Source: Terriglobales bacterium
GTDB taxonomy: Bacteria > Acidobacteriota > Terriglobia > Terriglobales > Acidobacteriaceae
Direction: 5' to 3'
Length of the DNA stretch: 36,874 bases
Assembly: GCA_025934025.1 (NCBI GenBank)
Contig: JAICYU010000010.1
Location: 1 to 36,874, forward strand
Shown here: piece by piece, positions 1-36,874 of the stretch
Position numbering within the stretch: the first letter of the stretch is position 1
Layout of the letters: each line of letters starts with the position of its first letter
The notes under the pieces: generated by a model
Told to the model about the DNA's origin: nothing
Database searches by the model: none
Seen by the model: the letters and a program-made list of their open reading frames with translations, nothing else
Translations under genes and position numbers: made by a program

Positions 1-510
1 CCCCCCGACCAAAAGCAATACCAGATTGAGAGCTCGCATGGCGGCATGGGAGAAAAAATCCTGCGCGATATTCTGGACCGCGAAACCGAGACTCCCAAGG
101 ACCCCGAGCGCAAAGTGATTTCCGGCGACAACTACGATTTTCAGCTGCTCGGCACTCAGACGATGGACGGGCGGCTCTGCTATGTTCTCAGCCTGGTTCC
201 GAAGCGCAAGGACAAGGACTTAATTCGGGGGCAGGCGTGGGTGGACGCAGAAACATTCAACATCCGCCGCATTGAGGGCGCCCCGGCCAAGAGCCCGTCC
301 TGGTGGGTTCATGATGTCCAGATTCTCATGACCTTCGCTGAGGTGGATGGGGTGTGGCTGCGCACTTTTATGCGAGCAGTCGCGAGCGTCCGCTTCAAAG
401 GCAAGTACGAAATGATCTCGCGCAACCTTGAGTATCACTCCACGGAGCAGGCCAGAACACGCCGACGGAATCGTCCAGCCATCCTGGCGGGAGCAGCGCT
501 GGCTCCCTGA
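1..510 (+). CDS. LolA-like outer-membrane lipoprotein-sorting family protein, C-terminal part
   Basis: The reading frame is open from base 1 and ends at TGA 508-510, so the true start lies upstream of the window; the first in-frame ATG at 46 is probably internal. The visible part (about 169 residues) has alternating beta-strand character and the phrases GRLCYVLSLVP, GQAWVDAETFNIRRIEG and DGVWLRTFMRAVASVRFKGK. This pattern is typical of the antiparallel sheet of LolA/LolB-like or DUF4292-like periplasmic proteins, in which the chain describes a modified residue and a measured outcome. It is probably exported and handles lipoproteins or lipid, but the signal peptide is not visible. The next gene starts 55 bases downstream on the same strand, so the two may be co-transcribed. 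The family call is moderate; substrate is unknown. Confidence 0.55.
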   Translation, partial: PPDQKQYQIESSHGGMGEKILRDILDRETETPKDPERKVISGDNYDFQLLGTQTMDGRLCYVLSLVPKRKDKDLIRGQAWVDAETFNIRRIEGAPAKSPSWWVHDVQILMTFAEVDGVWLRTFMRAVASVRFKGKYEMISRNLEYHSTEQARTRRRNRPAILAGAALAP

Positions 511-565
511 GGTCTCACTTCTTCTTTTATCGCGAGTCGTACAATCAATAGCAGGAGTTGGCTCA

Positions 566-1651
566 TTGAAGACTGCGATCTGGCTGATTCTCGCAACGCT
601 GCTCTCGTTTCCGGTAGCAGCTCAAAAACAGGCTTCCAACCCAAGGCCAAATGCGGCGTGGCTCTTTGCCGTTTCGGGAGACTCACGCAACTGCGGCGAT
701 GTGGTGATGCCCGCCATGGCTACCGCTGTCCGCAATGACGGCGCAGCATTCTATTGGCACCTTGGCGATCTGCGGGCGATCTATGGCCCTGACGAAGATT
801 ACAAAGCGGAACCGGAGCATCGGGGCAAGCCGGTGGATATGAACTCATATCTCCAAAATGCCTGGCCCGACTTCATCCATAGTCAATTGCAGGCATTTGA
901 GCCATTGCCGTTTTTCATCGGCATCGGTAATCACGAGACCAAATCTCCCAAGACCCGCGACGAGTTTGTGCGCGAGTTCTCGCAGTGGCTGGATTCACCC
1001 GTACTGCGAAAACAGCGGCTGGCCGACAATCCTCATGACACCAAGGTCCGCACCTACTATCACTGGATTCAAGGCAGCGTGGATTTTGTCTACCTCGACA
1101 ACGCTACGCAGGACCAGTTCGACGATGCTCAGCTCAAGTGGGTGGAAGGTGTGCTGAAGCGAGCAGAAGAGAATCCGGAAGTGAAATCCATTGTTGTCGG
1201 GATGCATGAAGCGCTTCCTGACAGCCTGGCGGCCGGGCACAGCATGAATGACTGGCAGCGCGGCGCCGAAACCGGCCGTCGCGTTTACCGTGATCTGCTC
1301 AAATTCCATCAGCAATCAAAGAAGAACGTCTACATTCTCGCCAGCCACTCGCATTTCTACATGAATGGCATCTTCAACAGCGATACCTGGCGCTCACAAA
1401 ACTCGGTGCTTCCCGGGTGGATTGTCGGCACCGCAGGCGCGGTACGCTACGCGTTACCGGACGATAAAGATCAAGCTAAAGAGGCCGTGACCAAGGTTTA
1501 TGGTTATTTGCTCGGAACCGTGAATCCTGACGGTAGCGTGGATTTTAAGTTCCAGCAGCTTTCGCCGGAAGCTATTCACGCTGCTTCCGACGGCCGCTTC
1601 GGGGCCGATTTTGTGAATTACTGCATTGAGAAGAATACGGAGTTTAGATAG
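566..1651 (+). CDS. Exported calcineurin-like metallophosphoesterase
   Basis: I start this gene at TTG 566 rather than at an upstream ATG (428) that overlaps the previous gene. The TTG has AGGAG at 553-557, eight bases upstream, and begins a clear signal peptide (hydrophobic residues 3-17 ending near VAAQ). The mature protein (361 aa in all) carries the metal-binding blocks of calcineurin-like phosphoesterases in order: SGDS with Asp39, HLGDL with Asp68, IGNHE with Asn122 and His123, GMHE, and SHSHF near the C terminus in place of the usual GHxH. It should bind a dinuclear metal centre and cleave phosphate mono- or diesters in the periplasm; the substrate cannot be told. It converges with lepB, with the inverted-repeat element between them. 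Confidence 0.8.
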   Translation: MKTAIWLILATLLSFPVAAQKQASNPRPNAAWLFAVSGDSRNCGDVVMPAMATAVRNDGAAFYWHLGDLRAIYGPDEDYKAEPEHRGKPVDMNSYLQNAWPDFIHSQLQAFEPLPFFIGIGNHETKSPKTRDEFVREFSQWLDSPVLRKQRLADNPHDTKVRTYYHWIQGSVDFVYLDNATQDQFDDAQLKWVEGVLKRAEENPEVKSIVVGMHEALPDSLAAGHSMNDWQRGAETGRRVYRDLLKFHQQSKKNVYILASHSHFYMNGIFNSDTWRSQNSVLPGWIVGTAGAVRYALPDDKDQAKEAVTKVYGYLLGTVNPDGSVDFKFQQLSPEAIHAASDGRFGADFVNYCIEKNTEFR

Positions 1652-1656
1652 CACAC

Positions 1657-1816
1657 AGCAATCAGCATTCAGCAATCAGCATTCAGCCCTGAAGCAAATT
1701 GCCAGGACCTGCCGATCGGAGCCTCCGAAAAATGAGACCCCTTCCCAGTCGGATTCTCTTTCAACTCCGGGAAGCGCGCGCTGCGGCTGAGTGCTGACTA
1801 CTGAATGCTGATTGCT
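1657..1816. repeat. Intergenic inverted-repeat element built from AGCAATCAGCATTC units
   Basis: The 14-mer AGCAATCAGCATTC occurs twice head to tail (1657-1670 and 1671-1684). The 16-mer AGCAATCAGCATTCAG at 1671-1686 has a perfect reverse complement at 1801-1816, CTGAATGCTGATTGCT. A related unit (CTGAGTGCTGACTA, about 1787-1800) precedes the right arm, so both ends hold tandem units in opposite orientation. The roughly 114 bases between the arms hold no convincing gene. It lies between two convergent genes, where it could act as a bidirectional RNA hairpin or be a REP-like or MITE-like dispersed repeat. Confidence 0.7.
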
Positions 1817-1818
1817 TC

Positions 1819-2616
1819 TTACAGGACTCGTCCCATCCGGTTCCAGCGCGTACGCGAGAAGAAATTCTCTGCGATGGAAGCATAGAAAGAGATCCGATGC
1901 AGAGGATTGTCGTCGAGCCAGCGGGAGCTGGGCGCGTCATAAGACCAGTAGACGAACAGGGGTTCGCCCATAACGTTCTTTACCGGCACAAAGCCCCAAT
2001 CACGGCTGTCGCTTGAATTGTCGCGGTTATCGCCCATCACAAAGAGCTGGCCTCGAGGAACTTCGAGCGACGCCATCTGTTCCATGGCTGAGCGAGGAGG
2101 CATACGATGCACCGCATAAGGCTCCTTCACCGCGCGCGAGTTCACGTAAAGCACGCCATCGCGAATCTCGATCCGGTCGCCGCCCACGGCCGCCACACGC
2201 TTGAGGAATGCTTCCTCGGGATTTCTGGGATACCGGAAAACAACAATATCGCCGCGGTGAATGGTCTTGAGCATGGGCAGCCGCCAATGGAGCAGCGGAA
2301 TCTCCGGCCCGTAGAGCAACTTGTTCATGAACAGGTGGTCGCCAACCAGAATTGTCTTCTCCATCGAACCGGTAGGCACGACCGAAGCTTCGCCGATAAA
2401 GATGCGCACGCCTAATACCAGCAAAGCCAGCAGAAGCAGGTGCCGCGTGACACGGCGCAACACGCCTGGCTCTGGCTTGGATCGGTTTGGTCCGATCGGA
2501 TTGGCGTATTCCAGCGCAGCATCGCCGTTTTCTGGCGGAAGCGCCTCTGGCGCGGACTGAACGGGTTGTGGTTCTGCGGTGGGCGAGGGCCCTTCACAGA
2601 TTTCGAGTTGCACCAT
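1819..2616 (-). CDS. lepB: Signal peptidase I
   Basis: This protein (265 aa) removes signal peptides from exported proteins at the outer face of the inner membrane. It shows every box of the family: a membrane anchor at about residues 59-74, the catalytic serine in PTGSMEKT (Ser84), the general-base lysine in FLKRVAAVGGD (Lys139), and the C-terminal GDNRDNSSDSRDWG box (about 196-209). The N terminus is unusual in carrying about 50 mostly hydrophilic, Pro/Glu/Ala-rich residues before the single anchor; this should be a disordered cytoplasmic tail. A shorter start is possible, but no better one with a ribosome site was seen. The gene is alone, divergent from the small Lys-rich gene and convergent with the phosphoesterase. 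Confidence 0.95.
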   Translation of the reverse strand: MVQLEICEGPSPTAEPQPVQSAPEALPPENGDAALEYANPIGPNRSKPEPGVLRRVTRHLLLLALLVLGVRIFIGEASVVPTGSMEKTILVGDHLFMNKLLYGPEIPLLHWRLPMLKTIHRGDIVVFRYPRNPEEAFLKRVAAVGGDRIEIRDGVLYVNSRAVKEPYAVHRMPPRSAMEQMASLEVPRGQLFVMGDNRDNSSDSRDWGFVPVKNVMGEPLFVYWSYDAPSSRWLDDNPLHRISFYASIAENFFSRTRWNRMGRVL

Positions 2617-2766
2617 AGCAGGCGGGGCTTGAGCTGATTCTTATGAGCAGAGGACCTGCTCACAATCAGGTGAATACCTGTTTTGTCCCTTGAAAAGCCT
2701 GCCCGGGCCGGCTCTGGAGTATCCGGTAAGTAATCTTATTTGCTAGGGATTTTTGAGCTCTGTCTT

Positions 2767-2772
2767 TATAAT
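2767..2772 (+). promoter_or_regulatory. Candidate -10 box (TATAAT)
   Basis: A perfect TATAAT lies 70 bases before the ATG of the Lys/Thr-rich gene. No good -35 box is found at the usual 16-18 base spacing; TTGCTA at 2740-2745 is too far away. It is therefore a promoter candidate only. The leader that would follow contains an AAGGAG ribosome site at 2828-2833. Confidence 0.4.
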
Positions 2773-2842
2773 TCCCCGCGCATTACAGGAGAGGGAAATT
2801 ACGGCCCTCAAACCAAAAAGACGAGACAAGGAGAATTGGGAG

Positions 2843-3043
2843 ATGAAGACAATCACAAAGCTGATGGCCCTGGCGCTGCTTCTGGGCACTTTGGCCGTTG
2901 CACAGACAGACAAGAAGGCGGACGACAGCAAAAAGGCTGACACCACCGCCACAACCACAACGAAAACCAAGAAAGCCAAGACCAAGAAAGCCAGCAAGAA
3001 AAAAGCCGACACCACCAAGGCTGCGGATACAGAAAAGAAGTAG
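2843..3043 (+). CDS. Small exported lysine/threonine-rich protein
   Basis: I start at ATG 2843, which has AAGGAG at 2828-2833, nine bases upstream, and opens a classical signal peptide (MKTITK, then a hydrophobic core, ending LAVAQ). An in-frame earlier start at 2753 would bury the signal peptide and is rejected. The mature 46 residues contain 16 Lys and 12 Thr in repeats such as KKADDSKKAD, TKTKKAKTKK and SKKKADTTK, with no predicted fold and no Cys. It should be a very basic, disordered periplasmic or secreted peptide that may bind nucleic acid, lipopolysaccharide or acidic polysaccharide; this is a guess from charge alone. It is a single-gene transcript: TATAAT upstream and a strong terminator 20 bases downstream. 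Confidence 0.7.
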   Translation: MKTITKLMALALLLGTLAVAQTDKKADDSKKADTTATTTTKTKKAKTKKASKKKADTTKAADTEKK

Positions 3044-3062
3044 TTTAGAACCGGGAAATCCG

Positions 3063-3116
3063 GGATACCAGAATCACGCGCCACAGCGGGAGCGCGAGAT
3101 TCGGTATCCTTTTTTA
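3063..3116 (+). terminator. Rho-independent terminator of the Lys/Thr-rich gene
   Basis: GGATACC (3063-3069) pairs with GGTATCC (3103-3109). The pairing continues almost without break through GAATC/GATTC and CGCGC/GCGCG, closing a loop of about ten bases. A run of seven T follows at 3110-3116. It begins 20 bases after the stop codon of the small basic protein gene. Confidence 0.9.
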
Positions 3117-3129
3117 TTTTCGCAAGGAG

Positions 3130-3609
3130 CTATCCTGGCCCATGACACAGCACCGTAAAAGGTGAGGTCGTAATCGTCCTGGACTTCTTCTCCACCCAAA
3201 GAGATGTTGATTCAGAGCGATGATTGATCGTCACAACCACGATGACTCCACTGGGAGATTGAAAGTCCTTTTTGGGCGGCTCAGTGGCGCAGTCAATATG
3301 ATGGCTGGTAATTGGCCCGTAGTCGCCGGAAGGACCCCAGTCCAGAACGAACTGAGGAAGCGGATATTGGTTGTATTTCTGCGGGTGCTGCTTCCAGTCC
3401 GGGTCGCCGTTGTAGATGCCGTAGGCTTTGTCGAAGTCCTTGTGCTCCATGGCGGAAAAGAAGCGGTTGATGACCTGCTCTTCCGGCCAATAACGAAAGA
3501 ACCACCACGCCGCCACCGCCAGAATGACAACTACGATTGCCAATCCCACGATCCGCAGGCGGCGCTGGGTGGGTCGAGGATCGTATTCCTTTGCGTCCAT
3601 CAATGACAT
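3130..3609 (-). CDS. Hypothetical single-helix membrane protein at the end of the efflux operon
   Basis: I choose ATG 3607-3609, preceded by AAGGA about seven bases upstream; a start at 3657 would overlap the permease gene further and add a Cys-rich stretch that looks out of frame. The 159-residue protein has a short charged cytoplasmic head, one membrane helix (about residues 12-33, IVGLAIVVVILAVAAWWFF) and a periplasmic domain. That domain opens with EEQVINRFFSAMEHKDFDKAYGIYN, which resembles the first helices of NTF2-like or DUF4878-type domains. It overlaps the end of the permease gene, so it is translated with the ABC genes and may be an accessory part of that exporter. No function can be assigned. 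Confidence 0.7.
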   Translation of the reverse strand: MSLMDAKEYDPRPTQRRLRIVGLAIVVVILAVAAWWFFRYWPEEQVINRFFSAMEHKDFDKAYGIYNGDPDWKQHPQKYNQYPLPQFVLDWGPSGDYGPITSHHIDCATEPPKKDFQSPSGVIVVVTINHRSESTSLWVEKKSRTITTSPFTVLCHGPG

Positions 3610-3619
3610 CAGGTGTCCT

Positions 3620-4747
3620 TCAAAGAGTGCGCTTGAACAGCAGGGTTGACAACACAAACATCAGCACAGCAAACCCACCAAGATACAGCAGGTCTGGCCA
3701 GATTGCAGCCAGTCCTACGCCTTTGAGCAGCACGGCCTTGAAGCCGTGAACCGAATAGGTGAATGGGTCAACAAAAGCAATCCCCTGGAGCCACTTGGGA
3801 AACGCCTGCGTGGGATAGATCGCGCCGCTGGGAAAATAGAGCAACGTATTCAGGATGCCGAAAATCGCGCGCGGGATCAGCGGGTCGTTGATTCTCACCA
3901 TCATCAGAAACATCATGGCAATGAAAGCAAATGATGTGGTGGCAATGAGAAGGACCAGCCAGAAAAGATTGCTCGGAGAAAAAGCGCCGCCCACGCCCGC
4001 GATCAGAGATCCAAGAACGGTCAGCACGACTCCGGCTCCCATCGCCTTCAGTGCGCCGGCAACGTTCAGCCCGGCCACCAGCTCCATTTTTGTGATCGGC
4101 GTCACCAGATAACCTTCGTGAACGCCTCGCGCTTTATCGTCAATATAGACGATTCCCCCGCCAATCATTACGCTCACGAACATCGCCAGCGTGATGGAGC
4201 CGGGCAGCAGATATTTCATGTACTCGATGTACGGATACAGTTCCACGACTTCCAGCGCAACTTGCTGCACCACGCGTGGTTGGACATCGGGTTGATTGAG
4301 CGCATCCACCAGCTCGGTCAGCGTTTGCTCGAACGTCGAGGTCATGAAGTTATCAGTGTTGTCGAGCACCAGGCCGATCTTTGGGCGTGCCTGCTCGTAA
4401 ACGTCGCGTGAAAACTGCGGTGGAATCACCAGCCCCGCGTTCAGGTCTCCTTTGCGGACGTCGCCTACCATCTCCTGCTCGTTGTCATAAACGGAAAGCT
4501 TGAAAGTCCGGGCATTGCTCTGCACCGCGCGCAGGGCTTCAATCACGCGAACTGCCTGCGGGCCGTGATCGTTGTTTACGATGCCCAGCTTGGCATCGCG
4601 AATCTTTCCGCCAAACGCATTTCCCAGTACGATGAGCTGCACCAGAGGAAAGACCATGGCGGCCATCATTAACGCAGGAGAACGAAAGAACTTGCGCAGA
4701 TCGCGTTCCACAATGGCCATCATCCGTTCACTGTGAAAGAACTGCAT
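3620..4747 (-). CDS. ABC-2 type transporter permease (YbhS/YbhR-like)
   Basis: This 375-residue integral membrane protein is the channel subunit of a drug- or lipid-type ABC exporter. It has one N-terminal helix (about 25-45, SPALMMAAMVFPLVQLIVLG), a large external loop of about 140 residues, then five helices in the second half. The block ITKMELVAGLNVAGALKAM and the later FPSGAIYPTQAFPKWLQGIAFVDPFTYSVHGFKA are hallmarks of the ABC2_membrane_3 family. The ATPase gene ends one base before this ATG, so the two are translationally coupled. E. coli ybhFSR-type systems have two permeases; only one is present here, so the channel is probably a homodimer. Confidence 0.9.
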   Translation of the reverse strand: MQFFHSERMMAIVERDLRKFFRSPALMMAAMVFPLVQLIVLGNAFGGKIRDAKLGIVNNDHGPQAVRVIEALRAVQSNARTFKLSVYDNEQEMVGDVRKGDLNAGLVIPPQFSRDVYEQARPKIGLVLDNTDNFMTSTFEQTLTELVDALNQPDVQPRVVQQVALEVVELYPYIEYMKYLLPGSITLAMFVSVMIGGGIVYIDDKARGVHEGYLVTPITKMELVAGLNVAGALKAMGAGVVLTVLGSLIAGVGGAFSPSNLFWLVLLIATTSFAFIAMMFLMMVRINDPLIPRAIFGILNTLLYFPSGAIYPTQAFPKWLQGIAFVDPFTYSVHGFKAVLLKGVGLAAIWPDLLYLGGFAVLMFVLSTLLFKRTL

Positions 4748-4748
4748 G

Positions 4749-5750
4749 CTATTTGCCCCAGGCTACGGGTGAGGTGTAGAGCGGAGCATCCGCGAGCTGG
4801 TCGCGCAACTGCCGCCCGGTATAGTGGACGAAAACGTCATCCAGGGTAGTGCTCTGGACGGTCAGCGAGCTCACTTGGACATTGGCTTTTACCGCGGACT
4901 CCACCAACTCAGTAGTGGTGCGGGAGCCATCATCGGTCAGGATGCGGTACATGTTCGCTCCTTCTGGCTGCACGGAGTTCACGCTGCTCAGCCCGGCCAG
5001 GCTCTGCTCCCATCCCGCAGGAGCATTTGCGAACTGCGCTTCAATCACGCTGGAGCCGGGAATGCTGGCTTTGAGCGCTCGCGGCGAATCCAGCGCCACG
5101 AGTTTCCCATGGTCCACGATGGCGATGCGATCGCAAAGCCGGTCTGCTTCGTCCATGTAGTGCGTAGTGATCAGCACAGTGAGGTTGCGCTTCTTCTTGA
5201 TGTCGCCGATCATCTCCCATACGGCAACGCGAGAAACCGGATCGAGACCGGTCGTGGGTTCATCAAGAAAGAAAATCTTGGGACGGTGTACAAGGCCACG
5301 CGCGATCTCCAGCCTGCGCCTCATACCTCCTGATAAATTGCGTGCTGGAGCATTGCGCCATTGGTTCAGGTCAACCAGTTCCAACAGCTCGTCAATCGAG
5401 CGCTCGCGCTCTGCCGTGGAGATGCCGTAAAGCTTGGAATAAATGCTCAGGTTCTCCCAGACGGTTAGATCGCCGTCACTGGTCATCGCCTGCGGAATCA
5501 CTCCCATACAAAGGCGCGCTTCATTGGGCTGCTTGCTGACGTCATAGCCGTCAATGAAAGCTTTACCGGCGGTGATCTCGAGCAGCGTGGTCATCATGCG
5601 GATGAGCGTTGACTTTCCTGCGCCGTTCGGTCCCAGCAGCCCGAAGATTTCTCCCTCGGCCACATCGAAAGAGACACCGTCCACGGCGGTGAAGTTTCCG
5701 TACCGCTTCACGATGTCCACCACCTGGATGGCCTTCTTCTCCGGCATCAT
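4749..5750 (-). CDS. ABC transporter ATP-binding protein (YbhF/DrrA-like)
   Basis: The protein (333 aa) powers export by ATP hydrolysis. Walker A GPNGAGKST is at residues 40-48, the signature LSGGM at 139-143, Walker B IFFLDE at 159-164 and the H-loop His197 in TTHYMDEAD. The last 100 residues form the DrrA-type C-terminal domain found in drug and lipid exporters. It contains a single nucleotide-binding domain, unlike E. coli YbhF, which has two. Its start overlaps the end of the HlyD gene by four bases (5747-5750) and its stop is one base from the permease start. Pairing with one permease suggests a two-plus-two complex; the substrate is unknown. Confidence 0.95.
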   Translation of the reverse strand: MMPEKKAIQVVDIVKRYGNFTAVDGVSFDVAEGEIFGLLGPNGAGKSTLIRMMTTLLEITAGKAFIDGYDVSKQPNEARLCMGVIPQAMTSDGDLTVWENLSIYSKLYGISTAERERSIDELLELVDLNQWRNAPARNLSGGMRRRLEIARGLVHRPKIFFLDEPTTGLDPVSRVAVWEMIGDIKKKRNLTVLITTHYMDEADRLCDRIAIVDHGKLVALDSPRALKASIPGSSVIEAQFANAPAGWEQSLAGLSSVNSVQPEGANMYRILTDDGSRTTTELVESAVKANVQVSSLTVQSTTLDDVFVHYTGRQLRDQLADAPLYTSPVAWGK

Positions 5751-6811
5751 CCGCCTCCGAGCTTCGACTGCGGCACCAGCACTTGCGCCGTCATCCCGGG
5801 AACCAGCGTTTTTTTGCTGTTGTCCACTGAGAGCTTGAGGGCGATGGTCTTGATGTCGCGCTTGCGGCGGTCCACATCGCGTTGTGTGGCGAAATCAGCT
5901 TCAGGAGCTTTGAAAATCACTTTGCCAGGAAAAGTGTCCCCTGATAGAAGCCGGACTTTGAGCTGGTCGCCAAGTGCGATATGCCCAGCTTCGGTTTCCG
6001 GAATCGCAGCCCGCACCCAGGTGTCGCCAAGATCTGTGATGATCGCGATGGCTTGCCCCGGTTGCACCACTTCACCTTCGCGCGCAGCGCGCAGAGTAAC
6101 GATGCCGCTTACTGGCGCGCTCACTTTGGTATAGCCAAGACGCGCCTCAGCGGCTTCAAGTTGCGCCTGCGCATTGATTGCCTGCGCCCGCGTGGCCGCC
6201 ACGGTGCTTTCTGCGGCATGCGCCTGATGCGTGCGGGCCTGGGCGGTATCGAGATCTGCTTTTGCGGCGTTGACCTGGTCCTGCGCGGCGCGCACCAGCG
6301 CCTGCTGCGCTTTTAATTGCGCCTCCGCCTGGTCCGCCTGCTGCTGGGAGGCAATGCCTTGCGCCGCCAGCGCGATGGACCGGCGGGAATCTGATTCGAT
6401 CCGCTGCAAATCGGCTTGGGCCTGCAACAGCGTTGCTTCGGCTGCACGAAGCCGCGCCTGCGCATTGACTACCCCGCTCGTGGTCTCACCCGCAGTTTGC
6501 TCTTCCGTAGCGCGCGTTTGCGAAACCTGATGGCGAAGGCTGGCGAGCGCTGCCTCGGCGGCCTGGCGGTCAGCAGTTAACTCCTGTGAATCGAGCACAG
6601 CGATAGTATCGCCGACCTTGACTGGAGTTCCTTCGTCCACTGCCAGCCGTTCGATTCGGCCCATGATCCGCGGGCTCACCACCACCTGGTTGGCATCAAC
6701 CGTGCCGATCAGGACGAGATCGGAGCTACTATCGGTCGAGAGGAAATAGTAGATGGTGGTGGCCACCAGCAACACACCCAGAAAAGCGAAAAAGCGGTTT
6801 CGCGCGCTCAC
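5747..6811 (-). CDS. HlyD-family membrane-fusion protein (YbhG-like)
   Basis: This 354-residue periplasmic adaptor links an inner-membrane exporter to the outer membrane. It has an N-terminal anchor (about residues 7-24), a first lipoyl half-motif (VVSPRIMGRIERLAVDEGTPVKVGDTIAVLDS), a long Ala/Gln-rich coiled-coil hairpin (about 75-220), the second lipoyl half (YTKVSAPVSGIVTLRAAREGEVVQPGQ) and a C-terminal beta barrel. It overlaps the TetR gene by four bases (ATGA at 6808-6811) and the ATPase gene by four bases, so the operon is tightly coupled. No outer-membrane TolC-like gene is present in the window; the system presumably uses one encoded elsewhere. Confidence 0.93.
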   Translation of the reverse strand: MSARNRFFAFLGVLLVATTIYYFLSTDSSSDLVLIGTVDANQVVVSPRIMGRIERLAVDEGTPVKVGDTIAVLDSQELTADRQAAEAALASLRHQVSQTRATEEQTAGETTSGVVNAQARLRAAEATLLQAQADLQRIESDSRRSIALAAQGIASQQQADQAEAQLKAQQALVRAAQDQVNAAKADLDTAQARTHQAHAAESTVAATRAQAINAQAQLEAAEARLGYTKVSAPVSGIVTLRAAREGEVVQPGQAIAIITDLGDTWVRAAIPETEAGHIALGDQLKVRLLSGDTFPGKVIFKAPEADFATQRDVDRRKRDIKTIALKLSVDNSKKTLVPGMTAQVLVPQSKLGGG

Positions 6812-7488
6812 GCGGGCCTGCTTTCTTCACGCTTGGAGAACATCGCGGCGGAAATAAAGTCCAGCACAGCAGCGCGGCGGGCCGCTATACGCTCCGGTGA
6901 TGATGGATCGCCTGGATTCATGGCGCGCTGCGCTGGAAGACTGATGAAATAAAAAGCAATCGTCCCCAGCATCGAAGTGACCGCCTGCGCCGGATCGAGT
7001 TCGCGGAATTCGCCCGACTCGATTCCGCATTGGATCAAATCGCGTAATCGCATATAGATCGGTTTGCCATATTTTTCGAAGACACGATTGGCCGCTGGTG
7101 AGAGCGTCCTTCCTATTGACCGCATGAACTCGCGCTGCACCAGACGCGGATACACTGGAGCGCTGGCAATGTAGTCGAAGTGTGCCTCAGCGTAGTTCAG
7201 CAGGCGAGCACGCGGGGAAGCCGAGCTATCGTTAAGGACGGTCATTACGCGGTGGTGAAGACCGGAAAAGACCTGCTCCAGCGCCGCCGTGTAGAGACCT
7301 TCTTTATCTTTGAAGTAGTAATAGAGCAGGGCCTTATTCACTCCGGCGCGACGGGCAATCTCGTCAGTGCGCGCCCCGGCTTCACCTTCATGCGCGAACT
7401 CTTCCAGTGCCGCATCCAGAATGGCAGCACGAGTTTTCTCCGGCTCACCGCGCGAGCCTGGCCGTCCTGTTTTGCTCAGTGCCGACAT
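6808..7488 (-). CDS. TetR-family repressor of the efflux operon (CecR-like)
   Basis: The 226-residue protein begins with a basic tail followed by the TetR helix-turn-helix (AAILDAALEEFAHEGEAGA, then RTDEIARRAGVNKALLYYYFKDKEGLY, about residues 21-65). The C-terminal helical ligand domain resembles the CecR/AcrR group. It is the first gene of the operon and probably represses it, itself included, being released by the exported compound; this matches cecR-ybhGFSR of enterobacteria. A palindrome overlapping the expected promoter lies nine bases upstream of its start. The ligand cannot be told from sequence. Confidence 0.9.
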   Translation of the reverse strand: MSALSKTGRPGSRGEPEKTRAAILDAALEEFAHEGEAGARTDEIARRAGVNKALLYYYFKDKEGLYTAALEQVFSGLHHRVMTVLNDSSASPRARLLNYAEAHFDYIASAPVYPRLVQREFMRSIGRTLSPAANRVFEKYGKPIYMRLRDLIQCGIESGEFRELDPAQAVTSMLGTIAFYFISLPAQRAMNPGDPSSPERIAARRAAVLDFISAAMFSKREESRPA

Positions 7489-7496
7489 AAAAAGAT

Positions 7497-7512
7497 TTAA
7501 CTGGTTAGTTAA
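7497..7512. promoter_or_regulatory. Candidate TetR operator, TTAACTGGTTAGTTAA
   Basis: TTAAC (7497-7501) and GTTAA (7508-7512) form an inverted repeat with a six-base spacer. It lies nine bases upstream of the tetR start codon, in the only noncoding gap between that gene and the DAHP synthase gene. The position, symmetry and AT-rich half-sites are what an autoregulated TetR-family repressor would use. It is read from symmetry only. Confidence 0.6.
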
Positions 7513-7558
7513 TTATCTATCAACGAGACACTTCTGCCAACGAAAATGCGCTGGCCGG

Positions 7559-8578
7559 CTAAGCCAGCTTACGGCCGACCGCCGGGGCTATAACTCGCAG
7601 TTGGCCCATAAGCTCGTCAAATTGCTCCGGATAGAGCGACTGGGCGCCATCAGAGAGCGCCTTGTCGGGGCAATTGTGGACCTCAATCAGAAGCCCGTCT
7701 GCGCCGGCAGCGACAGCGGCGCGGGCCATGGGAGCGACTTTATCTCGCCGGCCGGTTCCATGGGAAGGATCTGCCACGATAGGAAGATGAGAGAGCTTTT
7801 TTACGATGGGAATGGCGGAAATATCGAGGGTGTTGCGCGTATAAGTTTCAAACGTTCGGATGCCGCGCTCGCATACGATGACATCATAGTTGCCGCCGGC
7901 CATCAGGTACTCGGCGGAGAGCAGCAGTTCTTCGATAGTGGCCGCAATACCCCGTTTGAGCAGAACCGGCTTGCGTACCTTGCCCAACTCGCGCAGCAAG
8001 TTGAAATTCTGCATGTTGCGCGCGCCCACCTGGAGCAGATCAACGTAAGGGAGCATCAGCGGAATTTGGGAAATCTCCATGACTTCGCTCACCACCAGCA
8101 TCCCGAACTTGTCCGCCGCCTCGCGCAGCAGCTTGAGCGCAGCCTCGCCCAGCCCTTGAAAGGTGTACGGAGAGCTACGAGGTTTGAAGGCCCCGCCGCG
8201 AAGAAAGCTGGCGCCGGCTCGTCTCACTGATTCAGCCACAGCAAGGACTTGCTCGCGGGACTCAACCGAGCACGGTCCGGCCATCACCGCTACCTGGTCG
8301 CCGCCAACACATACGCCATTGGGAAATCGGACAATCGTGCCTTCCGGCCGGAAGTTGCGCGCCACCAGCTTGTAAGGCGAGCTGATGCGGTGCACCTCGC
8401 CCACCCCGGGCAGCACTTCAATATCGCGGATATCGAATTCCCTGCGCTCTCCCACGGCGCCCAGCACCGTCTTGAGCGCGCCGGTCGAGCGATGGACCTC
8501 AAAGCCCATGTTGATCAGCCGCTCAATCACCTGCTGTACTTGCTCTTCGGTGGCCTGCTCCTGCATTGCTACGATCAT
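7559..8578 (-). CDS. aroF: 3-deoxy-7-phosphoheptulonate synthase (DAHP synthase, type I-beta) with regulatory N-terminal domain
   Basis: It condenses phosphoenolpyruvate and erythrose 4-phosphate in the first step of the shikimate pathway. I start at ATG 8578 (MIVAMQEQATEEQ), the usual family beginning; an upstream GTG at 8614 would add 12 residues without a ribosome site. Residues 1-70 form the ferredoxin-like/ACT-type domain that gives feedback control in Thermotoga-type enzymes. The catalytic barrel follows with MAGPCSVES, GGAFKPRSSPYTFQGLG, QVGARNMQNF, VLLKRG and IVADPSHGTG. It lies after chorismate mutase and the trp genes on the same strand. Separate DAHP synthase and chorismate mutase proteins may associate, as in other bacteria, but that is inference. 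Confidence 0.93.
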   Translation of the reverse strand: MIVAMQEQATEEQVQQVIERLINMGFEVHRSTGALKTVLGAVGERREFDIRDIEVLPGVGEVHRISSPYKLVARNFRPEGTIVRFPNGVCVGGDQVAVMAGPCSVESREQVLAVAESVRRAGASFLRGGAFKPRSSPYTFQGLGEAALKLLREAADKFGMLVVSEVMEISQIPLMLPYVDLLQVGARNMQNFNLLRELGKVRKPVLLKRGIAATIEELLLSAEYLMAGGNYDVIVCERGIRTFETYTRNTLDISAIPIVKKLSHLPIVADPSHGTGRRDKVAPMARAAVAAGADGLLIEVHNCPDKALSDGAQSLYPEQFDELMGQLRVIAPAVGRKLA

Positions 8579-8658
8579 AGATTTTTGTGTGTGATCCGAC
8601 TCATTACGCAGCACCGTCGGTCGAGTCCGATTCCCGACGATCTCGGCGATGTTTTTCG

Positions 8659-8979
8659 TCAGTCGTTGACTTCTACATCAAACTCCGTCGCGCCCCCTGC
8701 CTTCGCCTGGTCCCGCACGATTTCCAGCTTCTGAATGTTGCGCATCACGTCAATAATTCGCTCGTACACCTGGTGCAAGTCTCCGTCCTGCAAAGGGCCG
8801 GCATTGGCTTTGCGCACATTATCGAAAATCACTTTTTCCCGCGTGGGCTCGTAAATGGGCATGCTGGTGTTGCGCTTGAGCTTGCCAATTTCGCGGGCCG
8901 CAGTCGCTCGTTCATTAATTAGCCGCACGATCTGGCGGTCCAGTTCATCAATCTTCTTGCGCCAATCGGCAATGTCCAT
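8659..8979 (-). CDS. Chorismate mutase, AroQ class (type II)
   Basis: The protein converts chorismate to prephenate, the branch towards phenylalanine and tyrosine. I start at ATG 8979 (MDIADWRKKIDELDRQIVRLINERATAAREIGKLK), giving 106 residues, the usual size of the free-standing three-helix AroQ domain; the upstream extension to 9021 looks untranslated. The characteristic Arg in the first helix, the K-R pair in the AREIGKLKR segment and the EPTREKVIFDNV and HQVYERIIDVMRNIQ helices are present. No prephenate dehydratase or dehydrogenase domain is fused. It lies 123 bases after trpA and 80 bases before the DAHP synthase start, in one direction. Confidence 0.92.
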   Translation of the reverse strand: MDIADWRKKIDELDRQIVRLINERATAAREIGKLKRNTSMPIYEPTREKVIFDNVRKANAGPLQDGDLHQVYERIIDVMRNIQKLEIVRDQAKAGGATEFDVEVND

Positions 8980-9102
8980 GATTTCAGCTCTCTTCAGAAT
9001 ACAGAGTCGCGAGCGCACCAAAAGTTAACAAAATAAATGACTAAAGAGCATAACTTAAGAATGTTAATTATTGGAAGGGCAGACTTTCATTCCGTAAGCA
9101 AC

Positions 9103-10017
9103 TCACATTGAACCGCCAGCCTTGTCGGCCTGACCTTTCAGGGTTGAAATCAGATCGGCGACAGCCTTGGCCTCGCGTCCGGGATTCTGTTCAATCGCTT
9201 GCACAATCGCGCTTCCCACAACAGCAGCATCGGCAAAGCCGCCCACCTGCAGGAACTGCTCCCGGTTTGAAATCCCGAAGCCCACCCCGACAGGCAGTTT
9301 GGTGAACTTCCGGATTCGTTTGACCAGCGCAGCAGCATCTGCCGCGATCTCCTGTCGGGCTCCGGTCACTCCCGTGCGCGAAACCGCATACACAAATCCC
9401 TGGCAGGCTTGAGCGATTCGCTTCAGGCGCTGGTCCGAGCTGGTGGGCGCCGCCAGAAAGATCGTGCTGAGCTCGTGAGCAGCCATGCGCGCTCGGTATT
9501 CGTCCGCTTCTTCGATCGTGAGGTCGGTGATCAGCGCGCCATCCACTCCGGCCCGTGCGGCCGCCACGCAGAACCGCTCCAGACCGAACCGCAGAACGGG
9601 ATTCATATAAGAAAAGATGATCAGCCCGGCATCAGTTTGATTGCGCACATCGGCTGCGAGCGCGAGTACGTCTTGAAGCGAAGTGCCCTTCTTTAAAGCC
9701 CGCTCGCTGGCGCGCTGGATCACCGGGCCATCAGCCACTGGATCGCTGAAAGGCACGCCCAACTCGATTACGTCAGCTCCGGCGCGAACGGCAGAAAGAA
9801 TGATTTCGCGGCTGGCGGCGATGCTCGGATCGCCGCACGTCAGGTAAGCAACGAGACCGGGCTGGTGGCGGAAGCGCAGACGTGAATCGCCTTTCAATCG
9901 GGTGATCGGATGAGAATCGCCGTGATCGCGCGCCATCGCCGTCTGTGATCCGGTGATCGGGTGATCGGGTGATCGGGTGATCGGCGAGGCCAGACTGATC
10001 CTCTTTTCTTTACTCAT
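9103..10017 (-). CDS. trpA: Tryptophan synthase alpha chain with repeat-derived N-terminal extension
   Basis: The alpha chain cleaves indole-3-glycerol phosphate to indole for the beta chain. The barrel is intact: catalytic Glu85 and Asp96 in ADVIELGVPFSDPVADGP, then FSYMNPVL, YAVSRTGVTGAR and the GFGIS phosphate loop. The protein (304 aa) carries about 36 residues more than Salmonella TrpA at its N terminus. Part of that extension ([13 protein letters not shown], residues 12-24, and HPITR, 36-40) is a translation of an 8-bp tandem repeat. ATG 10017 overlaps the stop of the S23-family gene (ATGAGTAA), so translation may be coupled; an internal ATG at 9936 is the alternative start and would avoid most of the repeat. 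Neither has a good ribosome site. Confidence 0.93.
   Translation of the reverse strand: MSKEKRISLASPITRSPDHPITGSQTAMARDHGDSHPITRLKGDSRLRFRHQPGLVAYLTCGDPSIAASREIILSAVRAGADVIELGVPFSDPVADGPVIQRASERALKKGTSLQDVLALAADVRNQTDAGLIIFSYMNPVLRFGLERFCVAAARAGVDGALITDLTIEEADEYRARMAAHELSTIFLAAPTSSDQRLKRIAQACQGFVYAVSRTGVTGARQEIAADAAALVKRIRKFTKLPVGVGFGISNREQFLQVGGFADAAVVGSAIVQAIEQNPGREAKAVADLISTLKGQADKAGGSM
9946..9984. repeat. Downstream 8-bp tandem array (TGATCGGG units)
   Basis: Five head-to-tail units: TGATCCGG at 9946-9953, TGATCGGG at 9954-9961, 9962-9969 and 9970-9977, and a partial unit at 9978-9984. Degenerate units continue outside it (TGATCGGA at 9903-9910, TGATCGCG at 9923-9930). On the trp coding strand it reads as CGATCACC units and lies inside the 5' end of trpA. 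It is the inverted partner of the array at 10373-10408. Confidence 0.95.
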
Positions 10018-10366
10018 GTTGTGCCGTCTTTCGAGAGGCCGAGATCATCACAAGCTGATTCGCCTCATCCAGCAGCTCGCTCAATTTAGTTCTTTGGACA
10101 ATCCCGCTATCGCCGAGCATCTCCAACCAAAAGACGGTCTCATCAGCCTCTTCCACCACAATTCCCAGCTTCGCGACGAATTCTGCCCTAGAGCGCGCCC
10201 TCCCAACAGCCCTATAGTTCGCTGCCACTGAAGTTGCCGAACGGAGTATTTGATTTGTGATCACGTTTGCAGCGCGCGTTTTCGGTAAGGCGTCGGACAT
10301 TTTAATTACCCTCAGGGCAAATGCTTTGGTCCGATCTTTTAATTCGACATGCTTGTCTATACTCAT
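10010..10366 (-). CDS. Four-helix-bundle protein of the S23/IVP family inside the trp operon
   Basis: The 118-residue protein is a full-length member of the family named for ORFs in 23S rRNA intervening sequences (related to the Avd accessory protein of diversity-generating retroelements). The family core is clear: FALRVIKMSDALPKTRAANV, then ITNQILRSATSVAANYRAVG, then RSRAEFVAKLGIVVEEADE, then WLEMLGDSG and LLDEANQLVMI. It should form a basic four-helix bundle, probably oligomeric and able to bind nucleic acid. It lies between trpB and trpA and shares ATGAGTAA with trpA. It has no ordinary ribosome site, but the repeat array just upstream supplies GGTGATC seven bases before the ATG. Its role in tryptophan synthesis, if any, is unknown. 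Confidence 0.92.
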   Translation of the reverse strand: MSIDKHVELKDRTKAFALRVIKMSDALPKTRAANVITNQILRSATSVAANYRAVGRARSRAEFVAKLGIVVEEADETVFWLEMLGDSGIVQRTKLSELLDEANQLVMISASRKTAQHE

Positions 10367-10372
10367 GCTTTT

Positions 10373-10408
10373 CGATCACCCGATCACCCGGTCACCAGAT
10401 CACCCGAT
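10373..10408. repeat. Upstream 8-bp tandem array (CGATCACC units)
   Basis: Units: CGATCACC at 10373-10380 and 10381-10388, CGGTCACC at 10389-10396, AGATCACC at 10397-10404, and CGAT at 10405-10408. On the trp coding strand this reads GGTGATCG and is the reverse of the array at 9946-9984. The TGA stop of trpB (10400-10402) is part of a unit. Confidence 0.95.
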
Positions 10409-11599
10409 GTGGAGGCTTTCTCTTAATATCCCCACATCTTTGTCGCCTCGCCCGGAGATATTGACGATAACTACATCCGACTTCTTCATCCTCGGCGCGC
10501 GCTTGATGCACTCCGCCACAGCATGAGAGGATTCGAGCGCGGGGATGATTCCTTCGATGCGGGCCAGTGTGACACAAGCCTCGAGAGCTTCCTCATCTGA
10601 AGCCGCTACGTACTCTGCCCGGCCGGAGTCCGCGAGGGCTGCATGTTCCGGGCCGATCGAAGGATAATCAAGCCCCGCAGAAATGGAATGAGTAGTTGCG
10701 ATCTGGCCGGCGCTGTCTTGCAGTACGTAAGAGAACGTGCCCTGGAGCACTCCCGGAGAGCCGCCGCGAAAACGGGCAGCATGGTCGCCCAGTTTCTCGC
10801 TGCGCCCTCCGGCCTCCACGCCGATCAGCTTGACCCGCCGGTCGTTGATGAACTGATGAAAAATACCGATGGCATTGGAGCCGCCTCCTACGCAGGCGAT
10901 GATCGCGGTGGGCAACTTGTCTTCAGCGTTCAGGATCTGAGCACGCGCTTCGCGGCCAATCACAGAATGGAAATCGCGTACCATGGTTGGATAAGGATGA
11001 GCGCCCAGCACACTGCCGAGAAGATAATGCGTGGTGCGGACATTGGTGACCCAGTCGCGCATCGCCTCGTTGATGGCATCCTTGAGCGTCTTTGATCCAG
11101 AGTCCACGCCGCGAACTTCAGCGCCCAGCAGCCGCATGCGGAAGACGTTCAATTCCTGGCGCCGCATGTCTTCGGCTCCCATATAAACCACACAGTCGAA
11201 TCCGAAGAGAGCGCAGACCGTAGCCGTCGCAACACCATGCTGCCCGGCGCCGGTTTCGGCGATGATGCGCTGCTTGCCCATGCGCCGCGCCAGCAGCGCC
11301 TGCCCGATACAATTGTTGATTTTGTGAGCTCCGGTGTGCAGCAGGTCCTCGCGCTTCAAGTAGATCCTTGCTCCGCCCAGCTTTTCTGTAAGCCGGCGCG
11401 CAAAGAACAAGGGCGTAGGCCGGCCGGCATACTCCTTCAACAACCGCTCGAACTCCGCGCGAAACCTCTTGTCTCTGCGGGCCTTTCCATACTGGCGCTC
11501 CAGTTCTTCGAGCGCCGCCATCAGCGTTTCCGGAACATAGCGCCCACCATAGGCGCCGAAACGTCCTGCTGCCGGTTTCAGCTTTGCCGTGCTTCCCAT
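10400..11599 (-). CDS. trpB: Tryptophan synthase beta chain
   Basis: The beta chain joins indole to serine using pyridoxal phosphate. The 399-residue protein is complete: [17 protein letters not shown] at the start, the cofactor lysine in HTGAHKINN (Lys93), AETGAGQHG, the phosphate-binding [10 protein letters not shown] and the C-terminal [12 protein letters not shown]. The start has GAGG four bases before the ATG, and overlaps the end of trpF by 22 bases. The final residues (LHIG) and the stop codon are encoded by the first bases of the repeat array at 10373-10408, so the junction with the inserted element falls exactly at the end of the gene. The catalytic part is not affected. Confidence 0.97.
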
Positions 11600-12228
11600 G
11601 CTTCCTCGTTTTCTGCTTCGCGAACCGCCGAGACGAATGCGTTCAACTTTCGGTGATCTTTGCGCCCCGGCTCACTCTCAACTCCTGTCACAACGTCCAC
11701 GCCCCAAGGACGAATCGTGAGCAACGCCTTCCCTACATTCTCGGGTGTCAAACCGCCTGCAAGAATAATTCGCCGGGAGCGATCCTTGAGCTTCGCCTTT
11801 GCCAAGTCCCAATCAAAGATCTTCCCGCTCCCTGCGCCTGAATCAAGCAGCCATGCATCCACGGATTTCACGTCAGGCATTTCAAGACTGTCGCGCACAA
11901 TGATCGCTTTGATCTTGAACAGAGAATCACGCTGTACTGGCGGAAGCTGCTGATAAATTTGTGCAGAAGATTCACTACCGTGCATCTGGATTCCAGTCAG
12001 CTGGACTTCATCAAGCACCGCCCGAATCTCCTCCGGATGCGCATCAAGAAATACTCCGATCCGCTCTACATGAGGCGGCAGTTCGCGGATAATCTGCCGC
12101 GCGCCGCTGACTGTAATCTGCCGCTTGCTCGGCGCGAAGATGAGGCCCAACGCATCCGCGCCGGCCTCCACCGACGCCAGAGCATCGCCCAATGACGTTG
12201 TGCCGCAGATTTTGATCCAGGTATGCAT
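11578..12228 (-). CDS. trpF: Phosphoribosylanthranilate isomerase
   Basis: It converts N-(5-phosphoribosyl)anthranilate to the carboxyphenylamino-deoxyribulose phosphate used by TrpC. The 216-residue single-domain barrel has the opening WIKICGTT with catalytic Cys8, [19 protein letters not shown], the catalytic Asp in [15 protein letters not shown] (Asp129) and the phosphate-binding [11 protein letters not shown] and [16 protein letters not shown] blocks. Length and motifs are normal for the family. It follows trpC by 21 bases and overlaps trpB by 22 bases. Confidence 0.96.
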
Positions 12229-12249
12229 TTTCGTCTTTGAAACCGGCAG

Positions 12250-13134
12250 CTACTGAACTGTGCCGCGCCATTGCGCGGATGTAGCAGAGGAGGGAGAATA
12301 CCAGCCCGCATCCTGGAGCAACTGCTGCAGGTGCTTGCCGGGATCTTCGGCGCGCATCAGAGCTTCTCCGATCAGGAATGCCTGATAGCCCGCCGCGTGC
12401 AGGTCGCGAATGTCCTGGCCTTTATCAATACCGCTTTCAGCGACTCTCAGAACGTGACTGGGAATGCTGTCTACCATCTCCATTAGGGTGTGCAGGCTGA
12501 CTTCAAAGGTCCTGAGGTCGCGGCTGTTCACGCCGATCACATCAGCGCCGCCCTCCACCGCCCGCTTTAGTTCGTCGCTGTCGTGAACTTCGCAGAGCAC
12601 GTCGAGATCGAGCGACTGCGCGTAATCGAGCAACTTGCGAAAAGCAGCGTCGTCCAGCGCGGCAAGAATCAGCAGAATGGCGTCAGCATTGTGTGCGCGC
12701 GCTTCAAGGATCTGAAATTCATCAACAATGAAATCTTTGCGCAAGCAAGGAAGGTCTGTCGCTGCTGAAGCTTCCAGCAGATTGGCCAGCGAGCCCTGAA
12801 AGAATTTCTCATCGGTAATTACGGAAATCGCCGAGGCGCCATTCTTCGCCAGCTGGTTGGCCAGCAGCCCCACAGGAAACGTACCGCGGATCACGCCTTT
12901 GGAAGGGGATGCTTTCTTGATCTCGGTAATCACGGCCGGCCCAAGCTGCGCCATCGCGTGAAGGCGCTTGCGGAAGCCACGCGGCTGGTGCGCGGCGGCA
13001 GCCCGCTCCAACGCACGCAAGTCTGCCTGCTGCTTCTGGGTGGCGACACGCTCTCGCGTGGCGTTCAAGATCTCTTCCAACCGGGTCATGGGCGATAGGT
13101 CAAGTATATGTGATTGTCGGAGATTTTCCTTCAA
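12250..13134 (-). CDS. trpC: Indole-3-glycerol-phosphate synthase
   Basis: It closes the indole ring from carboxyphenylamino-deoxyribulose phosphate. The barrel is complete: the catalytic lysine region VITEIKKASPSKG, the CLRKDFIVDEFQI segment, LCEVHDSDEL with the catalytic Glu, GVNSRDL and VAESGI, then FLIGEALMRAEDPG. The coordinates use a TTG at 13134; the family-typical start is the ATG at 13089 (MTRLEEILNATRERV), which removes 15 residues. Neither has a clear ribosome site. It is the first gene of the visible trp block; trpE, trpG and trpD are not in front of it, and a terminator of the upstream gene lies at 13158-13190, so a promoter for the block should lie between about 13090 and 13157. 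Confidence 0.95.
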   Translation of the reverse strand: MKENLRQSHILDLSPMTRLEEILNATRERVATQKQQADLRALERAAAAHQPRGFRKRLHAMAQLGPAVITEIKKASPSKGVIRGTFPVGLLANQLAKNGASAISVITDEKFFQGSLANLLEASAATDLPCLRKDFIVDEFQILEARAHNADAILLILAALDDAAFRKLLDYAQSLDLDVLCEVHDSDELKRAVEGGADVIGVNSRDLRTFEVSLHTLMEMVDSIPSHVLRVAESGIDKGQDIRDLHAAGYQAFLIGEALMRAEDPGKHLQQLLQDAGWYSPSSATSAQWRGTVQ

Positions 13135-13157
13135 TTTAGCGAGTGAAATAAACTCAC

Positions 13158-13190
13158 AAAAAAAAGAAACGGCCTGAAGAATCAGGCCGT
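13158..13190 (-). terminator. Rho-independent terminator after the NGG-repeat protein gene
   Basis: On the minus strand ACGGCCTGA (bases 13190-13182) pairs perfectly with TCAGGCCGT (13177-13169) around a four-base loop, then a T-rich run follows (13168-13158). It lies 22 bases after the stop at 13213 and separates that gene from trpC. Confidence 0.9.
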
Positions 13191-13212
13191 GGGCTTGGCA
13201 GAACGTTGAAGC

Positions 13213-14142
13213 TCACAATTCGGCGCTCGACTGTTCCCGTCGTTTTACGATGATGCCGCCGTTCACCGTGGTGGCATGCACCTGTGGCGCGCCGCTGCCA
13301 AAGCGCAGAACTTTTCTTCCGTCGTCCCAGGTCCGCTGTGCGTTCTGGCAAACGTCATCCTTGCAGATAATAGAGGTGTGCTCCGAACCTGAGACTTCCA
13401 CGCCCGTAGCGATGTCCTGCGGCACAGCAATTACCAGGCCGCCATTGTGAGTATGAGCTTCCAGACCCTTGCCATCCCAATGCGCGGGCAGGCTGATGCT
13501 CAATCCCCCATTCTGGACATTGGCGTTTACTTCGCCGCCGCAATCGCGAATGCTGATGCCGCCGTTCTGGGCTTCAACATTGAGCGTGCCGCTGCTTCCC
13601 TTGAGCGAGATGCCGCCGTTCTCCGTGTGAGCTTTGGCGTTGCCGCTGAATGAAGTCAGGGCGATGCCTCCGTTGTAGGCACTCATGTCGAGCTGCGCGC
13701 CTTTGGGCGCTTTTACCAGCAGCAGAGTGCCAACGGAAATATCGTCGTTGTCGGAATCCGGGGTGCGAACGTCAATTTTGCCGCTTCCGACCTCGAGTTT
13801 CACCGCTTCCAGCGCCCGCCGGGCTGCGGCCTCATCCTTGGCCAGAACCTGCTTGCAGAGCTTCACCGCGATCTGCGGCTTCGACCAGTTCGTGACTTGA
13901 ATTCCACCATTGTGGGCTGCGGTGATGGTGAGCGTCTGGTTGGGCAGTTCACGGCTCTCTTCGCTTCGCACTGCCGCACGATCGTCATCACTCATGCGTA
14001 GATGCTGGGCGCAATCGTCCGACGCCGCATCATCATTAATGATGAAACTGTAGGAACGGGAAGCATGAACGTCCGCGATGTGCATCTGGGCCAGCCAGCC
14101 ACATCCAATTGCGACCAGGAGGAACCCAAACCATCGTTGCAT
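13213..14142 (-). CDS. Exported NGG-repeat beta-helix protein (DUF4097-like)
   Basis: I start at ATG 14142 (MQRWFGFLLVAIGCGWLAQ), with GAGGTGG just upstream; a GTG at 14154 is less likely. A signal peptide is followed by a region of unknown fold and then seven short repeats centred on the tripeptide NGG: AAHNGGI, AYNGGI, TENGGI, AQNGGI, VQNGGL, THNGGL and TVNGGI (roughly residues 76-300). Such periodic NGG turns are typical of DUF4097/DUF2807-like single-stranded right-handed beta-helix proteins that sit in the periplasm or on the surface. Two Cys pairs (DDCAQ and CKDDVC) might form disulfides. Its role is unknown; putative adhesin is only a family label. Upstream and downstream genes have their own terminators, so it is monocistronic. 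Confidence 0.8.
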   Translation of the reverse strand: MQRWFGFLLVAIGCGWLAQMHIADVHASRSYSFIINDDAASDDCAQHLRMSDDDRAAVRSEESRELPNQTLTITAAHNGGIQVTNWSKPQIAVKLCKQVLAKDEAAARRALEAVKLEVGSGKIDVRTPDSDNDDISVGTLLLVKAPKGAQLDMSAYNGGIALTSFSGNAKAHTENGGISLKGSSGTLNVEAQNGGISIRDCGGEVNANVQNGGLSISLPAHWDGKGLEAHTHNGGLVIAVPQDIATGVEVSGSEHTSIICKDDVCQNAQRTWDDGRKVLRFGSGAPQVHATTVNGGIIVKRREQSSAEL

Positions 14143-14232
14143 CTGCCACCTCACAAACCGCTTAGACTGAAGCGATGCTGCGCGGTTAGCAATGCAGGAA
14201 ACATTTTGAAAGGAGTTGCCGGGAATCGGGGA

Positions 14233-14274
14233 GCAGAAAAGAAAAGGAGGAGCGCTTGGGAGTGCTCCTCCTTT
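14233..14274 (-). terminator. Rho-independent terminator after the MFS carrier gene
   Basis: A perfect 11-bp stem, AAAGGAGGAGC (14243-14253) against GCTCCTCCTTT (14264-14274), is followed on the minus strand by TTTTCTTTTCTG. It lies about 18 bases after the stop of the MFS gene at 14292. Confidence 0.92.
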
Positions 14275-14291
14275 AGCTGTACGAAAGAAAT

Positions 14292-15560
14292 CTAACGGCT
14301 GGCCTGAGCCAGGTTTTCTGTCCGCAGCGCCTGGGTATCGCGATTAGGACGGCGGGCCACTAAGGGCAGTACCAACGAACAGACCATCACAATCGCGATG
14401 ATATGGACTGAGGTTGAGAATGTGCCGGTCGTCTGGTGCAAGCGGGCAATCATGATAGGCGAGGGAATCGCGGCTGCGCCCCAGGCCAGCAGGATCCAGC
14501 CGTAGATGCCGCCCATATACTTTGCGCCAAAGAAATCAGCGGTGAACGAAGGCATGGTGCCGAAGCCGCCGCCATAACACAAGCCGATGATGGCGAAGGC
14601 AATGCTGAACATCGTTGCGTTATGGATGCTGGTGAGGGCAAAGAATATGACCGCTTGGATGGCATACAGAAGGAAATAAACTCTGGCCCGCCCAATCATG
14701 TCGGATACCCACGCCCAGAACACGCGGCCCAAGCCGTTAAATATAGAGATCAGGCCGACCATGCCGGCGGCTTGAAGCGCCGTCATCCCGACGAATTCCT
14801 TGGACTGAGCCATGGGCGAGGCCTGGCTGATAATCATGATTCCTGCGGAAACATTGAGGAAGAGCATGGCCCACAGCAGATAAAATTGCCATGTGCTGGC
14901 GGCTTCTCTTGTGGTGAACTCGTAAGTGCTCGCTGCCTTAGCCACTGCGCTGGTCGGCTGCCAGCCTGCAGGACGCCAGCCCTGCGGTGGATTGGCATAA
15001 AACTGCGCTGCAATGACGACCACAATAAGGTACACAATTCCAAACGCGGCAAATGTGTAGGCCACTCCGTGCGAAACGATGGTTGGAGCGGCAATAGGAG
15101 CCATCACCAGCGCGCCTGCGCCGTAGCCGCACACGGCCACGCCGGTCATCAATCCGCGCTTATCCGGGAACCATTTGACCAGGGTCGCCACAGGAGTGAT
15201 GTAGCCCATGCCCATGCCGATTCCGCTCAGCACACCGTAGCCCCAATAAATAGTTGTAAGTGAGTGCTGAGAAGCTCCCCATCCGGCCAGGAGATATCCA
15301 ATTCCGTAAAGCACGCCGGCCACGGTAGCGACTTTGCGAGGACCTACTCGGTCCTGCCACAAGCCGCCAATCACTGTGCCGACTCCCAGGAACAGAATCG
15401 TTAATGTGAAGTTCAATTGAACAGAGGTTTCCGACCAATGCTCTATTTTCATCAGGGGGATCTTGAAAACACTCCATCCGTAGGCAGCGCCGAGACAGAG
15501 TTGCATCAAGACTGCGGCGACTGCGATTCCCCACCTATTTGGAAGACGATCTGACGCCAT
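14292..15560 (-). CDS. MFS transporter, oxalate:formate antiporter (OxlT) family
   Basis: I start at ATG 15560 because AGAGGTG lies just upstream; a GTG at 15569 would add three residues. The 422-residue protein has about twelve membrane helices. The family features are GAAYGWSVFKIPL in helix 1, GGLWQDRVGPRKV in the loop after helix 2, GIGMGMGYITPVATLVKWFPDKRGLMTG in helix 4 and FNGLGRVFWAWVSDMIGR in the second half. OxlT-type carriers exchange oxalate for formate or take up lactate or pyruvate. Its closest neighbour, 95 bases upstream on the same strand, is a formate-dehydrogenase-like oxidoreductase, which supports a small-acid substrate; formate or oxalate is inference. Confidence 0.88.
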   Translation of the reverse strand: MASDRLPNRWGIAVAAVLMQLCLGAAYGWSVFKIPLMKIEHWSETSVQLNFTLTILFLGVGTVIGGLWQDRVGPRKVATVAGVLYGIGYLLAGWGASQHSLTTIYWGYGVLSGIGMGMGYITPVATLVKWFPDKRGLMTGVAVCGYGAGALVMAPIAAPTIVSHGVAYTFAAFGIVYLIVVVIAAQFYANPPQGWRPAGWQPTSAVAKAASTYEFTTREAASTWQFYLLWAMLFLNVSAGIMIISQASPMAQSKEFVGMTALQAAGMVGLISIFNGLGRVFWAWVSDMIGRARVYFLLYAIQAVIFFALTSIHNATMFSIAFAIIGLCYGGGFGTMPSFTADFFGAKYMGGIYGWILLAWGAAAIPSPIMIARLHQTTGTFSTSVHIIAIVMVCSLVLPLVARRPNRDTQALRTENLAQASR

Positions 15561-15655
15561 AAAATTCACCTCTTCAAAGTGGCTTTTTGATTCTCAACAT
15601 CAGTTCCCCACGTTCTACTCCGCCCTATCAACTGCCTACAACAAATTTTTTCCGG

Positions 15656-17923
15656 CTAAGCTCCCACCTTTTCCGCCAGGCAGTGCGCGCCCACGATCTC
15701 AACTGTGGCGTTGTAATCCGGTACGCCGCTGGGGTCCAACCGGCCTGCCGGCACCAGCACGTTGATCTCCGGCCAGTGCGCCTGAAGCGAGCCGGGCTTG
15801 ATGCGGTCAATCTTCACCCGTCCATGGAACTGGCCCATTTCGTTGCGCAGAGTGATCGCGTCTCCGTCCGACAGACCGAGCCGCTCTGCATCTTCGCTTG
15901 CCATCAAGATGGCATCGCGGCCGGCGCCCGTAATCGGATCAACATTGGCATTGATAATGCTGTTGAACTGCTTTCCGCGCCGTGTGGCAAGCATAAAGCG
16001 GCCTTCAGGAACGCGCTCTTCGGGAAGTTCGATGGCGGTAAAGTGCCCTTTTCCGTCAGCGGTCAGGCAGCGGTCCACCAACAGACGTGGCCCACCATAC
16101 TGGAAGTTGTCCCCTTTAGTTTTCAGAGCAGCGATTCCTTTATAGGTAGGACAGACGCGATTAATCTCATTGCGGATGTCCCGCGTGTCATTCCAGGCAA
16201 AGAACTTGCTGGCCCGTGCTGGATCGAGTTTCTGGGCCATCATGACCGGGATTTCCCACTCATCGCGCGCTTCGGGAATATCGGGGCCGCCCGGAATTTG
16301 GGGACTGAAAATGATGCGCCGCTCTGTGCTGGTCTCCGTACCGCCGCCGCGTTGCTCGTAGCGTGTGCGGGTAGGCAGCAGGACCACCGTTTCGCCGGGA
16401 TCCACCAGCATGGTGGGATTCGTGACGATGTCTTGATGAACGCGCAGCTTGATTTTTCTAAGAGCGCGTTCTACCAGGTCTGGCTCGGGCAGAGTCTGCT
16501 TGAAGTTGCCGCCACTTTGCCAGAGAACGTCAATTTCGCCGCGCTCCGCCGCCAGGACCATGTGCGCCGCACTCAGGCCTTTCCATGCCGGCGGCTCAAA
16601 GCCCCAGACTTCAGGTTGCGCAAACTTCTTTGCGTTCTCCTCGTTGGCGGCAAATCCCATCACATAAGCTCCGGGCATTCCGCCCATCTCCGCGCCGCCT
16701 TGCACGCCGCTGTGTCCGCGGAGCGGCATCAGCCCGGTATGCGGACGACCAATGTTGCCTTTAGCAAGCTGAAGGTTCACGATGGCGCGCACATTCTCCG
16801 TGCCGTAGCGGTGCTGCGTAATCCCCATGCTCCAGACGACGATGGCGTTCTTTGCCTTGCCGAAGGTTTCGGCAAAGCGGAACATGTCTGCCTTGGTCTG
16901 GCCTGCGCCACTCTCCAGCTCTTCCCAAGTCAGGCTCCGGGCTTTGTTCACAACGTCGTCCCAACCGACGGTGCGAGCGGCGATGAACTCACGATCAATC
17001 CAGTTGTTCTCGATCAGGTGCTTCATCACGCCGTAGAAGAACGGGATATCGCCACCGGTATGAATCTGGAAGAAATCGTCGGCGATCTTCGTGCCGAAGA
17101 GCGCGCTCTCGGTGACAGATGGGACCCAATAGCGCTCCATTCCCGGCTCTTTATAAGGATTGACCAGGAAGACCTTTGTGCCCGCCTTTTTCGCGTAATA
17201 GAGGTACTTGGTGGTGACGGGCTGGTTGTTGGCTGGATTCGCTCCGACAAAGACGATGAGGTCTGCGCCAATCCAATCTGAGTAGGAACATGTCGTTGCC
17301 GCGCAGCCGACAGTAGCCATTAATCCGGCGGTGCTGGGCGCATGGCAGATGCGGGCGCTGGTGTCAACGTGGTTAGTCCCCACAAACCGCGCAACCTTCT
17401 GGTGGGCGTAATAGGCCTCATTCGTCAGACCGCGCGAGGTCAGATACCAGCCGACGCGCTTGGGATCGGTTGCGCGAATCTCGTCCGCAATCACGGAGAG
17501 CGCCGTATCCCAACTGGCGCGACGGAAACCTTTTTCTCCTTTGCGCCGAATCATCGGAACAGCCAGGCGGCCAAGCTTGCGGAGCTGCTTCTCCGTCTTT
17601 CCCTTGAGCTGGCTCACATCTTCGAGCAGATGCCAGTCCATCGCCGGCATCGTGTTAAAACGCAGCAGGGCGAGGCGCACCGCGCACAGGTGGACGCCCT
17701 TCATGGTCCAGTCATGCATGCCGGTAGTGCCCAGGGAACATCCGTCACAGCAGCCATCGCGCAGCACACGCCAGGCGTAACCGAGACGATCACGGTTCTC
17801 CCACAAAGCGTCCACAATGTCTTTGTAATTGTTGGGGTGTTGTTCATTCAGCCCGTAAGGGACCAGGCTGACCCAATTGCGGCCGTTCGAGACTTGGCCA
17901 TTGGCAGAAACGGTATCGCTCAT
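15656..17923 (-). CDS. FdhF/YdeP-family molybdopterin oxidoreductase
   Basis: This large cytoplasmic enzyme (755 aa from ATG 17923, which has GGAG/AGAAGG just upstream; an earlier start at 18037 would add 38 unrelated residues) is related to formate dehydrogenase alpha chains and to E. coli YdeP. The N-terminal Cys group DGCCDGC (Cys58, 59, 62) with VHLC (Cys80) can bind an iron-sulfur cluster. The Mo/W ligand position is Cys193 in TSARICHAPST, where formate dehydrogenase H has selenocysteine. Downstream are the molybdopterin-guanine-dinucleotide blocks GANPANNQPVTTKYLYYAKKAG and the C-terminal MopB domain (LATRRGKQFNS). The start has a good ribosome site. The substrate of the YdeP group is not firmly known; the OxlT-like carrier downstream suggests formate. 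Confidence 0.88.
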   Translation of the reverse strand: MSDTVSANGQVSNGRNWVSLVPYGLNEQHPNNYKDIVDALWENRDRLGYAWRVLRDGCCDGCSLGTTGMHDWTMKGVHLCAVRLALLRFNTMPAMDWHLLEDVSQLKGKTEKQLRKLGRLAVPMIRRKGEKGFRRASWDTALSVIADEIRATDPKRVGWYLTSRGLTNEAYYAHQKVARFVGTNHVDTSARICHAPSTAGLMATVGCAATTCSYSDWIGADLIVFVGANPANNQPVTTKYLYYAKKAGTKVFLVNPYKEPGMERYWVPSVTESALFGTKIADDFFQIHTGGDIPFFYGVMKHLIENNWIDREFIAARTVGWDDVVNKARSLTWEELESGAGQTKADMFRFAETFGKAKNAIVVWSMGITQHRYGTENVRAIVNLQLAKGNIGRPHTGLMPLRGHSGVQGGAEMGGMPGAYVMGFAANEENAKKFAQPEVWGFEPPAWKGLSAAHMVLAAERGEIDVLWQSGGNFKQTLPEPDLVERALRKIKLRVHQDIVTNPTMLVDPGETVVLLPTRTRYEQRGGGTETSTERRIIFSPQIPGGPDIPEARDEWEIPVMMAQKLDPARASKFFAWNDTRDIRNEINRVCPTYKGIAALKTKGDNFQYGGPRLLVDRCLTADGKGHFTAIELPEERVPEGRFMLATRRGKQFNSIINANVDPITGAGRDAILMASEDAERLGLSDGDAITLRNEMGQFHGRVKIDRIKPGSLQAHWPEINVLVPAGRLDPSGVPDYNATVEIVGAHCLAEKVGA

Positions 17924-18010
17924 GACGTACCTTCTCCGTACGGGGTGGCGCCCCCGTGTCTCTGCCCGCGGATTATATATCGCTGCACGAATGATTGTGC
18001 TAAACCTGGG

Positions 18011-18075
18011 CTGGAGAGCAAACTCCAGTTGCAGCAAAGCGCCCTCTCGCGGGCGTGACCGCGGCTCCAGCGGTC
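18011..18075. promoter_or_regulatory. Hairpin-rich divergent promoter region between YdeP-like gene and hypothetical gene
   Basis: The 255 bases between the two divergent starts (17924-18178) hold two short inverted repeats: CTGGAG-N6-CTCCAG at 18011-18028 and GACCGC-N7-GCGGTC at 18057-18075. These could be operators or leader hairpins for the oxidoreductase operon. No promoter boxes are convincing. Confidence 0.3.
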
Positions 18076-18178
18076 TGAAGGGCGACCAAGTATACCGCAG
18101 CTCAGAATGAATGCAAGCCTGAGTTGTCTTAAAGCATAAAGGCCATCTGCTCCGGCAGAAAGCTCATCCCAATCGAAC

Positions 18179-18607
18179 ATGGGATGGATTGAAGAGCTGC
18201 GCCGGAAAAATGAAGTCACATCGGAAGCCAAAGATCAGTTTGCCGAGGCTGCGCGTCGGCGGTGGTCTGAGCTTGGAGAAGAACTCAAAACTGATGTTGC
18301 AGAATTCAACAGCCGCGGAGAAGAAGCGGCATTCGAGCCGGTCACCGAAAATCATTATCAAGTCCGCAATCCGAGCTCTGGGCTGCAATTGGAACTGGTT
18401 GCGGATTTCGCCGAGCGGGTGATCCGCTATGACTACAAGGTTCTGGGCAACGCCAGTGCTGGTGTTCCTGAGGGCGGCATTCTTTCCATCCGTCCATCGC
18501 GCAGCGGCGGCGCCGACTTCTATTCTTCTGACGAGCGTCTGACTTCAGAGGAAACGCGGCAGGTGCTGCTGGAACCAGTGCTGTTTCCACCTCAGATGGC
18601 AGCCTGA
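18179..18607 (+). CDS. Hypothetical protein, soluble, 142 aa
   Basis: I do not recognise this family. The protein opens with a charged amphipathic helix (MGWIEELRRKNEVTSEAKDQFAEAARRRW) followed by a mixed alpha/beta region with strands (HYQVRNPSSGLQLELVADF, ERVIRYDYKVLG) and a C-terminal segment YSSDERLTSEETRQVLLEPVLFPPQ. There is no signal peptide or membrane helix, so it is probably cytoplasmic. Its 3' end overlaps the convergent HAD gene by 16 bases, which is unusual and could give antisense pairing of the two messages. It is divergent from the YdeP-like gene. Confidence 0.7.
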   Translation: MGWIEELRRKNEVTSEAKDQFAEAARRRWSELGEELKTDVAEFNSRGEEAAFEPVTENHYQVRNPSSGLQLELVADFAERVIRYDYKVLGNASAGVPEGGILSIRPSRSGGADFYSSDERLTSEETRQVLLEPVLFPPQMAA

Positions 18608-19311
18608 TCCGCAGATGGAAGTGCTCCCATCAATTGCGCCAGCTCGCCCATGCTGCGGACCTGATACGTGGGATGTGCCGCAGCTTTCCTTACCGCTCCA
18701 ACTCCCGGTCGGGCTGAAGGCTGGTTTACCCACACGCTTTCAATTCCCATCTGTGTTGCTGGTACAACGTCGTGATAGATGCTCTGGCCCGCATGGAGCC
18801 ACTGCTGCTTGCTGATGCCGGTTCGGCGCAGCACCTCTTCGAAGTTTCTGAGCGACGGCTTGTAACTGCCAGCCTGCTGGGCAGTCACGACAACTTCGAA
18901 CACTGCCTGAAGTTTGGGTCGTGAGGAAGCAAACAAATCGTCATCAATATTGGAAATGATGCCGAGCTTGAATTTCTTTGCCAGCGCTTGCAATGCGGCA
19001 ACAGTATCGGGAAAAGGTTCCCATGTGATCAGTGATTCGGCAAAGCTGCGCGCTTCGTTCGCGGAGATCTCAATACCGAGCTTTTTCCCGGCGCGTTGAG
19101 CAGACTGCGCCAGGACATCTCGATAGCGAAGATATGGGCCTGATTCGAGTTCGGCTTCGGCCTCGCCGTACTGTTCCAGAATCTCTGCATCGGAAATCGC
19201 GCGGGCAGCACGAGAAAACAGCGGACGCAGGCTCCGTAGCATTCCTGTTTCCCAGTCAATCAGCGTGCCATAGCAGTCGAAGGTGATCAGACACATGGAA
19301 TCGAGAGGCAT
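18592..19311 (-). CDS. HAD-superfamily hydrolase, haloacid dehalogenase type II-like
   Basis: This 239-residue protein has all HAD motifs: the nucleophile Asp12 in LITFDCYGTLIDWE, Ser/Asn in GIISNIDDD, a Lys in GSYKPSLRNF and the acidic motif HAGQSIYHDVVPATQMG. TFDCYGTLIDWE is the signature of L-2-haloacid dehalogenase-like enzymes, but many members are general small-molecule phosphatases, so the reaction is not settled. The cap domain is the helical insert between motifs I and II. It is convergent with and overlaps the hypothetical gene at 18179-18607 by 16 bases. Confidence 0.9.
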   Translation of the reverse strand: MPLDSMCLITFDCYGTLIDWETGMLRSLRPLFSRAARAISDAEILEQYGEAEAELESGPYLRYRDVLAQSAQRAGKKLGIEISANEARSFAESLITWEPFPDTVAALQALAKKFKLGIISNIDDDLFASSRPKLQAVFEVVVTAQQAGSYKPSLRNFEEVLRRTGISKQQWLHAGQSIYHDVVPATQMGIESVWVNQPSARPGVGAVRKAAAHPTYQVRSMGELAQLMGALPSADQAAI

Positions 19312-19354
19312 GAGGCAAAGATAAGCGAATGCGCCGGTGCTTGTGAAACCTTAC

Positions 19355-19373
19355 CGCTGATTAACGCTGATTA
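19355..19373. repeat. Two CGCTGATTA direct repeats
   Basis: CGCTGATTA occurs at 19355-19363 and 19365-19373, ten bases apart, or one helical turn. It lies between the HAD gene (start 19311) and the DUF6496-like gene (start 19520). It could be a binding site or a remnant of an intergenic repeat; no other function is visible in this 208-base gap. Confidence 0.35.
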
Positions 19374-19519
19374 CACTGGTCACAAGAAGCTAAATCTTTG
19401 TGCCAGCCCTGTTTCCCTTCGGCAGCCGAATTCGCGCTGTGCATCTTCGCCCGCCGATTCTTGCCAAAGCAATCCTGATGGTCTTCTGACAGCATCCGAA
19501 AATACAGGAGCGCATTCGC

Positions 19520-19957
19520 ATGCCGGAAAAGACCACCCTGAAGCGTGCCGCCGAGGATAAACGCGAAGGCAAGGCGCCAAGCACACAAGCGGGAGAGTTT
19601 GTGCGCGAAGAGATGGAGCACATCCGTCGCGGAAAGCACGGGGCGCGGAACACGAAACAGGCGATTGCCATTGACCTCTCAAAAGCGCGTCGTGCCGGTG
19701 TTGATTTAAAGCCGCCTAAGAAAGGACGCGTCTCGGAGAAGACGCGCACGTCCGCCGAACGCGATTACCGAAAAGGACACGGCAAGACCAAGAAGGCAAC
19801 CTCCTCGCGCAGAAGTTCCGCCCGTTTGAAGGCGCTCAAGCGCGAGCCCCGCTCCGCCGCATCGCACCAGGCACTTTCCCGCCAGGCGAAAAGCGCGGCG
19901 GCACGACGGAAACGCTCAGGGTCGGCGGCCGCGAGCAGCCGTCGCAAGGTGGCGTGA
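19520..19957 (+). CDS. Basic Lys/Arg/Ala-rich protein, DUF6496-like N terminus
   Basis: The 145-residue protein has a globular-looking start, EFVREEMEHIRRGKHGARNTKQAIAIDLSKARRAGVDL (about residues 27-63). It matches my memory of the DUF6496 motif, in which a helix is followed by KQAIAI-LSKARRAG. The second half is a low-complexity basic tail (KKATSSRRSSARLKALKRE, SRQAKSAAARRKR, SSRRKVA) similar to histone-H1-like bacterial proteins. It should bind nucleic acid through charge and has no Cys or membrane helix. It stands alone. The function is not established. Confidence 0.7.
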   Translation: MPEKTTLKRAAEDKREGKAPSTQAGEFVREEMEHIRRGKHGARNTKQAIAIDLSKARRAGVDLKPPKKGRVSEKTRTSAERDYRKGHGKTKKATSSRRSSARLKALKREPRSAASHQALSRQAKSAAARRKRSGSAAASSRRKVA

Positions 19958-20359
19958 ATTTTCCCTCCCGGCACCTTTCCCGTCAACGGGTGAACCTCTG
20001 AGCTGTTTCCATTGCGGTGCTATCACGGATAACCATCTTTAAATCAGTCACTTAGACATTTACAGCCAGCGTTTGCCCCGATAAAACCAGCCGCCTGTAA
20101 CGGTACCCAAGTAACTGCACTTAAGGGATATGGCTTAGGGAGAACCTTCTCTGAATAATATCTAATGATGCCAACAGGTATCAAACTCCATGCTTCCGAG
20201 ATCAGAACGAAAATCGGGAGCAAAAAAGGCAGGTTCTCCAAAATGCTTGATTTAGTGATCGGCTTCGCAATATGGTCAGGTTCGCTGTTAGGCGGTTTTA
20301 GCAGCGATCAGATTATGCCGGCGCCAGTACCGGCTCCGCCACAGCCCAAATAAGTAAAG
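19958..20359. other. Noncoding or weakly coding gap upstream of the seven-helix membrane protein
   Basis: I see no convincing conserved gene, RNA or terminator in these 402 bases. A short open frame on the plus strand (20165-20353, or from ATG 20243) ends seven bases before the next gene and could encode a small membrane peptide; it is listed separately with low confidence. Confidence 0.5.
20243..20353 (+). CDS. Possible small membrane peptide, 36 aa
   Basis: The frame from ATG 20243 encodes one hydrophobic helix (MLDLVIGFAIWSGSLLGG) followed by a Pro-rich tail (MPAPVPAPPQPK). GGCAGG lies about ten bases upstream, a weak ribosome site; the in-frame ATG at 20165 has none. It ends just before the seven-helix protein gene and could be cotranslated with it. 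This may be chance; I do not recognise the peptide. Confidence 0.3.
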   Translation: MLDLVIGFAIWSGSLLGGFSSDQIMPAPVPAPPQPK

Positions 20360-21214
20360 ATGAACCACTCCTACTCCCCCATCATTTTCGGTCTTTGGAT
20401 CGTCGGCAGCTTGCTGCAGTTGCTCTCCTGCTGGGCTGTAGTAAAGAAGGACTATCTCCGGCACTGGAAGGCCTTCGGCTGCTACCTGATTCTGATGCCT
20501 GCCATTGCGCTTCCCAGCATACCGATTGCGCTCTGGGGCAGCCAGCAGGCGTACACCGCGGTTTATGTGATCGGCGCTGTTATGGAAGCGCTGCTTTTGA
20601 GCCTCGTGGTGCTCGAGATCACCGTGAAGGTGATGGAGCCGTTCGAGGCCTTGCCGGGAAAAGTGGTGGCGCGATTTGGCTTCCTGGCAATGCTCGGCAT
20701 CTCACTGGCGATTACTCTTTCCGTGATGGTGCACGGCCACGGACTGCCGCCACAGGCAGAGATCGCGCTGACCGTGGAACGGACCATCTTCATGGTTGAC
20801 GCGCTCCTTTTGTGGATTCTGCTGTTCCAAGCCAGGTCTTTGGGCCTCACCTGGAAGTCTTCGGTAGCTGAAATCGCTATTGGGTTTGTTCTGTACTTGA
20901 CCGTCCAGGCAACGGTTCGGTTCATCATCCCGATTTATTCCGACACTACTCTTCTCACTACCTTCGCCAACTTCACCGGCCAGATCGCTTACTTGATTGC
21001 ATTGGCGAGCTGGATCTGGACCATGTACCGTCGAGATCCGGCGGCGCCGCACCCGACGCCTGAGGTGCTCGCTCGAATACAGGATTGGACGAAGGACTAC
21101 AACGCGGTCCCCAAGGAAAGAATTCTGGCTGCCATGGGCATCCGCATCAACCGCCCCGATCAGGCAGAGACTGCAACAGAAGAACACGAATCCGAAGCGC
21201 CACTGGAGCGGTAA
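20360..21214 (+). CDS. Seven-helix integral membrane protein of unknown function
   Basis: The 284-residue protein has about seven hydrophobic segments (roughly 8-28, 38-60, 67-90, 105-125, 138-158, 170-192 and 205-222) and a soluble C-terminal tail of about 60 residues with acidic end (ATEEHESEAP). The arrangement is like uncharacterised 7TM proteins found repeatedly in Acidobacteriota, but no catalytic or ligand motif is visible. His and Trp within the helices (WAVVKKDYLRHWKAF) hint at neither transport nor signalling specifically. No strong ribosome site precedes the ATG. It converges with the glycosyltransferase gene, the stops being eight bases apart. Confidence 0.75.
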   Translation: MNHSYSPIIFGLWIVGSLLQLLSCWAVVKKDYLRHWKAFGCYLILMPAIALPSIPIALWGSQQAYTAVYVIGAVMEALLLSLVVLEITVKVMEPFEALPGKVVARFGFLAMLGISLAITLSVMVHGHGLPPQAEIALTVERTIFMVDALLLWILLFQARSLGLTWKSSVAEIAIGFVLYLTVQATVRFIIPIYSDTTLLTTFANFTGQIAYLIALASWIWTMYRRDPAAPHPTPEVLARIQDWTKDYNAVPKERILAAMGIRINRPDQAETATEEHESEAPLER

Positions 21215-21221
21215 TCCGGAA

Positions 21222-22376
21222 TTAATCCTGCCTTGCCGGGTCCTGGAATCTTCCTTTCCATTCTCCGCCCTGTCCTGTCCAGTATCGAAACGCAGAATGA
21301 AAACTGGCAGCCATATAGAAGAGAGCAATCAACGGCAGAGCTAGCGACCATGCTGGGTTAAGCCGGTAGAAGCGCACCACAGGCACAAGAGAGACCGTCA
21401 TCAGCAGCCACGCTAGACCCGCGAGAACTTCGGCGACTGGGTTGCCGCTGAACAGCGCGAGTGCAGGCGGCAGCAAGTAGACAACGGACATTCCTAGCAA
21501 GGCTGCAATGAGCAGCAGAGTTGAATGTTGGAGCTGGTTGAATGCATTGCGCGAAATCATGCGGCCAATCTCAGCAAAGCTTCCATAAGGCCGGATGCTT
21601 CGCGCATGTTCCGTCAGGCCAAGCCACACTCTTCCGCCGCTTTGCTTGACCGCTCGCGCCAGCGCGCAATCGTCAATGACTTCGCCGCGAATAACGCTGA
21701 TTCCTCCTGCGCGCTCCAACGCAACAGGCCGAAGGAGAATACATCCTCCTGCGGCGGCAGCGGTTTTGTGCTTGGAACTGGCAATCCAGCGAGGCGGATA
21801 AAGCTGAAAAAAGAAATAGACGAAAGCTGGTATCAGCACTCGCTCGGCAAAGCTCCGGCAATAGAGCTTCGCCATGAACGATACGAGATCAAAGCCGCCG
21901 GACTCTGCAATGCCACAGAGAGCGGCAACACTGCTTGGGCCGTGCCCGATGTCAGCATCCGTGAGCAACAGGAAATCTGGATTGGTGTTTTTAGCGGCGG
22001 CTACGCCTTGCTCCACCGCCCACAGCTTTCCTGACCAACCAGGCGGCAGAGGCTCGCCGGAAATTACGGCAAGGCGACGAGCCTTTCCTGTTGAAGTCGC
22101 TGCACGCCGCGCGAGTTCAGCGGTGCCGTCACTGCTGTTGTCATCAACCAGAAATATCTGCACATTCTGATTGCCTTTCTGATTCAGCAAGGAGGTGATG
22201 GTTGTTGCGATGACGGCAGCTTCGTTTCGTGCAGGAACTATGGCTGCAATGAGCGCGGACTTCGTCCCGGAAGCCGCTGCGTCCGTCTTTTCCAGGTCCA
22301 CCTGCCAGAAGAACCCGCGGCCCAAGAAAAGATACAACCACACAGCAAGCGTAAGTGCTGCAAGCGAGATGAGCAT
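21222..22376 (-). CDS. Hopanoid-associated glycosyltransferase family 2 (HpnB-like)
   Basis: The 384-residue protein has an N-terminal membrane helix, a GT-A domain and three or four C-terminal helices (about 290-370). The sugar-nucleotide binding motif is AAIVPARNEAAVIATTITSLL, the first acidic site is FLVDDNSSDGT, the metal-binding LLTDADIGHGP follows, and PPGWSGKLWAVEQG is typical of the HpnB group. HpnB is associated with hopanoid biosynthesis loci, where its precise reaction is unclear. No squalene-hopene cyclase or other hpn gene is in this window, so here it stands apart from its usual cluster. The next gene upstream is 18 bases away on the same strand. Confidence 0.85.
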   Translation of the reverse strand: MLISLAALTLAVWLYLFLGRGFFWQVDLEKTDAAASGTKSALIAAIVPARNEAAVIATTITSLLNQKGNQNVQIFLVDDNSSDGTAELARRAATSTGKARRLAVISGEPLPPGWSGKLWAVEQGVAAAKNTNPDFLLLTDADIGHGPSSVAALCGIAESGGFDLVSFMAKLYCRSFAERVLIPAFVYFFFQLYPPRWIASSKHKTAAAAGGCILLRPVALERAGGISVIRGEVIDDCALARAVKQSGGRVWLGLTEHARSIRPYGSFAEIGRMISRNAFNQLQHSTLLLIAALLGMSVVYLLPPALALFSGNPVAEVLAGLAWLLMTVSLVPVVRFYRLNPAWSLALPLIALFYMAASFHSAFRYWTGQGGEWKGRFQDPARQD

Positions 22377-22394
22377 TGACGATATTTTACGGAG

Positions 22395-23213
22395 TTACTT
22401 TAAGGCAAAGGTGATGGTGACTACTTTATTCGGGGCGGCGACTGTGTTCTTGCCGGAGAGCGCTTTGCCCGTTGCTGATTCCGTTGCGTCCAGAATCGTC
22501 GCGAGCACCGCCGAAAACTGCTCCGCAGTAAGCGATTTGGGAGAAGACGCCTTGTAATTTGCGATGGCAGAAGAAGCTTTGAACTTCTTGAGCGATGGGG
22601 AGTTTCCGTCAAGAAGCTCCGCTGCCACCGCGCCCGGGCCGAAAACAAAAACTAATCCTGGATCGGCAGATACCGTTATTCGTTCTACTCTCGGCGGCTT
22701 CCCTTTTGCGACCGGCGCGAAATACCGGGTACCTGTAATCACCGGCTTCTGGTTCGCGTAGCCCACAAATATCAGCGTAAAACTGTGTTCGCCGGCATGT
22801 TTGCCGGGATCGCGCGCAGAAAAAAATTTGCTCGCATCGCCCGAAACCTGCTCGGTGATCTCACGAATGGCGCTGTCCAATGATGCTTCAGGATGCGAGT
22901 TAATCCAGGTCCTTACGATTTCTGGAACGTCCAGCTCCTCCCTTACTGGACGGCCAACCGGATCCTGAATGCTGACGCTGCCGGCAATTGCAACTGCACC
23001 ATCTTTGCCGATGCGGAACAATTTCTCGGCGCGACTGATGGTGCCGTCAGCGTTCACCTGCGCGCCATCAGTAGCAACAGCCCACCCATCCCGCGCGGAT
23101 GCGATCAATACCAGGCCAGTCTTTCCGCCGAACTGCCTCAAATGGCGGGATTGCGAATGGGGTTGAGCGAACAGTGCCGCGACACAACTTAGAAAGATAA
23201 TCGTCCGATTCAT
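22395..23213 (-). CDS. Exported proteasome-like Ntn-hydrolase-type protein
   Basis: I start at ATG 23213 (MNRTIIFLSCVAALFAQPHSQ), the beginning of a signal peptide; an upstream start at 23291 would add 26 residues and destroy it. The mature protein has the beginning of a proteasome-like or HslV-like sandwich: TGLVLIASARDGWAVATDGAQVNADGTISRAEKLFRIGKDGAVAIAGS. The typical catalytic Thr at the mature N terminus is not evident, since the block is preceded by QSRHLRQFGGK. Such exported relatives occur in Acidobacteriota without known role. It lies 18 bases upstream of the HpnB-like gene and may be cotranscribed. Catalytic activity is uncertain. Confidence 0.72.
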   Translation of the reverse strand: MNRTIIFLSCVAALFAQPHSQSRHLRQFGGKTGLVLIASARDGWAVATDGAQVNADGTISRAEKLFRIGKDGAVAIAGSVSIQDPVGRPVREELDVPEIVRTWINSHPEASLDSAIREITEQVSGDASKFFSARDPGKHAGEHSFTLIFVGYANQKPVITGTRYFAPVAKGKPPRVERITVSADPGLVFVFGPGAVAAELLDGNSPSLKKFKASSAIANYKASSPKSLTAEQFSAVLATILDATESATGKALSGKNTVAAPNKVVTITFALK

Positions 23214-23257
23214 GTGGTTTGTCGTATCGCCCGAGATGATAGCAGAGCGTGAGGAAC

Positions 23258-23285
23258 AGAAAAGGGCCAGCGGTGAAGCTGGCCC
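23258..23285 (-). terminator. Rho-independent terminator after the Ig-repeat exported protein gene
   Basis: GGGCCAGC (23264-23271) and GCTGGCCC (23278-23285) form an eight-base stem with a six-base loop; on the minus strand TTTTC follows. It lies 26 bases after the stop at 23311, before the start of the Ntn-hydrolase-type gene. Confidence 0.85.
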
Positions 23286-23310
23286 TCGCATGAGTCGGTA
23301 TCCCGGTTTG

Positions 23311-25992
23311 CTATTGCACGTTCAGATTCACGTCGTCAATTACAAACGAGGTTTGCAGGCTTGAATCTTCTTTGCCAAGGAAGCGGATTTTCACCGTCTG
23401 TCCCTTGAATTGGAGCACGCTGAACGACCTCTGGATGTATCCAGCAGCCTTGTTCAGGTTGGATAGCGTGCCCAACGTCGCAAGCACGGTATTGGAGCTA
23501 TTGAGCACCTGCACTTGCAGCGTATCGAACGCTGTAGTCGTGGTGGTTTCAGCCGTATCAATGTGCAGCCAGAACGTCAGAGTCGCGCTGGTTGCCGTTG
23601 AAGGAATCGTCACGGTCTGGGTGGCGGAATCAGTGTGTGTGGTGCCGTAGCCGTCCAGCCAAGCGTCCCACGAACCGGAGTGAGGCGGCTCCGCGGCGTT
23701 GTTGTTGATCACGCCGGCAGTCAGCGTCCACGGCGCAGTATTCGTACCGTTCTCAAAACCCGGATTACCGATAAGCTGCTGTGCCGCGGCGGAACTGATC
23801 GTCAGGCTGATGGTGGTGGTATGGCTCAGCGTACCCGAAGTTCCCGTCACAGTTACAGTGGATGTCCCGGTCGTGGCGGTGCTGCTGGCCGTAAAGGTGA
23901 GAACACTGGTTGAAGTAGCTGGGTTGGTGCCGAAGCTAGCCGTTACGCCACTGGGCAGGCCGGAAGCAGAAAGTGTCACCGAGCCGGTGAAGCCGTTCGA
24001 CGGGCTCACGGTAATCGTGCTGCTTCCGTTTGTGCCCTGCTTCACCGTCAGACTAGCGGGCGAAGCTGAGAGGGAGAAGTTTGGCTGCGCTGGCGCATTT
24101 ACGGTCAGGCTGATGGCAGTTGTATGGCTCGTGGTCCCCGAGGTCCCAGTCACAGTAACTGTTGCAGTCCCTGTAGTTGCCGTGCTGCTGGCAGTCAAGG
24201 TGAGTACGCTGGTTGAAGTGGTTGGATTCGTGCCAAAGCTGGCCGTCACGCCGGATGGCAGACCGGAAGCGGAAAGGCTTACCGATCCCGTAAATCCGTT
24301 GATGGGAGTGACAGTAATCGTGCTATTGCCGCTCGTTCCCTGCGTGATGCTCAGCGAAGATGGCGATGCGGAGAGCGAATAATCAGGGGTGGTGTTGCCG
24401 CAGTTGGCAAATTTGAAATTTGCGATCCGCGTGCTCCAGTTGAATGTTCCGCTGGCCTTCAGGTACTCGTTGGTATACCAGAAGGTGCAGTCGTCCACCG
24501 GATCCACGGTGATGGCGCTGTAATCGCCCCAGCGCGTGAGAGTTCCGGTCTGCGAGCCGGTCCCATTGATAATCGTGTTCTCCGCTTCCATGGTGCTCGA
24601 AGGATCTGTGGGCACCCGGCCGGTGAAGGCAATCGCCGGATTCGTGGTGCTGCTGGAAACGCTATAACCCATCGCGATATCGCCGGCTTGGTCCATGGCG
24701 ATACTGCCCATCCAGCGGAACTTGCTGTCAGGAGCAAAGGTGCTCTGCTGGGCCACCGCCGGCGTTCCGTTCGGGTTCTGGATTTCGTACCAGCGCACGC
24801 CACCGCTGCTGCCGGCGGTGACTGAATGGTTCACCACCAGCGATTCGTGCGTGCCGAAATTGCGGTAGGCCAGCCGGTACATCAAGCGGTCGGCCAGCGA
24901 ATCGAGCTTGTTGGTGGTCCCTGACTGGGGAACGCAAGTGCCCCCGTTGCAGAGCGCGGTAAATGCCGCCACTGGAATCACAGTTGGACCGGTGAAGGTT
25001 GAGGCTGAAGGCGTGGCGAAGTTCACATGGAACTTAAAGAGGTTGAGATTGTTGGTGCCGAAGAACACCAGGAAATTAGGCGATCCGGCGGGCGGAGCCG
25101 TGGTGCCATCAAGATCGGAAGGCAACAGCCCGCCTACCGAACTGCCCTGTTGGAAGCAGACCTGCGTTGCAGGCTGTCCATTCAGCATGGCGTTGCGATC
25201 GTAAGCGCAGGCATCGGCGCCGACGAACGCATTCGTTGTGCCATTGAACATATTGAAGGTGACGTAATACGCGTCCGGCCAAACGCCGAGCTTGGGATAG
25301 TCGTCAAAATTCGAATACTGGAACGAGTATCGGTTGAAGGTGCCCGTTGCGTCAGAACTGGTGGAAACCGCCACGCACTGCAGGAATGGCGTGGTGGAAA
25401 CGGAGAACTGCGCGAAGATCCAGCGGTTCGCCAGCTTGTCATAGAGCACGATAGGATCGCCGTCATTGTTGGTCTGGCAGCCGCCGCCAAACCCGGCCCA
25501 AAGAGAGTTGCCTGCGGTCGGCCCGGCAACGCGAGCACCCGTGGCTTTGTCGAAAACAGAGAAAGAAGTGTTCACCCACTGCACATACTGCGTCGAACCC
25601 ACAGCTCCGTTGGTGTCCGGCGGCGCGCTGTTGACGGTGAACCCCGGGAAACCCGATCCCACTCCGTCAAACCCCAGTCCCGTGGTAGCCGAGACGTTTG
25701 CGATCGGTGAAATCAAGTTGGAAGAAAACGGAGTTGTCCGCTGCAACACCGGATCAGGTTCGTTTTCCGGCTTCAAGCCTGGAGGCAGCGGTATCCGGCG
25801 CAACGGCTCGGCTTCATGCTTCGTCTGCTGGGCAGCAGACTGATCCAGCACGGGAAGGTCGCGAACTGCGGGCGAGACATCGTTGTGCACGCTGCTGCGC
25901 ACAATCCTCACTTGAGCAACCGATGGAACTACCAACAGCAGCAACAACCCTGCTGCGCAGAGCAACAACCACGCGGGGCGTGTTCTGAACAT
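23311..25992 (-). CDS. Large exported protein with duplicated Ig-like domains and C-terminal jelly roll
   Basis: The 893-residue protein begins with a signal peptide (LLLCAAGLLLLLVVPSVAQ). Residues about 100-530 form a repeated beta-rich region with Asp/Asn-rich turns (PPDTNGAVG, NNDGDPIVLYDKLANRW, ITVDPVDDCTFWY) that may be a beta-propeller. Two nearly identical Ig-like domains follow, about 537-635 and 637-735, both with GFTGSV-LSASGLPSGVTASFGTNP and SSTATTG. The C-terminal jelly roll (about 739-893, NPGFENGTNTAPW...VIDDVNLNVQ) is typical of carbohydrate- or cell-surface-binding modules. It is probably secreted or surface attached; whether it is an enzyme is not seen. No S53 protease domain is present. 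Confidence 0.85.
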   Translation of the reverse strand: MFRTRPAWLLLCAAGLLLLLVVPSVAQVRIVRSSVHNDVSPAVRDLPVLDQSAAQQTKHEAEPLRRIPLPPGLKPENEPDPVLQRTTPFSSNLISPIANVSATTGLGFDGVGSGFPGFTVNSAPPDTNGAVGSTQYVQWVNTSFSVFDKATGARVAGPTAGNSLWAGFGGGCQTNNDGDPIVLYDKLANRWIFAQFSVSTTPFLQCVAVSTSSDATGTFNRYSFQYSNFDDYPKLGVWPDAYYVTFNMFNGTTNAFVGADACAYDRNAMLNGQPATQVCFQQGSSVGGLLPSDLDGTTAPPAGSPNFLVFFGTNNLNLFKFHVNFATPSASTFTGPTVIPVAAFTALCNGGTCVPQSGTTNKLDSLADRLMYRLAYRNFGTHESLVVNHSVTAGSSGGVRWYEIQNPNGTPAVAQQSTFAPDSKFRWMGSIAMDQAGDIAMGYSVSSSTTNPAIAFTGRVPTDPSSTMEAENTIINGTGSQTGTLTRWGDYSAITVDPVDDCTFWYTNEYLKASGTFNWSTRIANFKFANCGNTTPDYSLSASPSSLSITQGTSGNSTITVTPINGFTGSVSLSASGLPSGVTASFGTNPTTSTSVLTLTASSTATTGTATVTVTGTSGTTSHTTAISLTVNAPAQPNFSLSASPASLTVKQGTNGSSTITVSPSNGFTGSVTLSASGLPSGVTASFGTNPATSTSVLTFTASSTATTGTSTVTVTGTSGTLSHTTTISLTISSAAAQQLIGNPGFENGTNTAPWTLTAGVINNNAAEPPHSGSWDAWLDGYGTTHTDSATQTVTIPSTATSATLTFWLHIDTAETTTTTAFDTLQVQVLNSSNTVLATLGTLSNLNKAAGYIQRSFSVLQFKGQTVKIRFLGKEDSSLQTSFVIDDVNLNVQ

Positions 25993-26066
25993 TCAATCTC
26001 TCCTATCTTTGTTTCTTCTTTTTCTCTAACCGGAAGGAAAAGCGTTCGAGCCGAAGAAGCAAATCA

Positions 26067-26081
26067 ACGACCAATGGTCGT
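26067..26081. promoter_or_regulatory. Small palindrome upstream of the large exported protein gene
   Basis: ACGACC (26067-26072), AAT, GGTCGT (26076-26081) make a perfect inverted repeat in the 199-base gap between the large exported protein (start 25992) and bioB (stop 26192). It could be an operator of the exported protein. No promoter boxes are clear. Confidence 0.3.
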
Positions 26082-26191
26082 AGATAATAACGCAAAACTC
26101 TGGACAGAGTAGAAAGGATTTTAGGACAGGTACAAAGGAAGTACAGCGGCAGAGTAGAAGGGCAGGAGCAACTCTGCCCGGGAACGATGCA

Positions 26192-27145
26192 TCAGGAGCC
26201 GGCCGGCTGCATGGCCTCAAGCCCCAGTTCACGGACGAAATCTGCGTCTTCGTCCGGCGGCGGGTTAGGCGTGGTAAGCAGGCGCTCGCCGAAGAAAATG
26301 GAGTTCGCGCCGGCGAGAAAGCAAAGGCAGACTGCCTCACGAGTCATCTGCTTGCGGCCCGCGGCCAGCCGCACCATCGCTTTGGGCATGAGGATGCGCG
26401 CAGTTGCAATGGCGCGCACCATGATAAGCGGATCGAGATCGGGCTGGCCTGACAGAGGTGTACCCGGAGCGCGAACCAGCATGTTAATGGGAACGCTTTC
26501 CGGCTGCGGATCAAGCGTCGCCAATTGGTGCAGCAGGCCGATGCGGTCATCATCTGACTCTCCCATGCCCAGGATTCCTCCACAGCAGACCGTAATCCCG
26601 GCCTGGCGCACAGAGGCCAACGTGTCCAGGCGCTCCTGATAGGTACGAGTGGAGATGATGGTGCTGTAGAACTCGGGTGAGGTATCGAGGTTATGGTTGT
26701 AGGCCGTGAGGCCCGCCTGCTTGAGTTTGAGTGCTTGTTCAGGCGTGATCATGCCCAGCGTACAGCAGACTTCCATTCCAAGCTCGGCCACGGCGCGCAC
26801 AGACTCGAGCACGGAATCAAACTCGCGTCCTTGCGGCGCCTGCCGCCATGCCGCGCCCATGCAAAAGCGGGTTGCGCCGTCTGACTTCGCCTGCCGGGCT
26901 GCCGCGAGGATCTCGTCTGTCATCATCAAGTGATCGCGTTGGACGCCGGTTTGATATCGAGCGCTCTGCGGACAGTAGGCGCAATCTTCCGGACATCCGC
27001 CGGTCTTGATGGAAAGCAGCCGGCACATCTGCACCTGATTCGCAGGATGATGTTGTCTGTGTACCTGCTGGGCAGCAAATACCAGATCGAGAAGCGGCCG
27101 GTGATAGAGAGCTGCAACTTCCTGGCGAGTCCAGTCCGTTCGCAT
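26192..27145 (-). CDS. bioB: Biotin synthase
   Basis: It inserts sulfur into dethiobiotin by radical S-adenosylmethionine chemistry. The 317-residue protein has the radical-SAM Cys motif CPEDCAYC (Cys51, Cys55, Cys58), the MCRLLSIKTGG start, FCMGAAWR, EVCCTLGM, YNHNLDTSPEFY, CCGGILGMGES and PINMLVRAPGTPL. Its additional Cys residues (in FCMGAAW, EVCCTLG and TVCCGG) can serve the second [2Fe-2S] cluster. No other biotin gene is in the window. It lies 46 bases downstream of the CocE-like hydrolase, on the same strand. Confidence 0.97.
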   Translation of the reverse strand: MRTDWTRQEVAALYHRPLLDLVFAAQQVHRQHHPANQVQMCRLLSIKTGGCPEDCAYCPQSARYQTGVQRDHLMMTDEILAAARQAKSDGATRFCMGAAWRQAPQGREFDSVLESVRAVAELGMEVCCTLGMITPEQALKLKQAGLTAYNHNLDTSPEFYSTIISTRTYQERLDTLASVRQAGITVCCGGILGMGESDDDRIGLLHQLATLDPQPESVPINMLVRAPGTPLSGQPDLDPLIMVRAIATARILMPKAMVRLAAGRKQMTREAVCLCFLAGANSIFFGERLLTTPNPPPDEDADFVRELGLEAMQPAGS

Positions 27146-27191
27146 GGGAAAGGATTATAGTCGCGGACGCCGCATCTCATTCAGCGGTCCC

Positions 27192-29153
27192 CTATCGCTC
27201 CAGCGCCACCGGCAACTCGATGAAGCTCGTCTCCTGAGGCGAGTGGTAGATGCGCTGTGTGGCCTTGCGATAGTCGCCCGGCTTGGCCCAGAAGATGTTT
27301 GGAACAAACGTCTGCGGGTTGCGGTCGTAGAGCGGGAACCAACTCGACTGCACCTGCACCATGATGCGGTGGCCGGGCAGAAACACATGATCTGCGGTCG
27401 GCAGATTGAAGCGATAGAGCAGCGGCTTGCTGGACTCGATCGGCTTTGGTGTTTCCAGGCTTTCGCGATAGCGTCCGCGGAAAATGTCTGCCGAGACCAT
27501 CAGTTGGTAACCGCCCATTTCCGGCTGCGCGGCCACTTCGTCGGGATAGACGTCAATCAATTTCACAACCCAGTCAGAGTCCGTGCCGCTGGTAGAAGCC
27601 ACCAGGTTCACAGCGGGCTGGCCGCTGATTTTGAGCGGCTCCTTCAGCACGTCGGATGTGAACGCCAGCACGTCTTGGCGGCCTGACGGGCCGCGCTGAT
27701 CGTCCACCAGCCAAAGCGGCCAGGTCAGGCCCTTATCAATGTCGTAGCCGACAGGCCGCGTGGGACGGGGGCGGTATGGGACGGGCTTGGCAGGATCGGA
27801 AACATATTCTTCAAACTGCGAGTCGCCGGATTGCGGAGGAGTGAAGCCCAGTTTCAAGCCTGCTTTGAGATAAAGCGGCGTGGTTTTCACCGCCCCCGGC
27901 CAGGAGGAAAGCCGCCGCCACGTGTTGGCGCCAGTTTCAAAAGCCGATACCGGAGGAACATCGAGCTTCGATGATTGAGCATCATCTTTCAAAAAGTGAT
28001 CGAGGAAAGGCCGCAGGATGCTCTGCCGGAAATAGAGCGCAGTATCGCTGTTGAATCTGATCGGCCCGAGCGTGCTGCCGTCGCCGATCTCCTGCCCGTG
28101 ATGCCAGGGACCCATGACGAGGAACACCTTATCGTTGTTCGTATCTTTCGGCTTGATGGCTTTGTAAACAGCCATCGCGCCGTAGATGTCCTCCTGGTCC
28201 CATAGACTGTCCACCAGCATCACTGGCACCTTCAACGGCTCTTTGGCCAGGATTTTATCCATGGCCTGGTCGCGCCAGAAAGCGTCGTAGCTGGGGTGCT
28301 CAAGAACCTTGCGCCAGAACCCGACCTGCTCCAGGCCGTGGCTGCGTCCTAGCTCGCCCGCCGAGCTGGCGCTCATGTAGAGGTCGTAATCGTCGAAATA
28401 TCCCGTCCACCATTTGGCCGAGTTATCGCGCGTGGCTTCCTGCTCGTAGATATAAGGCAGGTTCTGTTCGCGAAACGCGCCATTGTGGAACCAGTCGTCC
28501 CCCATCCAGCCATCCACCATCGGATTCATGGGCACAGAAACTTTCAGCGCAGGATGCGGGTTCACCAGCGCCATCAGCGGCAAAAATCCGTCATAGGAAA
28601 TGCCCAGAATTCCCACTTTGCCGTTGGATTCCGGCTCGTGCTTGATAAGCCAGTCAATCGTGTCGTAGGTATCAGTCGAGTGGTCCACCGGCGTGGGATT
28701 CAGCGGCCCGTGCAGCGGCCGATTCATTACGTAATCGCCTTCCGATCCGTACTTGCCGCGCACGTCCTGCACCACCCGGATGTAGCCGCCCTCGACGATC
28801 ACGTCGGTAGCATTGTCGTAACCTTCAAGAATCGGCCCGAGATGCGGGCTGGCGGCATGGCTGGTGAGATCACTGGCGTTATATGGTGTCCGGGTCAGCA
28901 AGATGGGCGCAGGCTTCTCTTTCGTGGCGCTGCGCGGCACAAGAATCACCGTGTGCAGCTTCACGCCGTCGCGCATCGGGATCATCACTTCGCGGCGCGA
29001 ATAATCCCAGGTGGAATCCGCCGGCTTGAGGTTCGATGGAGTCTCGCTGGGATAATTCGGGTACTGCGATTGCGAAAAAGCTGGAGCGCTGAGCAACGTG
29101 CAGCACACCAGCACTGCGGACGCGAGCAGTCGGACGGAAGCAGAGATTTTCAT
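27192..29153 (-). CDS. Exported CocE/NonD-family (S15-type) hydrolase
   Basis: The 653-residue protein is exported (signal peptide to about residue 28, ending SAPAFSQSQ). It has the X-Pro dipeptidyl-peptidase-like alpha/beta-hydrolase fold with the nucleophile Ser186 in GISYDGF, an oxyanion block RDGVKLHTVILVPR, an acidic residue in LWDQEDIYGA and the base His in VMGPWHHGQ. The C-terminal jelly roll includes VNLVASTSGTDSDWVVKLIDVYPD and PGHRIMVQVQSSWFP. The order matches alpha-amino-acid ester hydrolases and glutaryl-7-ACA acylase relatives, which act on acyl or ester bonds of small molecules in the periplasm. The true substrate is unknown. Confidence 0.92.
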   Translation of the reverse strand: MKISASVRLLASAVLVCCTLLSAPAFSQSQYPNYPSETPSNLKPADSTWDYSRREVMIPMRDGVKLHTVILVPRSATKEKPAPILLTRTPYNASDLTSHAASPHLGPILEGYDNATDVIVEGGYIRVVQDVRGKYGSEGDYVMNRPLHGPLNPTPVDHSTDTYDTIDWLIKHEPESNGKVGILGISYDGFLPLMALVNPHPALKVSVPMNPMVDGWMGDDWFHNGAFREQNLPYIYEQEATRDNSAKWWTGYFDDYDLYMSASSAGELGRSHGLEQVGFWRKVLEHPSYDAFWRDQAMDKILAKEPLKVPVMLVDSLWDQEDIYGAMAVYKAIKPKDTNNDKVFLVMGPWHHGQEIGDGSTLGPIRFNSDTALYFRQSILRPFLDHFLKDDAQSSKLDVPPVSAFETGANTWRRLSSWPGAVKTTPLYLKAGLKLGFTPPQSGDSQFEEYVSDPAKPVPYRPRPTRPVGYDIDKGLTWPLWLVDDQRGPSGRQDVLAFTSDVLKEPLKISGQPAVNLVASTSGTDSDWVVKLIDVYPDEVAAQPEMGGYQLMVSADIFRGRYRESLETPKPIESSKPLLYRFNLPTADHVFLPGHRIMVQVQSSWFPLYDRNPQTFVPNIFWAKPGDYRKATQRIYHSPQETSFIELPVALER

Positions 29154-29204
29154 GGTGAGTTCGCGATTATAGCGGGCGAGTGACGGCGGACGCCAGAATT
29201 TCCA

Positions 29205-29981
29205 TCAGCCGCGCTCGATTTGTTTCCCCTCTATGCCCGCCGCCACGTATTCCGGGCTCTTCTTCCAGCCGGTCAGCATGCTCATGAAATTGCTCCAGCC
29301 GTGAATGGCCACCATGATCACGTGTCCGACGATGAACAAGACCAACGCGCACATCACGCTGAAGTGCCAGATACGGGCATAGTGAAAGCCGCCCATAATT
29401 GCCGCCAGCCAGGAAAACTGCACCGGATTGAAAAGAACCAGCCCTGAAAGCAGAGCGATGATGCCCAGCGCCACCGCTACTGTATAGGCAAGTTTTTGAA
29501 GAGGATTGTATTGCTGCGCGAGAGGAGGCCGCCGGCGGAGGAAAAAGTAATGCTTCACCATGGGCCAAACGCCCGGAACATCTTTTGGCACAAAAAGCGT
29601 CGCCTTATAGCGTCCGCTGATAGCGTGATAAACCAGGTAAACCAGGCCGCTGCCGGCAAAAATCCACATGAAAGTGAAATGCCACATTTCGCCTCCGGCG
29701 AGCCAGCCACCAAGAGACAACTGATGAATCCAGCTTCCCGCCGCCAGAGGGTGGAAACCTTGGGGAAAATGCACCAGATTGAGCTGCGGTATCTTGGGAC
29801 CAAAACTGGGAAACGCCAGGAATATCTGGAGGCCACTCCCGATCAAAACAAAGGTGGCAAGCGCAATCAGCCAATGTGTCCAGCGAATGACAACCGGCTG
29901 CTCGTAAACAGCGACTACCCGTCGCGAGGGTTCGCCGCTCGCTGGAAAGTCAACTGCGTTTTCTGTTACGCGTTTGCTCAC
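29205..29981 (-). CDS. Membrane cytochrome b (cytochrome b561 / Ni-Fe hydrogenase b-type) partner of the molybdoenzyme
   Basis: The 258-residue protein has about five membrane helices and His residues suited to bind two haems: RWTHWLIAL, LGGWLAGGEMWHFTFMW, HYARIWHFSVM and FIVGHVIMVAIHGW. It resembles the b-type subunits that pass electrons from quinol to periplasmic molybdoenzymes or hydrogenases. Its start overlaps the end of the sulfite-oxidase-like gene by four bases (ATGA at 29978-29981), so the two are translated together, and it is the second gene of this pair. Whether electrons run towards or away from the enzyme is not visible. Confidence 0.88.
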   Translation of the reverse strand: MSKRVTENAVDFPASGEPSRRVVAVYEQPVVIRWTHWLIALATFVLIGSGLQIFLAFPSFGPKIPQLNLVHFPQGFHPLAAGSWIHQLSLGGWLAGGEMWHFTFMWIFAGSGLVYLVYHAISGRYKATLFVPKDVPGVWPMVKHYFFLRRRPPLAQQYNPLQKLAYTVAVALGIIALLSGLVLFNPVQFSWLAAIMGGFHYARIWHFSVMCALVLFIVGHVIMVAIHGWSNFMSMLTGWKKSPEYVAAGIEGKQIERG

Positions 29982-30697
29982 AGGCTGTAAAACCAGTCAT
30001 ACCCCTGGTCCTCCCAATATCCACGGCGCTGCAACACATTGGTCACGCTGAGCGCGGTGAGGTACTTGGCCGACTTGTAGCCGATTTTCGTTGGCAGATA
30101 GAGCCGCAGGGGAGCGCCATGCTCCCGCTGCAGAGGCTGACCGTACATCTGATAGCAGAGCAGCGATTGCGGGTGCAATGCGGTCATCATGTCCAGCGAT
30201 TCGTAGTAGCCGTCCGCGCATTCCGTATAGAGATAGCGAGCGCTCGTATCCGCGCCAATCAGACGCAGGAAGTCGGAAATCCGAGTACCCGCGAAATTGC
30301 CAATGAAGTCCCAGCCTTCCACGCAAACGTGACGGACGTTCTCTGAGATCAGTGGAAGAGCGCGCAGATCGGCAAGCCGATATTGGCCCGGCTGACGCAC
30401 CAGGCCGGAAACCGAAAGCGTCCACTTGTCCAGATCAATGCCAGGATCGTCCACGTCATAGGTGTTCACAAAAAAGCGTTCCAGAGAGCCAAGCTGGGAA
30501 TCCGGGTAAGTAGGCGCCAGATGTTGCGGACGAAACCAATGCGAGGAAGCCCAGTCGCTGAATTCTAAACCTCCCATAAAGAGGGACTCGCGCATCCGTG
30601 GAATGGCGATCAGGCCGGCCAGCGCCAGCGGGCTCAGTTTGAGCAGTTCCCGCCGCGACATACGGCGAAACTCGCGATCATCGTTCAAGCTTTTCAT
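29978..30697 (-). CDS. Sulfite-oxidase-like molybdopterin oxidoreductase with Tat signal
   Basis: The 239-residue protein opens with a twin-arginine export signal (MSRRELLKLSPLALAGLIA, Arg15-Arg16) and carries the molybdopterin-binding domain of the sulfite oxidase family: KWTLSVSGLVRQPGQYRLADLRALP, the Mo ligand Cys125 in RHVCVEGWDF and HGAPLRLYLPTKIGYKSAKYL. It is therefore an exported Mo-cofactor enzyme, related to the methionine sulfoxide reductase MsrP and SorA-type proteins. Its length is shorter than SorA and close to MsrP; the b-type cytochrome after it matches the MsrPQ arrangement in general form, although the partner is not MsrQ-like in sequence. The substrate is not settled. Confidence 0.88.
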   Translation of the reverse strand: MKSLNDDREFRRMSRRELLKLSPLALAGLIAIPRMRESLFMGGLEFSDWASSHWFRPQHLAPTYPDSQLGSLERFFVNTYDVDDPGIDLDKWTLSVSGLVRQPGQYRLADLRALPLISENVRHVCVEGWDFIGNFAGTRISDFLRLIGADTSARYLYTECADGYYESLDMMTALHPQSLLCYQMYGQPLQREHGAPLRLYLPTKIGYKSAKYLTALSVTNVLQRRGYWEDQGYDWFYSL

Positions 30698-30707
30698 TCC
30701 CTACCGC

Positions 30708-32516
30708 TTAGGTAATGCTTACTTCCTCATAGGTTCCATAGACGGTGCGGAGAGCGTCGCAAATCTCGCCGACAGTGGCATAGGCCCGCACACAGTCAAC
30801 GATGTAGGGCATGGTGTTTGCCGGACTGATGTGTCCATCCTGCGGCTTCGCGGGAAACTGCGCTGCAGCACGCTTCAGAGCGTCAAGGCAGCGCTGTAGT
30901 TCGGTGTTGTTGCGGCGCGCGCGAAGCTTTTTGAGCTTGTCGCTCTGATGCCGGCCCACACTCTCTCCGATATAAAGAGTTTCCGGCTGCTGCTCCTCAA
31001 TGGTGAAGTCATTCACGCCAACAATGATCTTCTCTTTGGCTTCAACAGCTCGCTGGAACTGATAAGAAGCTTCCGCAATCTCTTTTTGCGGGTAGCCTCC
31101 TTCAATCGCCTTCACCATGCCGCCCAGAGCATCGAGCTTTTCGAAGTAGTCGAACGCGCCGTTCTCCATGTCGAGCGTGAATTTTTCCACGAAGTACGAT
31201 CCGCCGAGCGGGTCCACGGTCTGCGACACTCCGGATTCGTAGGCGATGATCTGTTGGGTGCGCAGCGCGATGCGCGCAGCTTCGGCGGTGGGCAGCGCCA
31301 GAGCTTCGTCGTATGAATCGGTGTGCAGCGATTGCGTTCCGCCCAGCACCGCCGCGAGCGCCTGAATCGCGACGCGAGCGATGTTGTTCATCGGTTGCTG
31401 CGCGGTGAGCGAGACGCCTGCGGTCTGGGTATGGAAGCGCATGAGCCAGGTGCGCTGTTGCTTGGCGCCAAAGCGGTCTTTCATCAGCCGATACCAGATC
31501 TTTCGCGCGGCGCGGAACTTCGCAATCTCTTCAAAGAAATCGTTGTGGGAATTGAAGAAGAAGCTCAGCCGGGGGCCGAACTCGTCCACATCCAGACCGC
31601 GGCGGCGCGCCCATTCCACGTATTCCACGCCGTCGTAGATGGTGAAAGCCAACTCCTGCAAGGCGGTGGAACCGGCTTCGCGAATGTGATAGCCACTAAT
31701 GGAGATGGTGTTGAAGCGCGGTGTGAATTTGGAGCCGAATTCGAAAGTATCAATCACCAGCCGCATCGAGGGCGCCGGCGGATAGATGTATTCCTTCTGC
31801 GCGATATATTCCTTCAGAATGTCGTTCTGGATGGTTCCGGAAATCTTCTTCCAATCCGCGCCTTGCTTTTCCGCGACCACCAGATACATGGCCCACAGCA
31901 CGGATGCCGGAGAATTGATCGTCATGGAGACCGTTGTCTTCTCCAGATCAATGCCGCTGAAGAGAATTTCCATGTCTTCGAGCGAATCTATCGCTACGCC
32001 GCATTTGCCGACCTCGCCTTCGCTCGCCGGATGATCCGAGTCGTAGCCCATCAGCGTTGGAAGATCGAACGCGACGGAGAGCCCGCCCCCGCCGTGGGCG
32101 AGCAAATACTTGTACCGCTCATTCGTCTCTTCGGGCGAAGCGAACCCGGAAAACTGCCGCATCGTCCACAATCGGCCGCGGTATCCGCTGGCATGGATTC
32201 CGCGCGTATAAGGCGGCTGACCGGGATAGTTCAGGTACTGCTCGTATTTCCAGTCGGCAGGCAGATCAGCCTGGGTGTAGAGCCGGCGAATGGGGACTCC
32301 GCTGATGGTGGTGAAGCGAGTGTGGCCGTTCTCGTCGAGATTGGTTCCAGATGCCGCGCCAATGGGCTTCTCCGGCGCTTTCTGCAACGCGGGTGAGAGT
32401 GTCTGCCCGGCCCAGTCCTTTTCGGACTCGGACGGATGACGGCCTTCAAAAATCTCAGAAACCGGGTCTTCCGCAAGAGCGCCCTGGCTCTTCTTCTTGT
32501 TCGGTTGATCTGCCAT
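30708..32516 (-). CDS. Methylmalonyl-CoA mutase-like large (alpha) subunit without B12 domain
   Basis: The 602-residue protein is the substrate-binding barrel of a B12-dependent acyl-CoA mutase, [29 protein letters not shown] at the start, then [31 protein letters not shown]-type ([14 protein letters not shown]) and [12 protein letters not shown] with the catalytic His. It ends before any cobalamin-binding domain, so a separate small subunit is needed, but none is in the window. Two selectivity residues can be read: Phe122 in TMRQFSGF, where methylmalonyl-CoA mutase has Tyr89, and Arg252 in PSMRLV, matching Arg207. Phe is the isobutyryl-CoA mutase residue, Arg the methylmalonyl one, so the substrate is open. 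The gene follows the two transglutaminase-like genes by about 95 bases. Confidence 0.9.
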
Positions 32517-32611
32517 AGATGTGCCTGTCCTTCATGATAGAAGATGCACAAACCCACGACAACAAAAACAGCCTCAGGGAAGGCCGATCACTGTTGGCCC
32601 GTTGTGCCGGA

Positions 32612-34570
32612 TCAATTCACGCGCTTCAGAACGGCCATATTCCTTTCGTCAACATTGATTTCGGCAAACAGCTTGCGTAGTTGTTCAATGTGTTCCACTG
32701 GGACGGACGTGGTTTCGAGCTTGTATTGACGGGAATATTTCAGAATGTTGCCGTCTTTCTCCGCTTTGCTGGTGTACTCAGCAAACGGGAACACCGCCTT
32801 GGTAGGATCAGGAAGCTCGTCAACGGTATACCCATCAGGAAGGCTGATTTCGACAGTGTCGCTTCTTAAGAAAGGCACCCTGAAATCGTAATCGTAGTGC
32901 CGCGGCTTAGTAGAATCGAATGCCCCCATCATCTCCCCAACGACCCTTGGGCGCACCAGGAGCAGCGATCCTATGGTTTTAGCATAGTGAGTTGCGGTGA
33001 ATTTGTAGCGCAACACCACATCTTTGCCTATATCAGCCACATTCTCCAGATCGAAGCTGTCCACTTGGAAATTACTAAGATTCTCCCCAAGGATGTATTC
33101 CAGATTCTTCCTGCGATCATGCTGACTTTCGTTCTTCATATACTGACGAAAGTCCATCGCCATGTATCCGGAACGCAGCTCTTCAATTTCTCCCTGCAGT
33201 GTTCCATCTGGCAACAATTTGAACTTGGCGGTGCGCTGAACTTTATTGGCTTCCGGCGAGCTCAGAGGCAAGTGAATGAGTTCTCCGCCATTATCTGTGA
33301 CCAGGAGGGCATAACTATCTTGCTCGTAATATGGCAGCTGGCCGAATGGAACCAGATCATTGGTCGGGTCAAAAATGAGCAGGTGGCCCAGCTTGGGATC
33401 CTCGTAGATGGCCGGTAGCGACTTTGCCACTTCGTCGGCAATCTTGATAGCAATTATTACATGATCAAAACCCAGATTCGGAGGGGTCTTTTCAGTGTAA
33501 ATACCTCTCTCATCATGAATTGGCATGTAATAAGATTTCACGCCAATTTGGGCCAACATGGTGCGCAGTAAAGTGGCCTTGTCCTTGCAATCACCATAAC
33601 GATGAGAAAAGACTTCAGAGGCAGGATGCGGGCGAAATCCTCCGATTCCAACTTCAATGGCAGCATAACGAATATCTTCTTGGGCAAAATCGGCGAGTGC
33701 CTTGATGCGCTCAATCAGGGGCTTTGCGGCAGGCGCCAGTTCTGCCACTTTCTGCTGCAAAGCAGGGCTGGAATCAAAAGATCCTGCGATCAAGCGCGCG
33801 TGCCACGCTGCAAGATCGTTCCATGACTTGTATGTTCCGCCCTGCGCTTTATCGGAGTAAAATGTCACGATCATGCGCCCTGCTAGAGCACGATACGGAG
33901 GCTCATTGAATTCATGCTCCACCCTGGGAACATCGGAGACCTCCCAGACTAATGCCCCAGCCTGCTGTTGCGGCGGCTTGTCCTTATAGTTTACCCAGCT
34001 AGCACGATAGTCCCACTCTGCCGGTAACCGCAGAGCGTAGCGACTTCTTTCGACGGGTATCTTTTCCTGAAAATACCATTGATCATCGAAAACATAAGGA
34101 CGGCGCTTCTGCTCGTATTCGAAACCAACCACCGTTCCTACATCGGCGCCCGGCAGAACCAGACTCTTATCCTTCTCGTCAGAAAAAATCTCATAGCTAC
34201 TGAGATCTATCTCGAAAGTGTCCTTGTCTTTGGCTTCATATTCCTGGCCTTTCGCGGTGATACTCCAACCACGAAGATAGTTGACTTTGGTCTCACTTGA
34301 ATAGGGGATGACGTAGACAGCATAATCCTTCCCCTCTGATCTCAGAATCCTCAACACCCGCCGGCCATGAGTAACAATCTCACCATCATCACGAATAGTT
34401 GTCTCCTGGTCGTCCAGCAGGACAACGGCATTTGCATCATCGGCATATTTTTTCGCCGGCTGGTGCGCCAGCGTGCGCAGCCAATCGGGCACCGACGCAT
34501 GGGCATCCACTGGAGCGGATCCGAGAAGGCTGCCAAGAAGCAGTCCAAGACTAATTGCCCTTTTGCGCAC
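32612..34570 (-). CDS. DUF3857/transglutaminase-like exported protein with intact catalytic triad
   Basis: The 652-residue protein starts at GTG 34570, with AAGGAGG nine bases upstream, and has a signal peptide (LGLLLGSLLGSAPVDAHA). An N-terminal DUF3857 beta domain (about 45-225) is followed by a transglutaminase-like domain with Cys328 in YGDCKDKATLL, His370 in GFDHVIIAI and Asp401 in IFDPTND, a complete Cys-His-Asp triad. The last 200 residues form a DUF2569-like beta domain. Transglutaminase-fold proteins of this sort cleave or crosslink proteins; the target here is unknown. It overlaps the end of the preceding gene by 20 bases, and so is cotranslated with its inactive-looking relative. 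Confidence 0.88.
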   Translation of the reverse strand: MRKRAISLGLLLGSLLGSAPVDAHASVPDWLRTLAHQPAKKYADDANAVVLLDDQETTIRDDGEIVTHGRRVLRILRSEGKDYAVYVIPYSSETKVNYLRGWSITAKGQEYEAKDKDTFEIDLSSYEIFSDEKDKSLVLPGADVGTVVGFEYEQKRRPYVFDDQWYFQEKIPVERSRYALRLPAEWDYRASWVNYKDKPPQQQAGALVWEVSDVPRVEHEFNEPPYRALAGRMIVTFYSDKAQGGTYKSWNDLAAWHARLIAGSFDSSPALQQKVAELAPAAKPLIERIKALADFAQEDIRYAAIEVGIGGFRPHPASEVFSHRYGDCKDKATLLRTMLAQIGVKSYYMPIHDERGIYTEKTPPNLGFDHVIIAIKIADEVAKSLPAIYEDPKLGHLLIFDPTNDLVPFGQLPYYEQDSYALLVTDNGGELIHLPLSSPEANKVQRTAKFKLLPDGTLQGEIEELRSGYMAMDFRQYMKNESQHDRRKNLEYILGENLSNFQVDSFDLENVADIGKDVVLRYKFTATHYAKTIGSLLLVRPRVVGEMMGAFDSTKPRHYDYDFRVPFLRSDTVEISLPDGYTVDELPDPTKAVFPFAEYTSKAEKDGNILKYSRQYKLETTSVPVEHIEQLRKLFAEINVDERNMAVLKRVN

Positions 34571-36536
34571 TGGTGGTGCCCTCCTTCAAGATGGTCTGCT
34601 CTTCATCTCCAGCCTGCACTTTGTTGAAAAAGTCTTTTACAGCGGGATATTTATCTAGGGTGAAATAAATTCCATTCACCTGAAGAACGCGCTGGCTCAC
34701 CAATCTTGTGCCGTCGAATTGAATCAGGTTCTGGTATCCGGCATATCCGATGTTGGCTACCTGTTTGGGCGGAACATCCTCAACGCTGTAACCCGCCGGC
34801 AGTTTCACTGACACCTGGTCCGCCTCTTCAAACGCGTATGCAAAGTAAACCGGATACTTGCGGTCGCCATGCTTGAACGCGTCCATCTGCTTGGTCTGGA
34901 AAAGAAATGCCGGCGTGAGAAGACGCTTGCCTGCCAGTGAGGCATACGCCGGTATCTCGACATGAAAATTGGCGATCAGCGGCTTACTGCTGTCTTCCCA
35001 GTTCTCGGAACTGGTAAGCTTCGCGCTTGATCCGGAAGGCAGCGATTCTTCAATCTCATCTTCCAACGATTTCTTGCGTCCGGCCTCGTCGCTGTCCAGC
35101 GCATCCAGGCGATGTTCCAGCGCCTCGCCTTCGTTGAACTGCACCTGGACCGTTCCCTGAGCGGAGCCGTCGGAGCTAAGACCTAGATCAGCAACTCGAC
35201 GAAGGATGGCTTTGTTATAAGGCGCGGGCGGCACCTCAATGAAAGTGCCACCTTTCTTATCGAGTTTGAGAGCACTGGTCGAGGTCCGCGTCCAGCGCAA
35301 GAGCCCGTAAGGGCAGAACTTGGTTCCAGGATCCAGGTAAATGTCTTTGCCATTCAGATTGATTACCGTGATCTCAGAATCCAATTGGCTGGCGGAAAAA
35401 AGGCTCTTCTGGAAAAAGCGCTCCTGACGGTTGCTATCTTCAATGATAGATGCGTTGAATCCGGCAGCACGAGCCAGCCCCACAAACAGGCGATTGATGT
35501 CAGTGCGAGTACCATAGCCACGCGCCAACACGTCTGCGACGTTCTGGTTTTCCTTGAGGTTTTCCTTCTTCATTTCCTCTTTGGTGCGCTCGCGTTCGTA
35601 GCTGAGATTCCTGATTTGCTGAGCACGGGCATACAGCTTCCGAAGCCTGTTCTCAGAGTCGGATTCGCTGCCGATAGCCTGGCTTGCGGCGGCTGTGACT
35701 TCGGAGTGATTCCCGATGAAATGCTCTGCCTTGCTGTTCCAGGTCTTTCCTGCGTCCTGCCAGAAACGGTCGGCGTTATCCAGCCCGGGGCTGTTGTAGA
35801 AGAAGCGTATCTGCGGCTTAAAGACCTCTTCCGGAGGCATGTATCCTTCCGACTGAAATGCCGGCATGTTCTGTGCCTGCATCTCGTAGTTCCTTCCCTT
35901 GAGCTGCGGCTTCAGTCCGGGAGGCATATTGGCGTAAACGGAAGCCACTTGGTAACCGGTGGCCTCGAACCCTTCGATCTCGCCGGAATAAGGCTTCATC
36001 CGGAACTCCTCCTTGATCGTATAGAGGTCATGCTGAATGATCCACGCGTTATCGCTCAGAATATAAGGCCAATCAATCCTGTACTTGTATTCGATGATGC
36101 TGCCCACCTCAACTTCTGGCATGGTGAAGGTTTTGGCGAGAACCTTGATTCCTTTTCCCTTAAATACAATCTTCTGAAAAGGCTTCCCGGAAAACTCTAC
36201 GATTCTGCCGTCGGGCTCAATGGTGCGCGCTTTGAACCCGCTGACGGAGCCATCCAACGGAATATCAATTTCCACGTCAGCATACTTCTTGCCCTTCTCG
36301 TTCAAAATCTTGATGGCTTTGTGGTAGAACTCATTGTGCAGTTCGTCATCTATGAAGTCGGCATAGTAAAGCTGGATGGCGGAAGCTCCTGGATCTCCCG
36401 GAACTTCCTTGATCTGCGTGTACTGCGGGGTAATTTGAATCCAGTCCTCGTTCTGCGCGTGTGACGGAACGGCAAAGGTCAGCAGAAAGAACCCGGCCAG
36501 TGCCGGGAATAGAATACGGAAGGGAAATCTGTTCAA
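34551..36536 (-). CDS. DUF3857/transglutaminase-like exported protein, catalytic residues lost
   Basis: The 661-residue protein starts at TTG 36536 (GGAGG four bases upstream) and has a signal peptide ending VPSHAQ. The layout is the same as the next gene: DUF3857 beta domain (about 50-260), a transglutaminase-like domain (about 290-420) and a C-terminal beta domain. Where the active relative has YGDCKD, this one has YGTRTD (340-346), so the catalytic Cys is replaced by Arg344. The His position aligns with Ser387 (QLDSEITVI), while Asp402 is kept (YLDPGTKFCPYG). It should be a noncatalytic partner or binding protein. It is the first gene of a two-gene operon; its promoter should lie in 36537-36685. 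Confidence 0.85.
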   Translation of the reverse strand: MNRFPFRILFPALAGFFLLTFAVPSHAQNEDWIQITPQYTQIKEVPGDPGASAIQLYYADFIDDELHNEFYHKAIKILNEKGKKYADVEIDIPLDGSVSGFKARTIEPDGRIVEFSGKPFQKIVFKGKGIKVLAKTFTMPEVEVGSIIEYKYRIDWPYILSDNAWIIQHDLYTIKEEFRMKPYSGEIEGFEATGYQVASVYANMPPGLKPQLKGRNYEMQAQNMPAFQSEGYMPPEEVFKPQIRFFYNSPGLDNADRFWQDAGKTWNSKAEHFIGNHSEVTAAASQAIGSESDSENRLRKLYARAQQIRNLSYERERTKEEMKKENLKENQNVADVLARGYGTRTDINRLFVGLARAAGFNASIIEDSNRQERFFQKSLFSASQLDSEITVINLNGKDIYLDPGTKFCPYGLLRWTRTSTSALKLDKKGGTFIEVPPAPYNKAILRRVADLGLSSDGSAQGTVQVQFNEGEALEHRLDALDSDEAGRKKSLEDEIEESLPSGSSAKLTSSENWEDSSKPLIANFHVEIPAYASLAGKRLLTPAFLFQTKQMDAFKHGDRKYPVYFAYAFEEADQVSVKLPAGYSVEDVPPKQVANIGYAGYQNLIQFDGTRLVSQRVLQVNGIYFTLDKYPAVKDFFNKVQAGDEEQTILKEGTTSAQKGN

Positions 36537-36685
36537 GGGGCCTCCATCTTAAGTGGCTAATCCGAAATTCAAAGAAACAGAAGTTGGAGCAAAAATATAT
36601 CTCAGAACTCCAGCTTTGACCAGAGTTTCTGAAGGGCGAATTTAAAGTGAAGTCGCAATAAGAGATGCAATCTGAACCGGCGGTT
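36537..36685. other. Intergenic region before the DUF3857 operon
   Basis: These 149 bases separate the TTG start of the first DUF3857 gene from the stop of a partial upstream gene on the same strand. They should hold the promoter of the DUF3857 operon. I see AT-rich stretches (36585-36605) but no firm promoter boxes or terminator. Confidence 0.4.
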
Positions 36686-36874
36686 TCAATGACGGTCTGT
36701 TCGGGAAGTTTCAGACGCAGATTTTGGGACTGTCACTTCCGTGCTTGCCCTTGCAATTGACGATAGCGAAAAATGCTCTTTGCGCAGCAGAATCAGGCCC
36801 ACCGGAAGTGGGGCCATATAGGTTGCGATCCATAAAAGGATTCCGCAAACTACCGCCAACTCAACCGGAACAGC
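36686..36874 (-). CDS. C-terminal end of an unidentified membrane protein (partial)
   Basis: On the minus strand a reading frame is open from the right edge of the window to TGA at 36686-36688, giving 62 residues. It begins with a strong membrane helix (VELAVVCGILLWIATYMAP) followed by LPVGLILLRKEHF and a polar Ser/Thr-rich tail (SSIARASTEVTVPKSASE). This is what the end of an integral membrane protein looks like. Its start lies outside the window. No family is recognised, and a chance open frame of this length is possible. Confidence 0.5.
   Translation of the reverse strand, partial: AVPVELAVVCGILLWIATYMAPLPVGLILLRKEHFSLSSIARASTEVTVPKSASETSRTDRH

Follow-up and report, generated by a model that had tools for sequence, protein, structure and literature searches.

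An S23 cassette with inverted octamer arms at the trpB-trpA junction, probably the source of the TrpA start codon and of a disordered leader

In Coxiella burnetii, the intervening sequence (IVS) of the 23S rRNA gene is a 428-nt element that encodes S23, has complementary ends and is excised by RNase III. Heptameric direct repeats lie directly before the S23 start, and the protein is considered not to be produced (PMC4990558, the portion available here). Abundant intergenic heptamers have been reported in other bacteria: TAACTGA in Beggiatoaceae, which gives stops in all frames of one orientation (PMC4679880), and GGGAATC in Xanthomonas, with many inverted pairs (PMC4692102), both according to the available portions. 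The term S23 has zero occurrences in the main texts of these two papers, and their available portions contain neither an S23 cassette nor an N-terminal extension of a core enzyme. Within our partial coverage of the literature on S23, repeats and TrpA, S23 and inverted short-repeat arrays were found unlinked, and the link may be known elsewhere. In E. coli, translation of trpA is coupled to that of trpB, and ribosomes can reinitiate after termination at ATGA/TGATG overlaps (PMC6728339, in the part seen).

We analyzed a window of 36,874 nt (the whole stretch of DNA under study), which is contig C45 of the 3.66-Mb genome (G000) of a Terriglobales soil bacterium. Its minus strand carries trpC (IGPS), trpF (PRAI), trpB, S23 and trpA in this order, with a DAHP synthase gene further on. 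A sequence-only reading of this DNA had pointed to a repeat array at the trpA start. The array is real, but that reading overlooked its inverted partner, the cassette formed with S23 and the overlap of ATG and stop, and it left S23 unlinked to the start codon. The features of the junction are as follows.

10400..11599, minus strand: trpB; its stop TGA (10402-10400) lies within the 5' repeat array, and the TrpB C-terminus reads ...HIG-stop.
10373..10408, minus strand: 5' arm of the cassette, an GGGTGATC-type octamer array (TRF; inverted-arm alignment of 36 nt, score 57).
10010..10366, minus strand: S23 gene, encoding a four-helix-bundle protein (23S_rRNA_IVP) of 118 aa (PF05635, 1e-15; TIGR02436, 5.2e-22; PDB 2rld).
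10010..10017, minus strand: overlap of trpA start and S23 stop (ATG 10017-10015, TAA 10012-10010, ATGAGTAA); an overlap is also found in G002, G004, G006 and G015.
9948..9983, minus strand: 3' arm of the cassette, an CCGATCAC octamer array, inverse of the 5' arm; trpA reads it as PITRSPDH, with zero stops in any frame.
9886..9944, minus strand: second, degenerate repeat stretch (GGCGATGGCGCGCGATCACGGCGAT..CCGATCACCCGAT), TrpA residues about 25-44.
9886..10017, minus strand: TrpA N-terminal extension, residues 1-44, almost certainly cassette-encoded and predicted to be disordered.
9934..9936 (ATG, residue 28) and 9897-9895 (TTG, residue 41), minus strand: alternative in-frame starts.
9106..9885, minus strand: conserved TrpA barrel (TIGR00262, PF00290).
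10017..9103, minus strand: trpA ORF, 304 aa, ATG start.

S23 passes the profile cut-offs (58.3 bits vs 33.8 for PF05635; 78.1 vs 24 for TIGR02436) and is the only gene of the cassette; a profile search of the cassette found no transposase or recombinase of its own, as a transposon or insertion sequence would carry. The complementary ends around S23 that characterize an IVS are present: the 36-nt arms form an 18-bp stem enclosing S23 in the predicted fold of the cassette RNA (-195 kcal/mol, z -3.6). The second IVS characteristic, location in a 23S rRNA gene, is absent, as the cassette lies between trpB and trpA. Two other readings were rejected. For a known structured RNA, a search of 9850-10450 against Rfam gave nothing at E <= 0.5, and for a phage origin, similar DNA was absent from 50,697 phage records and S23 had no PHROGs family.

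As far as the available portion on Coxiella goes, the trp cassette resembles that IVS in being an insert of about 430 nt with an S23 ORF and complementary ends, predicted here to form a stem. Unlike it, the cassette stands between protein-coding genes and its arms are short tandem arrays. Its S23 looks translated and coupled to trpA, whereas that of Coxiella is considered not to be produced. The S23 arms share with the TAACTGA and GGGAATC repeats, as partly seen in those papers, tandem units of 7-8 bp, dispersed occurrence and a position near gene ends.

The repeats are highly enriched in the window. We found five tandem copies of GTGATCGG at 9945-9984, and the 15-mer GATCACCCGATCACC, with at most 2 mismatches, occurs 7 times against 0.08 expected (0/100 shuffles reached 7). 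Since 8 and 3 share no factor, the octamer gives stops in every frame one way and none the other: any frame yields the same eight-residue cycle, the stop-free PITRSPDH in the CCGATCAC direction and VIG-stop-SGDR, with one stop, in reverse. In the trpB direction, the GGGTGATC-type 5' arm has a stop codon in all three frames. An essential gene can tolerate the arrays because, in the orientation found, the upstream array ends trpB and the downstream array is an open, frame-neutral linker.

TrpA scores 277.5 bits against a cut-off of 102.35 (TIGR00262/PF00290), and its catalytic acids, E85 and D96, do not vary in alignment A1. Domain homology begins near residue 46, the counterpart of residue 10 in the Salmonella and E. 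coli chains, in agreement with the 36-residue offset to Salmonella TrpA given by the sequence-only reading. Compared with empty-site relatives (MSRIYFQHTPGLVVY), whose start Met aligns with D44, the extension measures 43 residues. Residues 12-24 and 37-40 (PITR) are translated CCGATCAC units, so the earlier attribution of the extra residues to repeat translation is borne out; it overlooked a second, degenerate unit (GGCGATNNCGCGCGAT type), from which residues 28-44 largely come. This degenerate unit type, seen at 9886..9944, recurs in the S23 arms of three other loci (L077, L078, L136). It is nearly certain that the TrpA extension derived from the cassette.

We examined the predicted structure of TrpA. 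AlphaFold2, run with a four-sequence alignment, gave a confident barrel, and the Foldseek matches of the model were tryptophan synthase alpha chains. Residues 1-44 had a pLDDT of about 32 and are predicted to be disordered, as had been supposed. The extension runs into strand 1 (residues 54-60 of the predicted structure). In the TIM barrel of TrpA, the C-terminal face bears the catalytic residues and the contacts to TrpB, and the chain enters strand 1 from the N-terminal face. By this topology the extension should leave on the N-terminal face, opposite the active site and the TrpB contact, which argues against its earlier placement at the alpha/beta interface side. P. furiosus and other short TrpA chains (1geq, 1wdw) have few residues before strand 1, like the family's empty-site TrpA and unlike the window TrpA with its extension.

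To compare this junction with its relatives, we read 30 trpA loci (L011-L040). S23 lies between trpB and trpA in 5/30, namely in G000, G002, G004 and G006 of one genus and in G015 of another. In all five, inverted arrays surround S23, trpB stops within the 5' array or at it, and the trpA ATG overlaps the S23 stop (ATGAGTAA, ATGA or TGATG); from this ATG the frame stays open across the 3' array and on to the barrel. The arms are more decayed in G015 (score 31) and G006 (15, under the score limit) than in the other three. With the source genome in 362 contigs and short repeats hard to assemble, an assembly or annotation artefact might be suspected, but the identical junction architecture in four other genomes from two genera makes it scarcely credible.

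The ends of the cassette are themselves repeats. In G005 and G008 the site is empty: the trpB stop overlaps the trpA ATG as ATGA, and TrpA starts MSRIxF. Many of the 30 loci can start 9-10 residues before the conserved [GA]LV (e.g. MPLTFSARPALVAY), which indicates that TrpA of the GTDB family is naturally short. The sequence-only reading had held that the same extension in relatives without any array would speak against a repeat origin; in these relatives the extension is absent.

That reading also offered ATG 9936 as an alternative start. If TrpA of the window starts there (residue 28) or at TTG 9897 (residue 41), the CCGATCAC array is untranslated and 4-17 extension residues remain. Both codons are in frame, ATG 9936 would outlast cleavage of the hairpin, and homology to the domain is not seen before about residue 46. 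However, G002, G004, G006 and G015 have no other in-frame ATG, GTG or TTG ahead of the conserved domain and must use the S23-overlapping ATG, so that, barring non-standard initiation, the array must be translated there. A later start would also turn the overlap with the S23 stop into a coincidence, and neither codon has a visible Shine-Dalgarno sequence (none is clear before ATG 10017 either). ATG 9936 has no equivalent in the other four cassette genomes, and we consider a later start in the window unlikely. We rate translation of the extension as likely in the window and as very likely in the four genomes G002, G004, G006 and G015. Most likely, TrpA now starts inside the cassette, and its first 44 residues are mostly repeat-encoded.

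The number of residues before the conserved [GAS]LV is 53, 29, 29, 43 and 20 in G000, G002, G004, G006 and G015, respectively, and the frame is kept in 5/5. Such conservation could mean that the tail serves TrpA or tryptophan synthase, in stability, complex formation or regulation, and a comparison of G002 with G004 fits this: their shared PITGSPDHRITRS codons (13 codons) carry two differences, both synonymous, and zero replacements. But the frame is kept because TrpA must be made at all, which counts against an adaptive tail. Its sequence and length vary freely, it is predicted to be disordered, and relatives without it are common; we judge such a benefit improbable. The five 8-bp units within the coding sequence, with copy numbers varying between species, could instead form a phase-variation switch, in which one octamer more or less (8 = 2 modulo 3) would throw trpA out of frame, so that some cells of the population stop making tryptophan. 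The finding that all five alleles are in frame, together with units that are few, imperfect and of several mixed kinds, makes this switch highly improbable.

A TrpB C-terminus of KIG-stop or HIG-stop, from ATCGGGTGA-like sequence, occurs in 7/9 genomes of the genus and in G015. Among these array-like ends, the KIG-stop of G001 (L016), G003 (L012) and G007 (L013) is found at trp loci with no S23, and these ends are likely scars of a lost cassette. Such scars would imply that the cassette is not permanent and that trpA can obtain another start after capture. Decayed octamers persist at trp in G003 and G007, and the trpA starts of all three genomes would be new.

We found a further S23 cassette between trpB and trpA in G061 (L085, G061:C104), with CATTGAAT-type arms and the trpB stop in a repeat. 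Here trpA kept its own ATG and has no extension, so start capture is not a necessary outcome of insertion. A single arrival at trp was rejected because the S23 tree separates the five trp copies by 2 or more label changes on starred branches, in a tree of few columns with 33/69 inner branches open and the bootstrap not settled. This split is compatible with two separate arrivals as well as with a single old one from which copies later left. A clearer second arrival is the cassette of G061, whose repeats differ. Most likely, the trpB-trpA junction was entered more than once, N-terminal capture being one outcome.

Taken together, it is very probable that an S23 cassette inserted at the trpB-trpA junction and took over the trpA start, its 3' arm becoming a disordered leader. 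The cassette (5' inverted array, S23, 3' inverted array) would have entered the junction of formerly ATGA-overlapping genes; in the present sequence, trpB terminates in the 5' array and nothing is left of the ancestral trpA start. Ribosomes finishing S23 would reinitiate at the overlapping trpA ATG, S23 would replace trpB as the coupling partner, and the 3' arm would be translated as the disordered leader of TrpA. Judged from the overlap, translational coupling of trpA to S23 is likely. Set against the part of the E. coli trpB-trpA account seen here, the cassette loci have a like ATGA/TGATG overlap before trpA, but the upstream partner is S23, not trpB.

In the mRNA, the arms would pair around S23 like the ends of 23S rRNA intervening sequences, and RNase III may cut them. 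A cut inside the arms would strip the coupled ATG from the trpA message, so that cutting and coupling conflict. Given this conflict, either cutting would be inefficient here or ATG 9936 of the window would serve the cut message. The cassette could be viewed as an element that uses host transcripts for its expression; its RNA processing and its mobility are put forward as hypotheses.

To see whether arms are general, S23 loci were collected with tblastn, and the 200 nt before each S23 gene were compared with 215 nt around and after it (score limit 30). In the GTDB family, 57/72 distinct S23 genes reached 30 or more (swapped pairs, 67/856) and 40/72 reached 40 or more (27/856). For S23 genes from across the phylum and another in-genus S23 subfamily, a set with one near-duplicate pair (L176, L178), the figure at 30 was 34/40 (swapped pairs, 12/459), and for 12 plasmids of Cyanobacteria, Chloroflexota, Bacteroidota and Spirochaetota it was 10/12 (7/132). 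The controls gave 0/26 for trpA flanks and 0/40 for window ORFs (0/66 together). Pooled over the 124 genes (72 + 40 + 12), 101 scored at least 30; those below numbered 15/72, 6/40 and 2/12. On these 124 genes, S23 genes generally carry matched inverted arms of 7-8-base units.

The arms are arrays of 7-8-bp units that differ by locus (ATCGGGTG, CATTGAAT, AACTGTG, AATTTGT, AGCACTC, GAAGTCG and others). The closer the S23 proteins, the more alike are their arms (Mantel r 0.45, 0/2000 permutations). After dropping pairs with a common flanking gene, r was 0.38 (0/2000 permutations), indicating that the correlation stems partly from shared insertions.

In 42/51 cases the upstream gene stops within the 5' arm or no more than 15 nt ahead of it. 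With the longest open frame taken as the neighbor, same-strand neighbors in the family set are more frequent upstream (63/69) than downstream (47/69; p 0.0012), and the phylum set shows no such excess (34/39 vs 32/39, p 0.75). Stop codons are richer in the 5' than in the 3' arms at 30 family loci against 9 (8 ties; p 0.001, kinship ignored); the surplus is weak in the phylum set (15 vs 7, 8 ties, p 0.13) and amounts to 5 vs 0 with 3 ties on plasmids.

S23 cassettes were also seen at nuo junctions (nuoD/nuoE, nuoE/nuoF, nuoF/nuoG) in several genera (L158, L069, L142, L143, L149, L166, L167). The nuo cassette of the window genome (L158, G000:C59:22565-22900) has a flanking gene in common with L142, whose upstream gene is nuoD. 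On plasmids, S23 cassettes stand amid defence genes (L203-L206, L210, L214: drmD/mmeI, DUF1156/Swt1-HEPN, helicase/methylase) and beside cas1 or between cas2 and cas1. Inverted GATCACCC array pairs only about 40-150 bp apart (G008:C9:50201-50281, G008:C114:406-482, G182:C282:1417-1655) are too close for a full S23 gene and resemble small non-autonomous versions. Elsewhere in the window genome, a long ORF of L001 (G000:C41) has LPNYQITQLP stretches, which are TAATTGGG-type octamers in a coding-length frame. The predicted N-terminus of a glycosyltransferase (L010:1114-2217, G000:C221) is MTLPITRSLDHPITG, octamer-encoded and with no S23 seen adjacent; it is possibly a second repeat-encoded leader.

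We read S23 cassettes as probable messenger-operon relatives of the intervening sequences of 23S rRNA. A wider proposal, which we hold tentatively and at somewhat less than even chances, is that S23 with its inverted 7-8-bp arrays forms a bacteria-wide selfish class that sits behind operon stop codons and lives on host transcripts, with arms cognate to their own S23. At trp, such an element would have captured an essential start, so that TrpA production would hinge on translation of S23 and the protein would carry an added repeat-encoded leader.

To our knowledge, S23 intervening sequences have no known function, and we know of no agreed explanation for the short 7-8-base repeats that are common in bacteria. 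The finding of S23 genes between mirrored short-repeat arrays, often behind the stops of core genes, unites these two puzzles. The repeat type tracks the type of S23, and this leads to a testable idea of what S23 binds and why the repeats exist. It is also a warning for annotation, as an unusual N-terminus of the PITRSPDH kind can be genuine. The trp case illustrates one cost or accommodation, in which the start codon of an essential enzyme apparently lies inside the cassette.
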